Assembly: GCF_947490405.1 (NCBI RefSeq)
Contig: NZ_CANLGU010000001.1
Location: 496,001-560,000, forward strand
Length of the DNA: 64,000 nt
Reading direction: 5' to 3'
DNA from: an uncultured Algibacter sp.
GTDB taxonomy: Bacteria; Bacteroidota; Bacteroidia; Flavobacteriales; Flavobacteriaceae
Shown here: positions 1 to 64,000 of the stretch, one piece after another
How positions within the stretch are numbered: the stretch's first letter is position 1
Layout: each line of letters opens with the position of its first letter
Notes under the pieces: generated by a model
The model's database searches: none
Seen by the model: only the letters and a program-made list of their open reading frames with translations
Told to the model about the DNA's origin: nothing
Made by a program: the position numbers and the translations under genes

Positions 1-53
1 TGGCGATTTTTGTTAAGTTCAGTTAAACCTATCGACTAAATCATTTAGATTTC

Positions 54-61
54 TATCTTTA
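54..61 (+). promoter_or_regulatory. Probable -7 promoter box (TATCTTTA) of the arsenosugar operon
   Basis: TATCTTTA is followed by G, one base from the Bacteroidota -7 consensus TAnnTTTG. It ends 15 bases before the first ATG of the operon. The same octamer precedes other genes in this window. No convincing -33 TTTG was seen. Confidence 0.4.
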
Positions 62-76
62 GCCAAAAAATATTTT

Positions 77-412
77 ATGAGTAAAACATATTACGATCCT
101 GCAGACTTAAGAAAATTTGGAAAAATCACTGAATGGAGTGAGGAATTAGGTAACAAATTTTTTGAGTACTATGGTAAAGTTTTTGAAGAAGGTGCACTTT
201 CAGCTCGCGAAAAATCTTTAATAGCCTTAGCAGTAGCACATACTGAACAATGCCCATATTGTATTGACGCTTACACCAAAGACGGTTTGCAACGTGGCGT
301 AACAAAAGAAGAAATGATGGAAGCTATTCACGTTGGTGCAGCTATAAAAAGCGGCGCAACGTTAGTGCATGGTGTTCAAATGATGAATAAAGTAAACAAG
401 TTAGACGGGTAA
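77..412 (+). CDS. Arsenosugar biosynthesis-associated carboxymuconolactone decarboxylase / AhpD-like protein
   Basis: This is a 111-residue one-domain protein of the carboxymuconolactone decarboxylase superfamily. The redox-type CxxC pair (CPYC, Cys59 and Cys62) sits in the context HTEQCPYC, and the length is normal for the family. AhpD-like members are thiol peroxidase or disulfide-reducing proteins. The gene is first in the operon and directly precedes arsS, which matches the family known as arsenosugar biosynthesis-associated peroxidase-like protein. I infer that it handles an oxidised arsenic or thiol intermediate; no substrate is visible in the sequence. Confidence 0.85.
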   Translation: MSKTYYDPADLRKFGKITEWSEELGNKFFEYYGKVFEEGALSAREKSLIALAVAHTEQCPYCIDAYTKDGLQRGVTKEEMMEAIHVGAAIKSGATLVHGVQMMNKVNKLDG

Positions 413-489
413 AATAAGGTACAGTTTTTGAATTACGGTTTTTTGATTTTTTATCACGAATTTGTAGTTCATAATTCTCAAATCAAAAT

Positions 490-1545
490 ATGGCAATAAA
501 GTCACTACACAAACGCGAGAGCGATTTAGCAAACAGCAACAGGCAATTAGAAATTCTGTCTAATGGTATTTTTAAAAATGGAGAATTACCAACATTTAAA
601 GATAAAATATCAGAAACAGATCAGTTTCCTTTAAAAGCAAAAAAGCTAGAAATATTACAAATTAATGTAGGTTACATGTGTAATCAAGTTTGCGAACATT
701 GTCATGTTGATGCTGGTCCAGACCGTAAAGAAATCATGACCAGAGAAACCATGCAGCAATGTTTGGACGTTATAAAAAATACAGGTGCACATACTTTAGA
801 TCTAACGGGAGGCGCACCAGAAATGAATCCTGATTTCCGTTGGTTTGTTGAAGAAGCTGCAAAAGTTGGTATTAAAGATTTTATTGTGCGATCTAATCTA
901 ACCATCATCAGAGCCAATAAAAAATATTACGACTTACCCGAATTCTTTAAAAAACACAATGTGCACGTAGTAAGTTCTATGCCACATTGGACACGTGGCA
1001 AAACTGATAAACAGCGTGGTGATGGTGTTTTTGATAAATCCATAAAAGCGCTTCAAGAATTAAATGCTGTTGGTTATGGTATGCCCGGAAGTAGCCTAAA
1101 ATTAGATTTGGTTTATAATCCATCAGGTGCTTTTTTACCAGGTGACCAAATGGCTATGGAAAAAGATTTCAAAAAAGCATTACTCGAAGATTTTGGCATT
1201 CAGTTTCATAATTTATTTGCCATTACTAATTTACCAATCTCACGTTTTTTGGATTACTTAATTGCTTCAGAAAACTATGAAGATTATATGTATTCTCTAG
1301 TTGAAGCCTATAATCCTGCTGCTGTTGAAAATGTAATGTGTACCAATACACTCTCTGTAAGTTGGGATGGTTATTTATTTGATTGCGATTTTAATCAAAT
1401 GCTAGAACTTCCAGTAAATAGTAAAGCAAAACACATATCAGAGTATAACCAAGACTTGTTAGAAGGAAGAAATATTGTTATTTCTCAGCATTGTTATGGT
1501 TGTACAGCTGGCGCAGGAAGTAGTTGTCAAGGAAGCGTTGCTTAA
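490..1545 (+). CDS. arsS: Arsenosugar biosynthesis radical SAM protein ArsS
   Basis: This 351-residue radical SAM enzyme has the CX3CX2C cluster motif at Cys64, Cys68 and Cys71 (GYMCNQVCEHCH), followed by the SAM-binding region LTGGAPE. A Cys-rich C-terminus (CYGCTAGAGSSC) is typical of the DUF3641/ArsS type and may hold an auxiliary cluster. In the family, ArsS transfers the 5'-deoxyadenosyl group of SAM to dimethylated arsenic, giving an arsinoyl-adenosine precursor of arsenosugars. arsM lies four genes downstream, which fits the known pairing. Only 9 bases separate it from the rhodanese gene, so co-transcription is likely. Confidence 0.93.
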   Translation: MAIKSLHKRESDLANSNRQLEILSNGIFKNGELPTFKDKISETDQFPLKAKKLEILQINVGYMCNQVCEHCHVDAGPDRKEIMTRETMQQCLDVIKNTGAHTLDLTGGAPEMNPDFRWFVEEAAKVGIKDFIVRSNLTIIRANKKYYDLPEFFKKHNVHVVSSMPHWTRGKTDKQRGDGVFDKSIKALQELNAVGYGMPGSSLKLDLVYNPSGAFLPGDQMAMEKDFKKALLEDFGIQFHNLFAITNLPISRFLDYLIASENYEDYMYSLVEAYNPAAVENVMCTNTLSVSWDGYLFDCDFNQMLELPVNSKAKHISEYNQDLLEGRNIVISQHCYGCTAGAGSSCQGSVA

Positions 1546-1554
1546 AAGCATGAC

Positions 1555-2049
1555 ATGAAAAACATATTTTTATTCATATTAATTGGTGTTTCTATTTCTG
1601 GATTTTCACAGAAAAAATTATCTAAACTCTTAAAACAACAGAATCAAGAGACGATTCCATACATATCTGTTGAAGCTCTAAGTAATGAAAAAGAAAATGT
1701 TATTTTATTAGATTCTAGAGAAGAAAAAGAATTTAAAACCAGTCATTTACAAGATGCTATTTGTGTGGGTTACGACTCATTTAACTTGGCTTCTATTCAA
1801 CCTAAGCTACCAAATAAAGATTCAAAAATAGTAGTGTATTGTTCTTTAGGTATTCGCTCTGAAGATGTAGCAGAAAAACTTAAAAAAGCAGGATATACCA
1901 ATGTTTACAATTTATATGGTGGTATTTTTGAATGGAAAAACAACGATTTAGAAGTTCTAAATTCACAAGAAAAAACAACAGATTCCATCCACACATTTTC
2001 AAAGGAATGGAGCAGATGGCTAAAAAAAGGTATAAAAGTATATGAATAA
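1555..2049 (+). CDS. Exported rhodanese-like domain protein
   Basis: The protein has 164 residues with an N-terminal signal peptide (hydrophobic residues about 4-16). A single rhodanese domain follows, with the active-site loop CSLGIRS (Cys96) and the closing GGIFEW motif. Rhodaneses move sulfane sulfur or bind oxyanions; the intact Cys suggests it is catalytically able. It lies between arsS and the TIGR04282 gene and overlaps the latter by 8 bases, so it is part of the arsenosugar operon. A role in thio-arsenical or thiol chemistry is inference only. Confidence 0.85.
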   Translation: MKNIFLFILIGVSISGFSQKKLSKLLKQQNQETIPYISVEALSNEKENVILLDSREEKEFKTSHLQDAICVGYDSFNLASIQPKLPNKDSKIVVYCSLGIRSEDVAEKLKKAGYTNVYNLYGGIFEWKNNDLEVLNSQEKTTDSIHTFSKEWSRWLKKGIKVYE

Positions 2050-2671
2050 AGCACTGGTAATTGTTTTTGTGAAAAACATAAAACTTGGAAAAGTAAAAAC
2101 TCGACTTGCAAAAACCATAGGTAACCAAGGAGCTTTCGAAGTTTACAGCGAGCTGGTAAAGGTTACTGAAAAAGCCACAAAAAATTTAACTGCCGATAAA
2201 CGTATTTATTTTTCTGATGCTGTTGTTGACTCAAAATGGTCATCAGATTTTAAAGCCGTTCAAGAAGGTATCGACTTAGGTGAACGCATGAAGAACGCTT
2301 TTAAGAAAGGTTTTGAAGATGGTTACAACCGTATCGTTTTAATAGGCTCAGACTTACCAGATATTACAGCAAATCATATCAACAAAGGGTTAGAGGCTTT
2401 GAAAGAAAATAATATGGTTTTTGGACCCGCTGAAGATGGTGGTTATTATTTAATTGGACTTTCAAAAATGAACAACTTAGCTTTTGAAAATAAACCTTGG
2501 AGTCAAACGCACTTATTAGAGGAAACACTTCAAGAATTAAATGAAAAACACATCACATTTACTACCTTAGAGACTTTAAATGATATTGATACCTATGAGG
2601 ATTTAATAGCTTCAAAGTTTTATCAATCAAATATAGAGTTACAGAAAAAAATCAAGCAACTACATGAGTAA
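2042..2671 (+). CDS. TIGR04282-family arsenosugar biosynthesis transferase (DUF2064)
   Basis: This 209-residue protein has a nucleotidyl/glycosyltransferase-A-like fold. Recognisable segments are KTRLAKTIG near residue 20, IGSDLPDI near residue 101 (the metal-binding acidic region) and GPAEDGGYYLIGL near residue 130. These match the DUF2064 family often annotated as an arsenosugar biosynthesis glycosyltransferase. The start overlaps the rhodanese stop by 8 bases, showing translational coupling. It probably works with the TIGR04283 protein at 7227 on the sugar end of the molecule, but the exact donor and acceptor cannot be read from sequence. Confidence 0.88.
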   Translation: MNKALVIVFVKNIKLGKVKTRLAKTIGNQGAFEVYSELVKVTEKATKNLTADKRIYFSDAVVDSKWSSDFKAVQEGIDLGERMKNAFKKGFEDGYNRIVLIGSDLPDITANHINKGLEALKENNMVFGPAEDGGYYLIGLSKMNNLAFENKPWSQTHLLEETLQELNEKHITFTTLETLNDIDTYEDLIASKFYQSNIELQKKIKQLHE

Positions 2672-2742
2672 TCTTTTTAATACTGATGAAATTTTTTCAT
2701 AATCAATACGACTATCTAGAAATAATTATTCAAAATAGAATT

Positions 2743-3477
2743 ATGAAAAAAATTACACTTACCTTTATTTTATTTTTCATTTACCAACTTACTCCATCTC
2801 AATGTACTGTTAACGCTACAAGTTTCAACAACAACACTGTTGCATCATATGATGTTAATGGAGATATAACAGTAACTTTAAATAGCAATAATACAATTTC
2901 ATTAGATTTAGGTTCAAATTTCATGACTGCGGATGGACCAGATATCAGAGCATACCTAGTAAATTCTAATGGAATACCTGATGAAGACTTAAAAATGACG
3001 CCAATAGGTGATTTAGATTTCATTGAGTTTGGTCTAGTTGGATGTGATGGATGCAATCCTCAAATTCCTGCTAATGGTGCCAAATCTTTTAACGTAGCTA
3101 TTCCTAATGGTGAAGATATTAGAGATTACGACAAGGTGTTTTTTTATTGTTTACAGTTTGATGCTTTTTGGGATTTTGGCAGCATTGTGCCTTTTTCAAA
3201 TTCTAATTGTAATATTTTAAGTGTAGATGAAAATGATTTTAATTCATCATTTAAAATTTATCCAAACCCAACTTACAATGATATAACAATAGAAAACGAC
3301 AAACATCTAAATATATCAATTAGTATTTTTAATGTTTTGGGTAAAGAAATTTTAAATACAAAAAATTCTAAATCATCAAACATTAAATTAAACTTATCTT
3401 CTTTAAAAGCTGGCGTATATTTGTTAAGAACTACATCTAATGGTTTATCACATACAACTCGATTAATAAAACAATAA
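2743..3477 (+). CDS. T9SS type A sorting domain protein of unknown function
   Basis: About 244 residues. I start at the ATG at 2743 (MKKITLTF) because it gives a clean signal peptide; an in-frame upstream ATG at 2686 would place a hydrophilic leader before it. The middle is Cys-containing (CDGCNP) and matches no family I know. The C-terminal ~75 residues form a classic type IX secretion sorting domain: IYPNP, then SISIFNVLGKEIL, then SLKAGVYLLRT. The protein should be exported across the outer membrane. It is an odd member of an operon of cytoplasmic arsenic enzymes and sits 3 bases before the phosphorylase gene. Confidence 0.8.
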   Translation: MKKITLTFILFFIYQLTPSQCTVNATSFNNNTVASYDVNGDITVTLNSNNTISLDLGSNFMTADGPDIRAYLVNSNGIPDEDLKMTPIGDLDFIEFGLVGCDGCNPQIPANGAKSFNVAIPNGEDIRDYDKVFFYCLQFDAFWDFGSIVPFSNSNCNILSVDENDFNSSFKIYPNPTYNDITIENDKHLNISISIFNVLGKEILNTKNSKSSNIKLNLSSLKAGVYLLRTTSNGLSHTTRLIKQ

Positions 3478-3480
3478 AAT

Positions 3481-4293
3481 ATGATAAAATTTATTGAAGA
3501 GACTACATCATATCTTAAAGACAAAGGTTTTGATAATCCAGAAGTGGGTATTATACTAGGCACAGGGTTAGGGCAATTAATAAACGAAATAGAAATACTA
3601 AAAGAAGTTAGTTATAATCATATTCCTAACTTTCCAACAGCTACTGTTGAGTTTCATAAAGGAAAACTCATTTACGGAAATATGGCTGGTAAAAAAGTTA
3701 TTGTCATGCAAGGGCGTTTTCATTTATACGAAGGTTATTCGTTGCAAGACGTTACTTATCCAGTTCGTATTATGGAAAAATTAGGCATAAAGACCTTATT
3801 AGTCTCTAATGCTTCCGGAGCTATTAACCTCAACTTTAAAAAAGGTGAACTCATGCTAATTGAAGACCATATTAATCTTCAAGGTAGTTCTCCAATTGCA
3901 TTTAAAGGTGTTGAACTTCTAGGTGAGCGTTTTACTGATATGAGTGCTCCTTATGATTCTAATATCAATTCAGAATTTAAAAAAATCGCGAAAAACAATA
4001 ATATAAAGCTTCATGAAGGTGTTTATGTAAGTGTTGTTGGACCGCAATTAGAAACCAGAGCAGAATATCGCATGCTTAAAATAATGGGTGCTGATGCTGT
4101 AGGAATGAGTACCGTTCCGGAAGTTATTGTTGCCAAACATTTAAATTTAAAAGTAGCTGCTGTGTCTGTTTTAACAGATGAATGCGACCCAGACAATCTA
4201 AAACCTGTAGACATTAGTGAAATTATAGCAATGGCAGGAAAAGCAGAACCCAATATGGTAAGCCTTTTTAAGGAATTAATTAAAACACTTTAA
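3481..4293 (+). CDS. Purine-nucleoside phosphorylase, trimeric type
   Basis: This 270-residue protein has the trimeric (type I) PNP signatures: the phosphate-binding loop GTGLGQL at residues 27-33, His81, VSNASGAIN at 108-116, and GPQLETRAE at 187-195 with the purine-binding Glu191. The position matching the human PNP base-recognition Asn (T-N in human) is Asp233 here (SVLTDECDPD), which would favour a 6-amino purine. In an arsenosugar operon, adenine removal from arsinoyl-adenosine is a natural step. Ordinary purine salvage remains possible, since similar enzymes occur outside such operons. Confidence 0.92.
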   Translation: MIKFIEETTSYLKDKGFDNPEVGIILGTGLGQLINEIEILKEVSYNHIPNFPTATVEFHKGKLIYGNMAGKKVIVMQGRFHLYEGYSLQDVTYPVRIMEKLGIKTLLVSNASGAINLNFKKGELMLIEDHINLQGSSPIAFKGVELLGERFTDMSAPYDSNINSEFKKIAKNNNIKLHEGVYVSVVGPQLETRAEYRMLKIMGADAVGMSTVPEVIVAKHLNLKVAAVSVLTDECDPDNLKPVDISEIIAMAGKAEPNMVSLFKELIKTL

Positions 4294-4294
4294 T

Positions 4295-4314
4295 TATGTA
4301 ATATGGGTTACATA
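4295..4314. repeat. Inverted repeat between the phosphorylase gene and arsM
   Basis: TATGTAA and TTACATA form perfect 7-bp arms around a 6-base loop (TATGGG). It lies directly after the phosphorylase stop codon and 56 bases upstream of arsM. It could be an operator, such as for an ArsR-type repressor, or a weak mRNA hairpin tuning the operon. The arms are AT-rich, so chance is possible. Confidence 0.35.
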
Positions 4315-4369
4315 CAACCTATATAAAATAACTATTTTTATACAGATAAATATTTACTGAAAATATACC

Positions 4370-5341
4370 ATGAGCACATACTTAGAAACAACCCACGACG
4401 TATACAAAGAAGCGGCACTAACTCCAGACGTTGGACTATGCTGTACTACAAACCCAATTTGGGAATTACCGGGTTTAAAAATCCCTAAAATAATGCAAGA
4501 AATGAACTATGGTTGTGGTTCAACAGTTCATGCTCGTGATTTAACAAATAATCCAAAGATGCTTTATGTTGGTGTTGGTGGAGGTATGGAGTTGCTTCAA
4601 TTCTCATATTTCAATCGTCAAAAAGGTGGTGTTGTAGGTATTGATGTGGTTGATGAAATGTTAGAAGCTTCTAGAAAAAACTTTATAGAAGCTGAAGCTC
4701 AAAACGATTGGTTTAAAAGTGAATTTGTAGACCTAAAAAAAGGAGATGCAATGCATTTACCTGTTGAAGATAACAGTATTGATGTTGCGGCTCAAAATTG
4801 TTTATTCAATATTTTTAAAGCTGATGATTTAAAGAAAGCTATAGAAGAAATGTACCGTGTTTTAAAACCACATGGACGTTTAGTAATGAGCGATCCTACT
4901 TGCGAACAGCCTATGAATGATACGCTCCGTAACGATGAACGTTTACGAGCTCTATGTTTAAGCGGAAGTTTACCAATTGCTGAATATGTTAAAGCATTAA
5001 CAGATGCTGGTTTTGGAACTATAGAAATTAGAGCTAGAAAACCATACCGTATTTTAGATCCTAAAAATTATCCAACAGACGAATTAATCTATATAGAATC
5101 TATTGAAGTAGCAGCTATCAAAGATCCTATGCCAGAAGATGGTCCATGTATTTTTACTGGTAAAGCTGCTATTTACTATGGTTCTGAAGATTATTTTGAT
5201 GATAAAAAAGGGCATGTTTTATTAAAAAATCAGCCTTTAGCTATTTGTGATAAAACAGCTGGAGCAATAGCTGCACTTAATAGGGATGATATTTATATTA
5301 GCGAATCTACTTATCATTATGATGGTGGTGGATGTTGTTAA
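4370..5341 (+). CDS. arsM: Arsenite methyltransferase ArsM (arsenosugar type)
   Basis: This 323-residue class I SAM-dependent methyltransferase carries the glycine-rich SAM motif VGVGGGMELLQ near residue 65 and the later GDAMHLPVEDNSID segment. Arsenic-binding thiols are prominent: Cys24-Cys25 (VGLCCTT), Cys49 (YGCGS), the Cys in QNCLFN, and a terminal Cys-Cys pair (GGGCC). It methylates As(III) to mono- and dimethyl species, the substrate of ArsS. The VGLCCTT N-terminus is that of the arsenosugar-associated ArsM subfamily. It sits 76 bases downstream of the phosphorylase, the widest gap inside the operon apart from that after the first gene. Confidence 0.95.
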   Translation: MSTYLETTHDVYKEAALTPDVGLCCTTNPIWELPGLKIPKIMQEMNYGCGSTVHARDLTNNPKMLYVGVGGGMELLQFSYFNRQKGGVVGIDVVDEMLEASRKNFIEAEAQNDWFKSEFVDLKKGDAMHLPVEDNSIDVAAQNCLFNIFKADDLKKAIEEMYRVLKPHGRLVMSDPTCEQPMNDTLRNDERLRALCLSGSLPIAEYVKALTDAGFGTIEIRARKPYRILDPKNYPTDELIYIESIEVAAIKDPMPEDGPCIFTGKAAIYYGSEDYFDDKKGHVLLKNQPLAICDKTAGAIAALNRDDIYISESTYHYDGGGCC

Positions 5342-5406
5342 TATTTTCTGCTAAAGTCAGTAATTAAATCGAATTGTAACAGATTCCCTCCTTCAAGGAA
5401 ACGAAG

Positions 5407-6300
5407 ATGGAGAAATATATAGACATCATAAAAAACTCCTATTCTGGTTACTGGAATTATCTTAAAAATGAGATATTCTTCCAAAACCAATGGGACAACT
5501 ATTTTTATGGTTTAATCATTATTTCACTTTTGGTTTGGGGTCTAGAAATTTTATTTCCATGGCGTAAAAATCAATCTATTTTCAGAAAAGATTTTTGGTT
5601 GGACACGTTTTATATGTTCTTCAATTTTTTTCTATTGAATCTTATTATCTTAATTGCGCTTTCAAACACTGCTGCTCAATTTTTAAATGATATTTTATCA
5701 AGTGTTGGGTTATCATTACAAAGTTTTCAACTTTTTGATGTAGATAATCTACCAAACTGGCTGGGACTATTTGTGTTCTTTATAGTGTCAGACTTTGTAC
5801 AATGGAACACACACCGTTTATTACACCGCGTACCCTTCTTATGGAATTTTCACAAAGTACACCACTCTGTAAAAGAAATGGGATTTGCAGCACATTTACG
5901 TTACCATTGGATGGAGCCTGTTGTTTATAAATCGTTACTTTATCTTCCTATTGCTATTATTGGAAATTATGATGCTAAAGACGTTGCTATAGTTTATTTT
6001 TTTACAATTACCATCGGTCATTTAAACCATGCTAACTTAGGTTGGGACTACGGGTTATTCAAATATATCTTCAATAATCCCAAGATGCATATTTGGCATC
6101 ATGCCAAAGCTTTACCAAAACATGTTAGGTTTGGCGTTAATTACGGACTAACATTAAGTATTTGGGATTATATTTTTAAAACAAACTATATTCCACATAA
6201 TGGAAAAGACATTGAATTGGGTTTTTCTGGTGATGAGACTTTCCCTAAAGATTTTATAAAACAAGAACTCTACCCTGTCTTTTCGAAAGATAAAGATTAA
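5407..6300 (+). CDS. Sterol desaturase / fatty acid hydroxylase family membrane protein
   Basis: This 297-residue integral membrane di-iron protein has hydrophobic segments near residues 33-50, 66-90 and 118-131. It carries the ordered histidine motifs of the family: HRLLH at 136-140, HKVHH at 149-153, HLNH near 221 and HIWHH near 241. Such enzymes hydroxylate or desaturate lipid chains. Its position in the arsenosugar operon suggests a lipid end product, perhaps an arsenolipid, or housekeeping lipid modification that is merely co-transcribed. The first is inference from location only. Confidence 0.85.
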   Translation: MEKYIDIIKNSYSGYWNYLKNEIFFQNQWDNYFYGLIIISLLVWGLEILFPWRKNQSIFRKDFWLDTFYMFFNFFLLNLIILIALSNTAAQFLNDILSSVGLSLQSFQLFDVDNLPNWLGLFVFFIVSDFVQWNTHRLLHRVPFLWNFHKVHHSVKEMGFAAHLRYHWMEPVVYKSLLYLPIAIIGNYDAKDVAIVYFFTITIGHLNHANLGWDYGLFKYIFNNPKMHIWHHAKALPKHVRFGVNYGLTLSIWDYIFKTNYIPHNGKDIELGFSGDETFPKDFIKQELYPVFSKDKD

Positions 6301-6320
6301 TTTGAAAACAAAAGTCTTAA

Positions 6321-7193
6321 ATGAAATACCTGCAAATATTAATTATTATTCTTTTAATTATATCATGTAAAAGCACAAAACGAGTTACAGTTACTTCTTC
6401 AAATACCCATAAAACTGAAACACAAGAGATAGTAAAAGACACTATCAAGGTTTCAGTAAACTCTGAAGTAGAAAATACAGTATCTAAAACTGAAGCTCCT
6501 GAAAGTATTCAAATAAATCCAGTTATAAAAGAGGAAGAAGAAGAGTTGTCTACGCTTAATCATAGAGACTGGACTGTATTACTTCAAAAACATGTCTCTG
6601 ACCAAGGAAATGTTAATTATTTAGGTTTCAAAAATGATAGAAAAGCATTATTAGCATACATAAGAGACCTTGGAAAAAACATACCAGTTTCAACCTGGAG
6701 TAAGCAAGAAAAACTTGCCTATTGGATCAACGCTTACAATGCTATGACAATAGATTTAATTCTTAGACATTATCCAGTAGAAAGTATTAAGGATATTAAA
6801 AAACCATGGGATCAACGCTTCTGGAAACTTGGAGAAAAATGGTATAATTTAAATGAGATTGAACACGATATCCTCAGAAAAATGGATGAACCTAGAATTC
6901 ATTTTGCTATTGTATGCGCCTCTTTTTCTTGTCCTAAATTAGAAAACAACGCATTTATTTCTAACACTTTAGAAGCACAATTAACCAATGTAACAAAAGA
7001 GTTTCTAAGTGACGAAAAAAGAAATGAAATCTCTGAAAATAGCATCAAAATTTCAAAAATATTTCAGTGGTTTTCAAAAGATTTTAAGCAAAACGGGAGT
7101 TTAATTGATTTCTTAAACCAATACTCAGATATTAAAATTTCTAATAACACAAAAAAGGATTTTAAAGATTACGATTGGTCTTTAAATAAATAA
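6321..7193 (+). CDS. DUF547 domain lipoprotein
   Basis: The 290-residue protein has a short lipoprotein signal (LIISC, Cys16), then a Ser/Thr/Glu-rich linker to about residue 75. A DUF547 domain follows with the family landmarks KLAYWINAYNA, INEIEH-type NLNEIEHDILR and FAIVCASFSCPKL. The biochemical function of DUF547 is unknown; the conserved Cys and Asn/His residues hint at an enzyme. It lies 20 bases after the desaturase gene. A second DUF547 protein is encoded at 15107-15820, so the window holds two paralogues. Confidence 0.85.
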   Translation: MKYLQILIIILLIISCKSTKRVTVTSSNTHKTETQEIVKDTIKVSVNSEVENTVSKTEAPESIQINPVIKEEEEELSTLNHRDWTVLLQKHVSDQGNVNYLGFKNDRKALLAYIRDLGKNIPVSTWSKQEKLAYWINAYNAMTIDLILRHYPVESIKDIKKPWDQRFWKLGEKWYNLNEIEHDILRKMDEPRIHFAIVCASFSCPKLENNAFISNTLEAQLTNVTKEFLSDEKRNEISENSIKISKIFQWFSKDFKQNGSLIDFLNQYSDIKISNNTKKDFKDYDWSLNK

Positions 7194-7226
7194 AACCAAG
7201 ATCATAATTTTTTCGTAAACATTTAT

Positions 7227-8006
7227 ATGATAAGCATCGTAATCCCTACTCTAAACGAACAAGCCAACATTGGCAAACTCTTGGAATATCTTATTGCGAA
7301 TACCTCAATTAAAAACATAAGTGATATTATTGTAGTTGATGGCGGAAGTATAGATAACACAAAACAAATTGTTAAAAATTTCATTACTATACATAACAAT
7401 TCTAAAAAAGAAGCCTACCTATATACCGAAAAAGAAACCATTAATACTATACCCGATTTTATTGAAACCAAAAAAGCGACTATAAACCTTTTACAATCTA
7501 AAAAAGGACGAGCAAAACAAATGAATTTAGGAGCTAAACTTGCAACTGGACATATCCTATATTTTCTACATGCAGATTCATTACCACCAAAAGATTTTGA
7601 TAAATTAATTTTGAACCAAATTAAAAAAGGTAATCAAGCGGGATGTTTTAGAATGCAATTTGACAGCAACCATTGGTGGTTGCGTTTAGCAAGTTGGTTA
7701 ACCCAATTTAGATGGCGTGCTTGCCGTGGAGGAGATCAAAGTCAATTCATTACCAAATCGCTATTTGATGACATAGGAGGCTATGATGAACGCTTTATTA
7801 TTTATGAAGACAATATTTTAATAAACGAGTTATATGCCAGAAATGAATTTGTGGTTATTAACAAAAAACTAAAGTCTTCTGCGAGAATGTACAGAAAACA
7901 TGGGGTTTGGAAACTACAATATGTCTACTGGTCTATTTATGTAAAAAAGTGGTTTGGAGCAGATAATAATACTTTATATAATTTTTACAAAAAGCAATTA
8001 AGCTAA
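7227..8006 (+). CDS. TIGR04283-family arsenosugar biosynthesis glycosyltransferase
   Basis: This 259-residue GT2-fold glycosyltransferase shows the N-terminal nucleotide-binding strand ISIVIPTLNEQANIG and the VVDGGSIDNT motif. Further on it has GRAKQMNLGA, the metal site FLHADS and the acceptor region GGDQSQFITKSLFDDIGGYDE. These fit the TIGR04283 family, commonly found with arsM/arsS. It is the last gene of the operon and converges with the phosphatase gene, with only 3 bases between stops. It likely attaches the sugar aglycone; substrate specificity is not visible. Confidence 0.88.
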   Translation: MISIVIPTLNEQANIGKLLEYLIANTSIKNISDIIVVDGGSIDNTKQIVKNFITIHNNSKKEAYLYTEKETINTIPDFIETKKATINLLQSKKGRAKQMNLGAKLATGHILYFLHADSLPPKDFDKLILNQIKKGNQAGCFRMQFDSNHWWLRLASWLTQFRWRACRGGDQSQFITKSLFDDIGGYDERFIIYEDNILINELYARNEFVVINKKLKSSARMYRKHGVWKLQYVYWSIYVKKWFGADNNTLYNFYKKQLS

Positions 8007-8009
8007 GAT

Positions 8010-8738
8010 TTACTTATTCCTCCCCTTTTCATTTGGATATAAACCTGGTAAATTATCACTCTGAAAGACTTCTTTAGTATCAATATTTACACCTGAAATT
8101 TTCCCTGTAAATGCTGCCCCTGTATCAATATTCCAAACATTAATAGCTTGCATAGGCACATCAGAATTAAAATTGATAGTTGGTGTGTGTCCAATGTAAA
8201 TTTCTTTGTAGTGTTTTAATCTGTTTGGATAAATAGCTGAATCCTTTTCAATTCGTTTATCCATGGTTAGAGCCATTTCCCATAGTGTTCTATCAAAATA
8301 CAGTGTAGTCTCAAAAACTTCCTTTTTTACTCCGTGCATCGATGTAAAACCTGCATGAAGAAATAATCTGTTTTCATCATCTATATGATATAGTGGCATA
8401 TTCTCGAAAAACTCTAAATGTGTGTTTTTATCTTCTTTTGAAAAACCTTGATAGCTTTCCATGGTTTCTTTACCTCCGTGCATGTACCATGTTGGGTTAA
8501 CCTCTCCGCTTCGTAACCATTCCTCGCACCAAACATCATGATTACCTTTAATAAACACAGTGCTTATTTTTCCTGAAAGCTCTAATAAAAATTGAATTAC
8601 CTGTGCAGATTCGCTCCAACCATCTACGTAGTCACCAACAAATATTAGTTTGTCTTCATCTTTAACTTTTATTTTATTTAGTACTTGTATTAAGGCTTTT
8701 AATCCGCCGTGAATATCTCCAATAGCAAAAGTGCGCAT
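8010..8738 (-). CDS. PPP-type metallophosphoesterase (protein or dinucleoside polyphosphate phosphatase)
   Basis: The 242-residue calcineurin-like phosphoesterase has its metal ligands in GDIHG (residues 7-11), GDYVDGW near residue 35 and GNHDVW near residue 64, followed by LFLHAGF and GHTP. This arrangement is that of the PPP family, which includes bacterial Ser/Thr phosphatases and diadenosine tetraphosphatases; I cannot separate the two here. It is a single gene with its own promoter, convergent with the arsenosugar operon and divergent from the AraC-type gene. The 13-bp-arm palindrome just upstream covers the likely promoter. Confidence 0.88.
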   Translation of the reverse strand: MRTFAIGDIHGGLKALIQVLNKIKVKDEDKLIFVGDYVDGWSESAQVIQFLLELSGKISTVFIKGNHDVWCEEWLRSGEVNPTWYMHGGKETMESYQGFSKEDKNTHLEFFENMPLYHIDDENRLFLHAGFTSMHGVKKEVFETTLYFDRTLWEMALTMDKRIEKDSAIYPNRLKHYKEIYIGHTPTINFNSDVPMQAINVWNIDTGAAFTGKISGVNIDTKEVFQSDNLPGLYPNEKGRNK

Positions 8739-8768
8739 ATCTATTAGTTTTTGGCAAAACTAATAGAT
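8739..8768 (-). promoter_or_regulatory. Perfect palindrome covering the phosphatase promoter and start region
   Basis: Arms ATCTATTAGTTTT (8739-8751) and AAAACTAATAGAT (8756-8768) are perfect 13-bp inverted repeats around TGGC. On the minus strand the distal arm contains TAGTTTTG, an exact TAnnTTTG -7 box (8755-8762), and the proximal arm abuts the ATG. This placement suits a repressor operator, or an mRNA hairpin blocking the start codon. Confidence 0.55.
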
Positions 8769-8844
8769 TACAGTATAAATTCGTGCTTTGAATATTAAAT
8801 TTAGTTTAACAAAAACAACCTATTGCATGATTTAATGACTTATG

Positions 8845-8852
8845 TATCTTTA
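8845..8852 (+). promoter_or_regulatory. Probable -7 box (TATCTTTA) of the AraC-type gene
   Basis: TATCTTTA ends 5 bases before the ATG at 8858. If it is the -7 element, transcription would start at or next to the start codon, predicting a leaderless message. Confidence 0.35.
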
Positions 8853-8857
8853 TAGAA

Positions 8858-9970
8858 ATGAAACCACTAGAAGTTCTGCTTACTGTTTTATTAGGTATTG
8901 GAGCCATCCAAGGCTTAGTGTACGGCATCATTTTATGGAATAACAATAGACAAAACAGAACAGCCAACAAATTTCTAGCTGCTATTTTATTTTTCTTTTC
9001 CTATCGCTTAATTGTTGAAATACTGAAACTTTTTAATATTGGCTTTTATGATTTTTGGTACCATTTTCTTCTAGAGTATAATTGGATTTATGGAGCGTTA
9101 ATCTACTTTTTTGTCAAGGCTTATATTACTCCAAAATTCAAATTGAATTTAAAAAATGATTGGATTCATTTTCTACCCGTTGGCATTGAGTTTCTTTGGA
9201 GCAATTTTATAAAATCTCAAAATTTTTATTGGGATGGTACTCGAGAAAGCTTATCATGGCTAGGTTATTATGGTTATATTATTTGGATGCATTACCCTAC
9301 TATGTATATTATTTCAGGATTACTAATCATATATTATTCCTTTAGATCTGAGAAACTTTTAAACATAAGAAATAATCCTGTTTTCGAAATAATTTCTGAA
9401 AATACAATTTGGATTAAACGTCTATTGAAGGTTTTAAGGTTCTTTTCAATTTTGATTATTCTTATTGTACTCATTGACTTAATTTTCTTTAACTACGCCT
9501 TCAATAGATGGTATCATTACCCTTTATTTATAGGCATGACTTTAATAACTTACTGGCTGGGAATTGAAGGTTTTGGCAAACGAAACCAATTAGCTTCAAA
9601 ACTTAAAATCGTTCTCTCTTCTAAAGAGAAAAGTCAACTTGATGAATTATCTAAAAAGATATCCCATTTGATGATTGAGAAAAAAATATTCAAAAATCCA
9701 AACTTAACTTTAAATTCACTTTCTGAAGCATTAAACGTAAAACCATATTTAACTACCAAGTGTTTAAATTTAATCTTCAATAAAAAATTCAATGATTTCA
9801 TTAATGAATACAGAATAGAAGAAGTGAAAAAATTAATAAACAATCCTGATAACAATCAATATACGCTATTAGCTTTAGCTTACGACTCTGGGTTCAACTC
9901 TAAAGCATCATTCAATCGAGCAGTAAAAAAATTAACTGGAAAACCTCCTAGTGCGCTAAAACATATTTAA
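8858..9970 (+). CDS. Membrane-anchored AraC-family transcriptional regulator
   Basis: The 370-residue protein has an N-terminal membrane region of about seven hydrophobic segments (residues 5-240), including VLLGIGAIQGLVYGIILW and LIILIVLIDLIFF. It ends with an AraC/XylS helix-turn-helix domain over the last ~100 residues (LNSLSEALNVKPYLTTKCLN, then YDSGFNSKASFNRAVKKLTG). This layout is common in Flavobacteriia; the membrane part probably senses a signal in the envelope. It is divergent from the phosphatase gene and followed by two small envelope genes, possible targets. Ligand and targets are unknown. Confidence 0.88.
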   Translation: MKPLEVLLTVLLGIGAIQGLVYGIILWNNNRQNRTANKFLAAILFFFSYRLIVEILKLFNIGFYDFWYHFLLEYNWIYGALIYFFVKAYITPKFKLNLKNDWIHFLPVGIEFLWSNFIKSQNFYWDGTRESLSWLGYYGYIIWMHYPTMYIISGLLIIYYSFRSEKLLNIRNNPVFEIISENTIWIKRLLKVLRFFSILIILIVLIDLIFFNYAFNRWYHYPLFIGMTLITYWLGIEGFGKRNQLASKLKIVLSSKEKSQLDELSKKISHLMIEKKIFKNPNLTLNSLSEALNVKPYLTTKCLNLIFNKKFNDFINEYRIEEVKKLINNPDNNQYTLLALAYDSGFNSKASFNRAVKKLTGKPPSALKHI

Positions 9971-10085
9971 TAATGCATCAATTATTTAATTGACACATTT
10001 CCAAACACTTAAAAAGGTCTCATTTAACTAATTGAGACGATTAGTATTACTTTTAATCTCACTTTTGTTTCATCAAAAATATAAA

Positions 10086-10577
10086 ATGATGAAAACAATA
10101 ATCTTATTCCTAATCGTATCATTTCAGTTTGGTTTCGGACAATCAAATTACGGAACTCCAACTAACAATACACCGTTACCAAAAAAATTTAAAGACCTTA
10201 GAGTCGCTATTGACGTTAAACATTTCCCGAAAGAGAATGACCCAGTAAAAATTAAAAACGCTTATTACTGGAAACATGCAACAGCCATTCTTTGTAAAGA
10301 AGCTGAAATTACTATTACTGAATACGGAGCTTTCCTTTTTTACAATGAAAAATGGAATTTAAGAAAAACATATGCACTAAAGGAATTAGATAAAACATTT
10401 GGAACAAAAAAACAACTTATGCTCCAAGGCCAACCTTATGTTTGGGCTAACAACTGGCGCATTGATAATAAACTTTTTGGAGGTTGGGCAATGTGGTATT
10501 TTATTGGCACAACCAAAAAAGGTGAAAATGTTTGCGGATATGAAACTATAAACACAACCTCTAATCTTTTAAATTAA
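10086..10577 (+). CDS. Small secreted protein of unknown function
   Basis: About 163 residues. I start at the adjacent ATGs at 10086/10089 because MKTIILFLIVSFQFGFGQ is a clean signal peptide; the frame is open to a TTG at 10032 but that extension is not convincing. The mature part is rich in Trp and Tyr (YYWKHATAILCKEAEI, VWANNWRIDNKLFGGW). I do not recognise a domain. It lies 5 bases before the YceI gene, so the two are probably co-expressed, perhaps under the AraC-type regulator upstream. Confidence 0.65.
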   Translation: MMKTIILFLIVSFQFGFGQSNYGTPTNNTPLPKKFKDLRVAIDVKHFPKENDPVKIKNAYYWKHATAILCKEAEITITEYGAFLFYNEKWNLRKTYALKELDKTFGTKKQLMLQGQPYVWANNWRIDNKLFGGWAMWYFIGTTKKGENVCGYETINTTSNLLN

Positions 10578-10582
10578 ATAAC

Positions 10583-11149
10583 ATGAAACTTTCTAAATCT
10601 CTAGCGATACTTTTATTTACATCACTCACTTTTCAATCTTTTGGACAAATCAAAAAAATAAATATTGAAAAAAGCCTTTTGAATTGGACTGGAAAAGCCG
10701 CTTTTAGTTCTTATACATTAACAGGACATATTAAACCTAAAAGAGGTAAAATTGAAATTAAAAGCGACAGCATAATTGCTTTAACCATAGTTATTGATAT
10801 GAAAAACATTAGTCATGAATATAAAGACTTAGTAAAACACTTAAAAAGCAAAGATTTTTTTGAGGTCAAAAAATTTGAAGAAGCTTATTTCGAATTAACT
10901 AAACCGTCAGTAATAAAAGATAATATAGCAGTTTTAACAGGAAACATGACCATTAAAAATGTAACGCATCAAGAAAGCATCACAATCAATCTTCAAGATA
11001 ATTACAATTCTATTTCTTTTAATGTATTACTTGATCGAACTAAATATGGGATAAAATTTAATTCGCCAAACTTTTTCAAAAAACTAAAAGAAAATGCTAT
11101 TGCTGATGAATTTAAATTAGAAGGCACACTAAAATTGGAGGCAAATTAA
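10583..11149 (+). CDS. YceI-like family periplasmic lipid-binding protein
   Basis: The 188-residue protein has a signal peptide (MKLSKSLAILLFTSLTFQS) and a YceI lipocalin-like domain. Landmarks are LNWTGKAAFSSYTLTGHIKPK near residue 35, DFFEVKKFEEAYFELT, and LTGNMTIKNVTHQESI. YceI proteins bind isoprenoid or amphiphilic molecules in the periplasm. The DFF-V-K-F-x-A motif is intact. It overlaps by 4 bases the stop of the convergent barrel-protein gene. No enzymatic residues are expected in this family. Confidence 0.87.
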   Translation: MKLSKSLAILLFTSLTFQSFGQIKKINIEKSLLNWTGKAAFSSYTLTGHIKPKRGKIEIKSDSIIALTIVIDMKNISHEYKDLVKHLKSKDFFEVKKFEEAYFELTKPSVIKDNIAVLTGNMTIKNVTHQESITINLQDNYNSISFNVLLDRTKYGIKFNSPNFFKKLKENAIADEFKLEGTLKLEAN

Positions 11150-12417
11150 AAATATTGGCCTATACCAAACACAAAACCTTGTGTAGAATTATCTGTGACT
11201 CCATGACCATAATCTATTCTAAAAATAGCATTGAAGATTTTTTTATGAATAAAACGCAACCCTATACCTGGATATACTCTGATATTTTGAGAGTCACCAA
11301 AATCGCCAAAATCACCCCCTGGGTTTCGCCAAGAACCAGCATCAACGAATGCATTACCTTGTAAAACAAACCAGTTTTTTTCATAAAGCGTATATCTATA
11401 CTCAGTATTTAAAACAACAACTCCCGTACCTCTGTCTATGATGTTACCTACACCTCTTATATTTAAATTATTATCTACTGAAAAAGGAGCAAAAGGCGTG
11501 TTATCATTAGTTGACAAACCTAAACGCAATCTATTAGCCCAATTTCCTTTTTTACCTATTCGTTTGAATAGAAAAAAGTCATTCCATCCTATGAAAAAAT
11601 CGGGTAAAATATCATTAGTTGACGTTACATATTGAAAATTAAACTGACTCCTAAATCCTGAAACAAATTGATAATAGTAGTCTAACTTATTGTACTCAAA
11701 TATCCCTTTTAGCAGCCATTTATGTACGTTTAATTCTTGTGGAACGTTAGGATTTGTAGCTCCAGACTTATATTGATAATCTTCAACAAAATAGTTAATC
11801 CCTAATTCTAATCTATTTTTAAAATTGAACTCATATAACCCGAGAACTTCAAAAGATTTATTATTGTATTTATAATTCGAATCTTCAGACTCACCTTCAA
11901 TAAATACGGGCTCTAATGTTGTTAAGTCCTGAAAATTAACAGCTAAACCTAATTTATTTGAAAACAGATAAGGTGCTCTAAAATTAATAGCATAACTGCT
12001 ATAAATATCATGTTGATAAAATCCTCCTAAACTTATATTCCTTCCAAATAAATTAAATTCATTTAAACCTAGTCGATATGCAAATTCATCATCGTTGGTT
12101 GTAAAAACATTCGCAAACGGAATAAGTGTTATATTTTCTTCTATATTATAAAAGACGTTATATTGGTTATCATCAGACTGAAATACTTGATAATACGCGT
12201 GTGAAACTGATGGTAATCTCTTTAAACGTAAAATATCTTGCTCTATAACAGTAGAATCTAAAATGCTTCCCGATTTAATAGAAGATATACTTTTTACAAA
12301 TGCGGGCTTAAGCTTTTTATTCCCTTGTATCTTTAAATCGTGAACTATTTTATTTTGGCTATTTACAGCTGAAATAAAAAACACAAATAATGATAAAAAA
12401 AGTACTATTGACTTCAT
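11146..12417 (-). CDS. POTRA / Omp85-like outer-membrane barrel protein
   Basis: About 423 residues. I choose the ATG at 12417 (MKSIVLFLSLFVFF), which gives a signal peptide and an ATGA overlap with the upstream gene; the open frame runs to a TTG at 12456. An N-terminal POTRA-like repeat (IQGNKKLKPAFVKSISSIKSG) precedes a beta-barrel of aromatic-alternating strands. Near the end is a VRG-like NLNIRGVG segment, and the protein closes with ...GIGQYF, a typical outer-membrane C-terminal Phe. It resembles short Omp85-superfamily surface antigens; its cargo is unknown. Confidence 0.8.
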   Translation of the reverse strand: MKSIVLFLSLFVFFISAVNSQNKIVHDLKIQGNKKLKPAFVKSISSIKSGSILDSTVIEQDILRLKRLPSVSHAYYQVFQSDDNQYNVFYNIEENITLIPFANVFTTNDDEFAYRLGLNEFNLFGRNISLGGFYQHDIYSSYAINFRAPYLFSNKLGLAVNFQDLTTLEPVFIEGESEDSNYKYNNKSFEVLGLYEFNFKNRLELGINYFVEDYQYKSGATNPNVPQELNVHKWLLKGIFEYNKLDYYYQFVSGFRSQFNFQYVTSTNDILPDFFIGWNDFFLFKRIGKKGNWANRLRLGLSTNDNTPFAPFSVDNNLNIRGVGNIIDRGTGVVVLNTEYRYTLYEKNWFVLQGNAFVDAGSWRNPGGDFGDFGDSQNIRVYPGIGLRFIHKKIFNAIFRIDYGHGVTDNSTQGFVFGIGQYF

Positions 12418-13142
12418 TCTGCAATAAATGATTTTTGAATGACCAAATTTACCCAATTATCCAGACTTACATCCATTAACGTGAAATTATATTTTTCAAA
12501 CAATACTAAATCTGAAGGCGTATTTACTGTTACATTCAATACAACATTACTCGTGTTATAATATTGAAACATGTTTTCATAAGTATATGTTCCAGATAAT
12601 AAGTTATTATTTTTATCAGAAATCACTTGAAAATATATAGCATTCTCACCTACTAGATTATCTTCCCAAGTAAAATTTGGCATTCCAGACTGTGATTGAT
12701 TTATAGTAGTTAAATCATTCCAAACGGTTGGTTTAGAGACTTGTTTTGTTAGAATTGGATTTGAGATTTTAATATCACCATCTAATTCAAAGGTTATAAT
12801 AATCCATTTTTCATTTGATGCTTTTTGAGTAAACTTCCCTAAATGCCCACCAAAAACTGGCTCAGGAACTGGAAAATTTCTTATATAATTTTTAAAATCA
12901 GCCTCATCTACTTCTGTATTAGTAGTCTCATAAAACCTGATATCTGTGGCTCCCAACTCAGGATAATAAAACGTAAGGATGTCACCAGTATCATTATCGC
13001 TTGCAGCACAGGCAATAACCGCACCCATTTCAAAAGCTTTATTTTGTGTATAAGTCTCCAAAGACTGGGAAATCTCTTCATCGCCTTTGGAACAAGACAA
13101 TAATATGGCAAAACATAATATGATATATTTTATTTTATTCAT
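12414..13142 (-). CDS. Lipoprotein of unknown function
   Basis: The 242-residue protein has a lipoprotein signal (ILLSCSKG, Cys17). The mature part is beta-rich with several aromatic and Asn/Asp-rich strands and matches no domain I recognise. It overlaps the GH113-like gene by 8 bases upstream and the barrel-protein gene by 4 bases downstream, so the three are tightly coupled. It probably acts at the inner leaflet of the outer membrane with the barrel protein; that is inference from operon structure. Confidence 0.75.
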   Translation of the reverse strand: MNKIKYIILCFAILLSCSKGDEEISQSLETYTQNKAFEMGAVIACAASDNDTGDILTFYYPELGATDIRFYETTNTEVDEADFKNYIRNFPVPEPVFGGHLGKFTQKASNEKWIIITFELDGDIKISNPILTKQVSKPTVWNDLTTINQSQSGMPNFTWEDNLVGENAIYFQVISDKNNNLLSGTYTYENMFQYYNTSNVVLNVTVNTPSDLVLFEKYNFTLMDVSLDNWVNLVIQKSFIAE

Positions 13143-14145
13143 TTCTAGATTTATACTGCATACGCAATAAGTCTTCCACTGGTTTGTTTTGGGGTGTAAA
13201 CATAAAATTATCCTTTCCTCCTACTTTATCATGTTTATGAAACCACTTCCATATAAAACCTCCTGCAAACCAATCTTCGCTCCAAAAGGTTTCAAATAAG
13301 GCCTGCGTTGTATTTGTTTGTGCTTCAAGGTTTACTTGATTTAAACTTCTATCACTTACCCAAGGTGCTTTGCCTGCATAATCAACACTTCGATAACCGT
13401 ATTCTGTAAATAGAACAGATTTATCGTGTTTTTGAGACATATTGTATATAATTTGTTTATGCTTTTTCCAACCTATCAAACACTCTTCAACAGTAGGCGT
13501 TTTACTATTACTAACTGGGAAGTAAGCATCTATTCCAATAAAATCTAATTTACTCCAAAATGGCGTACGCTTAAATTCATCCCAATTGGCTGCATAAGTT
13601 AGTTTTCCTTTATATTTAGCCTTTATTGTTTCAATTAAACTATTCCAATATTCAGGTCTATTTTCTATAAATTTTTCTAATTCTGTGCCAATACAGAATA
13701 TTTCTGCATTCACCTCATTTGCGAGTTCTGCATATTCTAAAATAAAACTTGAATATGATTCCTCTAAAACCTTCCAGTCTGATTCATTTTTCATTTCAAT
13801 AAATCCTGTAAACTCACCATGCCAAACCCATATTTGAGGCTTTATCATGACTTTTACACCCTTTTTTCTAAGCTCTCCTATATATTGCTTTGCCCCTGCT
13901 CTAGTTTCTCCAAACCATTGTTTATCCGTATTGTAAACCAGCTGAGGGTTATTTAAGTTTCTTATAAATCCAAATGGCATAATAGCAGCAAAATTAGCAT
14001 TCACTTTTATAACGGGAGAAATATGTGTTTCATTTACCGGCTCAGGAGAAGCAACAAAACTCACACCATTTATCTTTTTGGTTTGAGTTTCACAAGACTG
14101 AGTAAATACTATAAAAGAAAAAATTAGGAGCTTAAATAATCTCAT
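13135..14145 (-). CDS. GH113-like glycoside hydrolase lipoprotein
   Basis: The 336-residue protein has a lipoprotein signal (FTQSC, Cys18) and a TIM-barrel like that of GH113 beta-mannanases. It carries the strand motif KVMIKPQIWVW, the putative acid/base Glu in CIGTELEKF, the GIDAYFPVS segment and the putative nucleophile Glu in LFTEYGYRS. Length fits a single catalytic domain. Both carboxylates are present, so it should be active; the natural glycan could be mannan or a cell-envelope sugar. It is embedded among envelope genes rather than with SusC/SusD-like genes. Confidence 0.78.
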   Translation of the reverse strand: MRLFKLLIFSFIVFTQSCETQTKKINGVSFVASPEPVNETHISPVIKVNANFAAIMPFGFIRNLNNPQLVYNTDKQWFGETRAGAKQYIGELRKKGVKVMIKPQIWVWHGEFTGFIEMKNESDWKVLEESYSSFILEYAELANEVNAEIFCIGTELEKFIENRPEYWNSLIETIKAKYKGKLTYAANWDEFKRTPFWSKLDFIGIDAYFPVSNSKTPTVEECLIGWKKHKQIIYNMSQKHDKSVLFTEYGYRSVDYAGKAPWVSDRSLNQVNLEAQTNTTQALFETFWSEDWFAGGFIWKWFHKHDKVGGKDNFMFTPQNKPVEDLLRMQYKSRNE

Positions 14146-14181
14146 AGAAAGAAGTTTAAGCCCCTAATTTACTATTTATCA

Positions 14182-15054
14182 TTAAAATAATGCTCTTAAG
14201 CCAATGTTAAAAGATTCTCCGATACCAGTATTAGAACCTCTAACAAAGCTACTATAAAGCGCTTCTAAATTTAAAGTTTTTGTTAATTGGTATTTCCCTC
14301 CAAAACCTACTGCTGTAAAATCTTGTTCAAAATCTCCAAGTCTTTGAAAATGCTGAACAAATCCTAGGATTGTAGATTTATCACTTGGAAAATAACTCAT
14401 AAATACACCAGGAGCAAGCACAAAAGTACCATTAGCAAAACTTTCATCATCACCAAAATTATATTCTGTATTTAACTCAGTAAATAATTGCCAATTACCA
14501 CTTGGCAGAGTATAGTCATAGAAAAAACGATTTTGGAACGTATACGCCGTTTGGTCTAGAAACACGCCTTGAGCATCAGATTCCTCACTAATGAGCGGAA
14601 TATGAAATGCCGACTGAATTGTAAAATTACTAACGTCTTTTAATGGGTTAAATTTAATTACTGGTGCAATTGAAGTTAACCCAGAACGGGCTGTCCCTCT
14701 TTCTCCATCAAATGAAAATATATCTAAGGCACTTCTATCTCCTATAACATTAGATCTTAATTCAGCTAATAAACCAACATTGATTTTACTGTTTTCTGAA
14801 ACTCCAGTGAATATATCTATACTAGATGTAAAAAATGTTTCTCTATCTAAATTTTTAGTTATGTCTCCATTACTATTTGCAACTTTTGTTTGGGTATATA
14901 AATTATTAAACCATTTAATATCCCACTGTCCTTTTTTCAATAATTTTGAAGGTGTATATGTTTGAATAACACTTCCTTCGTTTTCTTGATCTTCTTGTGA
15001 ATATCCTGTATATGATATTACTGTTAGTACTAATATTGCGATTATTTTTTTCAT
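14182..15054 (-). CDS. Outer-membrane beta-barrel protein of unknown function
   Basis: The 290-residue protein has a signal peptide (MKKIIAILVLTVISYTGYSQ). It then consists of alternating-residue beta strands suited to a small outer-membrane porin or transporter, ending in ...NIGLRALF with the terminal Phe expected for barrel assembly. It carries no recognised catalytic motif. It lies between the DUF547 gene and the GH113-like gene, 36 bases upstream of the latter, and may pass small molecules for the cluster. Confidence 0.72.
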   Translation of the reverse strand: MKKIIAILVLTVISYTGYSQEDQENEGSVIQTYTPSKLLKKGQWDIKWFNNLYTQTKVANSNGDITKNLDRETFFTSSIDIFTGVSENSKINVGLLAELRSNVIGDRSALDIFSFDGERGTARSGLTSIAPVIKFNPLKDVSNFTIQSAFHIPLISEESDAQGVFLDQTAYTFQNRFFYDYTLPSGNWQLFTELNTEYNFGDDESFANGTFVLAPGVFMSYFPSDKSTILGFVQHFQRLGDFEQDFTAVGFGGKYQLTKTLNLEALYSSFVRGSNTGIGESFNIGLRALF

Positions 15055-15106
15055 TATTTCTATTTTGGTTTGTTGTTTGTTATTTATTCTTTTTTGGTTA
15101 TTTCTG

Positions 15107-15820
15107 TTATTGTTTATTTACTTTCCAATTGTAAGGAAAGTAACTTAATTTGTATTTACCTTCTAATTTTTCTGTTCTGTATTTATTTATAAAATCGATT
15201 TCAGTCATTCCATTCATTTTGAAATCTCCTTTATACCATTCCATAATTTGTGATACCTCTACACGTTTCTTTTTTGTATTTACTCGAATAAAATCTCCAT
15301 TAATTGCTTTTTTAGTTTGTGCTTCTAATTGCGCATTTAATGTATTAGGCAAATATGCCTTATTAATTAATGGCGGACAACCAACAGCACCACATACTAA
15401 TACAAAGTGAAAGCGCGCATCGTTAAACTGACCTCTTAAAAGTTTGTGCTCAATATCATTTAAAGTGATGTTTTTTCCTCCTAAACTATGCTTAGTTTTA
15501 TCAAAAAAACCTGCATTATCAAGTGGCGAATTTGTTGGGTAGTTATCAATAATCCCTTTGATTACAGATAAATTATAAGCGTTAATCCAAAAGGCTTGAT
15601 AATTGTTGGCATCACTTTTTGAAACCGAAATCCCTTCAGCTAAACCTAAAAGATCGTTTAATTGTGACGGAGCTGCATGTATTTTAGAATATGCCACTCT
15701 TCCGTTTGAGACATTAGCTTTAAAAAAAGCATCTGCTTTACTAAAAAAAGTATTTAAATCTTGAGAAATCCCTTCAAAAGATATTAGTGATATTAGTATT
15801 ACTATAAATTGTTTTTTCAT
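15107..15820 (-). CDS. Secreted DUF547 domain protein
   Basis: The 237-residue protein has a signal peptide (MKKQFIVILISLISFEGISQ) and a complete DUF547 domain. Landmarks are YQAFWINAYNLSVIKGI, LNDIEHKLLRG, and FHFVLVCGAVGCPPL. It is a paralogue of the DUF547 lipoprotein at 6321 but lacks the lipobox Cys and the charged linker, so it is probably periplasmic. It is the first gene of the minus-strand envelope cluster that continues to 11146. The function of DUF547 is not established. Confidence 0.85.
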   Translation of the reverse strand: MKKQFIVILISLISFEGISQDLNTFFSKADAFFKANVSNGRVAYSKIHAAPSQLNDLLGLAEGISVSKSDANNYQAFWINAYNLSVIKGIIDNYPTNSPLDNAGFFDKTKHSLGGKNITLNDIEHKLLRGQFNDARFHFVLVCGAVGCPPLINKAYLPNTLNAQLEAQTKKAINGDFIRVNTKKKRVEVSQIMEWYKGDFKMNGMTEIDFINKYRTEKLEGKYKLSYFPYNWKVNKQ

Positions 15821-16023
15821 TTTTATGTTATTGTTTTGCCTTATTTTTGTTTAAGACTGTTTTTAAAATTTTTAAGCTCTGCAAAGTAACTGCCTTTAGG
15901 TCGAACTAAAATTCAGGTAATTACACATTAAACAAACTTTTTTTCGGGTCTTATTGCTTTTCCAATCCTTACAAAAAAAATCTATTTAAACCCATTCTAA
16001 ATTACCAGTTATCTTTAAGTTCT

Positions 16024-16031
16024 TATCTTTA
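16024..16031 (+). promoter_or_regulatory. Probable -7 box (TATCTTTA) upstream of the FAD oxidoreductase gene
   Basis: TATCTTTAG is identical to the motif before the arsenosugar operon and lies 32 bases before the ATG, giving a leader of about 25 bases. No clear -33 element was seen. The rest of the 243-base gap (15821-16063) is AT-rich with nothing else recognisable. Confidence 0.4.
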
Positions 16032-16063
16032 GCTACGACCTAAACCTTTATAACAATCAAATT

Positions 16064-17365
16064 ATGAAAGAACACATCGTCATTATTGGAAACGGAATTT
16101 CTGGTGTAACAGCAGCAAGACATATTAGAAAATTGTCTGACAAAAAAATTACCATTGTATCTGCTGAAACTGAATATTTCTTCTCAAGGACAGCACTCAT
16201 GTACATATATATGGGACACATGAAATTTGAACACACACAACCTTATGAGAATTGGTTCTGGAAAAAAAACCGAATCGATCTTAAAAAAGGATATGTTAGT
16301 AATATTGATACTGACGCTAAAACACTTCATTTTGCTGAAGGCGACTCCTTAAAATATGATAAACTTATTATCGCAACTGGTAGCAAACCCAATAAATTTG
16401 GATGGCCAGGTCAGGATTTAGAAGGTGTTATGGGCATGTATCATAAACAGGATTTAGAAAATCTTGAAAAACATGCGCCTAATAAGGAGGTTTGTAAACG
16501 CGCTGTAATAGTTGGCGGAGGGTTAATTGGTATTGAATTAGCTGAAATGCTAAATTCAAGAAGTATTCCTGTTACATTTTTAGTAAGAGAAGATAGTTTC
16601 TGGAATGGTGTTTTACCTTCTGGTGAAAGCGAAATGATTAATCGTCATATAAAAAATCATCATATCGATTTACGTTTGGGCATGAATCTGAAGGAAATAA
16701 AATCCGATGAAAACGGAAAAGTAAAATCCATCATTATTCAAGAAACCGGAGAGGAAATTGAATGTAATGTGGTTGGTTTAACCGCTGGTGTATCTCCTAA
16801 TATTGATTTTATAAAAGATTCTAATATTGAAACTGGTAGAGGTGTAAAAGTGAATCGTTATTTAGAAACTAATATCCCTGATGTTTATGCTATTGGAGAT
16901 TGTGCAGAACAACACGAAGGTATAAATGGTCGCAGACCTATTGAAGCCGTTTGGTACACAGGACGAATGATGGGAGAAACTTTAGCACAAACTATCTGTG
17001 GAAATAAAATACAATATAATCCTGGGCATTGGTTTAACTCTGCTAAGTTTATGGATATTGAATATCAAACCTATGGATGGGTATTTGCAAATCCAAGAGA
17101 AAACGAAGCACATTTTCATTGGAAACATGAAGACGATACGAAATGCATAACCATTTGTTATGATACCACCACGAATGCCTTTTTAGGTATTAATACTTTT
17201 GGAATTAGAATGCGTCATGAAACTTTTGACACATGGCTTACAGAGAAACGAGATGTTGATTATGTAATAAATCATCTTTCTGAAGCCAATTTTGATCCTG
17301 AATTTTACAGCCATTACGAAGCCGATATTCTTTTAGCTTATAACAAACAATTACAAACAGCATAA
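16064..17365 (+). CDS. NAD(P)H/FAD-dependent oxidoreductase (pyridine nucleotide-disulfide oxidoreductase family)
   Basis: The 433-residue flavoprotein has the N-terminal Rossmann motif VIIGNGISGVTAARH, the ATG segment (IIATGSKPNKFGWPG), a second nucleotide-binding motif AVIVGGGLIGIELAE near residue 150 and the FAD-closing VYAIGDCAEQ near residue 285. No redox-active CxxC pair is present, so it resembles ferredoxin or rubredoxin reductases. It is followed after 2 bases by a membrane 4Fe-4S protein. I infer that it passes NAD(P)H electrons to that partner. Its final acceptor is unknown. Confidence 0.85.
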   Translation: MKEHIVIIGNGISGVTAARHIRKLSDKKITIVSAETEYFFSRTALMYIYMGHMKFEHTQPYENWFWKKNRIDLKKGYVSNIDTDAKTLHFAEGDSLKYDKLIIATGSKPNKFGWPGQDLEGVMGMYHKQDLENLEKHAPNKEVCKRAVIVGGGLIGIELAEMLNSRSIPVTFLVREDSFWNGVLPSGESEMINRHIKNHHIDLRLGMNLKEIKSDENGKVKSIIIQETGEEIECNVVGLTAGVSPNIDFIKDSNIETGRGVKVNRYLETNIPDVYAIGDCAEQHEGINGRRPIEAVWYTGRMMGETLAQTICGNKIQYNPGHWFNSAKFMDIEYQTYGWVFANPRENEAHFHWKHEDDTKCITICYDTTTNAFLGINTFGIRMRHETFDTWLTEKRDVDYVINHLSEANFDPEFYSHYEADILLAYNKQLQTA

Positions 17366-17367
17366 CC

Positions 17368-18957
17368 ATGAGTAATAAAATAAACCACAGCATGTCTTTA
17401 GCTAAACCAGACGCTTTAGACATTACAAACAAACAAAAAATAGCTCTTGCAATAGGCATTATTGGGTTATTAATTTTAACACTAGCTCTTTTTAATACAG
17501 ACTTTCCAAACAAAGGATTATTCTTAACACTTGCCTTAGGGTTAATATCTGGCGGCATTATAATCTATTCGAGAGAGGCGTATTTATCTAAGCTAGAGGG
17601 TATAAAAAATGATGGAGTTTGGTTTAAATCCATTTCCTCTCGAGGTACTTGGGGTTGGATTGTTGGTGTTATACTCACTGCATTTTACATCATATTATAT
17701 TTCTTTCCTAAATATTTAGGATTAGGAACAGACGGTGCAGAAAACACGGGATTAATTAGCTTGTTCGATCCTTTAAGCAAATTATTAAGTGGCAGACCTG
17801 CAAGCCAGTGGTTTGTTTACGGTACACTTTACACGGTTGCTATTTTAGCCTTTGGATATAAATTTATTTTAAAATACAGGCACAATCGTTACCAACAATT
17901 ACGTACAGGTTCTGTAATGTTTTTTCAATTAGGTTTTGCTTTTTTAATTCCAGAGTTCATGTATGTTATGAACAACGATTTGCCATATTACGATTTAAAA
18001 AGTGTATGGCCACTTAACTATTATATTTTTGATGAATGGTCTGTAAACGGCTTTCTTTCAAACGGAAATATTGGTTTAGCTTTAATATTGTTTGGTATCA
18101 TTTCCATTTTTGTAATCACACCCATTTTAACTTATAAATACGGAAAACGTTGGTATTGCTCATGGGTTTGTGGTTGTGGCGGTTTAGCCGAAACTGCTGG
18201 AGATTCTTTTAGACAATTATCTTCTAAAAAAATGTCTGCTTGGAAACTAGAACGCTGGTTAATACATACTGTTTTAGTATTTTCTGTAGTGATGACAGTA
18301 GCTATGATTTACACCTATTTAGGTTATGATAAAAATGATTTCTGGTTAACACGAGGTGTTTTTATTTCTTTAGTTATCGGGTTCCTAACATTAGTTTTTG
18401 CAGGTGTTATGTATTTTAAAAGACAAGAATTAGGTAAAGATGCTAAATATGGTGCTATTGGTTTCTTTGTTGTCATTGCATTATTACTTATCATGCATTT
18501 TACAGGAACAACAAATCAAATATTTTATATTAAATCGGGTGCGCTAAGATCTGCATATGGTTTATACATAGGTTCTATATTTTCAGGTGTTATTGGCACA
18601 GGCTTTTATCCTATCTTAGGAAGTCGTTCTTGGTGCAGATTTGGTTGCCCTATGGCTGCTATTCTAGGATTTCAACAACGTTTATTCTCTAAATTTAGAA
18701 TTACAACTAATGGCGGACAATGTATTTCTTGCGGAAACTGCTCAAATAGTTGTGAAATGGGAATTGATGTTCGTGCCTATGCACAAAAAGGAGAAAATAT
18801 AGTACGCTCAAGTTGTGTTGGCTGTGGTATTTGTTCTGCAGTTTGCCCAAGAGGTGTTTTGAAATTAGAAAATGATAGCATGGAAGGACGTATAAACCCA
18901 ACCGAAGTACTATTAGGAAATGATGTTGATTTAATGGATTTGGTAAACAAAAAGTAA
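17368..18957 (+). CDS. Polytopic membrane 4Fe-4S protein (NapH/NosR/RdxA-like)
   Basis: The 529-residue protein has about ten hydrophobic segments. Two Cys-containing cytoplasmic loops (CSWVCGCGG near 267 and CRFGCPMA near 422) are typical of NapH/NosR/CcoG-like proteins. They are followed by two C-terminal 4Fe-4S motifs, CISCGNCSNSC and CVGCGICSAVCP (residues about 452-500). It lies 2 bases after the FAD oxidoreductase gene, forming a likely electron-transfer pair across the inner membrane. No Nos, Nap or cbb3 maturation genes are nearby, so the pathway served is open. Confidence 0.82.
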   Translation: MSNKINHSMSLAKPDALDITNKQKIALAIGIIGLLILTLALFNTDFPNKGLFLTLALGLISGGIIIYSREAYLSKLEGIKNDGVWFKSISSRGTWGWIVGVILTAFYIILYFFPKYLGLGTDGAENTGLISLFDPLSKLLSGRPASQWFVYGTLYTVAILAFGYKFILKYRHNRYQQLRTGSVMFFQLGFAFLIPEFMYVMNNDLPYYDLKSVWPLNYYIFDEWSVNGFLSNGNIGLALILFGIISIFVITPILTYKYGKRWYCSWVCGCGGLAETAGDSFRQLSSKKMSAWKLERWLIHTVLVFSVVMTVAMIYTYLGYDKNDFWLTRGVFISLVIGFLTLVFAGVMYFKRQELGKDAKYGAIGFFVVIALLLIMHFTGTTNQIFYIKSGALRSAYGLYIGSIFSGVIGTGFYPILGSRSWCRFGCPMAAILGFQQRLFSKFRITTNGGQCISCGNCSNSCEMGIDVRAYAQKGENIVRSSCVGCGICSAVCPRGVLKLENDSMEGRINPTEVLLGNDVDLMDLVNKK

Positions 18958-18962
18958 TCGAT

Positions 18963-19445
18963 TTGAAATATTTCAATTTAATATTTAGCCTTTCTTTATT
19001 AATTTCAATCAACTGTTTTTCTCAAAAAATTTATAAGAGAAATTATGACGAAAACAATAAGATAACATCAGAAGGTTGGTTAGAAAACAATAAAAAAATC
19101 AAGTTCTGGACCTTCTATTATAAAAACGGTAATATCAAAAAAGAAGGGCATTTTAGTGAAAACAAAGAAACTAAATACTGGAAATTTTATAACATCTCTG
19201 GACGTTTGGAGAAAGAAGGCCATTATAAAAACGGTAAGAAAGATGATTGGTGGTTATTTTATGATGCAAACGAAAAAATAAACCATAAATGCCAACTCGA
19301 GAATAATCAAAAAAATGGCTATTGCCTCATGTATAGAAATGAAAAGTTAATAGCGGCTTCAAAGTATCAAGCTGGAAAAAAGTTAAAAGAATGGACTACA
19401 TTTGCAGGTTTTAAAAAAGAAAACAAACTTAGCGATCTCAAATGA
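18963..19445 (+). CDS. MORN / YwqK-like repeat protein with signal peptide and TTG start
   Basis: The 160-residue protein has a signal peptide (MKYFNLIFSLSLLISINCFS) and a series of ~22-residue repeats with the pattern GxWxxYYxNGxxKKEG (KFWTFYYKNGNIKKEGHF, KYWKFYNISGRLEKEGHY, DWWLFYDANEK). This is the YwqK/MORN type, often annotated as a toxin-antitoxin YwqK-family antitoxin although the secreted repeat protein has no proven antitoxin role. The start must be TTG at 18963: no in-frame ATG gives a signal peptide. It overlaps the next gene by 4 bases (ATGA). Confidence 0.75.
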   Translation: MKYFNLIFSLSLLISINCFSQKIYKRNYDENNKITSEGWLENNKKIKFWTFYYKNGNIKKEGHFSENKETKYWKFYNISGRLEKEGHYKNGKKDDWWLFYDANEKINHKCQLENNQKNGYCLMYRNEKLIAASKYQAGKKLKEWTTFAGFKKENKLSDLK

Positions 19446-20134
19446 CCAAAATAAAAGTCATCATTCCAGCCTTTAACGAAGCAGACTCTATAGCGCATGT
19501 CATTAATGATATTCCCAAGATAGTTGATGAGATTATTGTGGTTAGCAACAATTCAACAGATGCAACAGAATCTAATGCTAAAAAAGCTGGCGCTACCGTT
19601 CTGGTAGAAACAAAAAAAGGATACGGCTATGCGTGTTTAAAAGGTGTCGAATACATAGCTAATCAAAATAAAAAACCCGAGATTATCGTTTTTCTAGATG
19701 GAGATTATAGTGATTACCCTGAAGAGTTAACCAAAATTGTAAGTCCAATAATAAATAGCAATATCGATTTTGTGATTGGAGCCCGCACAAAAAAACTCAG
19801 AGAACAAGGTTCCATGACAATACCGCAAATCTTTGGAAATTGGCTTGCAACAACTTTAATGTCGCTTTTTTTTGGAGCAAAGTTCACAGATTTAGGTCCT
19901 TTTAGAGCCATTAAATACCAAAAACTGTTAGCGCTTAATATGGAAGACAAAACTTATGGCTGGACTGTAGAAATGCAACTCAAGGCACTTAAGCAAAAAC
20001 TTACATATACAGAGATACCCGTAAACTACAGAAATAGAATTGGTGTTTCAAAAGTTTCAGGTACGGTAAAAGGTGCTATATTTGCTGGCGTTAAAATCTT
20101 AGGATGGATTTTTAAATACAGTTTTAAAAAATGA
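19442..20134 (+). CDS. GT2 glycosyltransferase, dolichol-phosphate-mannose synthase-like
   Basis: The 230-residue soluble GT2 enzyme has VIIPAFNEADSI at the N-terminus, a nucleotide-binding VVSNNSTDAT, the metal motif FLDGDYSD near residue 85 and GPFRAIKY near residue 155. It resembles polyprenyl-phosphate sugar transferases of the DPM1/GtrB type without the membrane tail. The start overlaps the upstream stop (ATGA), and its stop overlaps the next GT gene (ATGA). With the GT-C enzyme at 24065 it could supply a lipid-linked sugar donor. Confidence 0.85.
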   Translation: MTKIKVIIPAFNEADSIAHVINDIPKIVDEIIVVSNNSTDATESNAKKAGATVLVETKKGYGYACLKGVEYIANQNKKPEIIVFLDGDYSDYPEELTKIVSPIINSNIDFVIGARTKKLREQGSMTIPQIFGNWLATTLMSLFFGAKFTDLGPFRAIKYQKLLALNMEDKTYGWTVEMQLKALKQKLTYTEIPVNYRNRIGVSKVSGTVKGAIFAGVKILGWIFKYSFKK

Positions 20135-21621
20135 TTTTAGAAACAATAACCATAATCATTTACAGCGTTTCGCTTTTGCTCATATTTATGTATGCATTAG
20201 CGCAACTTAATCTGTTATTTAATTATTTATCTTCCAAAAAACAAAAGGATAATTGCCCAAAATTCGATTTATCCAATCCCACAGAAATCCCTTATGTTAC
20301 TATTCAGCTACCCGTCTTTAACGAGATGTATGTTATGGAACGTTTGCTAAATAACATAGCCAAGATTGACTACCCTAAGGATAAATTAGAAATTCAGGTT
20401 CTAGATGATTCAACAGATGAAACTGTAGAAAGCACACGAAAACAAATAGAAAAAATTCAAACTACTGGCTTAGACATAAAACACATTACCAGAACAGACC
20501 GCCAAGGCTTTAAAGCAGGTGCGTTAAAAGAAGGATTAGAAATTGCAAAAGGCGACATTATTGCCATTTTCGATTCAGATTTCCTTCCAAAACCCGATTG
20601 GCTAAAACACACGGTACCTTATTTTAAAGACGAAGCTATAGGGGTTGTACAAACCCGCTGGGGGCATATCAATCGTAATTATTCTATACTCACAAAAATT
20701 CAAGCCTTTGCTTTAGATGCACATTTTACCTTAGAGCAAGTAGGCAGAAACAGTAAAGGACATTTTATAAACTTTAATGGTACAGCAGGCCTATGGCGTA
20801 AAACATGTATTATTGATGCAGGAAATTGGGAAGGAGACACCTTAACAGAAGATTTAGACCTCAGCTACAGAGCACAACTAAAAAACTGGAAATTTAAATA
20901 CCTAGAAAACGTAGAAACACCTGCAGAACTCCCAATAGTTATAAGCGCTGCACGCTCTCAACAATTTAGATGGAATAAAGGTGGTGCAGAAAACTTTCGC
21001 AAAATGTTAAAACGCGTTGTAACCAGTGGTAATATATCTGCTAAAACCAAAATACACGGCTTGTTACACTTATTAAACAGCACCATGTTTTTAAACGTTT
21101 TAATCGTTGGCATTTTAAGCATCCCCATGCTATACATTAAAAATGAATACGCCCATTTACGACCCTATTTTTACATCATGAGCTTCTTCGTCATGAGTAC
21201 TATTATATTTTTTATATGCTACTGGTTTATGTACAAAAACATTTATGGAGGCGGGTTTAAAAACTTCATAAAATATATAGGGATGTTTTTTGTCTTTTTC
21301 TCTATTGCCATGGGTTTTTCGCTACATAATTCTATTGCAGTTTTAGAAGGGCATTGGGGTAAAAAATCAGAATTCGTGCGCACACCAAAATTTAATCTTA
21401 GCAAGTATAAAGACAACTGGAAGAATAACAAATACATCAAGCCTACAATATCTGCACATGTTATTTTCGAGGGGCTACTCATGCTCTACTTCGGTTTTGG
21501 TATGTACAGCGCCTTTATTGTAGGAAACCAAGGAGGTGATTTCGGACTCTTCCCGTTCCATCTTATGCTATTTGCAGGCTTTGGCTATGTGTTTTTTAAG
21601 TCTTTAGCCTCAAAGGTGTAA
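20131..21621 (+). CDS. Processive-type membrane GT2 glycosyltransferase (cellulose-synthase-like)
   Basis: The 496-residue protein has one N-terminal membrane helix, a GT2 catalytic domain and a C-terminal membrane bundle. Catalytic landmarks run in order: VLDDSTDET near residue 92, FDSDF near residue 148, TEDLDLSYR near residue 245 and QQFRW near residue 285 (the QxxRW motif of processive beta-glycosyltransferases). It could make a glycan or a glycolipid; a ceramide or diacylglycerol glycosyltransferase is an alternative. Its start overlaps the previous GT gene. The open reading stops 39 bases before a dispersed-repeat-like sequence. Confidence 0.87.
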   Translation: MILETITIIIYSVSLLLIFMYALAQLNLLFNYLSSKKQKDNCPKFDLSNPTEIPYVTIQLPVFNEMYVMERLLNNIAKIDYPKDKLEIQVLDDSTDETVESTRKQIEKIQTTGLDIKHITRTDRQGFKAGALKEGLEIAKGDIIAIFDSDFLPKPDWLKHTVPYFKDEAIGVVQTRWGHINRNYSILTKIQAFALDAHFTLEQVGRNSKGHFINFNGTAGLWRKTCIIDAGNWEGDTLTEDLDLSYRAQLKNWKFKYLENVETPAELPIVISAARSQQFRWNKGGAENFRKMLKRVVTSGNISAKTKIHGLLHLLNSTMFLNVLIVGILSIPMLYIKNEYAHLRPYFYIMSFFVMSTIIFFICYWFMYKNIYGGGFKNFIKYIGMFFVFFSIAMGFSLHNSIAVLEGHWGKKSEFVRTPKFNLSKYKDNWKNNKYIKPTISAHVIFEGLLMLYFGFGMYSAFIVGNQGGDFGLFPFHLMLFAGFGYVFFKSLASKV

Positions 21622-21660
21622 CAAGGTTTTTCTAGTTAAATACATTCCGTATTTATTTTT

Positions 21661-21819
21661 TGGGCGTTACCACAAGGGTCGGGCTATTCGTTACAATCTT
21701 TTTAAAAACGTCATTGTGAGGGAGGAACAACCGTAACAACCTGTTAAATTATAGTTTCCTAAGCAAATTGTTTTTTCTAAGGTTTTAAAAAGGATTTCCA
21801 CTGCTATCCCTAACGCGGG
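21661..21819. repeat. Intergenic dispersed-repeat-like sequence
   Basis: This non-coding stretch is bounded by GGGCGTTA and TAACGCGGG, so GCGTTA/TAACGC form a short terminal inverted repeat. Inside it is a segment with the look of a second repeat (TCATTGTGAGGGAGGAACAA at 21711-21730). The parts resemble multicopy intergenic sequences I recall from flavobacterial genomes, but only one copy lies in this window, so repetition cannot be shown here. Its local base composition is richer in GC than its surroundings. Confidence 0.45.
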
Positions 21820-21869
21820 TATATTTACTAACTAGGTTTTAAATCGGAAAATAAAAGGCTTTTTTTGAG

Positions 21870-21874
21870 AAGTT
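21870..21874. repeat. Possible left target-site duplication AAGTT
   Basis: AAGTT lies directly outside the left end CGTTTAACG of the nuclease cassette, and an identical AAGTT lies directly outside the right end at 23986-23990. Five bases can match by chance. Confidence 0.3.
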
Positions 21875-22013
21875 CGTTTAACGGTCTCGGCTATGAGTAG
21901 TTGCATGGGTTAGCACTCAACTTTGCAAGTACAGACCAGACTGAAAATCCGAGAGGAGTTTCAGAAGTAGGCGAGAACAAGCAATTACTTATAGCCATTG
22001 TTGTGTGTAGTGC
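21875..22013 (+). repeat. Left structured boundary element
   Basis: It starts with CGTTTAACG, then GGCTATGAGTAGTTGC (21889-21904) pairs with GCAATTACTTATAGCC (21981-21996) at 14 of 16 positions, the two exceptions being G:T pairs. A nested CTGAAA/TTTCAG stem (21941-21964) lies inside. It ends with TTGTGTGTAGTGC, one base before the nuclease stop codon. The folding suggests single-strand recognition or a structured RNA. Confidence 0.55.
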
Positions 22014-22014
22014 T

Positions 22015-23904
22015 TTAATTTTCATTTAATTTTTTTATTTCTCTAAACCAACCACTTATTTCTTCGTAAGATTTCATTTCAATTAATTGTTCTTTTGTAA
22101 TAAGTTTAGTCAATTTACCATTAGTTATTTGTTTAACTATCTTCTCATCATCAAATTTCTTTGTTTTATCTTTTACAATATTTGGAATATCAGAATTATT
22201 CCAGTCTCTTATTGATGAACAATCAATTTCAAATTCACTTTCATAAAGACTTGGATGAATGTAATTTTCCATTTCTCTCCTCAGAGTTAAGATTCCTTTA
22301 GAGTTGTCTTTCCTTTTATTGACTTTTTCAATCGAAGATTTGTATTGTTCGTTAGAGTCTTTATCATATAGATGAAATTCAATGATATTTGAACCTTCCA
22401 AATAATTCCTGTCAACCCAGTTTTTTAGAGATGAGCCACCCATTGGAATAATTTTAATTTTTTCTTTTTTTAAATCAATTATGTTTTTAAAATCTGAAAT
22501 ACTTTGATTTAAATTAAGTAAAAAGTTTATATCGTTTTCTCCTTCAACGCAGATTACTAATTTACCTAAGTATGAAGTAATACCTAAAGTCTCAGCTATC
22601 GCTTTTAGTTTGTTTTCATCTTGAATTACTTTATTAACACCATTAATTCTGTCAATTAAAATTAAATTCTCGTCTTTTGTTTGTTTTGCAATTTCAGGTG
22701 AGTGTGTTGTTAGAATTACTTGACTTTTTTCTTTTAAAGCGATTTCATTCAATGCATCTATGAGTAATTTCTGATGATTAGGATGTTGTGATGTTTCAGG
22801 TTCTTCAATTGCAAAAATTACGTTTTTATTTGACGTATTTTGTCTTTCTGCTTCGGCTCTAAAGTAATTTAGTAAAATAAGTCTTCTTACTCCACTACCT
22901 CTTTTGTTCATTGGTATATTATCGTCTCCAATAAATGAAAAAGCAAATAGGCTATCCCAAGCTTTATTTGTTACTTCAGGTTTTAAAACCTTAGCAAGTT
23001 CAGGGTTCATTTCCCCTAATTTTTTTATGGTTTCTTTTCCAATTAATTCTGCATTATCCTTTATCAACTTTTTGATTTCTTCCAGTTTGTCTATAACATT
23101 ATCAATAGCAGTTTTTGTAATGACTTTTAAAGGGTCTTGCACATCTTTATCAGTGTCTTTGTTTGCTCTATCAGACTGAAATAGAAAAAAGAGAGGCAAA
23201 TCAGTGCTAATACTATTCCAGATGTTTTTACTATCTTCTTTGTCTATTGGAAGTTCAATTGTTTTGAGTTCTAAATTATCAATGACAGAATAAATAGCTT
23301 TTCTTATATCGGCTCTTTTTCGTTTATCAATTGAAACAGGTACTACTTTATCAGTGTCTGGGTCATAAGGTCCAATTGACAATCCTTCATCTAAATTTTC
23401 TAGTTGATTATTATTCTGTTTTTCAGAAAGAGCAAATGCTATTTCGTCATTTTCAAGAACTTTTCTTAAGTCCTCAATTTTCAAAGTTGGTAAAGGTTTT
23501 TTAGAGTATTGTATTGGGTAATTACAAATTATGAATGTTTTTAAACTTGTAGCTGTTAGTTTGTTTTTACTACAATCCCATACTTTTTTTATTTCTAAAT
23601 CTCCGTCTGAATTTAATAAATATTCATCTGAAAGTTTTGTTTTAACATCAGTGTCTATTAAATATTCCTTATTCTTATCTATTTTAAAAGAACAAGCAAT
23701 TTCCATTTTAGATCCATTAAATACATTTTTATCATTTATATCAATTTTTGTTCTTCCTTGTCCAAAAAATATATCTAAAGCTTCTAATATTGTTGATTTT
23801 CCAATGTCATTTCTACCAATAATAACATTTAAATTTTCATCAAATTCAATTTCTATTGTTTGATAGCTTCTAAAGTTTAATAGTTTTAATTTTTTTAAAT
23901 ACAT
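22015..23904 (-). CDS. OLD-family ATP-dependent endonuclease (AAA ATPase plus TOPRIM)
   Basis: The 629-residue protein has an SMC/RecF-like ATPase half with Walker A GRNDIGKST at 30-38, an RGSGVRR signature-like segment near 335, Walker B IFAIEEPETSQHP near 363 and the H-loop TTHSPE near 397. A TOPRIM nuclease half follows, with the catalytic Glu in VICVEGENDINF near 450 and LYDKD near 510. This is the Overcoming Lysogenization Defect family, whose members degrade DNA in phage defence. No GajB-type helicase is next to it, so it is class 1-like rather than Gabija. The gene alone fills the cassette and lacks a clear TAnnTTTG promoter box of its own. Confidence 0.88.
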   Translation of the reverse strand: MYLKKLKLLNFRSYQTIEIEFDENLNVIIGRNDIGKSTILEALDIFFGQGRTKIDINDKNVFNGSKMEIACSFKIDKNKEYLIDTDVKTKLSDEYLLNSDGDLEIKKVWDCSKNKLTATSLKTFIICNYPIQYSKKPLPTLKIEDLRKVLENDEIAFALSEKQNNNQLENLDEGLSIGPYDPDTDKVVPVSIDKRKRADIRKAIYSVIDNLELKTIELPIDKEDSKNIWNSISTDLPLFFLFQSDRANKDTDKDVQDPLKVITKTAIDNVIDKLEEIKKLIKDNAELIGKETIKKLGEMNPELAKVLKPEVTNKAWDSLFAFSFIGDDNIPMNKRGSGVRRLILLNYFRAEAERQNTSNKNVIFAIEEPETSQHPNHQKLLIDALNEIALKEKSQVILTTHSPEIAKQTKDENLILIDRINGVNKVIQDENKLKAIAETLGITSYLGKLVICVEGENDINFLLNLNQSISDFKNIIDLKKEKIKIIPMGGSSLKNWVDRNYLEGSNIIEFHLYDKDSNEQYKSSIEKVNKRKDNSKGILTLRREMENYIHPSLYESEFEIDCSSIRDWNNSDIPNIVKDKTKKFDDEKIVKQITNGKLTKLITKEQLIEMKSYEEISGWFREIKKLNEN

Positions 23905-23922
23905 TCATTTTGCATTTTTTTC

Positions 23923-23985
23923 GCATTACACACAATGTGTTTACGGATATGCGTCGTTTTAATGACTTATATCCGACGTTAAACG
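23923..23985 (-). repeat. Right structured boundary element
   Basis: Read on the minus strand it starts CGTTTAACG, has a CGGATAT/ATATCCG hairpin, then runs to TTGTGTGTAATGC. It shares outer and inner cores with the left element in inverted orientation but is about half as long, lacking the nested stem. It lies 18 bases upstream of the nuclease start codon. Confidence 0.55.
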
Positions 23986-23990
23986 AAGTT
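23986..23990. repeat. Possible right target-site duplication AAGTT
   Basis: It is identical to 21870-21874 and abuts the right end CGTTAAACG. The match supports insertion but is too short to prove it. Confidence 0.3.
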
Positions 23991-24052
23991 ATCGTTTTTT
24001 TCTGACAAAATCAAGTAAGCTTCTTTTATAAAAAGCAACAAACAAATAGTAT

Positions 24053-24060
24053 TATATTTG
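24053..24060 (+). promoter_or_regulatory. -7 promoter box TATATTTG of the GT-C gene
   Basis: This is an exact TAnnTTTG match ending only 4 bases before the ATG at 24065, predicting a leaderless or nearly leaderless transcript. It lies outside the nuclease cassette. Confidence 0.45.
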
Positions 24061-24064
24061 GTTC

Positions 24065-25453
24065 ATGCTTTTAAACCCAACGTTTTTAAAACTTAATAGA
24101 TTGCCATTACTCATGGTATTATCTAGCGTATTATTCTATTGGGCATTTGCTTACAATTTAGTTCGGACAGATTATATAAAACTCATAACGCTATACTGCG
24201 CCTTGTTTTTTTTATTCTACAAATTAGTGCATCGTTTTAAAAGTAATATCCCTTTTTTAACCTATTTAGCTTTTGGTTTTCGAGCCATTTTTATCTTGGC
24301 TATCCCAAATCTTTCTCAAGATTTTTATCGTTTTATTTGGGACGGACGCATTATTTTAGAAGGCATAAATCCCTATTTATTTACAGTAGAGCATTTTATA
24401 AGTCAAGATCAATTCCCAGTAGCCGAAGCTCTAGAATTACGCGCAGGTATGGGCGATTTAAATGCAAGCCATTACACCAACTATCCGCCTATAAATCAAC
24501 TTTGTTTTATCATTGCTGGACTATTTTCTAACAAAAGCATTTTTGGTTCTGTAGTTGTTTTGCGATTACTCATTATTACAGCTGATTTTGGAACACTCCA
24601 TTTCGGAAAAAAGCTTTTAGAAAAATTAAAACTTCCAGCTTATAATATATTCTGGTACATCCTAAACCCATTTATCATTATAGAACTTACAGGAAATTTA
24701 CATTTTGAAGGTGTTATGATTTTCTTTTTAGTTTGGAGTTTATATTTATTACATAAAGGAGTATGGCAATGGGCAGCTGTTGTATTAGCTCTATCCATTT
24801 CAGTAAAACTAATGCCATTAATATTTTTGCCTTTGTTTTTTCAATGGTTTTTAAAGCATGATAAAAACAAAAAACAGGTTTCAACTATACAAAATCTAAC
24901 AAAACTCGCTGGATTTTATTTAATAGTTATCATAACAACCATATTACTTTTTCTTCCATTTTACTCCTCAGAATTCATCCACAATTACTCGCAAACCGTA
25001 GCTCTTTGGTTTCAAAATTTTGAGTTTAATGCCAGTATATATTACATTGCCAGAGAAATAGGGTACCTTTTTAGAGGTTATAACGAAATTGCCACCATCG
25101 GAAAAATCATTCCAATAATAGTTGTACTAGTCACACTAATTATTACCTTTTTCAGAAAAAACAAAACCACTGTAGAACTTGTAACAGCCATGTTATTTGT
25201 GCTTTCATTCTATTACTTTACAACAACAACAGTTCATCCATGGTATGTTACTACACTATTAATACTTTCGGTATTTACCAAGTATAAATTCCCTTTGGTT
25301 TGGAGCTTTGTAATTATTTTAAGCTATCTCGCTTATGTGAATATTAACAAAGCAGATAAATCTGAGAACCTATGGATAATAGCAATAGAATACATCATAG
25401 TATATGGTGTATTCATCTGGGAAGTTTTCTTGAAAAAACCTAAATTGAGCTAA
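24065..25453 (+). CDS. GT-C polytopic glycosyltransferase (mannosyltransferase-like, GT87/DUF2029 type)
   Basis: The 462-residue protein has about eleven hydrophobic segments. The first periplasmic loop shows the GT-C signature of polyprenyl-phosphate-sugar transferases: LSQDFYRFIWDGR, then ILEGINPYLF (residues about 80-101), with acidic and Arg residues intact. Further landmarks are ILNPFIIIELTGNLHFEG near residue 200 and TTTVHPWYVT near residue 385. It likely uses a lipid-linked sugar such as polyprenyl-phosphate-mannose, possibly made by the DPM1-like enzyme at 19442. It converges with the next gene, overlapping by 4 bases. Confidence 0.8.
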   Translation: MLLNPTFLKLNRLPLLMVLSSVLFYWAFAYNLVRTDYIKLITLYCALFFLFYKLVHRFKSNIPFLTYLAFGFRAIFILAIPNLSQDFYRFIWDGRIILEGINPYLFTVEHFISQDQFPVAEALELRAGMGDLNASHYTNYPPINQLCFIIAGLFSNKSIFGSVVVLRLLIITADFGTLHFGKKLLEKLKLPAYNIFWYILNPFIIIELTGNLHFEGVMIFFLVWSLYLLHKGVWQWAAVVLALSISVKLMPLIFLPLFFQWFLKHDKNKKQVSTIQNLTKLAGFYLIVIITTILLFLPFYSSEFIHNYSQTVALWFQNFEFNASIYYIAREIGYLFRGYNEIATIGKIIPIIVVLVTLIITFFRKNKTTVELVTAMLFVLSFYYFTTTTVHPWYVTTLLILSVFTKYKFPLVWSFVIILSYLAYVNINKADKSENLWIIAIEYIIVYGVFIWEVFLKKPKLS

Positions 25454-25671
25454 AGCAATTTTAAACTCTGCACACGATAAATTTCGTCCTCTCCATCTAA
25501 ATCTTCAACAAAGGTTATCCTAAAGTCTTTATCAATTAAGTCTTTGTCATTCTTTAAATCAAATTGTTTTAAAACGCGAGGATGTACTTCCTCGAAAGCC
25601 AATTCTTCACCGTTCTCAAACCAAAAGGTAAAGTAACCATTTTCATAAGACTTAAAAACAGCTGTTCTCAT
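25450..25671 (-). CDS. Small conserved hypothetical protein
   Basis: This 73-residue acidic cytoplasmic protein has alternating beta-type residues (YFTFWFENGEELAFEEVHP, then FRITFVEDLDGEDEIYRV). It shows no signal peptide, membrane segment or known motif. The composition looks like a small beta-barrel or adaptor-type protein. It lies 43 bases downstream of another small acidic gene, so the two may be co-transcribed. Confidence 0.6.
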   Translation of the reverse strand: MRTAVFKSYENGYFTFWFENGEELAFEEVHPRVLKQFDLKNDKDLIDKDFRITFVEDLDGEDEIYRVQSLKLL

Positions 25672-25714
25672 AATATATAAAGTAAAAAGTATTAATCATT
25701 AGTATTATCCATGG

Positions 25715-26017
25715 CTAATCCTCCATTTTTGGAGGCTGCACTGCATCAGGATTGTCATTATCAAAATCTTCGTAATCGTCTTCGTCATAATTTTGCATAG
25801 TAACCGAGAGTTTAGAACTCACTTTCACCAAATACTTAGTATCCTGAGTTGTTACTTCAACAGCTTCTATAATTTCATTATGCTGGTTTCTAAAAGAAAT
25901 AATATGGTCATCATCGTATCCATCAGGATACTTTTCAACCAATAAAGAGAGAATTTCTGGGGTTAATTTTTTAAAATCTACAATAACCCGCTTTAAGTTA
26001 TCATTTTTATTTTTCAT
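25715..26017 (-). CDS. Small acidic hypothetical protein
   Basis: The 100-residue cytoplasmic protein has a predicted mixed helix/strand N-terminal half (FKKLTPEILSLLVEKYPDGY) and a strongly acidic C-terminal tail (YDEDDYEDFDNDNPDAVQ). It has no recognised domain. The upstream gap (26018-26286) holds an 8-bp-arm hairpin, TTTTAGCT/AGCTAAAA at 26152-26171, without a U tract, and nothing else recognisable. Confidence 0.6.
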   Translation of the reverse strand: MKNKNDNLKRVIVDFKKLTPEILSLLVEKYPDGYDDDHIISFRNQHNEIIEAVEVTTQDTKYLVKVSSKLSVTMQNYDEDDYEDFDNDNPDAVQPPKMED

Positions 26018-26286
26018 TGTTGGTTAAACTTGGGTTTGGTTATTTTCAGCCTTCAATTTAATATTTTTTTTAAAAAATTAAAACTATCAAGTAGATGTTA
26101 ACCCAATATTACCGTAATAATAAATAAATAATGTATGATTTTAGTGTTTCTTTTTAGCTTTAGAGCTAAAATTTACACGGTTGGCATTTATATGAACGAG
26201 AATTATTTATAGAGCGCCGTTAGCTGCATGCACTAAAATAAGAGAGAATAGTTTATGCAATAAATTTTATAAAACGTAATAAGCAT

Positions 26287-27129
26287 CTATAACATCCTTA
26301 GGGTATTCAGTTCCTGTTCTGTTAAATGTTTCCAGTGCCCTCTAGGAATATCTTTTTTGGTTAAGTGCCCAATAGCTACACAATCTATACTTAAAATATC
26401 ATAGCCAAAATGGTCAAAAATGGTTCGTATAACAGTGTTACCTGTATTTTTAATTTTTAAACCAACTTCTTTTTTACTCGCTCCATCTATATAACTAATT
26501 TCTTCAACTTCAATTAGTTTACCTTCAAACTTAAAACCATTTTGTATCTTTTTTAAGTCTTCTAACTTTAAATTTTTATCGAGTTCAATATGAAATAAAC
26601 GTGCAACACCATTTTTAGAATTGGTAAACTTTTTAGTAATCGCATCATCATTAGTAAATAGCAATAAGCCTTTTGAGTTTCTTCCTAAACGGCCAATAGG
26701 CTTTATTCTAGAGTTGGTAGCATTTGATACTAAGTCCATAACCGTTTTTCCTTTACCTTCGCTAGTTGTAGTGGCAAAACCTTTAGGCTTATTCAACAAA
26801 ACATAAGCTTTCTTCTCAGGGTTTATTCTTGATCCGTCGTAACGCACTTCATCTCCAGGTTTAACTTTATACCCCATTTCAGTAATCACCTTGCCATTAA
26901 CAGAAACCAAACCAGTGGCTATATGTACATCTGCTTCACGTCGAGAACAAACGCCTGCATTTGCAACATATTTATTCAATCGGATTTCATCAGAATTTCC
27001 AGATTTTTTTTGCTGAGTATTTGATTTGTTTACGGAAACATTTCTTTTTGAATTCCCTGAAAAACGCTTGCTTTTATTATCTCTTTCGGATGATTTTCTT
27101 TTACCTTTACCACCTTGTTGTCTGTTCAT
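26287..27129 (-). CDS. RsuA/RluB-family pseudouridine synthase homologue lacking the catalytic Asp
   Basis: About 280 residues. I start at the ATG at 27129; a GTG lies one codon earlier. A basic, Ser/Asn-rich tail of ~48 residues precedes an S4 RNA-binding domain (RLNKYVANAGVCSRREAD) and a pseudouridine-synthase domain. The family motif GRLD is GRLG here: Gly150 by the longer numbering, codon GGA at 26683-26685. That Asp is the nucleophile in the family, so classical catalysis is doubtful. RNA binding or a chaperone-like role in ribosome assembly is possible. The remainder (GLLLFTND, HFGYDILSIDCVAIGHL) is well kept, arguing against a pseudogene. Confidence 0.82.
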   Translation of the reverse strand: MNRQQGGKGKRKSSERDNKSKRFSGNSKRNVSVNKSNTQQKKSGNSDEIRLNKYVANAGVCSRREADVHIATGLVSVNGKVITEMGYKVKPGDEVRYDGSRINPEKKAYVLLNKPKGFATTTSEGKGKTVMDLVSNATNSRIKPIGRLGRNSKGLLLFTNDDAITKKFTNSKNGVARLFHIELDKNLKLEDLKKIQNGFKFEGKLIEVEEISYIDGASKKEVGLKIKNTGNTVIRTIFDHFGYDILSIDCVAIGHLTKKDIPRGHWKHLTEQELNTLRML

Positions 27130-27145
27130 CACTTATAATTTTGCA

Positions 27146-27153
27146 CAAAGATA
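27146..27153 (-). promoter_or_regulatory. -7 promoter box TATCTTTG of the pseudouridine synthase gene
   Basis: On the minus strand this is an exact TAnnTTTG match 16 bases upstream of the ATG, giving a short leader. Confidence 0.5.
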
Positions 27154-27196
27154 TACCTAATAATTTACGATTGAAGATTTTTAATTAACGATTTAC

Positions 27197-28147
27197 TTAT
27201 TTATTAAATTTCACAGTAGTCTGACGCTCTCTATTCACATGCAACTGTGTTACATCTGGTCTTGAATAATGCCCTACTGCATCAAAATTTTGGCGCTCTT
27301 CATACACACTATTAAAATCAATAGTTTCTATAATCAATCCGTGTTTATGTAATACAGGCTCGACTATCCACTCGCCATCGGGTCCTGCAATACAACTACC
27401 ACCATTTGCTAAAACATCTGGGGCTTTTACAAGTATTTCATCTAAATGCGGTGTGTCTTTTGGAAAATCATTTTTTGACATTAAACTACTTACCGAAATC
27501 ACAAAAGAACGCGATTCTCTAGCAATAAATCGGGTAATATCCTTGGTATTATGATCACTCCCTGGCCAAACAGCAATATGCAGGTTTTCACCCAAGCCAT
27601 AAAGCGCGGCTCTTGGTAAGGGCATCCAGTTTTCCCAACAATTTAAACCGCCAACCGTAAAATCTTTTAAAGGATGTACTTGTAAGCCATTGCCATCTCC
27701 AGGAGCCCATGTTAAACGTTCATCATAAGTTGGTTGTAATTTTCTGTGTACAGATTTAATTTCGCCTTTTTCATTGATATAAACTAATGATGCATAAACA
27801 CTATGTCCTCCTCTATCAAGCGGTCGTTCTATAATCCCTAAATACACAGCAATTTTATTTGCCTTAGCAAGTTCACAAATGGCATGCAAATCACCATCTT
27901 CAACAGTCACGGAATTCCTCACATAATGTGCATGCAATGCTTTATTTACTTTTGTATTCCATTCTGCTCCTCCTGTTAATGCTAACCAAAAAGGATATCC
28001 AGGAACTAAGCCTTCTCCAAAAATGACAAGCTCACAGTTTTCTTTTGATGCATCAATTATAGATTGTTCTACTTTCTTTAACGTTTCAGCTTTGTTTAAC
28101 CATACTGGTGAAATTTGTGCTAAAGCTACTCTTAATAAATTCTGCAT
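27197..28147 (-). CDS. Carbon-nitrogen hydrolase / nitrilase
   Basis: The 316-residue nitrilase-superfamily enzyme has the full Glu-Lys-Cys triad: Glu in LVIFGEGLVPGYP, Lys in VHRKLQPTYDE and Cys in GGLNCWENWMPL. The NCWEN-type Cys context is that of true nitrilases, which turn nitriles into carboxylic acids, rather than amidases. Start and length are normal. It begins 1 base after the stop of the UbiA-type gene, so it is co-transcribed with isoprenoid genes, an unexpected pairing. The substrate is unknown. Confidence 0.87.
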   Translation of the reverse strand: MQNLLRVALAQISPVWLNKAETLKKVEQSIIDASKENCELVIFGEGLVPGYPFWLALTGGAEWNTKVNKALHAHYVRNSVTVEDGDLHAICELAKANKIAVYLGIIERPLDRGGHSVYASLVYINEKGEIKSVHRKLQPTYDERLTWAPGDGNGLQVHPLKDFTVGGLNCWENWMPLPRAALYGLGENLHIAVWPGSDHNTKDITRFIARESRSFVISVSSLMSKNDFPKDTPHLDEILVKAPDVLANGGSCIAGPDGEWIVEPVLHKHGLIIETIDFNSVYEERQNFDAVGHYSRPDVTQLHVNRERQTTVKFNK

Positions 28148-29050
28148 TTAAATTCTATTTAAAATAACACTCACATCAATTAGTAAAATACTAAATACAC
28201 CTGCAAGAATTATAAATTTTAAAATATTGTGTAATATTAAATATTGCACTTTAGTCGAAGATTTCCATAGTAATAACAAAAACACTACCAATAAGAACAG
28301 GCTTAGATAAAAGAATAAGTACATGTACCCCACTTCAAAATGGAATAAAAGGAGGTATATTGGAATTAGTGTTATACTGATTAAAATTGTCAACATAATT
28401 TTTGATACTTTTTCGCCATATGCGACTGGAATTGTCACATAATTTTGCGCAATATCGCCTTTAATATTTTCTAAATCTTTGGTAAGCTCACGCATAGAAA
28501 TCATGATGAATAAGAATATAGCATGAACAAAAATTACAGTTTCAAAATTCTTATAATACATAAAAATAGCAAAGAATGGAGTTATCGTTAATATCGCAGA
28601 AGTGAGGTTTCCAATAAATGGTAAGCGCTTTAGTTTATGTGAATAAAACCAGATACCAAAAATGTAAATTGAAAAGAATAATACTGCTTTAAAAGACACA
28701 TAGCTCGCCATAATTACAGCAAGAAAATTTAGTACGAAATAAAAAGACAGCTTTGTATTTTGACTAACCAACCGGTCTAATCGCGATTTAATTGGACGAT
28801 TTATTAAATCTTTCTCTGAATCGTAAAAACTATTGATAATATAGCCACCCGCTATAGTTGCGGCTGATGCTAAAACTAGCATTAACAAGTTCAAATCGAA
28901 TAAAACTTCTTTTAATGGTTTATTGTAAGCTAAAATATAAATAGCTGTAAGGTATTGGGCTATTACAATAACAAGAATATTATAACCACGCACCACAGAA
29001 AACATACTGAAAAATTTGAGTAAGATATGTTTCTGTCTTCTGGAAAGCAT
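28148..29050 (-). CDS. UbiA-family prenyltransferase (geranylgeranylglycerol-phosphate geranylgeranyltransferase-like)
   Basis: The 300-residue polytopic membrane protein has eight to nine hydrophobic segments. The first Asp-rich motif (NSFYDSEKDLINRP, near residue 70) has the NxxxDxxxD spacing of the family, and a second acidic loop follows (RELTKDLENIKGD, near residue 190). UbiA enzymes move a prenyl chain onto an acceptor. Flavobacterial members of this type are often annotated as the digeranylgeranylglyceryl-phosphate synthase-like group, but a quinone or other acceptor is possible. Its neighbours are mevalonate-pathway genes, which fits a prenyl donor supply. Confidence 0.82.
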   Translation of the reverse strand: MLSRRQKHILLKFFSMFSVVRGYNILVIVIAQYLTAIYILAYNKPLKEVLFDLNLLMLVLASAATIAGGYIINSFYDSEKDLINRPIKSRLDRLVSQNTKLSFYFVLNFLAVIMASYVSFKAVLFFSIYIFGIWFYSHKLKRLPFIGNLTSAILTITPFFAIFMYYKNFETVIFVHAIFLFIMISMRELTKDLENIKGDIAQNYVTIPVAYGEKVSKIMLTILISITLIPIYLLLFHFEVGYMYLFFYLSLFLLVVFLLLLWKSSTKVQYLILHNILKFIILAGVFSILLIDVSVILNRI

Positions 29051-29122
29051 ACAAATAAAGGATTAATGCCTTTCTAATAAGTCAAGGGCTACACTATTTT
29101 ATGCAATAAAGATACTAAGAAC

Positions 29123-30052
29123 TTAGAAGTTATAAACTACTTCTAATTTATAATCTGAAAGTGATTGTTTTGCTTTTTCAATATCCTCTGTAAATCCAAG
29201 GATATAGCCACCACCACCAGAACCACAGAGTTTTAGATAGTAGTCATTTGTTTCCAAACCTTTTTTCCAAAGTTCATGAAACTGTTGTGGTATCATTGGT
29301 TTAAAATGATTTAAAACAATTTTAGAAAGTTGCTTTGTATTTCTAAACAAAGACTTGATATCCCCTTTTAAGAAATCGTCAACACAGGCATCTGTATGCT
29401 TGATAAACTGATTTTTTAACATACTACGAAAACCCTCTTGCTTCATCTTTTCCATAAACAAGCCTACCATTGGTGCTGTTTCTCCAATAATACCACTGTC
29501 TAATAAAAACACACCACCTTTACCTTTGCTTTGTTGCGCTGGAATACCAGTAGCCTCAATATTATCTTTTGAATTGATAAGAATTGGAATACTTAAATAA
29601 CTGTTTAATGGATCTAAACCTGAAGAACTTCCATGAAAAAAAGATTCCATGGCTGAAAATATAGATTTTAACTTTAGAAGCTTTTCTCTTGTTAAATTTT
29701 CAAGAACTGTTATTTTATCAAAAGCATATTTATCATAAATAGCTGCTACTAGAGCACCACTACTCCCCACGCCATAGCCTTGTGGAATAGATGAATCGAA
29801 ATACATTCCAGAATTTACATCATCTATGAGTCTGCTAATATCAAACTTAACTATAGCATCATCAATACCTTGAATATATTCAGTAAACTTTCTTAAACTT
29901 TTATTAGACGTTATTGCTTCTTCCGAAGCCTTATCGTCTTTTTTCAAAGCACCGTTGTAAAAACTATAAGGAATAGATAAACCCTTAGAATCCTTTATGA
30001 TTCCGTATTCTCCAAAGAGTAGAATTTTTGAGTAAAAGAGAGGTCCTTTCAT
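29123..30052 (-). CDS. Mevalonate kinase-like GHMP kinase
   Basis: About 309 residues. I start at the ATG at 30052 (MKGPLFYSKILLFGEYG) since the family begins at this strand; an upstream ATG at 30076 adds 8 residues. GHMP kinase motifs are the N-terminal KILLFGEYGII, the ATP loop PQGYGVGSSGALVAA near residue 100 and the C-terminal KLCGSGGGGYILGF. It phosphorylates mevalonate, feeding the decarboxylase encoded just upstream and isoprenoid synthesis generally. Phosphomevalonate kinase is the main alternative, but the context favours mevalonate kinase. Confidence 0.83.
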   Translation of the reverse strand: MKGPLFYSKILLFGEYGIIKDSKGLSIPYSFYNGALKKDDKASEEAITSNKSLRKFTEYIQGIDDAIVKFDISRLIDDVNSGMYFDSSIPQGYGVGSSGALVAAIYDKYAFDKITVLENLTREKLLKLKSIFSAMESFFHGSSSGLDPLNSYLSIPILINSKDNIEATGIPAQQSKGKGGVFLLDSGIIGETAPMVGLFMEKMKQEGFRSMLKNQFIKHTDACVDDFLKGDIKSLFRNTKQLSKIVLNHFKPMIPQQFHELWKKGLETNDYYLKLCGSGGGGYILGFTEDIEKAKQSLSDYKLEVVYNF

Positions 30053-30084
30053 AATAGCTATCTTGTTTGGGCACATTTGTCTAA

Positions 30085-30092
30085 CAAATATA
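30085..30092 (-). promoter_or_regulatory. -7 promoter box TATATTTG of the mevalonate kinase gene
   Basis: This is an exact TAnnTTTG match on the minus strand in the 70-base gap between the decarboxylase and kinase genes, suggesting a second promoter inside the cluster. Confidence 0.4.
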
Positions 30093-30122
30093 ATATTTTT
30101 TTAAACAAAATTATTGTTATTC

Positions 30123-31232
30123 TTATAATTTATTAGCCCCCAAACCAATAACGTCGCAAATATACTGCCCATTTTGGCAATATGCAACTAATTCATTCTG
30201 AATGAATTCTAAAACTTGAGACGTCTCATACTCAGGATATAATACATGGACGTTTGCTCCTGCATCCAATGTGAAACAAATCTTAGAACCTGTTTCATTT
30301 CTAAATGCCCATATTTTATTAATAATCTCGAGTGTGTTTGGTTTCATTAAAATAAAATATGGCATACTAGTCATCATCATAGCATGCAACGTTAAAGCTT
30401 CACTTTCAACCAAGGCTATAAACGTATCTAAATTGCCATCTTTCAGTATAGAAACCATATCGGAAAGATTTTTATTTGCTTGCTTAAAGCGCTCTTGAGC
30501 AAACGGATGCCCAAACATTAAATTATGACCAACCGTACTACTCACCTGCTTTTCTCCCTTATCCACCAGCAAGATAGTATCTTGATAGTTTTTGAAGTTT
30601 TGATGCGCCTCAAAAGGATATTTTACGCCATATAAATCTGAACTTCCTTTAATGGCATCGTGCTTCCCCCATACTACTAAGTCTCCTTCTAAACTTCTAC
30701 AAGCACTTCCTGAACCTAATCGTGCTAAGAATGATGCTTTTTTGATAAAATACTCTTGATTAAGAATCTCTTCGGTTGTTTTTAGAGTGACATCAGAATT
30801 AATTAACTCTTTTTCAACACTCATTAAGCATAATGCTAAGGCACTCATCCCAGATGCTGATGAGGCTATCCCAGAACTATGTGGAAATGTATTGGAAGTT
30901 TCTATTTTAAAATGATAGTCTTTTAAAAAGGGTAAATACAGCTCAACGCGTTTAAAAAATGTTTCAATTTTTGGCTTAAAATCATCTTTTTTTTCATCAT
31001 CTAAAAATACATCAAATGAAAACGCTTCATTTGCATCTTTCTTCAAAAAACTAAGGGTTGTTGTTGTTTTACAATTATCTAGCGTAAAACTTATAGATGG
31101 GTTTTCTGGTATTTGGTATTCTCTTTTTCCCCAGTATTTTACCAACGCAATATTACTTGGTGATGACCATGTAAAGCTGCCACTTTCAATTGTATTTGAA
31201 TATGTTTTAGGAATAAAATCTTTCTCTGTCAT
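30123..31232 (-). CDS. mvaD: Diphosphomevalonate decarboxylase
   Basis: The 369-residue GHMP-superfamily enzyme has the substrate segment NIALVKYWGKR (residues about 26-36), the ATP loop PHSSGIASSASGMSAL near residue 118 and the Arg-containing RLGSGSACRSLEGD near residue 172. These are diagnostic for mevalonate diphosphate decarboxylase, which yields isopentenyl diphosphate. It is the first gene of the minus-strand isoprenoid cluster and has a perfect -7 box upstream. Bacteroidota of this family commonly use the mevalonate route. Confidence 0.92.
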   Translation of the reverse strand: MTEKDFIPKTYSNTIESGSFTWSSPSNIALVKYWGKREYQIPENPSISFTLDNCKTTTTLSFLKKDANEAFSFDVFLDDEKKDDFKPKIETFFKRVELYLPFLKDYHFKIETSNTFPHSSGIASSASGMSALALCLMSVEKELINSDVTLKTTEEILNQEYFIKKASFLARLGSGSACRSLEGDLVVWGKHDAIKGSSDLYGVKYPFEAHQNFKNYQDTILLVDKGEKQVSSTVGHNLMFGHPFAQERFKQANKNLSDMVSILKDGNLDTFIALVESEALTLHAMMMTSMPYFILMKPNTLEIINKIWAFRNETGSKICFTLDAGANVHVLYPEYETSQVLEFIQNELVAYCQNGQYICDVIGLGANKL

Positions 31233-31250
31233 CTATCTTTTTTAACTGAA

Positions 31251-31258
31251 CAAAGATA
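31251..31258 (-). promoter_or_regulatory. -7 promoter box TATCTTTG of mvaD
   Basis: This is an exact TAnnTTTG match on the minus strand, 18 bases upstream of the mvaD start codon, in an AT-rich gap. No strong -33 element was found. Confidence 0.5.
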
Positions 31259-31318
31259 ATTCAAAAAAGATATAAAATATAGATCCCACTTGTAAATAGC
31301 GGGAATAATTCAACTTAT

Positions 31319-31351
31319 AGTTTATAATGCGCCTACAGGCTTTTATAAACT
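31319..31351 (-). terminator. Possible hairpin terminator at the DUF1697 gene end
   Basis: AGTTTATAA (31319-31327) pairs with TTATAAACT (31343-31351), and an inner GCCT/AGGC stem adds GC. It overlaps the stop codon of the DUF1697 gene. There is no clear U run after it, so termination is uncertain. Confidence 0.3.
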
Positions 31352-31873
31352 AAGCTTCATTAACATTAGCATTGTTTTGTAATTTCTAGCCGTTGCGGTA
31401 ACTTTTAGTTTTCGCTCAAAAAAATTATTACCAAGTTTCGCCTTTCCATAGCCAACCGAACAATAAAAATAAATAGCATTATTAGTTATTTTAAATTCTT
31501 CATTTTTATAAGACAGTTGAGAAACAACATCAACTAAATCCTTATCAGCTCTGGAATAAAGCATCATAAAATAACTGTTTTGTTTCTTTTCTTGTTCAAA
31601 GGGACAGTCGTCAAAAATTTGTTTCAACTCTTTTGGTTGTAAAATTAAAATTGGCACTTCAAAACCAAAATGAGACTTAATAGCATTGTGTATTAATTGC
31701 TCTAATAGAGTTTTATCATTTTCTAAAGATTGAAAAATTACATTCCCACTTTGGATGTAAGTTTGTACATTTTCTAATCCTATTTTTGACAAAAGCTCCC
31801 GTAATTCAGCCATAGGGATTTTCTTTTGCCCACTTACATTTATACCTCTTAAAAGTGCAATATATTGAGCCAT
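31343..31873 (-). CDS. DUF1697 domain protein
   Basis: The 176-residue cytoplasmic protein starts MAQYIALLRGINVSGQKKIPM and continues ENVQTYIQSGNVIF, the signature of DUF1697. The family is widespread with no established biochemical role. Length is normal. It is the last gene in a minus-strand run beginning with the glycerophosphodiesterase gene and lies 4 bases after the DUF4174 gene. Confidence 0.88.
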   Translation of the reverse strand: MAQYIALLRGINVSGQKKIPMAELRELLSKIGLENVQTYIQSGNVIFQSLENDKTLLEQLIHNAIKSHFGFEVPILILQPKELKQIFDDCPFEQEKKQNSYFMMLYSRADKDLVDVVSQLSYKNEEFKITNNAIYFYCSVGYGKAKLGNNFFERKLKVTATARNYKTMLMLMKLSL

Positions 31874-31877
31874 TCTT

Positions 31878-32279
31878 TTACTTTCTATTTCTTAATTCTT
31901 GTTGCCTCATAGGCATTTTGTCGATAAGATTAAAAAATACATTTACTTTTTGTACCGTATCAGAATTAAACTTTTCGCCACCATCCAGTCCTTTAAGCAC
32001 CACATTAAATCCTGTTATTTCTTTATCAACTGAAACTACTTTTGCATCATTCTTAAAATCATAGTACATACATTTGTCTTCTACACATTTGTAAACTACC
32101 AACCTTCTATCTATTAGTTTATCTTTTTCTGTTTTTAGATTATTAAATTGATCTGTAGCGCGTGTTTCGTTGTATTTATCTGCTGATATTACAATAACAC
32201 GGTTTTCCCATAAGTGCTTATCTATATCTTGAGACCAAATGGTATGTGATAATAAAAATACTAAAACTAAATACTTCAT
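31878..32279 (-). CDS. Exported DUF4174 domain protein
   Basis: The 133-residue protein has a signal peptide (MKYLVLVFLLSHTIWS). The domain opens with LWENRVIVISADKYN and continues through DRRLVVYKC to the C-terminal FNLIDKMPMRQQELRNR. This matches DUF4174, a thioredoxin-fold-like family of unknown role. It is 4 bases before each neighbour on the same strand, so it is co-transcribed with the flavoprotein gene upstream. Confidence 0.82.
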   Translation of the reverse strand: MKYLVLVFLLSHTIWSQDIDKHLWENRVIVISADKYNETRATDQFNNLKTEKDKLIDRRLVVYKCVEDKCMYYDFKNDAKVVSVDKEITGFNVVLKGLDGGEKFNSDTVQKVNVFFNLIDKMPMRQQELRNRK

Positions 32280-32283
32280 AACA

Positions 32284-33498
32284 CTATGAATTTACTATAT
32301 TATTTGCAGCAATGTAGGCTCCAGTCCATGCATTTTGAAAATTAAATCCTCCCGTTACCGCATCAATATTTAGTACTTCGCCTGCAAAATAGAGGCCGTT
32401 TATATATTTACTTTCAAATGTTTTAAAATTGACTTCTTTAAGATTTACACCTCCTGCAGTAACAAACTCTTCTTTAAAAGTACTTTTACCATCTACATTA
32501 AAAACAGCTTGGGTTAATTGACTTGATAGAATTTCTAACTGTGCTCTATTTAAATCTGCCCAACGCGTATCTTCCATAATTTTTGAAGCTAAAACTAATT
32601 TGTGCCATAAGCGTTTTGGGAGATCAAATTGAGTAGATTTAAAAACCGTTTTTTTAGCCAAATTCTGTTTTAATTCTTTTAAGATATCTAAACACTCATC
32701 AAAAGGTTGCTTTATAAAATTCACTTCTATTTGAAACTTATAATCTTGTTTTGCTAATTCTAATGCTCCAAAAGCAGATAATTTTAAAATGGATGGGGCA
32801 CTCATACCCCAGTGGGTTATTAATAGAGGCCCCTCGCTCCACAAATCTGTTTCTAAAACCTTTATTTCTGCATCTTTTGCAACTACTCCTGGAATGGCTT
32901 TGATACGTTCGTCTGAAATATTAAATGTAAATAACGATGGTACTGGCTGTGAAATAGTATGTCCTAAATTTTCAAGTAACGCCCATATTTTTGTGTTACT
33001 TCCTGTAGTAACTAAAACTTTTTTAGCAGAAAACAACCCTTGTATTGTTTCTATTTCGAACTCATCTCCTTTTTTGCCTATGGACTTCACTGAATGATTG
33101 TACAATACCTCAACACCGTATTTTTCAGCTTCATTCAAAAAACAATTGATAATAGTTTGTGATGAATTGGAAATAGGAAACATTCGCCCATCATCTTCAA
33201 TTTTAAGTTCGACACCTCGTTTTTCAAACCATTCGATAGTATCGCCTGTCATGAATTGATGAAAAGGTCCTAATAATTCCTTTTCACCTCTAGGGTAATT
33301 CAAAACTAATTCTTGAGGAATAAATTCGGCATGTGTAACGTTGCAACGTCCGCCACCAGACACTTTTACTTTGGTTAAACCTTCTTTACCTCGCTCTAGT
33401 ATGGCTATGTTTAAATCTGAACTTTGTTCACCAATGTTTATCGCAGCAAAAAAACCAGCAGCTCCTCCACCAACAATAATCACATCCTTTTTAATCAT
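32284..33498 (-). CDS. NAD(P)/FAD-dependent oxidoreductase, HI0933/BaiN family
   Basis: The 404-residue flavoprotein has the Rossmann motif VIIVGGGAAGFFAAIN, the family motif KVSGGGRCNVTH near residue 45, FPISNSSQTI near residue 106 and the closing GLYFAGEVLNIDAVTGGFNFQNAW. These are the HI0933/YhiN/BaiN signatures. Such proteins are flavin-dependent reductases whose substrates are mostly unknown; only the gut bile-acid enzymes are assigned. The start overlaps the glycerophosphodiesterase stop as ATGA. Confidence 0.88.
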   Translation of the reverse strand: MIKKDVIIVGGGAAGFFAAINIGEQSSDLNIAILERGKEGLTKVKVSGGGRCNVTHAEFIPQELVLNYPRGEKELLGPFHQFMTGDTIEWFEKRGVELKIEDDGRMFPISNSSQTIINCFLNEAEKYGVEVLYNHSVKSIGKKGDEFEIETIQGLFSAKKVLVTTGSNTKIWALLENLGHTISQPVPSLFTFNISDERIKAIPGVVAKDAEIKVLETDLWSEGPLLITHWGMSAPSILKLSAFGALELAKQDYKFQIEVNFIKQPFDECLDILKELKQNLAKKTVFKSTQFDLPKRLWHKLVLASKIMEDTRWADLNRAQLEILSSQLTQAVFNVDGKSTFKEEFVTAGGVNLKEVNFKTFESKYINGLYFAGEVLNIDAVTGGFNFQNAWTGAYIAANNIVNS

Positions 33499-34181
33499 AT
33501 TCGGTCAGGATAATCAGAAATGATGGCATCCACACCATAAGATTGAATTCTTGCCAATGGGTTTAAATTATTTACTGTAAAAGCAAATACTTTATAATTT
33601 TGTTTTAATTCTTCTACAATTTCCTCGGTAAGCATGGTATAATTTACATGAATGGAAACTGCATTTATACGTTTTGCCAAGGCTGTAGCTTTTTCTAGAT
33701 TATTTTCAGTAAGTACTCCAAGCGGAATATCTTTATTAATGTTGAAAACTGTTTCCAATAGTTCTTCTTGAAAACTCGACACTATGATATTTTTATATTC
33801 CCAACCTTTTTTATCTACATAAAATTTGATAATTCTGGCAGCTTCTTTGGCGGTATCATGACCTTTTAATTCAATATTCAACAAGCACTTATTATCAACT
33901 AAAGTTAAAACTTGTGCCAAGGTTGGAATTTCAAAATTCCCTTTGGTCTTTAGCCTTTTTAATTCCCTGTAAGTGAATTTGGAAACTTCTCCGGTTCCAT
34001 TTGTCATCCTATCTAAAGTGAAATCATGAAAAACTACCAACTCACCCGAAGCACAGCGGTGCACATCGATTTCAACACCATCAACACCAAGCTTTAAGGC
34101 TTTTTGAATAGATGGCAATGTGTTTTCTGCAACATGTCCTTTCACTCCTCGATGACCAATTTTTAATACAGATGAATTCAT
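33495..34181 (-). CDS. Glycerophosphodiester phosphodiesterase
   Basis: About 228 residues. I start at the ATG at 34181 (MNSSVLKIGHRG); the frame is open two codons further to a TTG. GDPD motifs are complete: IGHRGVKGHVAENTLPSI, GVEIDVHRCASGELVVFHD and LDRMTNGTGEV, with His-Arg and Glu-Asp metal/catalytic residues. It hydrolyses glycerophosphodiesters to glycerol-3-phosphate and an alcohol. No signal peptide is present, so it should be cytoplasmic. An exact -7 box lies 3 bases upstream of the ATG. Confidence 0.9.
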   Translation of the reverse strand: MNSSVLKIGHRGVKGHVAENTLPSIQKALKLGVDGVEIDVHRCASGELVVFHDFTLDRMTNGTGEVSKFTYRELKRLKTKGNFEIPTLAQVLTLVDNKCLLNIELKGHDTAKEAARIIKFYVDKKGWEYKNIIVSSFQEELLETVFNINKDIPLGVLTENNLEKATALAKRINAVSIHVNYTMLTEEIVEELKQNYKVFAFTVNNLNPLARIQSYGVDAIISDYPDRI

Positions 34182-34184
34182 ATA

Positions 34185-34192
34185 CAAATTTA
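34185..34192 (-). promoter_or_regulatory. -7 promoter box TAAATTTG of the glycerophosphodiesterase gene
   Basis: This is an exact TAnnTTTG match on the minus strand, ending 3 bases before the ATG at 34181. A start this close implies a leaderless message if the box is used. Confidence 0.4.
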
Positions 34193-34248
34193 TATTACGC
34201 TAAATTTATTCTGCGTAAATTTAACCTTATAATTTCTGATTACCTAAA

Positions 34249-35043
34249 ATGAACAAATTTCTAATCATATTTTTTTTTATTTCCTTAGGATGCAGCACAG
34301 GAAAATTAACCATCATAGCTGATTTACCTAAAAATTTAAAAGAAGCCTCTGCCATTGAAAAGGCAGCAAATTCTGATTTATTATGGACGATTGAGGATTC
34401 TGGAAATAAAAATAATATTTATGGGTTGAATCTAAAAGGAGAAATCGTTAAAGATATAGATATAAAAAATGCCAGTAATATAGATTGGGAAGATTTAACA
34501 TCAGACAAAGCAGGTAACTTATATATTGGCGATTTTGGTAACAATAGTAAAAACAGAGATGATTTTACCATTTATAAAATTTCTGATTTAAACAAAGACA
34601 AAACCGAAGCCGAACGCATAAATTTTATATTACCAAAAAAAGTTAAACCTAAAGATTTTGAAGCTTTTTTTATTTGGAATAATCATTTCTACATTTTTAG
34701 TAAAGAAAACAAATCAAGTATGCTTTTTAAAGTGCCTAATAAGGTTGGACTCCATACTGCTGAACTTATCAAAACATTCAACTTAGAAGGAAAACATCAT
34801 AGAATAACCTCTGCTGCCATAAGTAATGATGAAAAAACCATTGCACTACTAAATCATGATAAACTTTGGAAGATTACTAATTTTAATAATGATGATTTCT
34901 TTGAAGGGCATGTACAAGAATTAAAGTTTGATCACGATTCCCAAAAGGAGGGTGTTTGCTTTAAAAATAATAAATCTGTATATATAACTGACGAAAGAAC
35001 AAAGGGAGAAGGTGGAAACCTCTACGAATTCAAAATTAACTAA
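34249..35043 (+). CDS. Lipoprotein with beta-propeller-like repeats
   Basis: The 264-residue protein has a lipoprotein signal (ISLGCSTG, Cys15). The mature region reads as beta-propeller blades (ASNIDWEDLTSDKAGNLYIG, KEGVCFKNNKSVYITDERT) and resembles SdiA-regulated or esterase-like phytase-type propellers, without a clear catalytic set. A decayed partial copy lies at 35479-35642. It converges with the thioredoxin gene, overlapping by 4 bases. Function unknown. Confidence 0.7.
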   Translation: MNKFLIIFFFISLGCSTGKLTIIADLPKNLKEASAIEKAANSDLLWTIEDSGNKNNIYGLNLKGEIVKDIDIKNASNIDWEDLTSDKAGNLYIGDFGNNSKNRDDFTIYKISDLNKDKTEAERINFILPKKVKPKDFEAFFIWNNHFYIFSKENKSSMLFKVPNKVGLHTAELIKTFNLEGKHHRITSAAISNDEKTIALLNHDKLWKITNFNNDDFFEGHVQELKFDHDSQKEGVCFKNNKSVYITDERTKGEGGNLYEFKIN

Positions 35044-35351
35044 ACAGTAACACCAGAATGTGTTTGTATTACATTTAGAATATCTTTCTTTTGAAGTACA
35101 CCCGATTGTCTCCATTTAGGTTCTCCATCAACAAATAATATCATTGTAGGTACGCTTCTTACTTGATATTTCATTGCCAAAGGGTTGTTTTTATCAATAT
35201 CAATTTTCACCACTTTTACAGCATCTTCCACCTCATCTTTTACATCTTTAAGAATAGGTAATAATGCTTGACATGGACCACACCAAGTTGCAAAAAAATC
35301 TACTAAAACTACTTTTTCAGAATTTATAATATCGTTGAAACTGCTTTTCAT
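35040..35351 (-). CDS. Thioredoxin
   Basis: The 103-residue thioredoxin has the classical active site FFATWCGPC near residues 19-27 and the cis-Pro loop SVPTMILF. It has no signal peptide, so it is cytoplasmic. It reduces protein disulfides, including methionine sulfoxide reductases such as those encoded further on. It is a single gene sandwiched between the propeller lipoprotein gene and that gene's decayed copy. Confidence 0.93.
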   Translation of the reverse strand: MKSSFNDIINSEKVVLVDFFATWCGPCQALLPILKDVKDEVEDAVKVVKIDIDKNNPLAMKYQVRSVPTMILFVDGEPKWRQSGVLQKKDILNVIQTHSGVTV

Positions 35352-35478
35352 GATTATTCATTTTTTATATCTTTTTAGACGTAAAAATCAGGATAACATT
35401 ACAGTATAAAAATGAGAGCCTGAAACAAGTTAATGGTAACATATTCTGCCAAAAATCCAAACCCTAGTTAAATGCCAA

Positions 35479-35642
35479 CAGTAAACCATAGTGGTAACAA
35501 TTTCTTAAATGGAAAAATTGAAGTATTAAAATTTAATCATCACTCCGCAAAAGAAGGTATACGTTTTAAAAACAAGCTAAAAGTTTTTATCATTGACGAA
35601 AGAACTAAGTGAGAAAGTAACAATCTATATTGGTTTGATTAA
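35479..35642 (+). pseudogene. Decayed 3'-end copy of the propeller lipoprotein gene
   Basis: From 35511 the + strand translates as GKIEVLKFNHHSAKEG... FIIDERTK, then TGA (35610-35612), then ESNNLYWFD and TAA. This aligns without gaps to the last ~43 residues of the lipoprotein encoded at 34249 (GHVQELKFDHDSQKEG... YITDERTKGEGGNLYEF), with GGA changed to TGA. Upstream similarity fades by about 35479. It is a partial duplication now broken, separated from its parent by the thioredoxin gene. The rest of the 35352-35644 gap shows nothing. Confidence 0.8.
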
Positions 35643-35644
35643 AA

Positions 35645-36244
35645 CTAATCAAGAAGCTTAATCATCTTAATATAACTGTAGTTAATTTTACCTAAATGTC
35701 TGTAAACTTCCACATCATCTTGCAATTCTCCCCAATCAAAATTACGCTCAATAGTTTTATCTTTGTATTGATTTAATAAGTTTTCCGAAATTAATAAATA
35801 CTCATCTTCTTTTATATCATTTTTCAATAAACGATGTGCAATTATAACATCTTCTCCCATAAGCTTTATGCGGTTTCCTATTTGAACAGATTCTACATTT
35901 TCCCCATAATGCAATATGATTTTTAATCCCAATTTAGGGATATTGTCAATACCTATTTCTTCACTATACTTTTTTGTTAAAACATCTAGTTGATCATAGA
36001 ATTGTGAAAAAAAAGTTTTGCACTGGTCAATTAAATCTACAAAAGGGGGCAACTGTCCTTTTCTAAAAAACAAAATTGCGTCCCCTTCTATTTCAGATAC
36101 TTTTAAATTTATTTCGTTAGCATAAATAATTTCATTTAATAATGAGGGAATAACTTTTGCACTTAGTTCTATATTAGTATCACTCATAAAACGAGTAAAT
36201 CCACTAATATCGGGTATGCATATTAAAGTTGAATTTGACACCAC
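35645..36244 (-). CDS. DUF2652 protein, class III nucleotidyl-cyclase-like fold
   Basis: The 199-residue protein starts at GTG (36244, or the next GTG at 36241). The N-terminus ICIPDISGFTRFM and the later VSEIEGDAILFF resemble the two metal-binding strands of class III cyclases, with Asp in PDISG and Asp in EGDA. DUF2652 members are described only as adenylate-cyclase-like. No partner domain is fused. Whether it makes a cyclic nucleotide is open; the base-selecting residues cannot be judged by eye. Confidence 0.75.
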   Translation of the reverse strand: MVSNSTLICIPDISGFTRFMSDTNIELSAKVIPSLLNEIIYANEINLKVSEIEGDAILFFRKGQLPPFVDLIDQCKTFFSQFYDQLDVLTKKYSEEIGIDNIPKLGLKIILHYGENVESVQIGNRIKLMGEDVIIAHRLLKNDIKEDEYLLISENLLNQYKDKTIERNFDWGELQDDVEVYRHLGKINYSYIKMIKLLD

Positions 36245-36261
36245 GTAATAATTATAATATA

Positions 36262-39200
36262 TTAAAAACCAAAACCTAATCTAAATGCTAAACGTAAACC
36301 GTCATCACTATTAAAAGCCGAAATATTTCCAGTAAGCATATTAGCCATGTTAATAAACACACCTCCTCCAAAGGAATTGTTCCATTTTTTTGAGCTATCA
36401 TTATCTAGCCAAACTCTACCATAATCAACTCCCCCATATAAACCAAGGTATAATGGAAACCAACCTGTTTTAACTTGAGTTAAATTTAGTCGTAAATCTG
36501 TACTTTGCGCAAAAGCTCGTTTCCCTGTAAAACGTTGGTTTCTATAACCTCTTAAACCATTATTAGCACCTAAAGTTGCTCCTTGATAAAACTCAAATTC
36601 ATTACTAAAATTAATATGACCAATAAAGTTTGTAGCTAAAACTAAATTACCACTCGGAATTAATTTATAATCAAATCCCATTTTTGGAATGATATAAGAA
36701 AACCCTTTTTCAGTGGATACATTGTTTTTGTAACCTGCTTGTAAACTCAATTGAAACCCTAAAGTTGGAAATGCCTCTCTATCTTCGTTTTCGTAACTAT
36801 ATTTAGCATCAAAACCCCAAAAATCTTGTTTATCAAATAAAGGATTGTCCTCAGGTAACGTCTCTATAAACCTATTTTCAGTTCGAGCTACCTCATTAGA
36901 TTCGTATAATAAACTTAATCTTACTTCTGAACCAGAGTAACCACGCCAAACCATGGCTGGCATAGCTTTAAATGTTCTAATTTTTACACGATTATAATCT
37001 AAATCAACATCTAAACCATCATTCTCTTCTGCCTCTGGGTTTAATGTTTCATTTCCAAAGCCAAAAAAGTTTGTAGCATAATTTGGACTGTTATATTGAA
37101 TATCTATACCAAAATTTACATTTTGAAAGAAAACATTGGCAAACTCTCCACCATAATTAAAATTAAACCCATTAGTTGCAAAAAAGTATTCAGCTTTTAA
37201 ACTATGTCTTGATGAAAATGGATTACGCTCAAAATTAAAATTGGTTTTAGTAAATGCTGCACCAATTTTAAATCCATCATCAGGATTTGCTCCCAAACTA
37301 GGTAAAATCTGTGTGACACTGTTTTTTAGTTTTTTATAATTGTAAACATTTGTATAATAATTATCGGTTAATCTACGGCTACCTTTATTGGTTTTAAAGG
37401 TATTTGGTTTTGATTTATAATCATAGTACTTAATTTTATTACCATTTTTAATATCATAGGTATCATTGTTTTGTCCACCCAACAACAATACCTTTATATA
37501 CTTGTTACTCTTACCATATACATGAAAAACATCATCATCATCCAAAGCATAAATCCAAATTTCTTTGGTTTCTAACATATTATAAGTACGCTCAATAAAA
37601 ACATCAGCCTTTTTATCATCTTTAATACGATAACCCGTAACTCTGGTTTGCCCGTTTGGTAAGCGCTCAATATCAAACCAATCGTCTTTATTGGTTCCTT
37701 TTATCACAGCCAATTTATTAATGAGTTTAAAATAACGGTCTGATATTTTTTGTAGATTTTCTCTTCTAGCTTTCAATTTCCTTTTAATCTCTTCAACAGT
37801 TTCATCTCTTACCTCTTCTGGCATATTTAAAAAAGATTTTTCTATAACCTCGTCTGTTATACCCTCCTGAATCATTTTTACTTGTGCATCCCACACCTCT
37901 TTACCAGAACGCTGTATAAGCTCCATATCTAGAGGGTATGGTTCTACATTTACGCTCTTTACATCTTTAAGATCTTCACTGTAAGGCCTAAGTAAACGTG
38001 CAGCTGGTATTAAGGCAATGGCCGACTTTAATAATGCACCATCTCCCATAATAGAAAATGCCTGATCCCTATCTCTTGGAAGCGGTCTATAAACTTTCTT
38101 GCCATTTTCTTTAAATTCTATCCACCTCCATTGATCGTGATGACGATCCCAGTCTCCAATAAGCATATCGAATAAACGTGCACGTATATAAGATGCTTCA
38201 TCGATGATAATATCTTCATCTTTATGGAGCCGTTTCATCATATCATCAGTACCTTCTATTTTATTTTGAAATCCAAAACTTGCTAAATCGCCATGTCCTT
38301 CAGAAGTATGCTCTTCAATCATATAGAGTTCACCACCAAAATCTTTATTATAATCCCCTAAAGCCTTTTGTTTAGGCACATAATATAACACTGGATTTGT
38401 GTGATAGATACCCACTGCATCAGATAAATCTCCAATAACAAAAGGTGCATATGGATGAGAACCAGTAAAAACATCAAGTAATAGCTTTTCAATAGCCGTA
38501 TCTTCAAATTGCCCTTCTATGTATTGATCTTTAAAAACAACAGCTTGTAAATACTGCAATGCTTGTTTACGTAAAGCACGCATTACATATTGCGCACCAT
38601 TTTTATCCTCCAATCGCAAAGACTTAGATTGATTTCCTCCTCCTTTACGTATAGGTTTTAAACCTCCAAAAAGTGTATCTAAATCTACGGTTGGCGCTTT
38701 AACTTTAGAACTAAAATATTTGCGATAGCGCTCTCCCCAGAAAAACTCTTGAGATTTTGATGTGGAGGTTTCTTCAGGTGTATATACGGATGCCAAAACT
38801 GTTTCTGGAAAATCGTTTTTATATGACGTTAAAGGGTTTAAATCTTTTCTAAAAACTTGACTTTCAAAAACTATTTTTTCATCTGTCACAGAATAGAACC
38901 GAACATGAGAAGAACCATCCTCAAAAACATCAAGTCTGGCATATCCTGGTGTCCCGTAAGAAAAGAGACCTGCCCCAACATTTCGTGTTGGAGTTTTTTT
39001 AGACCCTGAACCACTTACTATTTGCTTTAAATTATCTTTTTCTAAATACTGTAAGCTATGTTCATGACCTGACACAAAAACTACTTTTTTATTTTCTTGT
39101 GCTAGGGTAACTAAACGCTGCTTTAACTCGTTATAATGCTTACTTTGCAAGTCTACATTAGATATACCATTAGTTTTTCTAAACACATTAATTAAAGTTC

Positions 39201-39936
39201 CAATAACTGGAAGTGGTTTCATATGATTTTTAAAACTAAACTGACCACCATGTGGCCCATTAACAAACATTGGATGATGAATAGCCACAATAGTCGTTTT
39301 GTTTCTTGCTTTTTTTATAAGACTGCTAAACTCAGCTAAAAAAGCATCTCTAGTTTTTATTTCACATTCATCATTTATTGTAGGCTTGTTATTCCAATTA
39401 GTGATATACCATTGACTATCTACTAAAATCAGGTCAATCTCTTCAGTAACATGAATTTTCTCAATGGGACAACCATTTTCGGGTAAAAATGTATTCTTAC
39501 CCAATACATCTTCAACAAATTTTTCTTGACGTTTTAAACCCTTTACACCTGAATACCAATCATGATTACCTGGAATAAAAACAGTTCGCCCTTTAAAATT
39601 TTCGGTTACATCTGTCTGCGCTTTTATATATCTTTCAGCAGACGCTCTATGTTTATTATTCTTATCTGGAAACCCAATAGGGTAAATATTATCTCCTAAA
39701 AATATGGCTGTACTATTTTGAGTAGCTTCACTTAATTCTTTTTTAAACGTATTTAAAACTTTAGTAGATTCTCCTAACTCGTAATTGCCGGCGTCACCTA
39801 TTAAGTAAAATGAATGCGCTATTTTTTTGTCTGGGAATTTATCTTGAACTACCTCACTTTTATACTGCGGCTTAAAAGTAGCACAGGCACTTATACTGAA
39901 AACAAAAGCTAAAATTATTAATTTCTGAAACTTCAT
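36262..39936 (-). CDS. Large lipoprotein: calcineurin-like phosphoesterase fused to an outer-membrane barrel
   Basis: The 1,224-residue protein has a lipoprotein signal (FSISACATF, Cys18). A metallophosphoesterase domain spans about residues 40-360 with LIGDAGNYE, FLGDNIYP, PGNHDWYSG, AIHHPMF and SGHEHS, all metal ligands intact. The middle (about 400-850) is unassigned and includes LIGDWDRHHDQWRW. The C-terminal ~350 residues form an Omp85-like barrel with GANNGLRGYRNQRF and a terminal Phe (RLGFGF). It should sit in the outer membrane with the phosphoesterase facing either the periplasm or the surface. Start and promoter are clear. Confidence 0.82.
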   Translation of the reverse strand: MKFQKLIILAFVFSISACATFKPQYKSEVVQDKFPDKKIAHSFYLIGDAGNYELGESTKVLNTFKKELSEATQNSTAIFLGDNIYPIGFPDKNNKHRASAERYIKAQTDVTENFKGRTVFIPGNHDWYSGVKGLKRQEKFVEDVLGKNTFLPENGCPIEKIHVTEEIDLILVDSQWYITNWNNKPTINDECEIKTRDAFLAEFSSLIKKARNKTTIVAIHHPMFVNGPHGGQFSFKNHMKPLPVIGTLINVFRKTNGISNVDLQSKHYNELKQRLVTLAQENKKVVFVSGHEHSLQYLEKDNLKQIVSGSGSKKTPTRNVGAGLFSYGTPGYARLDVFEDGSSHVRFYSVTDEKIVFESQVFRKDLNPLTSYKNDFPETVLASVYTPEETSTSKSQEFFWGERYRKYFSSKVKAPTVDLDTLFGGLKPIRKGGGNQSKSLRLEDKNGAQYVMRALRKQALQYLQAVVFKDQYIEGQFEDTAIEKLLLDVFTGSHPYAPFVIGDLSDAVGIYHTNPVLYYVPKQKALGDYNKDFGGELYMIEEHTSEGHGDLASFGFQNKIEGTDDMMKRLHKDEDIIIDEASYIRARLFDMLIGDWDRHHDQWRWIEFKENGKKVYRPLPRDRDQAFSIMGDGALLKSAIALIPAARLLRPYSEDLKDVKSVNVEPYPLDMELIQRSGKEVWDAQVKMIQEGITDEVIEKSFLNMPEEVRDETVEEIKRKLKARRENLQKISDRYFKLINKLAVIKGTNKDDWFDIERLPNGQTRVTGYRIKDDKKADVFIERTYNMLETKEIWIYALDDDDVFHVYGKSNKYIKVLLLGGQNNDTYDIKNGNKIKYYDYKSKPNTFKTNKGSRRLTDNYYTNVYNYKKLKNSVTQILPSLGANPDDGFKIGAAFTKTNFNFERNPFSSRHSLKAEYFFATNGFNFNYGGEFANVFFQNVNFGIDIQYNSPNYATNFFGFGNETLNPEAEENDGLDVDLDYNRVKIRTFKAMPAMVWRGYSGSEVRLSLLYESNEVARTENRFIETLPEDNPLFDKQDFWGFDAKYSYENEDREAFPTLGFQLSLQAGYKNNVSTEKGFSYIIPKMGFDYKLIPSGNLVLATNFIGHINFSNEFEFYQGATLGANNGLRGYRNQRFTGKRAFAQSTDLRLNLTQVKTGWFPLYLGLYGGVDYGRVWLDNDSSKKWNNSFGGGVFINMANMLTGNISAFNSDDGLRLAFRLGFGF

Positions 39937-39955
39937 TGATTGATGGATTATTCTC

Positions 39956-39963
39956 TAAAGATA
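39956..39963 (-). promoter_or_regulatory. Probable -7 box (TATCTTTA) of the large phosphoesterase-barrel gene
   Basis: On the minus strand TATCTTTAG lies 19 bases upstream of the ATG at 39936, matching the variant seen at 54 and 16024. Confidence 0.4.
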
Positions 39964-39979
39964 ATAATTAGAATTTTAT

Positions 39980-40942
39980 TTAATTCCAATGTAATTTACT
40001 GCGTTCTTCCCAATATGTTTGTGGCAAAATGCATATCGTTTTTAATACATTAATTTCTTCTTCCGAAAGCTTAAATTTAAACGCTTTCATATTAGATTTA
40101 AGCTGATTATTATCAGATGCACCACTAAGCACATAAGTGGGTTGTAAACCATCTATAACAAAACGTAATGCGATAGCATCAATACCAACTTGGTATTTTT
40201 TTGCTAAACCTTCTAAAACTTGATAGGTTTTGGAGTAATGTTTGAAACTTTTGTTTGGAAAAACCCTGCCATTTGCTAAAGCTTCTTTTATTATAACGTG
40301 TTTACCATTTTGTAAAGCGGTGGTCAAAACTTCAAAAGTATTCTGCTCTAGTATATTGTAAGTTACTTGAAAACTATCAAATAAAGCGTCGCCTTTTGTA
40401 TTGATATTTAATGCGGAAGCGATAACATCTTTTTGGTTAGCACCACTGGTTGTAATACCAATTTTTAAACCAGTTTCTTTTTTAATTTGATGTAGCTTAT
40501 TTAGAACCGCTTCATTTTCTAGAATACCACTTTCAAAAGTTGCAGAATGTACTTGATAGTATTTTAAATTTGGCAACAATGCTTTTGATACTTGCCACTG
40601 CTCAATTAACTTTTCTATAGAGTGTTCTTTAATTTCATGTTTTCCAGCATAACCCAATTCCCAATTTGCTACATAAGTATAGCCCCATTTTGTTCCTAAA
40701 ATTGTATCATCATGTAATTTAGAGTCTTGCCATTCTTGTAAAAAAGCCTCGCCTTTACCGTAAGATGGGGCTGTATCAAAATAGCGAACACCTAATTTAT
40801 AAGCTTCATCTAAAACTGAAAAGGTATTTTGTTTAAAGGCACTTTTAGATTTATCAATGGCATCATTAGCTCTAATATTAATGTATTCTGGTCGCCCTAA
40901 GGCTGCTAAACCTAGTCCAATTTTTGTATTGCTTTGATGCAT
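39980..40942 (-). CDS. Aldo/keto reductase
   Basis: The 320-residue TIM-barrel oxidoreductase has the AKR tetrad context: Asp and Tyr in VRYFDTAPSYGKGE, Lys in LGTKWGYTY and His in YYQVHSA. The C-terminal ALRFVIDGLQPTYVLSGASDNNQL provides the NADPH-binding region. It reduces carbonyl compounds with NADPH. It is last in the redox-repair operon and overlaps the hydrolase-OsmC gene by 1 base, so carbonyl detoxification under oxidative stress is a fair guess. Confidence 0.88.
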   Translation of the reverse strand: MHQSNTKIGLGLAALGRPEYINIRANDAIDKSKSAFKQNTFSVLDEAYKLGVRYFDTAPSYGKGEAFLQEWQDSKLHDDTILGTKWGYTYVANWELGYAGKHEIKEHSIEKLIEQWQVSKALLPNLKYYQVHSATFESGILENEAVLNKLHQIKKETGLKIGITTSGANQKDVIASALNINTKGDALFDSFQVTYNILEQNTFEVLTTALQNGKHVIIKEALANGRVFPNKSFKHYSKTYQVLEGLAKKYQVGIDAIALRFVIDGLQPTYVLSGASDNNQLKSNMKAFKFKLSEEEINVLKTICILPQTYWEERSKLHWN

Positions 40943-42162
40943 TAATTTATAACTTCTGTTTCAATAATTGTTTCGGAGAGCAAGGTACGATGTACAGGGC
41001 ATTTAGATGCTATTTCTTTTAACTTTGCTTTCTGCACATCATCTAAATTACCAATAAATTTTAAACGCTTTTGCAAATGATCTATTCGTTTTGGTTCATC
41101 TACATCTAGCATTAAATCATCACTATGCTTTTTGGAATACGTAACATAAGCATATACTTCTTGCAAATCCCATTTCTTGCGTTGCGCATACATTTTTAAA
41201 GTCATTACCGTACATGCTGCTAATCCAGCACTTAAAAAATCGTAAGGTGAAGGTCCAAAATCATCGCCACCTATACTTTCAGGTTCATCAGCTATAATGT
41301 GATGTTTTTTGGTTTGAATTGCGGTTGTAAAATTATCATCAACTATATTTAAGTGTGCTACTAATTGTTCGCCTTTAGTCTCCAATATAGCATTGTCTTT
41401 AGACTCAAAATAACGGTCTGCCCAAGCACCAATCATGTTGCCAACATATTTACTATCTTTTGAGTTTGATAACAAATGGTCTGCATCATCTAAACTCACA
41501 AAACTTTTAGGATGGTGTGCAGTATGGTATAACTCGTGTGCATTATTTATACCCACAATTCCATCAAAAGGCGCATGCATAATTAGTAATGGTTTGCGTA
41601 AGTTTTTTGTGATCTCTGGCAAATCTATTTTATCAAAATCCTCAATAAAATCTTTATCAATTTTAAACGGGCGTCCACCAATATGTATTTCAACTTCTCC
41701 TTTTTGTTTTACCGCTTCAATACCATGAGAAAACAAATGCTTTACATGGCTTACAGTAGATGGTGCACCAATTGTTGCTACCGCTTTTATATTGCCTAGC
41801 TTTGATGCCGCTACAATAACTGCAGCACCACCAAGCGAATGCCCTATTAATAACCCTGGAGCCTTGTATCGCTCTGTAACATAGGCGTTCACAGCTATTA
41901 AATCATCTACATTTGCTGAAAAATAACTCTCGGCAAAATCGCCTTCACTTCGTCCTAAACCCGTAAAATCAAAACGTACCACACCAAAACCATGCGCCGT
42001 TAATGCTCTACTAATATTTTTTACCGCCGTTAAGTTGCTGTTACAAGTAAAACAATGCGCGAAAATGGCAAAGTAATGTGGTTTTTGGTCTGCGGGTAAT
42101 TCTAAATAAGCTTGTAATTTATGACCCTTGGTGTTCTGTATGCTTAATCTTTCGCGATTCAT
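40942..42162 (-). CDS. Bifunctional alpha/beta hydrolase-OsmC protein
   Basis: The 406-residue fusion has an N-terminal alpha/beta hydrolase (residues 1-260) with nucleophile Ser in [10 protein letters not shown] and Asp/His late in the domain (PFDGIVG, DDADHLL). The C-terminal OsmC domain (about 270-406) has both peroxidatic Cys residues, [15 protein letters not shown] and [10 protein letters not shown]. OsmC removes organic hydroperoxides; the hydrolase may release them from esters. Its start overlaps the MsrA-like gene by 44 bases; no later Met would fit. Confidence 0.9.
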
Positions 42163-42697
42163 CTTTTAAATGCTTTAGTTTATTTTTATCTGTATATTTT
42201 GAAAACTTACTTAGTAGTATTTGTAGTTTTGGATTGATAAAACTTTCACAGAATGGCTTTTCTGGGTTGCTGTAATAGTAATTTTGAATTTGCTCTCGTG
42301 AGGTTTTAAAGCTTTCAAAAGGCAATATTTGAGTAATAAGTTTATTTTGAAATTGAAACTGTAATAATTCTAGTTGAGATGTAACCACATCTTTCTGTTT
42401 ATCTGAAAAGATATAAACCGCTGAACGATATTTTGCCCTCATAGAGTGATTTGAGGTACTCTTATGAGTATGTAAATGAATTTCGACAAGTACAGATAAT
42501 GGGATTTTTGCTTCATTGTAGTGTACAATCACCGCTTCTGAAAAACTAGCATTAGCATTAACAGATGCCACAAAACCTTGTTCTACATTTTCAACACCCA
42601 ATAAAGATTGAAATACAGCTTCTGTACACCAGTGGCAACCACCGCCAAATGCTATTTTAGTTAACGTATTCAAAACAATGTTTATATTACTCGCCAT
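42119..42697 (-). CDS. Divergent MsrA-family protein
   Basis: About 192 residues. I start at the ATG at 42697 ([10 protein letters not shown]); the frame is open to a TTG at 42718. The active-site segment [13 protein letters not shown] keeps the MsrA Cys and adds a second one two residues later (CxxC). The C-terminal half departs from the canonical enzyme and is extended. It lies directly after a canonical msrA, overlapping by 11 bases. It may reduce different methionine sulfoxide substrates or be recycled by its own CxxC. Confidence 0.78.
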
Positions 42698-43193
42698 TAT
42701 TAACAAACGGCTCTTCAAACCTTAAAAAATGGCAAGTATAGCCGTTAGGGTTTTTAACTAAATAATCTTGATGGTAGTCTTCGGCTTTCCAAAACGTAGA
42801 CCACGGCTCTAAAGTAGTTACAACCTTACCTTCCCATTTTCCAGAGGCATCTACAACAGCTATCATGTCTTCAGCAATTTGTTTTTCTTCTTCATTTTGA
42901 TAAAATATTGCAGAACGATAACTAGAGCCTCTATCATTTCCCTGTCTGTCTACAGTAGTGGGATTATGTATTCTAAAAAAATAATCTAGTAACTCCTCAA
43001 AAGATGTTTGGTTTGGGTTGTATGTAATTTCTATACCTTCGGCATGTCCTGGATGATTTTTATAGGTTGGGTTATCGTTTTGCCCACCTTGATACCCTAC
43101 TTCGGTATCTACTACGCCTGGGCGTGTTCTAAACAAATCTTCCATTCCCCAAAAACATCCGCCTGCTATATATGCTTTTTTATATGTTGCCAT
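42687..43193 (-). CDS. msrA: Peptide methionine sulfoxide reductase MsrA
   Basis: The 168-residue canonical MsrA has the catalytic motif [12 protein letters not shown] near residues 10-22, [13 protein letters not shown] near residue 33, [10 protein letters not shown] near residue 50 and the [14 protein letters not shown] segment. It reduces the S form of methionine sulfoxide in proteins; MsrB, encoded in the same operon, handles the R form. No signal peptide is present. The gene sits 28 bases after the small hypothetical gene. Confidence 0.95.
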
Positions 43194-43221
43194 TATTTTA
43201 TAATTATAGTTTTAATTGTTT

Positions 43222-43473
43222 TTATTTAAGAGTTACATGTTGTAAAAAATGAATCACTTTTTGCTCTGGCATTTCACAAGGTTTTAATAATTTTTTAGTT
43301 GATGTAATGTAATAATTCAAACTTATAAAATTAGTACCCTGAAGCTCCTTTGCATAAACTTTAAATGATTTGTTGTTGTTGAAAGCTGACTTTGTAATGC
43401 CATACTTCGCATTCATGTATATACCTTCAGAATAGCCTTCAGGTATTTTATTGATATAGTTTAACACATTCAT
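43222..43473 (-). CDS. Small conserved protein of the methionine sulfoxide reductase operon
   Basis: About 83 residues. I start at the ATG at 43473 (MNVLNYINKIP); the frame is open to a GTG at 43494 overlapping selO. The sequence reads IPEGYSEGIYMNAKYGITK, then KVYAKELQGTNFISLNYY, and a near-C-terminal CEMPEQKVIHFL with one Cys. I recall similar small proteins beside msrA in Flavobacteriia, sometimes mislabelled as reductases; it has no MsrA active site. Function unknown, redox partner possible. Confidence 0.65.
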   Translation of the reverse strand: MNVLNYINKIPEGYSEGIYMNAKYGITKSAFNNNKSFKVYAKELQGTNFISLNYYITSTKKLLKPCEMPEQKVIHFLQHVTLK

Positions 43474-43481
43474 TATACATT

Positions 43482-45038
43482 TTAAGAACTGCACGATAAC
43501 ATAGAGCAGCCAACTTTATGGCGCGCCCAGTCTGGTCGTTTTGCAAACCACTTTTCGTATTGTGGTTGTTCATCATAAGGTTTTTTTAGCATTTTAAACA
43601 ACTCGTCTATCAAGTTATAGTCACCCTCATCAGCAGCATCAATAGCTAATTGCGCCATATAATTGCGAAGTACATATTTTGGATTTACAGTATTCATTTT
43701 TTCTTTTCTTTCCGTTGTAATACTATACTCATGTTGTATTCGCGCCTCATAATTTAAAAACCACATCTTCCACTTTTCCTTAACCGCATTTGGCATATTA
43801 TCAAAGTCATAAAACGCATCTTTTAGCACATCAAACCCTGTGGCTTCATCTTTAAAATCACTCAAGTTTCTAAAGAACAGCGTCATATCAGTTTCAACTA
43901 ACTGTAAATTTTCTTCTAAATCTTTTATAAAATGCTCATCATTATCTACCGTTTCGTAAAGCCCTAATTTGGCTTTCATCATTTGCAGATGTTTTGCTTC
44001 AAAATCTGTTTTATAAGTTTCTAAAATAGCTTCTAAAGGTGCTGCGTCTTCAATTAAAGGATATAATGCATTGGCTAATTGTAATAAATTCCAAAGCCCA
44101 ATATTGGGCTGATTACCATAACGGTAGCGTTTGTGCTGCCTATCGGTTGTATTTGGCGTCCAACCAAAATCAAAACCTTCTAGCCACCCGTAAGGCCCAT
44201 AATCTATAGTTAAACCCAAGATTGACATATTATCGGTATTCATTACACCGTGTACAAAACCCACACGTTGCCACTCTATAATCATGGTTAATGTGCGTTG
44301 GGTAACTTCATTAAAAAATGCAATATAAGTATCTTTTGAAGGTGCACCCAAATGCGAAAAATAATGTGTAATAGTATAATCTACCAAGGTCTTTAAATTA
44401 ACATCATCTTGTCTGGCAGCAAAAATTTGATAGTTGCCAAAACGCAAAAACGATGCGGCTGCTCTACATACAATGGCACCTTTTTCGTAGGCCGCATTAC
44501 CATCGTACATAACGTCTCGCATAACTTGATCTCCAGACAAAGCTAAAGATAAAGCTCTGGTTGTAGGCACACCTAAATGAAACATGGCTTCGCTACACAA
44601 GTACTCGCGAATTGAAGAGCGTAATACTGCTAAACCATCTGCAGTTCTAGAGTATGGTGTTTCTCCTGCGCCTTTTAATTGTAATGCCCAATTTTTATGT
44701 TTATGTTTTACTTCGCATAAGTTAATGGCGCGCCCATCGCCCAATTGTCCTGCCCAATTACCAAATTGATGTCCGCCATAACACATCGCATAAGGTTTGG
44801 TATTTGGTAATATTTTATTACCAGTAAACACCTTTAAAAAATCATCACTTTGCGCATCAGTTTGTGATAAGTCCAAATTTTTTAACATTTCTGGTGATAC
44901 ATGAAGCAACTCTGGGTTTGAAGTTTTCTTAGGTGTTACATAAGAGAAACAAGCCTGAGTAACCTGCCTTCTAGAAGGCTGCAAAATAGGGTCTGAAGGT
45001 AATGTTGTATTGAATTTATCTTTTATATTGAGTTTCAT
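43482..45038 (-). CDS. selO: Protein adenylyltransferase SelO (YdiU)
   Basis: The 518-residue pseudokinase-fold AMPylator has LKGAGETPYSRTADG at 121-135, with Lys122 as the likely ATP-site Lys, and the catalytic-loop/metal segment MNTDNMSILGLTIDYGP, with Asp269, Asn270 and Asp279. It ends CSMLSCSS, the bacterial redox-active C-terminal Cys pair that corresponds to the selenocysteine tail of eukaryotic SelO. The family AMPylates proteins, including glutaredoxin in E. coli. Here the glutaredoxin gene overlaps its start by 4 bases. Confidence 0.94.
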   Translation of the reverse strand: MKLNIKDKFNTTLPSDPILQPSRRQVTQACFSYVTPKKTSNPELLHVSPEMLKNLDLSQTDAQSDDFLKVFTGNKILPNTKPYAMCYGGHQFGNWAGQLGDGRAINLCEVKHKHKNWALQLKGAGETPYSRTADGLAVLRSSIREYLCSEAMFHLGVPTTRALSLALSGDQVMRDVMYDGNAAYEKGAIVCRAAASFLRFGNYQIFAARQDDVNLKTLVDYTITHYFSHLGAPSKDTYIAFFNEVTQRTLTMIIEWQRVGFVHGVMNTDNMSILGLTIDYGPYGWLEGFDFGWTPNTTDRQHKRYRYGNQPNIGLWNLLQLANALYPLIEDAAPLEAILETYKTDFEAKHLQMMKAKLGLYETVDNDEHFIKDLEENLQLVETDMTLFFRNLSDFKDEATGFDVLKDAFYDFDNMPNAVKEKWKMWFLNYEARIQHEYSITTERKEKMNTVNPKYVLRNYMAQLAIDAADEGDYNLIDELFKMLKKPYDEQPQYEKWFAKRPDWARHKVGCSMLSCSS

Positions 45039-45283
45039 AATAGCGTTTCAATCCACTTTTTTAAATCTTTATCTGAAGGGTTTCTAAGTTTTTTTTCTCC
45101 AATGGTAATTGTTGGAAAATTTAGCTTTTTAGTGTCGTATAAGTTACGCAATGCCTCTGCATTTTCGTCACACTCCTCAACATCCAAAAACTCATACTTC
45201 AAATTTAAGTCTTCTAAAAAATTTTTATAGTATGTGCTTTTATGGCACCTATTGGTGCCATAAAGCTTGATTTTTTGTAACAT
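45035..45283 (-). CDS. Glutaredoxin-like protein with CxxS active site
   Basis: The 82-residue thioredoxin-fold protein has LYGTNRCHKS near the N-terminus, giving CxxS, a monothiol-type site (Cys13), then the cis-Pro segment LNFPTITIG. Length suits a minimal glutaredoxin. It lies between msrB (10 bases away) and selO (4-base overlap), so it is a strong candidate SelO substrate and a possible reductant for the operon. Monothiol glutaredoxins often bind Fe-S clusters, but the short loop here does not show the usual CGFS. Confidence 0.85.
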   Translation of the reverse strand: MLQKIKLYGTNRCHKSTYYKNFLEDLNLKYEFLDVEECDENAEALRNLYDTKKLNFPTITIGEKKLRNPSDKDLKKWIETLL

Positions 45284-45293
45284 AAATATAGTG

Positions 45294-45743
45294 CTAAACT
45301 TCTGTTTCTAACTGCATAGATTCAGAATTAATACAATAACGTAATCCGCTAGGTTCTGGCCCATCAGGAAACACGTGCCCTAAATGTGCATCGCAGGTAT
45401 TACACATCACCTCAACACGCACCATTCCAAAAGCCGTATCTCTTTCGTATTTTATAGCGTTTTCTTTGATAGGTTGTGTAAAACTAGGCCACCCTGTACC
45501 AGATTCAAACTTAATTGTAGAATCAAAAAGCGGCGTATTACAACACACACAGTTGTATTTACCAGATTCATAAATACTACATAACGCACCGCTATGAGGT
45601 CTTTCAGTACCTTTAAGTCTGGTAATTCTAAATTGTTCTGGAGTTAATTGGGCTTGCCATTCGGCTTCTATTTTTTCAACTCGCTTATCTGGAGTTGGGT
45701 TTCCGTTTACAGAAAAACCTATGACTTCTTTCCACGTTAGCAT
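45294..45743 (-). CDS. msrB: Peptide methionine sulfoxide reductase MsrB
   Basis: The 149-residue MsrB has two zinc-binding CxxC pairs (CVCC near residue 66 and CNTC near residue 112), the substrate loop ESGTGWPSFTQPI and the catalytic Cys in GLRYCINSESM. It reduces methionine-R-sulfoxide. It is the first gene of the eight-gene redox-repair operon on the minus strand. The 200-base gap to the divergent HD gene must hold both promoters; I see no perfect TAnnTTTG box for this one. Confidence 0.95.
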   Translation of the reverse strand: MLTWKEVIGFSVNGNPTPDKRVEKIEAEWQAQLTPEQFRITRLKGTERPHSGALCSIYESGKYNCVCCNTPLFDSTIKFESGTGWPSFTQPIKENAIKYERDTAFGMVRVEVMCNTCDAHLGHVFPDGPEPSGLRYCINSESMQLETEV

Positions 45744-45944
45744 ATCTTTTTGTCCTTTCTTTGTTAAATTAAATATATGCTTTCAAATTGATTTTTAGTC
45801 GATAATACACCCGAAAACTTACAATTTTGATTCTTTGAAGCACAATTGAAAGCACTAGTGAAATTTACGACAAATTAACATGTTATCACAGGTAATTTTA
45901 ATGTTACTAAAGTTTAGTATTTTTACTCAAAATCACACTTAAGC

Positions 45945-47150
45945 ATGAACGCTCTTATTAATGAAACCGAAAATTTCGTAACTAAATATATAAATGATCA
46001 TTTAGACACATCGTTTGTGTATCATAACATTGCGCATACACAACGCGTAGTTAGAAAAGTATACGAGCTTATTGAAGACAAATCGATTACGATTAATGAT
46101 AATGAAAAGCAACAACTTGTTATTGCAGCTTGGTTTCATGATACTGGATTTGCGAAGACTATTAAAAACCATGAAGAAGAAAGTATTCTAATTGCAAAAA
46201 GTTTTTTAAAATCTAAAAATGTTCCTGAAACAGATATTAACGCTATTTCTAAAATTATTGCTGCAACTAAAATGGGCTATAAACCCAAAAATGCCGTGGA
46301 AGGCTTAATTAGAGATGCAGATTGCGCACATGTTTCAAGTAAAAAGTATGAAGATTACACTTCACTACTTCGTAAAGAATGGGAACTAACATTAAACAAA
46401 AAAGTGTCGAAAACAGAGTGGCTAGAAGAAAACATCAATTTCTTAACCAATCATACATTTTATTCGCCATTAGCAGCAAGTAAATGGGAGAAACGAAAGG
46501 GTAAAAACTTAGCTAATCTTATTCAAAATCAAAATAAAATAAAAGCTTCTACTGAAAAACTAAAACAGAAAAAGGCTGAGTTAAAATTTAAAAAAGAAAA
46601 ACTAGATTTACCAGACAGAGGTATAGAAACGATGTTTCGTGTAGCTTTGAGAAACCATATTACTTTAAGTGATATTGCAGATACTAAAGCCAATATTTTA
46701 CTTTCTGTAAATGCTATTATTATTTCGGTGGCCTTATCTAATTTATTACCTAAACTTGACAATCCTTCAAACGCTCACTTAATATACCCAACACTTATTT
46801 TTCTAGCTTTTACCGTGGCCTCAATTGTATTATCAGTACTAGCTACTAGACCAAATGTTACTAAAGGGCAGTTTACAAAAGAAGATGTAGCGAATAAAAA
46901 GGTAAACTTACTTTTCTTTGGTAATTTCCACCAAATGAGTTTAAAAGATTTTGAATGGGCTATGGGAGAGATGATGCAAGACAAAGATTATTTGTACGGT
47001 TCCTTAACCAAGGATTTGTACTTTTTAGGACTAGTACTTAATAGAAAATACAACCTTTTAAGAACAACTTACACGGTTTTTATGATAGGAATTATAGTTA
47101 GTGTTATTGCTTTTGCAGTAGCATTTACAACTACTGGTGCAGCAGCATAA
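45945..47150 (+). CDS. HD phosphohydrolase fused to a Pycsar-effector-like transmembrane domain (DUF5706)
   Basis: The 401-residue protein has an N-terminal HD domain (about 1-190) with H31, His65-Asp66 in AWFHDTGFAK and Asp in LIRDADCAHV, so the metal ligands are present. A coiled-coil Lys/Glu-rich stretch follows (about 190-218). The C-terminal DUF5706/PycTM domain carries the GIETMFRVALRNHITLSDIA region and three membrane helices (near 245, 283, 385). PycTM-type proteins act as membrane effectors in cyclic-pyrimidine anti-phage systems. No cyclase gene is adjacent, so this is an orphan and may be a housekeeping regulator. Confidence 0.83.
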   Translation: MNALINETENFVTKYINDHLDTSFVYHNIAHTQRVVRKVYELIEDKSITINDNEKQQLVIAAWFHDTGFAKTIKNHEEESILIAKSFLKSKNVPETDINAISKIIAATKMGYKPKNAVEGLIRDADCAHVSSKKYEDYTSLLRKEWELTLNKKVSKTEWLEENINFLTNHTFYSPLAASKWEKRKGKNLANLIQNQNKIKASTEKLKQKKAELKFKKEKLDLPDRGIETMFRVALRNHITLSDIADTKANILLSVNAIIISVALSNLLPKLDNPSNAHLIYPTLIFLAFTVASIVLSVLATRPNVTKGQFTKEDVANKKVNLLFFGNFHQMSLKDFEWAMGEMMQDKDYLYGSLTKDLYFLGLVLNRKYNLLRTTYTVFMIGIIVSVIAFAVAFTTTGAAA

Positions 47151-47159
47151 AATAAAAAA

Positions 47160-49544
47160 CTAAGCTTTTAATTCTTTCATTAAATCATCGTACGTGTAAA
47201 ACGCTTTGTCATTTTCATCTTTATGATATAACACACTTACTCTTATGGCTTTTAATCCAGTAACAGCTTGTAAGTCTTGCAATTCCACAATTTCCACATC
47301 GGTATCTAAGTAATTTTTAGACTGTAAAAACTTTACATAGCTTAAATACTCTTGTTCATCTTGTTTTTGAGAATATACAATACTTATTTTTCCTTTTTGA
47401 GTAATGCGTTGTCTTGTACCTTTTATATAGGCTTTATCTACACGTTTTTTTACAATTTCATAACGTGCATTGTATGTACCATCAACATCAAAGTGCTTTT
47501 CATCCATTCTAAAACTTATAGTTAACGGTTGATTAAACACTAAAATCATAGATGCAACATCTAAAGCAACAGGGAAATCTGGTTGCATTTGGTAATATGC
47601 ATTTTCCATCTCACACATAACTTGCAATTGCCATAAACGTAAATTATAGAGGTAAATCTGATTAAAACTTGCCTCTTTTGTAATAGACTCACCTACATAC
47701 ATATTGTGCTCTACACCATCTGTTTTAAAACGCTCAAAGAAGTGAGGGTACATTTGTTGCGCTTCTACTTGTTTTTTATCAAGTAGTGAAGCCATTTCAC
47801 GATTTATTTTTGCTATGGTTTCATCATAATCTTTCCTGTGTTTGTATAGCACATTTACCTTGCCATCTATTTTATTATAATAGGTCTTTACATCTTCCTT
47901 CAGCAGCCCATTTTGTTTTAAATGATTTAATAAAGGCTCAACATCTTGTTTAAAAAACGTAGAAATTTGTTGTTCACTATCAACCTGGAAATTATCGTCT
48001 AAACCATTTTGAAAATCATTTATCTGATATATAAACTGCTCATATATAGGCAAACCTTCTAATTCGAAAGCTTTTGTTAAAATACGTTTAGCAGCTTTAA
48101 GTTGAAGTGATAAATCTTCTCGAGTAGCATTATTTCTAGCTTCAGAAGACCCTTTTATATCTATTTGTCCATAAAGCGGATAAACATTCTCAAAAGCTAT
48201 CTTTTTAAAAGATGTTTCTTGTCCTTCTAACTCAGACTTAATATAGTTTTTTGCTTCTTTTGCGAAACGCCAATGCACACTTGGATGAATTGAAGTACAT
48301 TCTTTTTGAATAATAGCCTCAATTAAGTTTTCTTCTTCCTTTTTAGAACGTTCTACTGCCGAAACAATAAATGGCATAATATCTATAAGCTTATTTGCAT
48401 TGATACTATTTAACGCATGAGGCGTATTAGAAACAATTTCCATAACTCCCATTAAGCCTTCATCATTAGCTATAGGGGCGAATATTGCACTTTTAAAACC
48501 CTGTTTATAAAGCACTTCCACTTGAGGTGCACAAGTCTCGTTTCCTTTTTCATAAACATCATAAACCTCATCAACATCAGAAATGGAAAAATATTTGTTC
48601 TCTTTAATCAATCGATTATAAGACCATTTACATAGTGAACTACTACATTCTATACGCTCTTGATCTCCAAGCAAATAGCTATTAATACCTACACCGTAAA
48701 CACGCTCAAAAACATTTTCTTCTTCATTGTAAATAGAAAAACCAACTTGCAAATCGTTGATACCCAATAACGATCTGAAAACATCATGAAATTCATGTAT
48801 AAAATTTTCATCCTTTCGCTTATCTTCTCCTATTAAATTAGATTTTATGTTGGATATAGATTGATCTTCAGTAACATCAAAAATATTAGAGATAACAAAG
48901 CCTTTGAAAATATAGCTATTGGGTGGAAATTTTTCTTTCCACAACTCAAAATTCTCAAAATTATCTAAAAGTAATTTATAATCTTCCTTAGTTATTTTTT
49001 TAGCTTTATCAGTAGCTACTATTTCGCAAAAATCGGCATTATATAGTATTTTATAAAATCTTAAAATTCCGTTTGCATCAGGAATCTCGTAATAAAATGG
49101 GCGTTTAAAATTTAAGTTATATCCATAACAAAAATTCAAAATCACTGTACACGCAATAATATAACGATGGTCGTCTGGCATGTTTTTGATATTCAATTCA
49201 AAATCATCTCCAGCTATTTCTATAATCTGTTTAAATCTTTCAGATGAATTAAAAATTAAATCATGAAACGGCACTGAAGCTGTTTTAATTTCATTTTTAG
49301 TTAAAACAGGTGCAAACGAATCTTGAAGAATAATACTAATTTCTTTTTCCCTATCGTTTAGAATTTGCGTATCACTAAACCCCGTTCTTAATTCTGGATA
49401 TGGCTCTGCTGATTTTAGAACACGTTTAGCTTTAGCTGACATAAATTCATCGTCACTTTTAGCTAAATTTTCATAATGCTCAAGTAGTTTGTTAAAACCA
49501 ACTTTCAGCACCATAGGTGATTCTATATTGTCATTAATATCCAT
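47160..49544 (-). CDS. GAF-domain protein of unknown function
   Basis: About 794 residues. The ATG at 49544 (MDINDNIESPM) is preferred over a TTG at 49568 because an exact -7 box overlaps the TTG. A GAF-like sensor domain lies around 250-410 (VFRSLLGINDLQVGFSIY, then GFKSAIFAPIANDEGLMGVMEIVS). The flanking regions are helical and unassigned, and no kinase, cyclase or DNA-binding domain is visible. It converges with the HD-PycTM gene, 9 bases apart. The pairing may be meaningful, but the two genes do not share a promoter. Confidence 0.72.
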   Translation of the reverse strand: MDINDNIESPMVLKVGFNKLLEHYENLAKSDDEFMSAKAKRVLKSAEPYPELRTGFSDTQILNDREKEISIILQDSFAPVLTKNEIKTASVPFHDLIFNSSERFKQIIEIAGDDFELNIKNMPDDHRYIIACTVILNFCYGYNLNFKRPFYYEIPDANGILRFYKILYNADFCEIVATDKAKKITKEDYKLLLDNFENFELWKEKFPPNSYIFKGFVISNIFDVTEDQSISNIKSNLIGEDKRKDENFIHEFHDVFRSLLGINDLQVGFSIYNEEENVFERVYGVGINSYLLGDQERIECSSSLCKWSYNRLIKENKYFSISDVDEVYDVYEKGNETCAPQVEVLYKQGFKSAIFAPIANDEGLMGVMEIVSNTPHALNSINANKLIDIMPFIVSAVERSKKEEENLIEAIIQKECTSIHPSVHWRFAKEAKNYIKSELEGQETSFKKIAFENVYPLYGQIDIKGSSEARNNATREDLSLQLKAAKRILTKAFELEGLPIYEQFIYQINDFQNGLDDNFQVDSEQQISTFFKQDVEPLLNHLKQNGLLKEDVKTYYNKIDGKVNVLYKHRKDYDETIAKINREMASLLDKKQVEAQQMYPHFFERFKTDGVEHNMYVGESITKEASFNQIYLYNLRLWQLQVMCEMENAYYQMQPDFPVALDVASMILVFNQPLTISFRMDEKHFDVDGTYNARYEIVKKRVDKAYIKGTRQRITQKGKISIVYSQKQDEQEYLSYVKFLQSKNYLDTDVEIVELQDLQAVTGLKAIRVSVLYHKDENDKAFYTYDDLMKELKA

Positions 49545-49565
49545 GTTAAGAAAGTTTTGATATAA

Positions 49566-49573
49566 CAAAATTA
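49566..49573 (-). promoter_or_regulatory. -7 promoter box TAATTTTG of the GAF gene
   Basis: This is an exact TAnnTTTG match on the minus strand, 21 bases upstream of the ATG at 49544. It overlaps the first codon of the longer reading frame, which argues for the shorter start. Confidence 0.45.
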
Positions 49574-49792
49574 CGAAATATTGATTTAGTAGTTATTTAC
49601 AAGACTTCCTAACAGTATTTTTGTTACAAGAAAAAAAGCATTTTTTTGTCTTAGAGAGTATCTCTCAAAAAAACAAAGTATTAATAATTTGCTGGTTTTA
49701 ATGGAACTACAAAAAGTTATAAAACTAAATATCCAAAACAGATTTAATGAATCAAATAGTTATTATTAAAGCTAAGTAGCGTCTATAATATT

Positions 49793-49829
49793 AAAAAGCT
49801 TCCCTTTTTTTAAGAAAGGGAAGCTTTTT
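49793..49829 (-). terminator. Strong intrinsic terminator after the transaldolase gene
   Basis: AAAAAGCTTCCCTTT (49793-49807) and AAAGGGAAGCTTTTT (49815-49829) are perfect 15-bp arms with a 7-base loop. U runs exist on both strands, so it can act in both directions. The only gene ending nearby is the transaldolase on the minus strand. The rest of 49545-49857 is AT-rich with no other feature beyond the GAF promoter. Confidence 0.85.
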
Positions 49830-49857
49830 TTATTTGAAAAAAAACTATTTTAATTAA

Positions 49858-50514
49858 TTAACTGTTTCCTTTTTTGTAATCTGCCAAAAATTTAGCTAAA
49901 CCAATATCAGTTAAAGGATGTTTTAACAAACCTTTGATAGATGCTAAACCTCCAGTCATAACATCACTACCTAACTTAGCACAATCGATAACGTGCATAG
50001 TATGACGTACAGACGCAGCTAAAATTTGTGTTTCAAAACCGTAGTTATCATAAATTTGTCTGATTTCAGCAATAAGGTTTAAACCATCTGTTGAAATGTC
50101 ATCTAACCTACCAATAAAAGGAGACACATAAGTTGCTCCTGCTTTGGCAGCTAAAAGCGCTTGACCTGCAGAAAAAACTAAAGTTACGTTTGTTTTAATA
50201 CCTTTATCTGAAAAGTATTTACAAGCTTTGATACCGTCTGCTATTAAAGGTAATTTAACAACAATTTGTGGATTTAAAGCTGCCAAAGCTTCACCTTCTT
50301 TTACCATACCATCGAAATCTGTAGAAATAACCTCTGCACTTACATCGCCTTCTACTAAATCACAAATCTTTTTGTAATGGTTAATAATATTCTCTTCACC
50401 AGTAATACCCTCTTTTGCCATTAAAGACGGATTAGTTGTTACACCATCTAAAACTCCTAAAGCTTGAGCTTCTGCAATATCATCAAGGTTTGCTGTATCT
50501 ATAAAAAATTTCAT
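49858..50514 (-). CDS. Transaldolase, small (FSA-like) type
   Basis: The 218-residue TIM-barrel aldolase has [11 protein letters not shown] at the N-terminus, [13 protein letters not shown] near residue 26, the Schiff-base Lys in [10 protein letters not shown] near residue 85, and [12 protein letters not shown] near residue 165. This is the short transaldolase/fructose-6-phosphate aldolase subfamily; pentose phosphate transaldolase is favoured because it is next to transketolase, 10 bases downstream of it. A strong terminator follows. Confidence 0.92.
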
Positions 50515-50524
50515 AAGTTTGGTT

Positions 50525-52561
50525 TTATACTGTTTTTAAATATTCTAATACTTCTTTACTTACTTTTTCGCCTGTAAAACCAAATTTATCATCTAGTACA
50601 GTGGCAGGAGCTGAATAACCAAAATGCTCTAAACCAAACACTTTTCCGTTATCGCCTACTAAAGCTTCTAAATTTACTGGCAAGCCAGCTGTTAGTCCAA
50701 ATAATGGTTTGTTTTTAGGAATGACGCTATTTTGATAATCTTTAGATTGTAATCTGAATAGCCCTTCAGAAATCACTGAAGCTATATTCACTTTTAATCC
50801 ATTTTCTTTTTCTAAAATCTCAGAAGCTGCAACTAACGTAGAAACTTCAGAACCGTTTGCAATCAGAACAATATCTGGATTTTCAACTTCTTTTACTAAA
50901 TACCCACCTTTTTCTGCAGCTAAAGCCTCTTCATACCTTGATTCTCCTTGAGCAGGAACATCTTTTATACCTTGTCTAGATAATATTAAACCTGATGGTG
51001 TATCAGTATTTTCCAAAGCCATTTTCCAAGCTACACTAGTTTCAGCTGAATCGGCAGGACGTAATGCTAAGAAACTATTTTTTCCACTGTGATTTTTAAG
51101 CTTTTCTAATAAACGAATTTGAGCTTCTTGTTCAACAGGTTGGTGTGTTGGCCCATCCTCACCTACTCTAAAAGCATCATGAGTCCATACATATTTCACA
51201 CCTAACTCCTGAATACCACTTAAACGAATAGCTGGTTTCATGTAATCTGAAAACACAAAGAATGTCGCTACTACAGGAATACAACCGCCATGTAATGCTA
51301 TACCATTAGCTATACAAGACATGGTTAATTCTGCTACACCTGCTTGTAAAAATGATCCGCTAAAATCACCTTTTTGTAATGCTGAAGATTTCTTTAAGAA
51401 TCCATCAGTTTTATCACTGTTTGATAAATCTGCTGAAGACACAATCATGTTCTCAACATTATCAGCTAAATAACCTAAAACATTAGAAGATGCTGCACGG
51501 GTAGCTAAACCTGCTTTATGCGCTATAGATTCAAAATCTAATTTAGGAAGTTCTCCAGATAAGAAGAAATCTAATTTACTGGCTAAAGCACTATTATCTT
51601 TTCTCCAAGCATTAATTACAGCTTTCTTCTTTGCTGCTTGTTCCGTTTTTTTAGAAATTATGTTTTTATAAAAATCACTTACATCACTGTAAATATCAAA
51701 AGGGTTTTCAACACTTGCTCCTAAATTTAGCAATGTTTTTTCATAATCTGCCCCTGTTGCTCCAATAGGTTGTCCGTGAAGTTCACAATGCCCTTCAAAC
51801 ATACTTCCATCAGCAGTTACACAACCTTTACCCATTATTGTTTTACCAATAATTAAGGTTGGCTTTTCAGTTTCGTTATTAGCATCTTTTAAAGCTTTTC
51901 TTATTTCATCATGATTATGGCCATCAATGGTTACAACTTTCCATCCCCAAGCTTCATATTTTGCTGCTGTATCCTCACTTGTTACCTCATCTGTAGATGT
52001 TGATAATTGTATATCGTTAGAATCAAAGAACATGATAAAATTACTCAGTCCTAAATGACCTGCTATTCTACCAGCACCTTGAGAAATCTCTTCTTGGATA
52101 CCACCATCAGAAATAAAACCATATACCTTGTGATTCATCCAATCTCCAAAACGTGCCTGCAAAAATTTAGCTGCAATTGCCGCTCCTACACCCATAGTAT
52201 GTCCTTGTCCTAATGGTCCAGATGTGTTTTCAATACCTCTAGCTACATCAACTTCTGGGTGCCCTGGTGTTATTGAGCCCCATTGCCTGAAGTTAGCAAC
52301 ATCATCCTTAGAATAATTCCCTAGCAGGTAATATTGCGCATACATTAAAGTTGATAAATGACCTGCATCCATAAAGAAACGATCTCTAAATGGCCATGAC
52401 ATATCAGATGGATCATAATTAAAAAATTCTGAATAAAGAATATGCATAAAATCTGCACCTCCCATTGGACCACCTGGGTGACCTGATTTTGCTTTTTCCA
52501 CCATAGCGACAGCTAATGCTCTGATATTATCTGCTGCCTGTAAATTAATGTCTTTGTTCAT
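50525..52561 (-). CDS. tkt: Transketolase
   Basis: The 678-residue full-length enzyme has [11 protein letters not shown] near residue 28, [14 protein letters not shown] near residue 115, the thiamine diphosphate region [24 protein letters not shown] with metal-binding FDSNDIQLS, and the pyrimidine-domain segment [19 protein letters not shown]. It moves two-carbon units in the non-oxidative pentose phosphate pathway. It is first in a two-gene operon with transaldolase, under a perfect -7 box at 52648. Confidence 0.95.
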
Positions 52562-52647
52562 TTTTTTAATTACGATTTATATTAACTACTTTAAAAAATT
52601 AGTGATTTAAAAACTCTAACTAACTTTTTAAATCATTCAAATTTTTG

Positions 52648-52655
52648 CAAATATA
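52648..52655 (-). promoter_or_regulatory. -7 promoter box TATATTTG of the transketolase operon
   Basis: This is an exact TAnnTTTG match on the minus strand, 86 bases upstream of the transketolase start, giving a leader of about 80 bases. The remainder of the 52562-52765 gap is featureless and AT-rich. Confidence 0.4.
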
Positions 52656-52765
52656 TAATCTTTAGATTGCTTAAGTATCCTGTACTTAAAAATAATTTAA
52701 TAACAGGGATAACATCTAAAAAAAGAGGCTACTTATTGATAATTTTATAAGAAAATTGATTAAAC

Positions 52766-55048
52766 TTAATCTAATTCGAAATCAGCTTCTAAAGTTTGTG
52801 CAGAACTTCCGCCTACAAACACTTTAAATTCTCCAGGTTCTATGATATATTCACCTTGATTATTATAGAATCCAAGGGTTGTTTTATCTAAAGTAAATGT
52901 TATGGTTTTTGTATCACCTGCTTTAATTTCAACCAGATCAAACCCTTTTAATTCTTTAACCGGTCTTGTAACGCTACCTACCAAATCTCTTATATACAAC
53001 TGGACTACCTCTTTACCGTCTCGATCTCCTGAATTTTTAACATCAACAGAAACTGTTATGTCGTTTCCAATATTGAATATTGAACCATTCAATTTAAGAT
53101 TACTATACTCAAAAGTGGTGTAGCTTAATCCATGACCAAATGGGTATAAAGGCGTGTTTTCAGAATCTATATAATGTGACCAAAACACGTTGCCTTCAAC
53201 ATTTTTAGGCCTCCCTGTATTTTTATAATTGTAATATATTGGCACTTGCCCCACACCTCTTGGAAATGTCATTGGTAATTTTCCACTAGGGTTATAATCG
53301 CCATACAACACTTGAGCCACAGCATTACCGGTTTGTGTACCTAACTGCCACGCTTCTACTATGGCAGGAATATGTGCATCTGCCCAAGAAACTGCTAAAG
53401 GGCGCCCATTATTTAAAACCAAAACAATATTAGAATTTACTTTGTATACCGCTTCTAATAGTTCTTGCTGTACACCTGGTAGTTGTAAATTAGTTCTACT
53501 TCTAGCTTCACCAGATTGAAAACCATGCTCACCCAACACCATAACTACCACATCAGCACTTTTTGCAGCAGTAATAGCACTCTGAAACTCGCTCTTATCG
53601 GTAGTATTAATCCTTACTTCTTCAACAAATGCTGTTTTACCTACTGAAACATCTGCTCCTTTTTTATAAACTAATGAATTTCCTTTGTAGGCTTGCATAC
53701 CTTCTAAAACTGAAACTGCTGTATTATCATCTGAAGCCAAGCGCCAACTTCCTAAAGGGCTATTTTTATCTGATGCTAAAGCGCCTATTAAGGCTATCTT
53801 TTGTCCTTCCTTTTTAAGTGGTAATAGATTGTTTTCATTTTTAAGAAGTACAATAGATTTTTTTGCCATATCCAAAACAGCCTCGTGATGTTTAGGATGA
53901 CCAATCATTTCTTTTTCTCTAACTTCATCACAATATCTGTATGGATCATCAAAAAGTCCAAGCTCAAATTTCACTCTTAAAATACGACGTACAGCATCAT
54001 CAAGTAAGTCTTCCTTAATAACGTCATCTTTTACTAATTGCGCTAATTCTTCGATATAAACATAGCCTTCCATATCCATATCAGAACCAGCAGTCACAGC
54101 TATTTTCGCTGCTTCACTTTTATTTTTAGCATGACCCCAAGATATCATCTCTCTTATTGAAGCCCAATCTGAAATCACAAAACCATTAAAATTCCATTCA
54201 CCTTTTAATATATCACGTTGCAAATACGGACTTCCAGTGACTGGCACACCATTAATTTCATTAAACGAATTCATTACCGTTTTAACATCAGCATCTACGG
54301 CGGCTTTGAAAGGTGGTAAAACAACATTGTGTAGCGTAGATGTACCAATATCTACCGTATTATATTCTCTGCCAGCTTCAGAAAAGCCATATCCCGCAAA
54401 ATGTTTAGCAGTAGCAGCTATGGTGTTTACACTAGACAGATCATCACCTTGAAACCCTTTAATTCTTGCTTTAGCTATAAGACTGCCCAAATAAGGATCT
54501 TCTCCTGCACCTTCCATAACTCTACCCCAACGCGCATCTCTTCCTATGTCTATCATTGGCGCAAACGTCCAATTAATGCCCACTGAAGAAGCCTCTATTG
54601 CTGCAATTCTTGACGACTGCTCAATAGCTTCTAAATCCCAACTTGCTGATTCTGCTAAAGGAATCGGACTAAGTGTTTTATAGCCATGTATAACATCAAA
54701 CCCTATGATAAGCGGAATACCTAATCGAGATTCTTCAACTGCAATTTTTTGTACGGCGCGCACCTGTTCCACACCACGCACATTCAACATAGAGCCTACC
54801 CATCCTTTTCGTAAATGCTCGTACTTTTTAGCAGCAGTTCCTCCTTTAGGAGAAGGCCCTGTAAGATCCCAGAACCCGTTATACTGATTCATTTGCCCTA
54901 CTTTTTCTTCAATAGTCATTAACTTTAATAATGAATCTATTTTTGATGTTATATTATCATCTTTATAATTTTCTGCACTTATTTCATTATTATTTTTACA
55001 AGCCATTGCTACAATAGTCATTATAAAAAGAGGGATTATTTTTTTCAT
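52766..55048 (-). CDS. bglX: GH3 beta-glucosidase/beta-xylosidase lipoprotein (BglX-like)
   Basis: The 760-residue protein has a lipoprotein signal (IVAMACKNN, Cys17). The GH3 N-domain has LGIPLIIGFDVIHGYKT near residue 107 and the nucleophile Asp in GFVISDWASI near residue 280. The GH3 C-domain (LGEHGFQSGEARSRTNL near residue 495) supplies the acid/base region, and a fibronectin-III-like domain closes the chain. It cleaves terminal beta-glucosyl or xylosyl residues in the periplasm or at the membrane. It is divergent from a second GH3 gene, with a 236-base gap. Confidence 0.92.
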   Translation of the reverse strand: MKKIIPLFIMTIVAMACKNNNEISAENYKDDNITSKIDSLLKLMTIEEKVGQMNQYNGFWDLTGPSPKGGTAAKKYEHLRKGWVGSMLNVRGVEQVRAVQKIAVEESRLGIPLIIGFDVIHGYKTLSPIPLAESASWDLEAIEQSSRIAAIEASSVGINWTFAPMIDIGRDARWGRVMEGAGEDPYLGSLIAKARIKGFQGDDLSSVNTIAATAKHFAGYGFSEAGREYNTVDIGTSTLHNVVLPPFKAAVDADVKTVMNSFNEINGVPVTGSPYLQRDILKGEWNFNGFVISDWASIREMISWGHAKNKSEAAKIAVTAGSDMDMEGYVYIEELAQLVKDDVIKEDLLDDAVRRILRVKFELGLFDDPYRYCDEVREKEMIGHPKHHEAVLDMAKKSIVLLKNENNLLPLKKEGQKIALIGALASDKNSPLGSWRLASDDNTAVSVLEGMQAYKGNSLVYKKGADVSVGKTAFVEEVRINTTDKSEFQSAITAAKSADVVVMVLGEHGFQSGEARSRTNLQLPGVQQELLEAVYKVNSNIVLVLNNGRPLAVSWADAHIPAIVEAWQLGTQTGNAVAQVLYGDYNPSGKLPMTFPRGVGQVPIYYNYKNTGRPKNVEGNVFWSHYIDSENTPLYPFGHGLSYTTFEYSNLKLNGSIFNIGNDITVSVDVKNSGDRDGKEVVQLYIRDLVGSVTRPVKELKGFDLVEIKAGDTKTITFTLDKTTLGFYNNQGEYIIEPGEFKVFVGGSSAQTLEADFELD

Positions 55049-55284
55049 TCAACCAATATTAATTATGGTCTAAAATACAATTTTTAATAACAACTAAAGC
55101 CTTAAAACCCCTTTACATCATACAAAATCTAAACACTTTAGCTATTGCATAGCCTCTTGCTGTATTTATACTAAAAAATGCTTAATCTGTAATAAATACA
55201 GGCAATACCCTTCTTTAGTTTTATAAAAAATTAGGAATTAAAATTTCCATACTATAATAACATACTAATCCTCAATAAAACATT

Positions 55285-57471
55285 ATGATCAAGTATTCAT
55301 ATTTACTATTATTAACATTTTTCTCATTTACTTTAGCAACTGCTCAAAACGATATTCAAGACAATGAAATAAATAAAAAAATTGACAGTATAGTATCACT
55401 TTTAACACTTGAAGAAAAAGTAGCGATGTGTCATGCACAATCTAAATTTAGCACTAAAGGTGTTGAACGTTTGGGGATCCCTGAAATATGGATGTCTGAC
55501 GGCCCCCATGGTGTTAGAGCAGAAATCAGTTGGGATTCATGGGACTATGCGGGTTGGACTAACGATTCAATAACTGCATTTCCTGCGCTTACTTGTTTAG
55601 CAGCTAGTTTTAACCCAAACTTATCTGCCCAATTTGGAAAAAGCATAGGCGAAGAAGCTCTTTACAGGGAAAAAGATGTGCTTTTGGGACCTGGGGTTAA
55701 TATTTACAGAACACCTTTGAATGGAAGAAATTTCGAATATCTAGGTGAAGACCCGTATCTAGCCTCAAAAATGGTTGTACCATACATTAAAAATGTGCAA
55801 AAAAACAATGTTGCTGCATGTGTAAAACATTTTGCATTAAACAACCAAGAACATTGGAGAAGCACTATTAATGTTGAAGTTAGTGATAGAGCATTACACG
55901 AGATTTATTTACCTGCATTTAAAGCTGCAGTTCAAGATGCAAATGTCTGGGCTATTATGGGGGCCTACAATAAATTTAGAGGACAATATACAACACATCA
56001 TGAATTACTCACCAAAACCATTTTAAAGGGCGATTGGAATTTTGATGGTGTAGTTATTAGCGATTGGAGTTCTGCTCACAACACCATGGAAGCTGCAGTT
56101 AATGGCTTAGACATGGAGATGGGAACAGGTACAGACGGTTTAGGTACAACTACCTCTAATCATTATGATTATTACTATTTAGCTTCCCCCTTTTTGAAAG
56201 CAATACAAAATGGTGATATAGAAGAATCTGTAGTTGATGATAAAGTAAGACGTATTCTAAGATTGATGTTCCGCACTACATTGAAACCCAATAGAGGTTT
56301 TGGAAGCGTAAATACTGAAGCGCATCATGATGTAGCCAGAAAAGTAGCTCAGGAAGGTATTGTTTTATTAAAAAACGAAAATAATTTTTTCCCTATTGAA
56401 GACAAAGAAGGCATAACCATTGCTGTTATCGGAGAAAATGCAACACGCTCTATGACAGCTGGTGGAGGTTCTTCAGAATTAAAACCTCAGTTTGAAATTT
56501 CGCCGCTTGAAGGTATAAAACAACGCTATAAAAAAGCTAAAATTATTCATGCAATGGGTTATCATACGGGGCCTTCGGTTTATGATAACATTATCCCTTC
56601 AACATTAAATCAAGATTCATTAAGAGTACAAGCCATAGAAACTGCTAAAAAAGCAGATATTGTTCTATACGTAGGCGGATTAAATAAGAGCCATTTACAA
56701 GATTGTGAAGGTGATGATAGACAATCTTATGAATTATCATATAACCAAGAAGAATTTATAAGCGAATTAAAGGCGGTTAATCAAAATTTAGGGATGCTAT
56801 TAGTAACTGGAAATGCGGTAGAAACACCATGGTTATCAAACGTTAATGGTTTAATTCAAACCTGGTATCTGGGTAGTATGGCTGGTCATGCTATTGCTGA
56901 TGTGGTAAGTGGTGATGTTAATCCTTCAGGTAAGCTTCCGTTTTCATTTCCTAAGAAATTAAAAGACAACGGAGCTCATTTTTACGGTGAGTTATCTTAT
57001 CCAGGTGATGGAACTAATCAATACTACAAAGAAGACATCTTAGTTGGATACAGATGGCATGATACCAAAAAAATAGAACCCGAATTTGCTTTTGGTTATG
57101 GTTTATCTTACACAAACTTTAGTATATCTGATATTAGTACTGACAAGAAAAAATATTCTTTAGAAGACACTATTAAAGTATCATGCAGTGTTAATAATCT
57201 AGGAAACACAGATGGATCTGAAGTTGCACAAGTTTACATTGGAAAACAAAAATCTAAAGTTAAACGTGCTTTAAAAGAATTAAAAGGGTTTAAAAAAGTG
57301 ACACTTAAAAAGGGGGATTCTAAAACTATTAATATTAATATCCCTATTAACACATTAGCTTATTATAATGAATCTATTTCAGACTGGGAGGTTGAAAAAG
57401 GTGAATACACTCTATATATTGGAAATGCATCAAATAGTATTACAAAAAAGATTAAGGTTAGAATCCAATAA
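55285..57471 (+). CDS. GH3 beta-glucosidase-type enzyme
   Basis: The 728-residue protein has a signal peptide ending near AQN (residue 22) and no lipobox, so it is probably periplasmic. The GH3 domain order is N-domain (MSDGPHGVRAE near 60, nucleophile Asp in GVVISDWSSAHN near 255), C-domain (VGGLNKSHLQDCEGDDRQSYELS near 470), then a fibronectin-III-like end. It is only distantly related to the neighbouring BglX-like protein, so the pair likely has complementary linkage preferences. A terminator follows at 57570-57601. Confidence 0.9.
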   Translation: MIKYSYLLLLTFFSFTLATAQNDIQDNEINKKIDSIVSLLTLEEKVAMCHAQSKFSTKGVERLGIPEIWMSDGPHGVRAEISWDSWDYAGWTNDSITAFPALTCLAASFNPNLSAQFGKSIGEEALYREKDVLLGPGVNIYRTPLNGRNFEYLGEDPYLASKMVVPYIKNVQKNNVAACVKHFALNNQEHWRSTINVEVSDRALHEIYLPAFKAAVQDANVWAIMGAYNKFRGQYTTHHELLTKTILKGDWNFDGVVISDWSSAHNTMEAAVNGLDMEMGTGTDGLGTTTSNHYDYYYLASPFLKAIQNGDIEESVVDDKVRRILRLMFRTTLKPNRGFGSVNTEAHHDVARKVAQEGIVLLKNENNFFPIEDKEGITIAVIGENATRSMTAGGGSSELKPQFEISPLEGIKQRYKKAKIIHAMGYHTGPSVYDNIIPSTLNQDSLRVQAIETAKKADIVLYVGGLNKSHLQDCEGDDRQSYELSYNQEEFISELKAVNQNLGMLLVTGNAVETPWLSNVNGLIQTWYLGSMAGHAIADVVSGDVNPSGKLPFSFPKKLKDNGAHFYGELSYPGDGTNQYYKEDILVGYRWHDTKKIEPEFAFGYGLSYTNFSISDISTDKKKYSLEDTIKVSCSVNNLGNTDGSEVAQVYIGKQKSKVKRALKELKGFKKVTLKKGDSKTININIPINTLAYYNESISDWEVEKGEYTLYIGNASNSITKKIKVRIQ

Positions 57472-57569
57472 CAATCCCTTTACTAGTTAAAGCCAAAGAT
57501 TATTTTTTAGTTTAAAATACAATTTAACTCTTAAGTAAAAACAGTTGTAATTTTACTAATTTTAAAAAG

Positions 57570-57605
57570 AAGACACTTGAAATTTAAAAGGCAAGTGTCT
57601 TTTTT
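57570..57605 (+). terminator. Intrinsic terminator after the + strand GH3 gene
   Basis: AAGACACTTG (57570-57579) and CAAGTGTCTT (57592-57601) are perfect 10-bp arms around a 12-base loop, with a U run through 57605. It lies 98 bases after the GH3 stop. Confidence 0.8.
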
Positions 57606-57818
57606 CATCTTCTTCAATTCATTATTTATTTCTTAATGAAGTGTTTTATCCTAAAATAATATTCTAAATAATCTATAATCATCAATATGATTCAACACCT
57701 ACCTTACCTTCTCATTTCAATCAGTTAATAACTTAACATAAGGTTTATATAATATCACTAATAAGCTTCAATAGAATCATTCATCAAGTATTGTTTTCTA
57801 AGTACTACTAAAAACAAA

Positions 57819-57848
57819 AAAAGAGACTGTTTTTAAACAGTCTCTTTT
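57819..57848 (-). terminator. Intrinsic terminator after the GH10 gene
   Basis: AAAAGAGACTGTTT (57819-57832) and AAACAGTCTCTTTT (57835-57848) are perfect 14-bp arms, followed on the minus strand by a long U run. It lies 25 bases beyond the GH10 stop. Between the two terminators (57606-57818) I see only AT-rich sequence without a gene. Confidence 0.85.
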
Positions 57849-57872
57849 CTTTTTAAGAATAATTCTTTACTA

Positions 57873-59213
57873 CTACCTAAAGCCTTCTATAAGACCTGTA
57901 TGCGCTTTTTTAGGGGTGAAATCGTCATTATAAAACAAACCCCAATCTGGTTGACCCCAAAATGCAGGAAGCCATGATTCGCTATCTCTCATTCCCCAAA
58001 GCGTTAAAGCAAACTTATTTTCATCAGGAATTGCATTATAGATTTCTGCAACCTCTTTAGCTTTATTTTGTTGTGCTATTGCTCTTTGCTCAGTTAATGA
58101 CGTAATATCATTATTAGGATTTACTCTAATATCTAATTCAGCAAAATGCATTTTTAATCCCCTAGACACGGTTCCGTCTACCACACTTTGTATTTGTGCT
58201 CTTCTGGGGAAATTGTAGGATATATGCATCTGAGCACCTACTCCATCAATTAAGTTTTTAGATTTTAAATCATCCACAATAGCAAACATAGCAGCTTGTT
58301 TACCACTATCAAAAGTAACATTGTAATCGTTGTAAAATAATATAGCATTTGGATCTGCGTCTCTGGCATATTGGTAACACTTCTCAATATAATTAGCTCC
58401 CATTCTAATTCTAAAAATTGAGTTCCTTAGATTGTTAGTACCGTCTTCAATTGCCTCATTAACAACATCCCAAGATCTTACTTTACCAGCGTATCTTTGC
58501 ATTACTGTGGTAATATAATCTTTTACCAGAGTCTCAAACTCTTCATCAGTTCCAGAAAAATTATTCATCCAAACAGGTATGGAATTATGCCACACTAAAG
58601 TATGCCCATGAATATCCATGTTATTAGCAACACCATAGTCTACAATAGCATCTGATGCTGTAAAATCCAAACTGCCTTCAGTTTTATAAATCTGATCCAT
58701 CTTCATTTCAAACTCTGCCGTAAGGCTATTAAACTCTCGGACTAAAACGGCATTATGACTTCCAGTTAAACGATCTGAGCGTACTGCCATACCCACAGAA
58801 AAACCCTTTGCTGCATTTTTTAGAGCTGGAGAGTCATCATCCCCAACAATAATTACTGTTTTACTAACTGCAATATCTCCATCTGGAGCTTCAACAGTTA
58901 ATGTAACTAAATAATCTCCAGACACCGAGTAAACATGTCGTTCTGGGCCAGCACCATCAGGAACAGACTCACCATTTTCGGTAAACTGCCAATAACTATT
59001 TAAACCTGTAATTCCTGTAGATGTATTGTTAACTGAAATTTCAAACGTATTTGTTTCAGATACTGTGATATCAAAATCAACAGAAATAGGTATTTCACCT
59101 TCATCATCAACAATAACAACATTAATATCATCATCACCTCCACAAGAGAGCATGAAACTAAATAGTAATAAAAGTATTAATCTAAAATATTTAATTAGAC
59201 TTTTTATTTTCAT
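57873..59213 (-). CDS. GH10 endo-1,4-beta-xylanase lipoprotein with PKD domain
   Basis: The 446-residue protein has a lipoprotein signal (SFMLSCGGDDD, Cys24). A PKD domain spans about 40-125 (YWQFTENGESVPDG, then VYSVSGDYLVTLTVE). The GH10 domain (about 135-446) has IHGHTLVWHN, acid/base Glu in WDVVNEAIEDG and nucleophile Glu in MHFAELDIRV, so both catalytic residues are intact. It cuts the beta-1,4-xylan backbone at the cell surface. It follows the glycan-binding-like gene (77 bases), placing it in a polysaccharide utilisation locus. Confidence 0.94.
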   Translation of the reverse strand: MKIKSLIKYFRLILLLLFSFMLSCGGDDDINVVIVDDEGEIPISVDFDITVSETNTFEISVNNTSTGITGLNSYWQFTENGESVPDGAGPERHVYSVSGDYLVTLTVEAPDGDIAVSKTVIIVGDDDSPALKNAAKGFSVGMAVRSDRLTGSHNAVLVREFNSLTAEFEMKMDQIYKTEGSLDFTASDAIVDYGVANNMDIHGHTLVWHNSIPVWMNNFSGTDEEFETLVKDYITTVMQRYAGKVRSWDVVNEAIEDGTNNLRNSIFRIRMGANYIEKCYQYARDADPNAILFYNDYNVTFDSGKQAAMFAIVDDLKSKNLIDGVGAQMHISYNFPRRAQIQSVVDGTVSRGLKMHFAELDIRVNPNNDITSLTEQRAIAQQNKAKEVAEIYNAIPDENKFALTLWGMRDSESWLPAFWGQPDWGLFYNDDFTPKKAHTGLIEGFR

Positions 59214-59290
59214 TGAAACAATTTTCTTTAGTAATTATATAAAAACTTTTGTTTGCCGTTTTATTATAAAACACAACTAATTTAATAATA

Positions 59291-60919
59291 TTATGGTTTA
59301 ATAATATCATCCATATAAAAAGTTCCTGTATCTGCAGATGGACCATTCACTATAAAAACAATTTGCGTATACGCCCCTATTTCATCAGGAGTCATTGCTT
59401 GAAAATTTGTATCGTCACCTGGCTCAAAAGCTCTTATAGCATTAGTAGCATAATTAAACGTTAATTCTTCCCATCCAGAACCAGTATGATTTGCTTGAAC
59501 TTGTGCAGATCTTGCACCTGTTGGTGATACTTTTAAATCTACTGCAAGTGGCACAGGCACTTCAGAATACAACTTAATAGTAATAATCTTTTCATCAGTA
59601 GTTAAATCCAATAATGGAATATTAAATCCAGATCCTTGGAATTGCCCAGCGCCTCTTTGTATTTCTAAAACTTTTGCAGAGGTGTTTATTCCACTTGGAA
59701 AAGGATTATCTATAATTTGTATTGGTGCTCCAAAATCAAAAGACCCTTCTAATGGATCATTTTCAAAATTAAATTCATATGCAGGACCAACTGGAACTTC
59801 TCCTTGAGTTTGTATAAAATCATCTAAGAAAAATGTTCCTTGAGTGCTTCCGGGACCATCAATAAACATGGCTATTTGCCCATATTGACCAACAGGTATT
59901 AAGGGTTGTGAGTTTTCAGGATCGTTAGGCAAGAACACTTTTACAGCAGTAAAAAAATCAAATTCTAAAGTTTCCCAACCAGAACCTGTATGATTAGCAA
60001 TAACTTCAACGCCCCTTTCTCCATTAACCCCACTTACAAACTGCAATGTAACTGGAATTGTGTTACCTGTGTCATTATAAACTTTTACAGATACTAATTT
60101 TTTATCACTACTAAAGTCAATAGGCGTAGGAAGACTGTATGTAAACCCTTCAAATGCATTGCCTGAATTCGTAATAGCTGCTACATTACTTTCTTCTTCA
60201 TTTGTTTCAGATAGGTCTGGATTTATTACAATCTCTGTAGATACACCTCCAAAAGGATTAAGCGTATAATCCGTTAAAGGATCATCAAACGTTAATAATA
60301 AATCCAATGGTCCAGTTTGTATAGAAACTAATTCAATTATCTCATTCATTTTACCATTTTGAGAATTGCTTGCTTCCACAGTTACTTGAAAATCTCCACC
60401 ATCAACATATGTATGCGTAGCAGTTTCATCATTGCTTAATGTTTCTGTAGTTCCATCTCCAAAATCAATAACAAATGTGTCTGCATTATCTGCTGAAGGA
60501 CTTACACTTATTTCTTTAGCTGTTTCAGAAACCAACAAACCACTCTCTACATTTAAAATTGCTGTTGTTTCTACAAAAATATCTTGCGTAATTTCAGTTA
60601 TTTTATCATTTGGTGATATGGCAAGGATTCTAATTGTGTAATTACCCTCAGGATATACATTAGTTGCCATTAAGTTTCTCCCAATAAGAGTTTCTGTATT
60701 GTTTGGGTCTCCAAAAAATATTCGAAAAGACGAAACACCTTTAGCTATTGGTGCTACAGTTACAAGTCCAGAATTATCAATTGCTATATCAACACTTACT
60801 TCCACCTCAGTAGGGGCTTCGTCTGCAAATAACACATAATTAAAATCATTCTCTTTCTCACATGACGTAGTTGCCAATATAAGAACGAAAGCGGTTAAAA
60901 GTTTTAAGAAATTTTTCAT
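59291..60919 (-). CDS. Surface lipoprotein with PKD and duplicated carbohydrate-binding-like domains
   Basis: The 542-residue protein has a lipoprotein signal (LATTSCEKE, Cys20). Two Ig/PKD-like domains (about 35-210, with FVIDFGDGTTETLS and ATHTYVDGGDFQVTVEAS) are followed by two homologous ~150-residue jelly-roll-like domains. Each repeat carries ANHTGSGWE(T/E)L and ends GTFFLDDFI or GTFYMDDII. No catalytic motif is visible. It is a probable surface glycan-binding protein (SusE/F-like role, not homologous by eye) upstream of the xylanase. Confidence 0.75.
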   Translation of the reverse strand: MKNFLKLLTAFVLILATTSCEKENDFNYVLFADEAPTEVEVSVDIAIDNSGLVTVAPIAKGVSSFRIFFGDPNNTETLIGRNLMATNVYPEGNYTIRILAISPNDKITEITQDIFVETTAILNVESGLLVSETAKEISVSPSADNADTFVIDFGDGTTETLSNDETATHTYVDGGDFQVTVEASNSQNGKMNEIIELVSIQTGPLDLLLTFDDPLTDYTLNPFGGVSTEIVINPDLSETNEEESNVAAITNSGNAFEGFTYSLPTPIDFSSDKKLVSVKVYNDTGNTIPVTLQFVSGVNGERGVEVIANHTGSGWETLEFDFFTAVKVFLPNDPENSQPLIPVGQYGQIAMFIDGPGSTQGTFFLDDFIQTQGEVPVGPAYEFNFENDPLEGSFDFGAPIQIIDNPFPSGINTSAKVLEIQRGAGQFQGSGFNIPLLDLTTDEKIITIKLYSEVPVPLAVDLKVSPTGARSAQVQANHTGSGWEELTFNYATNAIRAFEPGDDTNFQAMTPDEIGAYTQIVFIVNGPSADTGTFYMDDIIKP

Positions 60920-60943
60920 TATTAAATTAGTTTAAGTTTAATT

Positions 60944-63900
60944 TTAGTTATTAATTTTGATAAACTGTAAAAAATCGTTATTCTTTACAGAAATAGCATA
61001 TTCAATGCTGTTTATTTTTATAAGTTTCATGTCTTTCACATCTCCTGTTGTGTAAAAACCACTTGATTTCGCAGTTATTGGTTTTAAATTACCTTTACCA
61101 TCCCCTTTTAAAAACATTCCATATCCAGCATCTGCTCTTGGTGTTTCAACTTCTGATGCATACAAATTCCCTGCAGTTATTGCATCCAAATTACCATCTT
61201 TATCAAAATCTTTAACGAGGATTTGATTTATTGGACTTATTTGTACTTCATTGGGTAAAATGTGTTGTTTAAAAGAATTATTAGTGTTTTCCAAATACAT
61301 ACTTGCAAATGATTTCACTTGATAATGTATACCTTTTTCTAACTTATCTTCATCATAAACATCTGTTAATGTTGCTGTGGAATATTCGTTATAGGTTTCG
61401 TATTTCTTTTTGATGTGCGGCATTTGCTGCGAAGAGCATTCTCTTCCTCTCACCGGATACTTTTCACCATCATTGTAATAACTGAGTACAATATCATTAA
61501 TATTATTACCATCAAAGTCGTTTAAATAAATATCGAAGGTTTCATCTTTTTTAGCTTTATACTTGTAGTTTAAACCTAAGTTACCGCAGAGTATATCCAA
61601 ATCTCCATCTTCATCAAAATCACCTGATGATAAACTAAACCACCAACCTACTGTATCAGCTAGTCCTAACTCTTTTGTTACATCTTTAAAAACACCTTTA
61701 ACGTTTTTAAAAACTGTTATAGGCATCCATTCTCCAGAAACAAAAAGGTCTTCCCATCCATCATTATCATAATCCAACCAAAGTGATGTAGTAACTAAAC
61801 CTAATTTTGAAAAGATCGAGGCATTTTTATTGTTTATTTTAAACTGAGGTCTACCTGGTTTACTTACATTTTCTAACAAATAACTGTTTGCAGGGTAAGG
61901 ATAATTTGCAGGAATTAATCTTCCACCAACAAACAAATCTAAATCACCGTCTTTATCAAAATCTTCAGCTGTTACTCTACTTCCACTTGTTGGTAACAAT
62001 GGTAACGCAAATTTACTTTTCACGAAGTTTCCATTACCTCTGTTAATATATAGACGATCTTGAAGCATCTCAGAATTTGGTTTAAATTCGTTGCCTCCAC
62101 TAACAATGTATAAATCGTTATCACCATCGTTATCGGCATCAAAAATTAAAGCACCTATATCTTCATAAAGTCTATCTTGAATAAGTATTTTTGTTTTTTG
62201 TTGTTTAAAACTGCCATCAGGTTCCTGAAAAAACATACCTCCTGGATATTTTGATGCAGCTCCAACATAGAAATCATCTAAACCATCATTATTTAAATCT
62301 CCAACAGCTATTCCTGGACCAAATTGCGATGTTTTATGAGGCAATAAAAGTTCATATTTAAAGTCATCATAAATATTTTCTTTATGCTTATAAATTGCTA
62401 GAGTATCTACAAAACTGTTAAAAACTATTGGATTTGAAGATGGTGTTGATTTAGTTATTTCTTTAGCATTTTCATAATTTATAGTAATAAATTGATTCGC
62501 TTTTACATCTTTTAAAATTTGTTTTTTACCATCTGGCCAGGTTATTTCAGCCCCATCAACATATTCTGCGTCTCCCAATCCAAAGTGTAAACTAGGTGCT
62601 ACTGAGGACTGAAAACCTCTACTCAATGTTAATTCTTGGGTTTGCTTATAATCCTTTAAACTTAAATCTACACGACAACCTAGACCAAATTTATTGTCTT
62701 TTTTGTTTGAAAATTTAAAAACGATATAATTGTTACTTTCTGAGCTTTTATTTTCAAAAATAGTTGCATAATCATCTATATTATTTGTGATTATTTCTAA
62801 ATCTCCATCGTTATCTAAATCTGCATACACAGCTCCGTTAGAAAACCCCTCATACTCTAAACCCCATAACTTATTAGCTTTTTCAAAGGTTAAATCTCTA
62901 TTGTTTTTAAATACATAATTATCTATTTTTTCAGATGGTATTTCTAAACTTTTGGACAACAAACTATCTTTATGCTTTTTTCGTCCCTTTAAACCTGCAA
63001 AATAATCCTTATTATTAATTTCTCTTCGAGTTCCGTTGGATATAAATACGTCCTTCCATCCATCATTATCTAAATCAACAAATAAAGGTGCCCAACTCCA
63101 ATCTGTAGATGAAAGACCCGCCAATCTTGAAATATCGCTAAATTTAGGAAGCGTACCGCCTTGGTTACCCAAACCAAGCTGCAATGTGTTTTGCATATAT
63201 TGATATTGAAATCCAACATCTTCTATGTTCTTAAACATCAATGGATTCATACTAGCCATATTTGCTTTAGAACGCCTATTGGATTCAGCATCCATATCCA
63301 TTTGTAAAATATCTAAAAGACCATCGTTATTAAAATCTGCAATATCTACTCCCATACCATAAAATGAAGTATGATTTGTTGTCTCTTTTATTTGATCTGT
63401 AAACGTGCCATCTTGATTATTTATATACATGCAATCTGGACTTCCAAAATCGTTAGACAAATAAATATCTTTATACCCATCTTCATTTAAGTCTGAGATA
63501 GTAACACTAAGAGATAAACTATAGCTTTTAACATTAGCTACTTCAGTCACTTTTGTAAATTTCCCTCCATCATTTTGGTACAAGTTATCTGTTTCATCAT
63601 CAGTAACATGATCCATTCTCATTTTATAGTTATAGCTATTATAGTTAAATGGAGTAATTGGATAATTTGCTACAAAGACATCGAGATCTCCATCATTATC
63701 ATAATCAAAAAACGAGGCATCAACACTATTCCCTATATCATCAAGCCCATATTCTTTAGCTTTTTCAGAAAACGTATTATCTCCATTGTTTATGAATAAT
63801 TGATTTTCTTTTGGGGTAGATTGCCCACCAACCAAACAATAAATATCCAAAAAGCCATCGTTATTTACATCGGCCATTGTAGTACCTGTATACCAACTAT

Positions 63901-64000
63901 TATCTCCTTTTAAATTTGCTGTTTCAGTAACATCTATAAATTTTAAATCTCCTTGATTTAAAAACAATTTATTTTCTACCATATTACCAGAAAAAAATAA
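60944..64000 (-). CDS. FG-GAP/VCBS-repeat protein with ASPIC/UnbV domain (partial, N-terminus outside the window)
   Basis: At least 1,018 residues of a surface protein. The frame is still open at the window edge and the family continues further, so the internal Met near 63982 is not the start. Many calcium-binding FG-GAP/VCBS repeats are visible (DVNNDGFLDIYC, DYDNDGDLDVFVANY, DLDNDGDLEIITNN, DFDKDGDLDLFVGG). An ASPIC/UnbV-type segment lies in the middle (GRVDLS-like GLGCRVDLSLKDY, then RGFQSSVAPSLHFGLG and ITWPDG). Such proteins accompany SusC/SusD-like genes; the product probably binds glycan or calcium at the surface. It is 24 bases upstream of the duplicated lipoprotein gene. Confidence 0.88.
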   Translation of the reverse strand, partial: LFFSGNMVENKLFLNQGDLKFIDVTETANLKGDNSWYTGTTMADVNNDGFLDIYCLVGGQSTPKENQLFINNGDNTFSEKAKEYGLDDIGNSVDASFFDYDNDGDLDVFVANYPITPFNYNSYNYKMRMDHVTDDETDNLYQNDGGKFTKVTEVANVKSYSLSLSVTISDLNEDGYKDIYLSNDFGSPDCMYINNQDGTFTDQIKETTNHTSFYGMGVDIADFNNDGLLDILQMDMDAESNRRSKANMASMNPLMFKNIEDVGFQYQYMQNTLQLGLGNQGGTLPKFSDISRLAGLSSTDWSWAPLFVDLDNDGWKDVFISNGTRREINNKDYFAGLKGRKKHKDSLLSKSLEIPSEKIDNYVFKNNRDLTFEKANKLWGLEYEGFSNGAVYADLDNDGDLEIITNNIDDYATIFENKSSESNNYIVFKFSNKKDNKFGLGCRVDLSLKDYKQTQELTLSRGFQSSVAPSLHFGLGDAEYVDGAEITWPDGKKQILKDVKANQFITINYENAKEITKSTPSSNPIVFNSFVDTLAIYKHKENIYDDFKYELLLPHKTSQFGPGIAVGDLNNDGLDDFYVGAASKYPGGMFFQEPDGSFKQQKTKILIQDRLYEDIGALIFDADNDGDNDLYIVSGGNEFKPNSEMLQDRLYINRGNGNFVKSKFALPLLPTSGSRVTAEDFDKDGDLDLFVGGRLIPANYPYPANSYLLENVSKPGRPQFKINNKNASIFSKLGLVTTSLWLDYDNDGWEDLFVSGEWMPITVFKNVKGVFKDVTKELGLADTVGWWFSLSSGDFDEDGDLDILCGNLGLNYKYKAKKDETFDIYLNDFDGNNINDIVLSYYNDGEKYPVRGRECSSQQMPHIKKKYETYNEYSTATLTDVYDEDKLEKGIHYQVKSFASMYLENTNNSFKQHILPNEVQISPINQILVKDFDKDGNLDAITAGNLYASEVETPRADAGYGMFLKGDGKGNLKPITAKSSGFYTTGDVKDMKLIKINSIEYAISVKNNDFLQFIKINN

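Follow-up and report, generated by a model that had tools for sequence, protein, structure and literature searches.

Integrons are among the described systems closest to the locus analysed here, and their recombinase IntI is marked by an additional domain in the available excerpts of two accounts (PMC9668308, PMC2426708). The Bacteroidota, or the Bacteroidetes/Chlorobi group, figure among integron holders in excerpts of PMC8618304 and PMC2426708, and the accessible part of the IntegronFinder 2.0 report names only Salinibacter ruber M1 for a complete integron in the Bacteroidetes proper and, earlier, only In0 (PMC9024848). By default this program reports CALINs only with at least two attCs, according to the same excerpt (PMC9024848), so that a lone attC would be dropped. 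The Treponema 'atypical' integrons have a co-directional IntI (excerpt of PMC3607928). The titles, abstract openings and excerpts consulted on integrons, CALINs, solitary attCs and atypical integrons contain no description of insert-less recombinases or of dispersed sockets, as we term the recipient sites described below.

The window, by which we mean the whole analysed stretch of 64,000 nucleotides from an uncultured Algibacter sp. of the Flavobacteriaceae, contains a gene for an OLD-like ATPase. This gene is probably a mobile cassette that occupies a socket and belongs to an integron-like system, whose recombinase would serve both a cassette array and, in trans, the sockets; the socket is probably an attC-like recombination site of ~52 bp that is positionally stable and lies behind a promoter-like motif. 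What we read directly from the sequence is the cassette and its socket, where the crossover falls, that cassettes are exchanged, and that array and recombinase are linked; which recombinase acts on the sockets we infer. The locus resembles integrons in the complementarity of R'' to the cassette start, the folded attC, the crossover before TT, the mostly unrelated co-oriented ORFs and an array headed by a tyrosine recombinase, which here lies on contig C7 and not at the window locus. Unlike in integrons, the recombinase lacks the IntI-specific additional domain and is N-extended in 25 of 27 cases, and outside the array there are numerous dispersed recipient sites that have a promoter-like motif. 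The locus shares with CALINs or single attCs a lone cassette with an attC and no integrase nearby, but its recipient site is conserved and repeated, and cassettes are exchanged there between species. In the Treponema systems, by contrast, the enzymes are identified as IntI, and dispersed sockets are not described in the excerpt seen.

The pdif modules of Acinetobacter plasmids likewise comprise single genes that are bounded by inverted sites and mobilised in trans by a tyrosine recombinase; in the present system, in contrast, a folded attC travels with the mobile unit, and one recipient site stays in place. Since the additional domain is the usual defining mark of IntI, a search that relies on this domain would miss the present system. 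It looks to be a relative, so far unrecognised, of the integrons through which antibiotic resistance spreads.

Anatomy of the window locus

The features of the locus are as follows (the arrow marks the predicted crossover).

21873..21883, minus strand: left outer core TTCGTTTAACG, equal to GTTAAACGAA on the minus strand; 3' half of the socket core, displaced beyond the cassette
Between 21882 (G) and 21881 (T), minus strand: predicted crossover within 21873..21883, from the junction-base analysis
21880..22011, minus strand: cassette attC, with R'' ACACAAC, stem GGCTAT-AGTA-TTGC / GCAA-TACT-ATAGCC and end ACCG↓TT
22001..22013, minus strand: left inner core TTGTGTGTAGTGC, the R'' region, complementary to its own cassette start (10/10)
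22015..23904, minus strand: cassette gene for an OLD-like ATPase of 629 aa, with AAA_15 and a weak OLD-like TOPRIM match
23923..23935, minus strand: cassette start GCATTACACACAA, a 12/13 inverse of TTGTGTGTAGTGC, reading TTGTGTGTAATGC on the minus strand
21882-23935, minus strand: whole cassette, from the start TTGTGTGTAATGC to the end of its own attC
23936..23987, minus strand: socket, an attC-like site with R'' TTCGTTTAAC, stem CGGATAT/ATATCCG, conserved CATTAAAACG and junction ACA↓TT
23977-23987: right outer core CGTTAAACGAA, perfect inverse of TTCGTTTAACG
23984..24016, minus strand: promoter-like motif of the socket, TTG-N20-TAACTTCG, which would read into the cassette

On the minus strand the order is thus the promoter-like motif, TTCGTTTAAC-hairpin-ACA, TTGTGTGTAATGC and the 629-aa gene, followed by GCACTACACACAAC, a hairpin element of ~130 nt, ACCG and TTAAACGAAC. 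The cassette begins (A)↓TTGTGTGTAATGC and closes with its own attC of ~130 nt, whose R'' is complementary to the start. This is the layout of an integron cassette (TTGTGTG ... attC ... G), here inserted in a second recombination site whose core is TTCGTTTAAC / (A,G)TTAAACGAA. The promoter-like reading of the motif presumes a -33/-7 consensus. Beside the varying stem of the socket stands the near-invariant CATTAAAACG, which resembles the outer core and could be an additional binding site of the recombinase.

The first-pass annotation had described this region as a one-gene defence-nuclease unit enclosed by two inverted elements without a recombinase, and our results bear it out in part: the one-gene cassette and the recurrence of the left element hold, the paired mobile ends do not, and the flanking AAGTT repeat is no general feature. 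A repeat search recovered the outer cores as perfect inverses and the inner cores at 12/13, at precisely the positions given, and the inner cores do lie 1 base and 18 bases from the OLD-family gene. The cores are real as inverted sequences, but the outer pair are the two halves of a socket core split by insertion and the inner pair the cassette start and the cassette's own R''. The two elements do not form the matching termini of a single mobile unit: the left is the cassette's own attC and the right a stationary recipient site. By length alone the inverted cores are unremarkable among the repeats of the region, in which the same search found 63 inverted pairs, several of them longer; their meaning comes from the recurrence of the right-element pattern in the genome. 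Both elements fold modestly better than shuffled sequences (z of -1.6 and -1.8).

The AAGTT direct repeat that had been proposed to flank the unit is present at 21870-21874 and 23986-23990, but such a repeat is found in only 2/48 sockets and so does not generalise. Because its copies each overlap an outer core by two bases, and equal 5-mers directly outside the cores occur in 0/48 sockets, we do not take it as a target-site duplication. Behind the outer socket core, at 21662-21819 of the window, lies a dispersed intergenic repeat reading GCGTTAGGGAT...GGTAACGCCC on the minus strand. It occurs within 220 bp of the outer core at 30/48 sockets, 25 of these at 61-68 bp (control: 26 of at most 3000 random pieces), and by eye congeners carry it in the intergenic region of the window without a socket.

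Sockets, cassette closure and exchange between species

A 33-nt pattern taken from the right element, allowing up to 3 mismatches, has 13 copies in the window genome and 65 in 8/10 genomes of the genus (own included), against 0 for the reversed control. The window genome accordingly contains at least 13 near-identical sockets in dispersed positions. Of the 64 socket loci examined, which include that of the window in four species, 38 are closed and have a terminal core, 10 are empty, consistent with the earlier expectation of empty sites in relatives, and the remaining 16, being open, decayed or cut by a contig end, were left unscored for complementarity between start and R''. A promoter-like TTG-N17..23-TANNTTCG is present in 55/64 of the sockets. 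The socket's own stem appears modestly supported and that of the attC better: in the alignment of 64 copies 94.2% of cells are paired and 3/7 pairs are changed on both sides, the covariation score is 0.070 against 0.075 for one slid control, and in the predicted consensus fold a different helix forms, which shows no compensatory changes. With up to 15 candidates scored per genome, the socket model (R1) matched 67/299 genomes of the family, from 59/236 genera; a wider sample gave 5/395 socket-positive genomes at E<=1e-5, all from this same family, as were the genomes listed, and we make no claim of sockets beyond it.

Complementarity of at least 9/10 between start and R'' is seen in 32/38 closed sockets (the other 6/38 fall below it) against 3.3% of 1406 swapped pairs that were searched likewise, and the longest ORF is forward in 33/34 closed sockets having an ORF of at least 60 aa. 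For the junctions we required complementarity of at least 8/9 and left the terminal base free in the search. In the empty sockets (n=10) the base before TTAAACGAA is A in 7 and G in 3; in the filled sockets (n=31) the 5' junction base is likewise A (22) or G (9), and the 3' junction base is G in 31/31. Seven terminal-core sockets under the complementarity limit, which were left unscored, have G (5), A (1) or C (1) at the 3' position. The junction bases thus place the likely crossover at (A/G)↓TT, and the invariant 3' G is what one would predict if strands were exchanged immediately before TT, with the G contributed by the attC of the cassette. Two sockets (L135 and L156) hold a second cassette resembling an ORF-less mini-cassette that is found alone in other sockets, and we accordingly rejected a strict capacity of one cassette per socket.

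In sister species the same socket position is empty or filled with other genes, and we read this as cassette exchange. When orthologous sockets were matched by 0.9-kb flanks and shared cassettes defined by blastn at E<=1e-5, 0/13 pairs filled in both species, with both flanks matched, had common cassette DNA; at four loci one species has a filled socket and another an empty one, and at one locus both are empty. The window locus itself holds four different cassettes in four species, in keeping with the earlier prediction of unrelated genes at this site in relatives: an LRR protein replaces the OLD-like gene in the sister species (neighbouring gene at 94% protein identity), and further, other genes occupy it in G007 and G008. 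The G002 locus is read as a decayed empty socket, G005 has other sequence with only a core remnant, and the socket was not seen at this locus in G001, G003, G006 and G009. One locus has a common cassette (99.8% over 1267 bp; upstream flank 94%), and G007 and G008 each have two unrelated sockets that contain near-identical ORF-less mini-cassettes.

The attC family and a candidate recombinase

The left element had been said to resemble sequences that recur in other Flavobacteriia genomes, and BLAST finds relatives in other Bacteroidota, on plasmids of Persicobacter and Flagellimonas. Among the 5 plasmid records matched, the window attC reaches 89% identity over 92% of its length on pPP2 of Persicobacter psychrovividus, where it matches in 17 places (the best copies in Persicobacter are 89-93% identical), and 90% over 83% on a Flagellimonas plasmid, behind a dihydrofolate-reductase-like gene. 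On that plasmid (Flagellimonas marinaquae, NZ_CP092416.1, L032) erm(F) with a XerA-like recombinase stands on one side of the dihydrofolate-reductase-like gene and its attC, and a Tn3 transposase on the other. In the pPP2 stretch almost every annotated gene is co-oriented, with attC elements recurring between the genes; R'' matches the start of its own cassette in the pairs compared by eye, and the attC matches cover about 100 kb of the Persicobacter record.

A covariation analysis of 28 attCs found compensatory changes in 7/12 predicted pairs of the stem. The attC model (R2) was trained on these 28, which include that of the window, so that its match there arises by construction; the array and Persicobacter matches lie outside the training set. 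Seven genomes searched with it have 19-72 matches each, with 72 in the window genome, where they are partly clustered near the ends of contigs C1, C9 and C7 and on C3. This kind of attC forms arrays on the Persicobacter plasmid and in the window genome. Viral contigs contained no exact copy of the 26-nt attC head.

Contig C7 of the window genome encodes a 372-aa tyrosine recombinase followed, up to the contig end, by at least three same-direction cassettes with attCs. A 379-aa relative stands at the head of the Persicobacter array; it is 44% identical over residues 97-372 (27% to the window genome's own XerC), with its N-terminal part outside the BLASTP alignment. In both arrays, as judged by eye, the first cassette follows a sequence that ends AACAA↓GTT, at what may be an attI position. 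We chose 40 loci of this recombinase family from the match lists, not at random; 36/40 (18/20 + 18/20) have at least one same-strand attC downstream, and two of the other four end within ~0.2 kb of the recombinase gene. A motif search found the ORF intact in 27/40. In all 27 readable recombinases the distance from ArgI to HxxR is 92-93 residues, compared with 97 in the own XerC and ~135 in IntI4 (counted on the alignment), so the IntI-specific insertion is absent from them. The extension of the own-genome enzyme has no Pfam or solved relative (best E 0.15). A second N-extended recombinase of 383 aa (L193, G000:C4:1-5000) has no attC downstream and an opposite-strand attC upstream, and in L208 (G007:C6) the recombinase gene is broken by a TAG stop while the array is kept.

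The IntI model TIGR02249 had no match over its cut-off in the own genome (0/1) or in three records (0/3), nor in the family genomes (0/299), where the limit was strict, the controls were silent too and no known IntI-bearing genome served as positive control; the absence of IntI therefore rests mainly on the missing insert. At E<=0.001 the own genome has 14 matches to this model, none of them on C1, the contig of the window, in agreement with the earlier reading of a one-gene cassette without an adjacent recombinase. That reading had further held that nothing inside the unit could move it; a candidate recombinase is present elsewhere in the genome, at the head of the cassette array. A recombinase beside one socket (C7:198 kb) was rejected as the integrase, its best NCBIfam model being XerC; its neighbours fit what we take to be the gene order of a housekeeping xerC.

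In the family at large, recombinases of this kind (E<=1e-40, N-extended or not) occur in 192/299 genomes. They are present in 56/67 socket genomes and absent in 11, compared with presence in 136/232 others (Fisher p 1.4e-4), and are thus associated with sockets without being obligatory. Two single-contig genomes, G202 and G240, have 11 and 15 socket matches and 32 and 19 attC matches, and when re-searched at E<=1e-15 yielded only recombinase matches of Xer length. The 10 array loci searched had no R1 match beside the recombinase, and the tested socket cassette genes had no close relative in 577 kb of recombinase/array and plasmid loci, with one 29% methylase match.

Competing explanations and the contents of the cassettes

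In the reading that we favour, the cassette entered the socket core between (A/G) and TT, parting its two halves; the insert-less, mostly N-extended, IntI/XerA-like tyrosine recombinase from C7 would excise cassettes through their folded attCs and insert them into the array and, in trans, into scattered sockets, where the promoter-like motif would express them. Among the alternatives, a cassette exchange driven mostly by homologous recombination across the common socket and flanks, with the site-specific system extinct or minor, is the least remote, and even so we regard it as unlikely: it could account for the one orthologous socket with a 99.8% common cassette and a 94% upstream flank, for the recombinase of G007 broken by a stop and for the socket genomes without a recombinase, but the junction bases fit a single crossover step in 31/31 scored sockets, near-identical mini-cassettes occur in unrelated sockets of one genome and recombinase ORFs are intact in 27/40 loci. 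It is somewhat less probable still that the housekeeping XerC/XerD pair moves the cassettes, as in pdif modules, in place of the array-heading enzyme. Such a role would suit the Xer-length recombinases of the socket genomes G202 and G240 and the lack of a local recombinase at the window gene; it sits poorly with arrays of the same attC family directly behind another recombinase family and with attC stems that fold with covariation, as folded attC stems are, to our knowledge, no known Xer substrate.

That canonical IntI once carried an ordinary integron cassette to a chance secondary site, leaving a single-attC CALIN, seems very improbable. The integron-like anatomy of the attC is compatible with it, and off-target insertion is an explanation published for CALINs (excerpt of PMC8618304), but the recipient is a conserved, repeated site with many copies, and IntI was found over the cut-off neither in the own genome nor in 299 family genomes, a search that had no IntI-bearing positive control. 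Least credible of all is a non-autonomous DDE-type element, with the 11-bp outer cores as terminal inverted repeats, AAGTT as target duplication and a transposase in trans. The perfect inversion of the outer cores and the 5-bp repeat recommend it at this one locus; across the sockets, AAGTT-type repeats occur in 2/48 and outside the cores in 0/48, the empty sites (10/64 loci) retain the right-hand element complete, along with both halves of the core, and most cassettes end in their own attC. A DDE transposon or MITE with a target-site duplication outside its inverted repeats is rejected by the 0/48.

Returning to the integron-like reading, we give an even chance to a wider proposal, namely that the Flavobacteriaceae possess a distributed integron in which one insert-less, N-extended recombinase serves the array and, in trans, more than 12 promoter-bearing sockets throughout the chromosome, its N-terminal domain, rather than the IntI insertion, recognising the folded attC. 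If the enzyme does work without the insertion that IntI is reported to need, direct tests would become possible of how integrons arose and of the minimal needs of single-strand cassette recombination. With sockets, moreover, a genome could have many cassettes expressed simultaneously, each from its own promoter-like motif, compared with only the first few of an array.

The OLD-like protein, whose closest known counterparts are the OLD, Gabija GajA and PARIS AriA ATPases, matches the AAA_15 (2e-69; 235 bits), AriA and GajA models. It differs from these counterparts in that the cassette has no partner gene and that the OLD-like_TOPRIM Pfam match is below the cut-off (15.4 vs 23.2 bits); VEGEND and LYDKD are visible in the protein and may be TOPRIM motifs. 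Its family membership suggests an anti-phage role. The attC model was run on 15 of 30 loci with related OLD genes and gave one match, in Crocinitomix algicola, in which a 77%-identical gene has the start GTTGTGTGTAATGC before it and an attC directly behind its stop; this species thus holds the same OLD cassette, start and attC included. By eye, a Pelobium relative (71%) is cassette-like with another attC type, and relatives in Roseivirga (78%) and a Flavobacterium (76%) are without such cassette ends.

Family scans covered 44 of 45 listed cassette ORFs (one reverse ORF of L126 was excluded), and among the first 25 families listed, other socket cassettes encode Gabija-like proteins, a NACHT protein, a C5 methylase, a Fic protein and a caspase-domain protein. 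Some sockets thus carry defence-like genes (OLD, Gabija-like, NACHT, C5 methylase). Several others, as judged by eye, encode lipoproteins.
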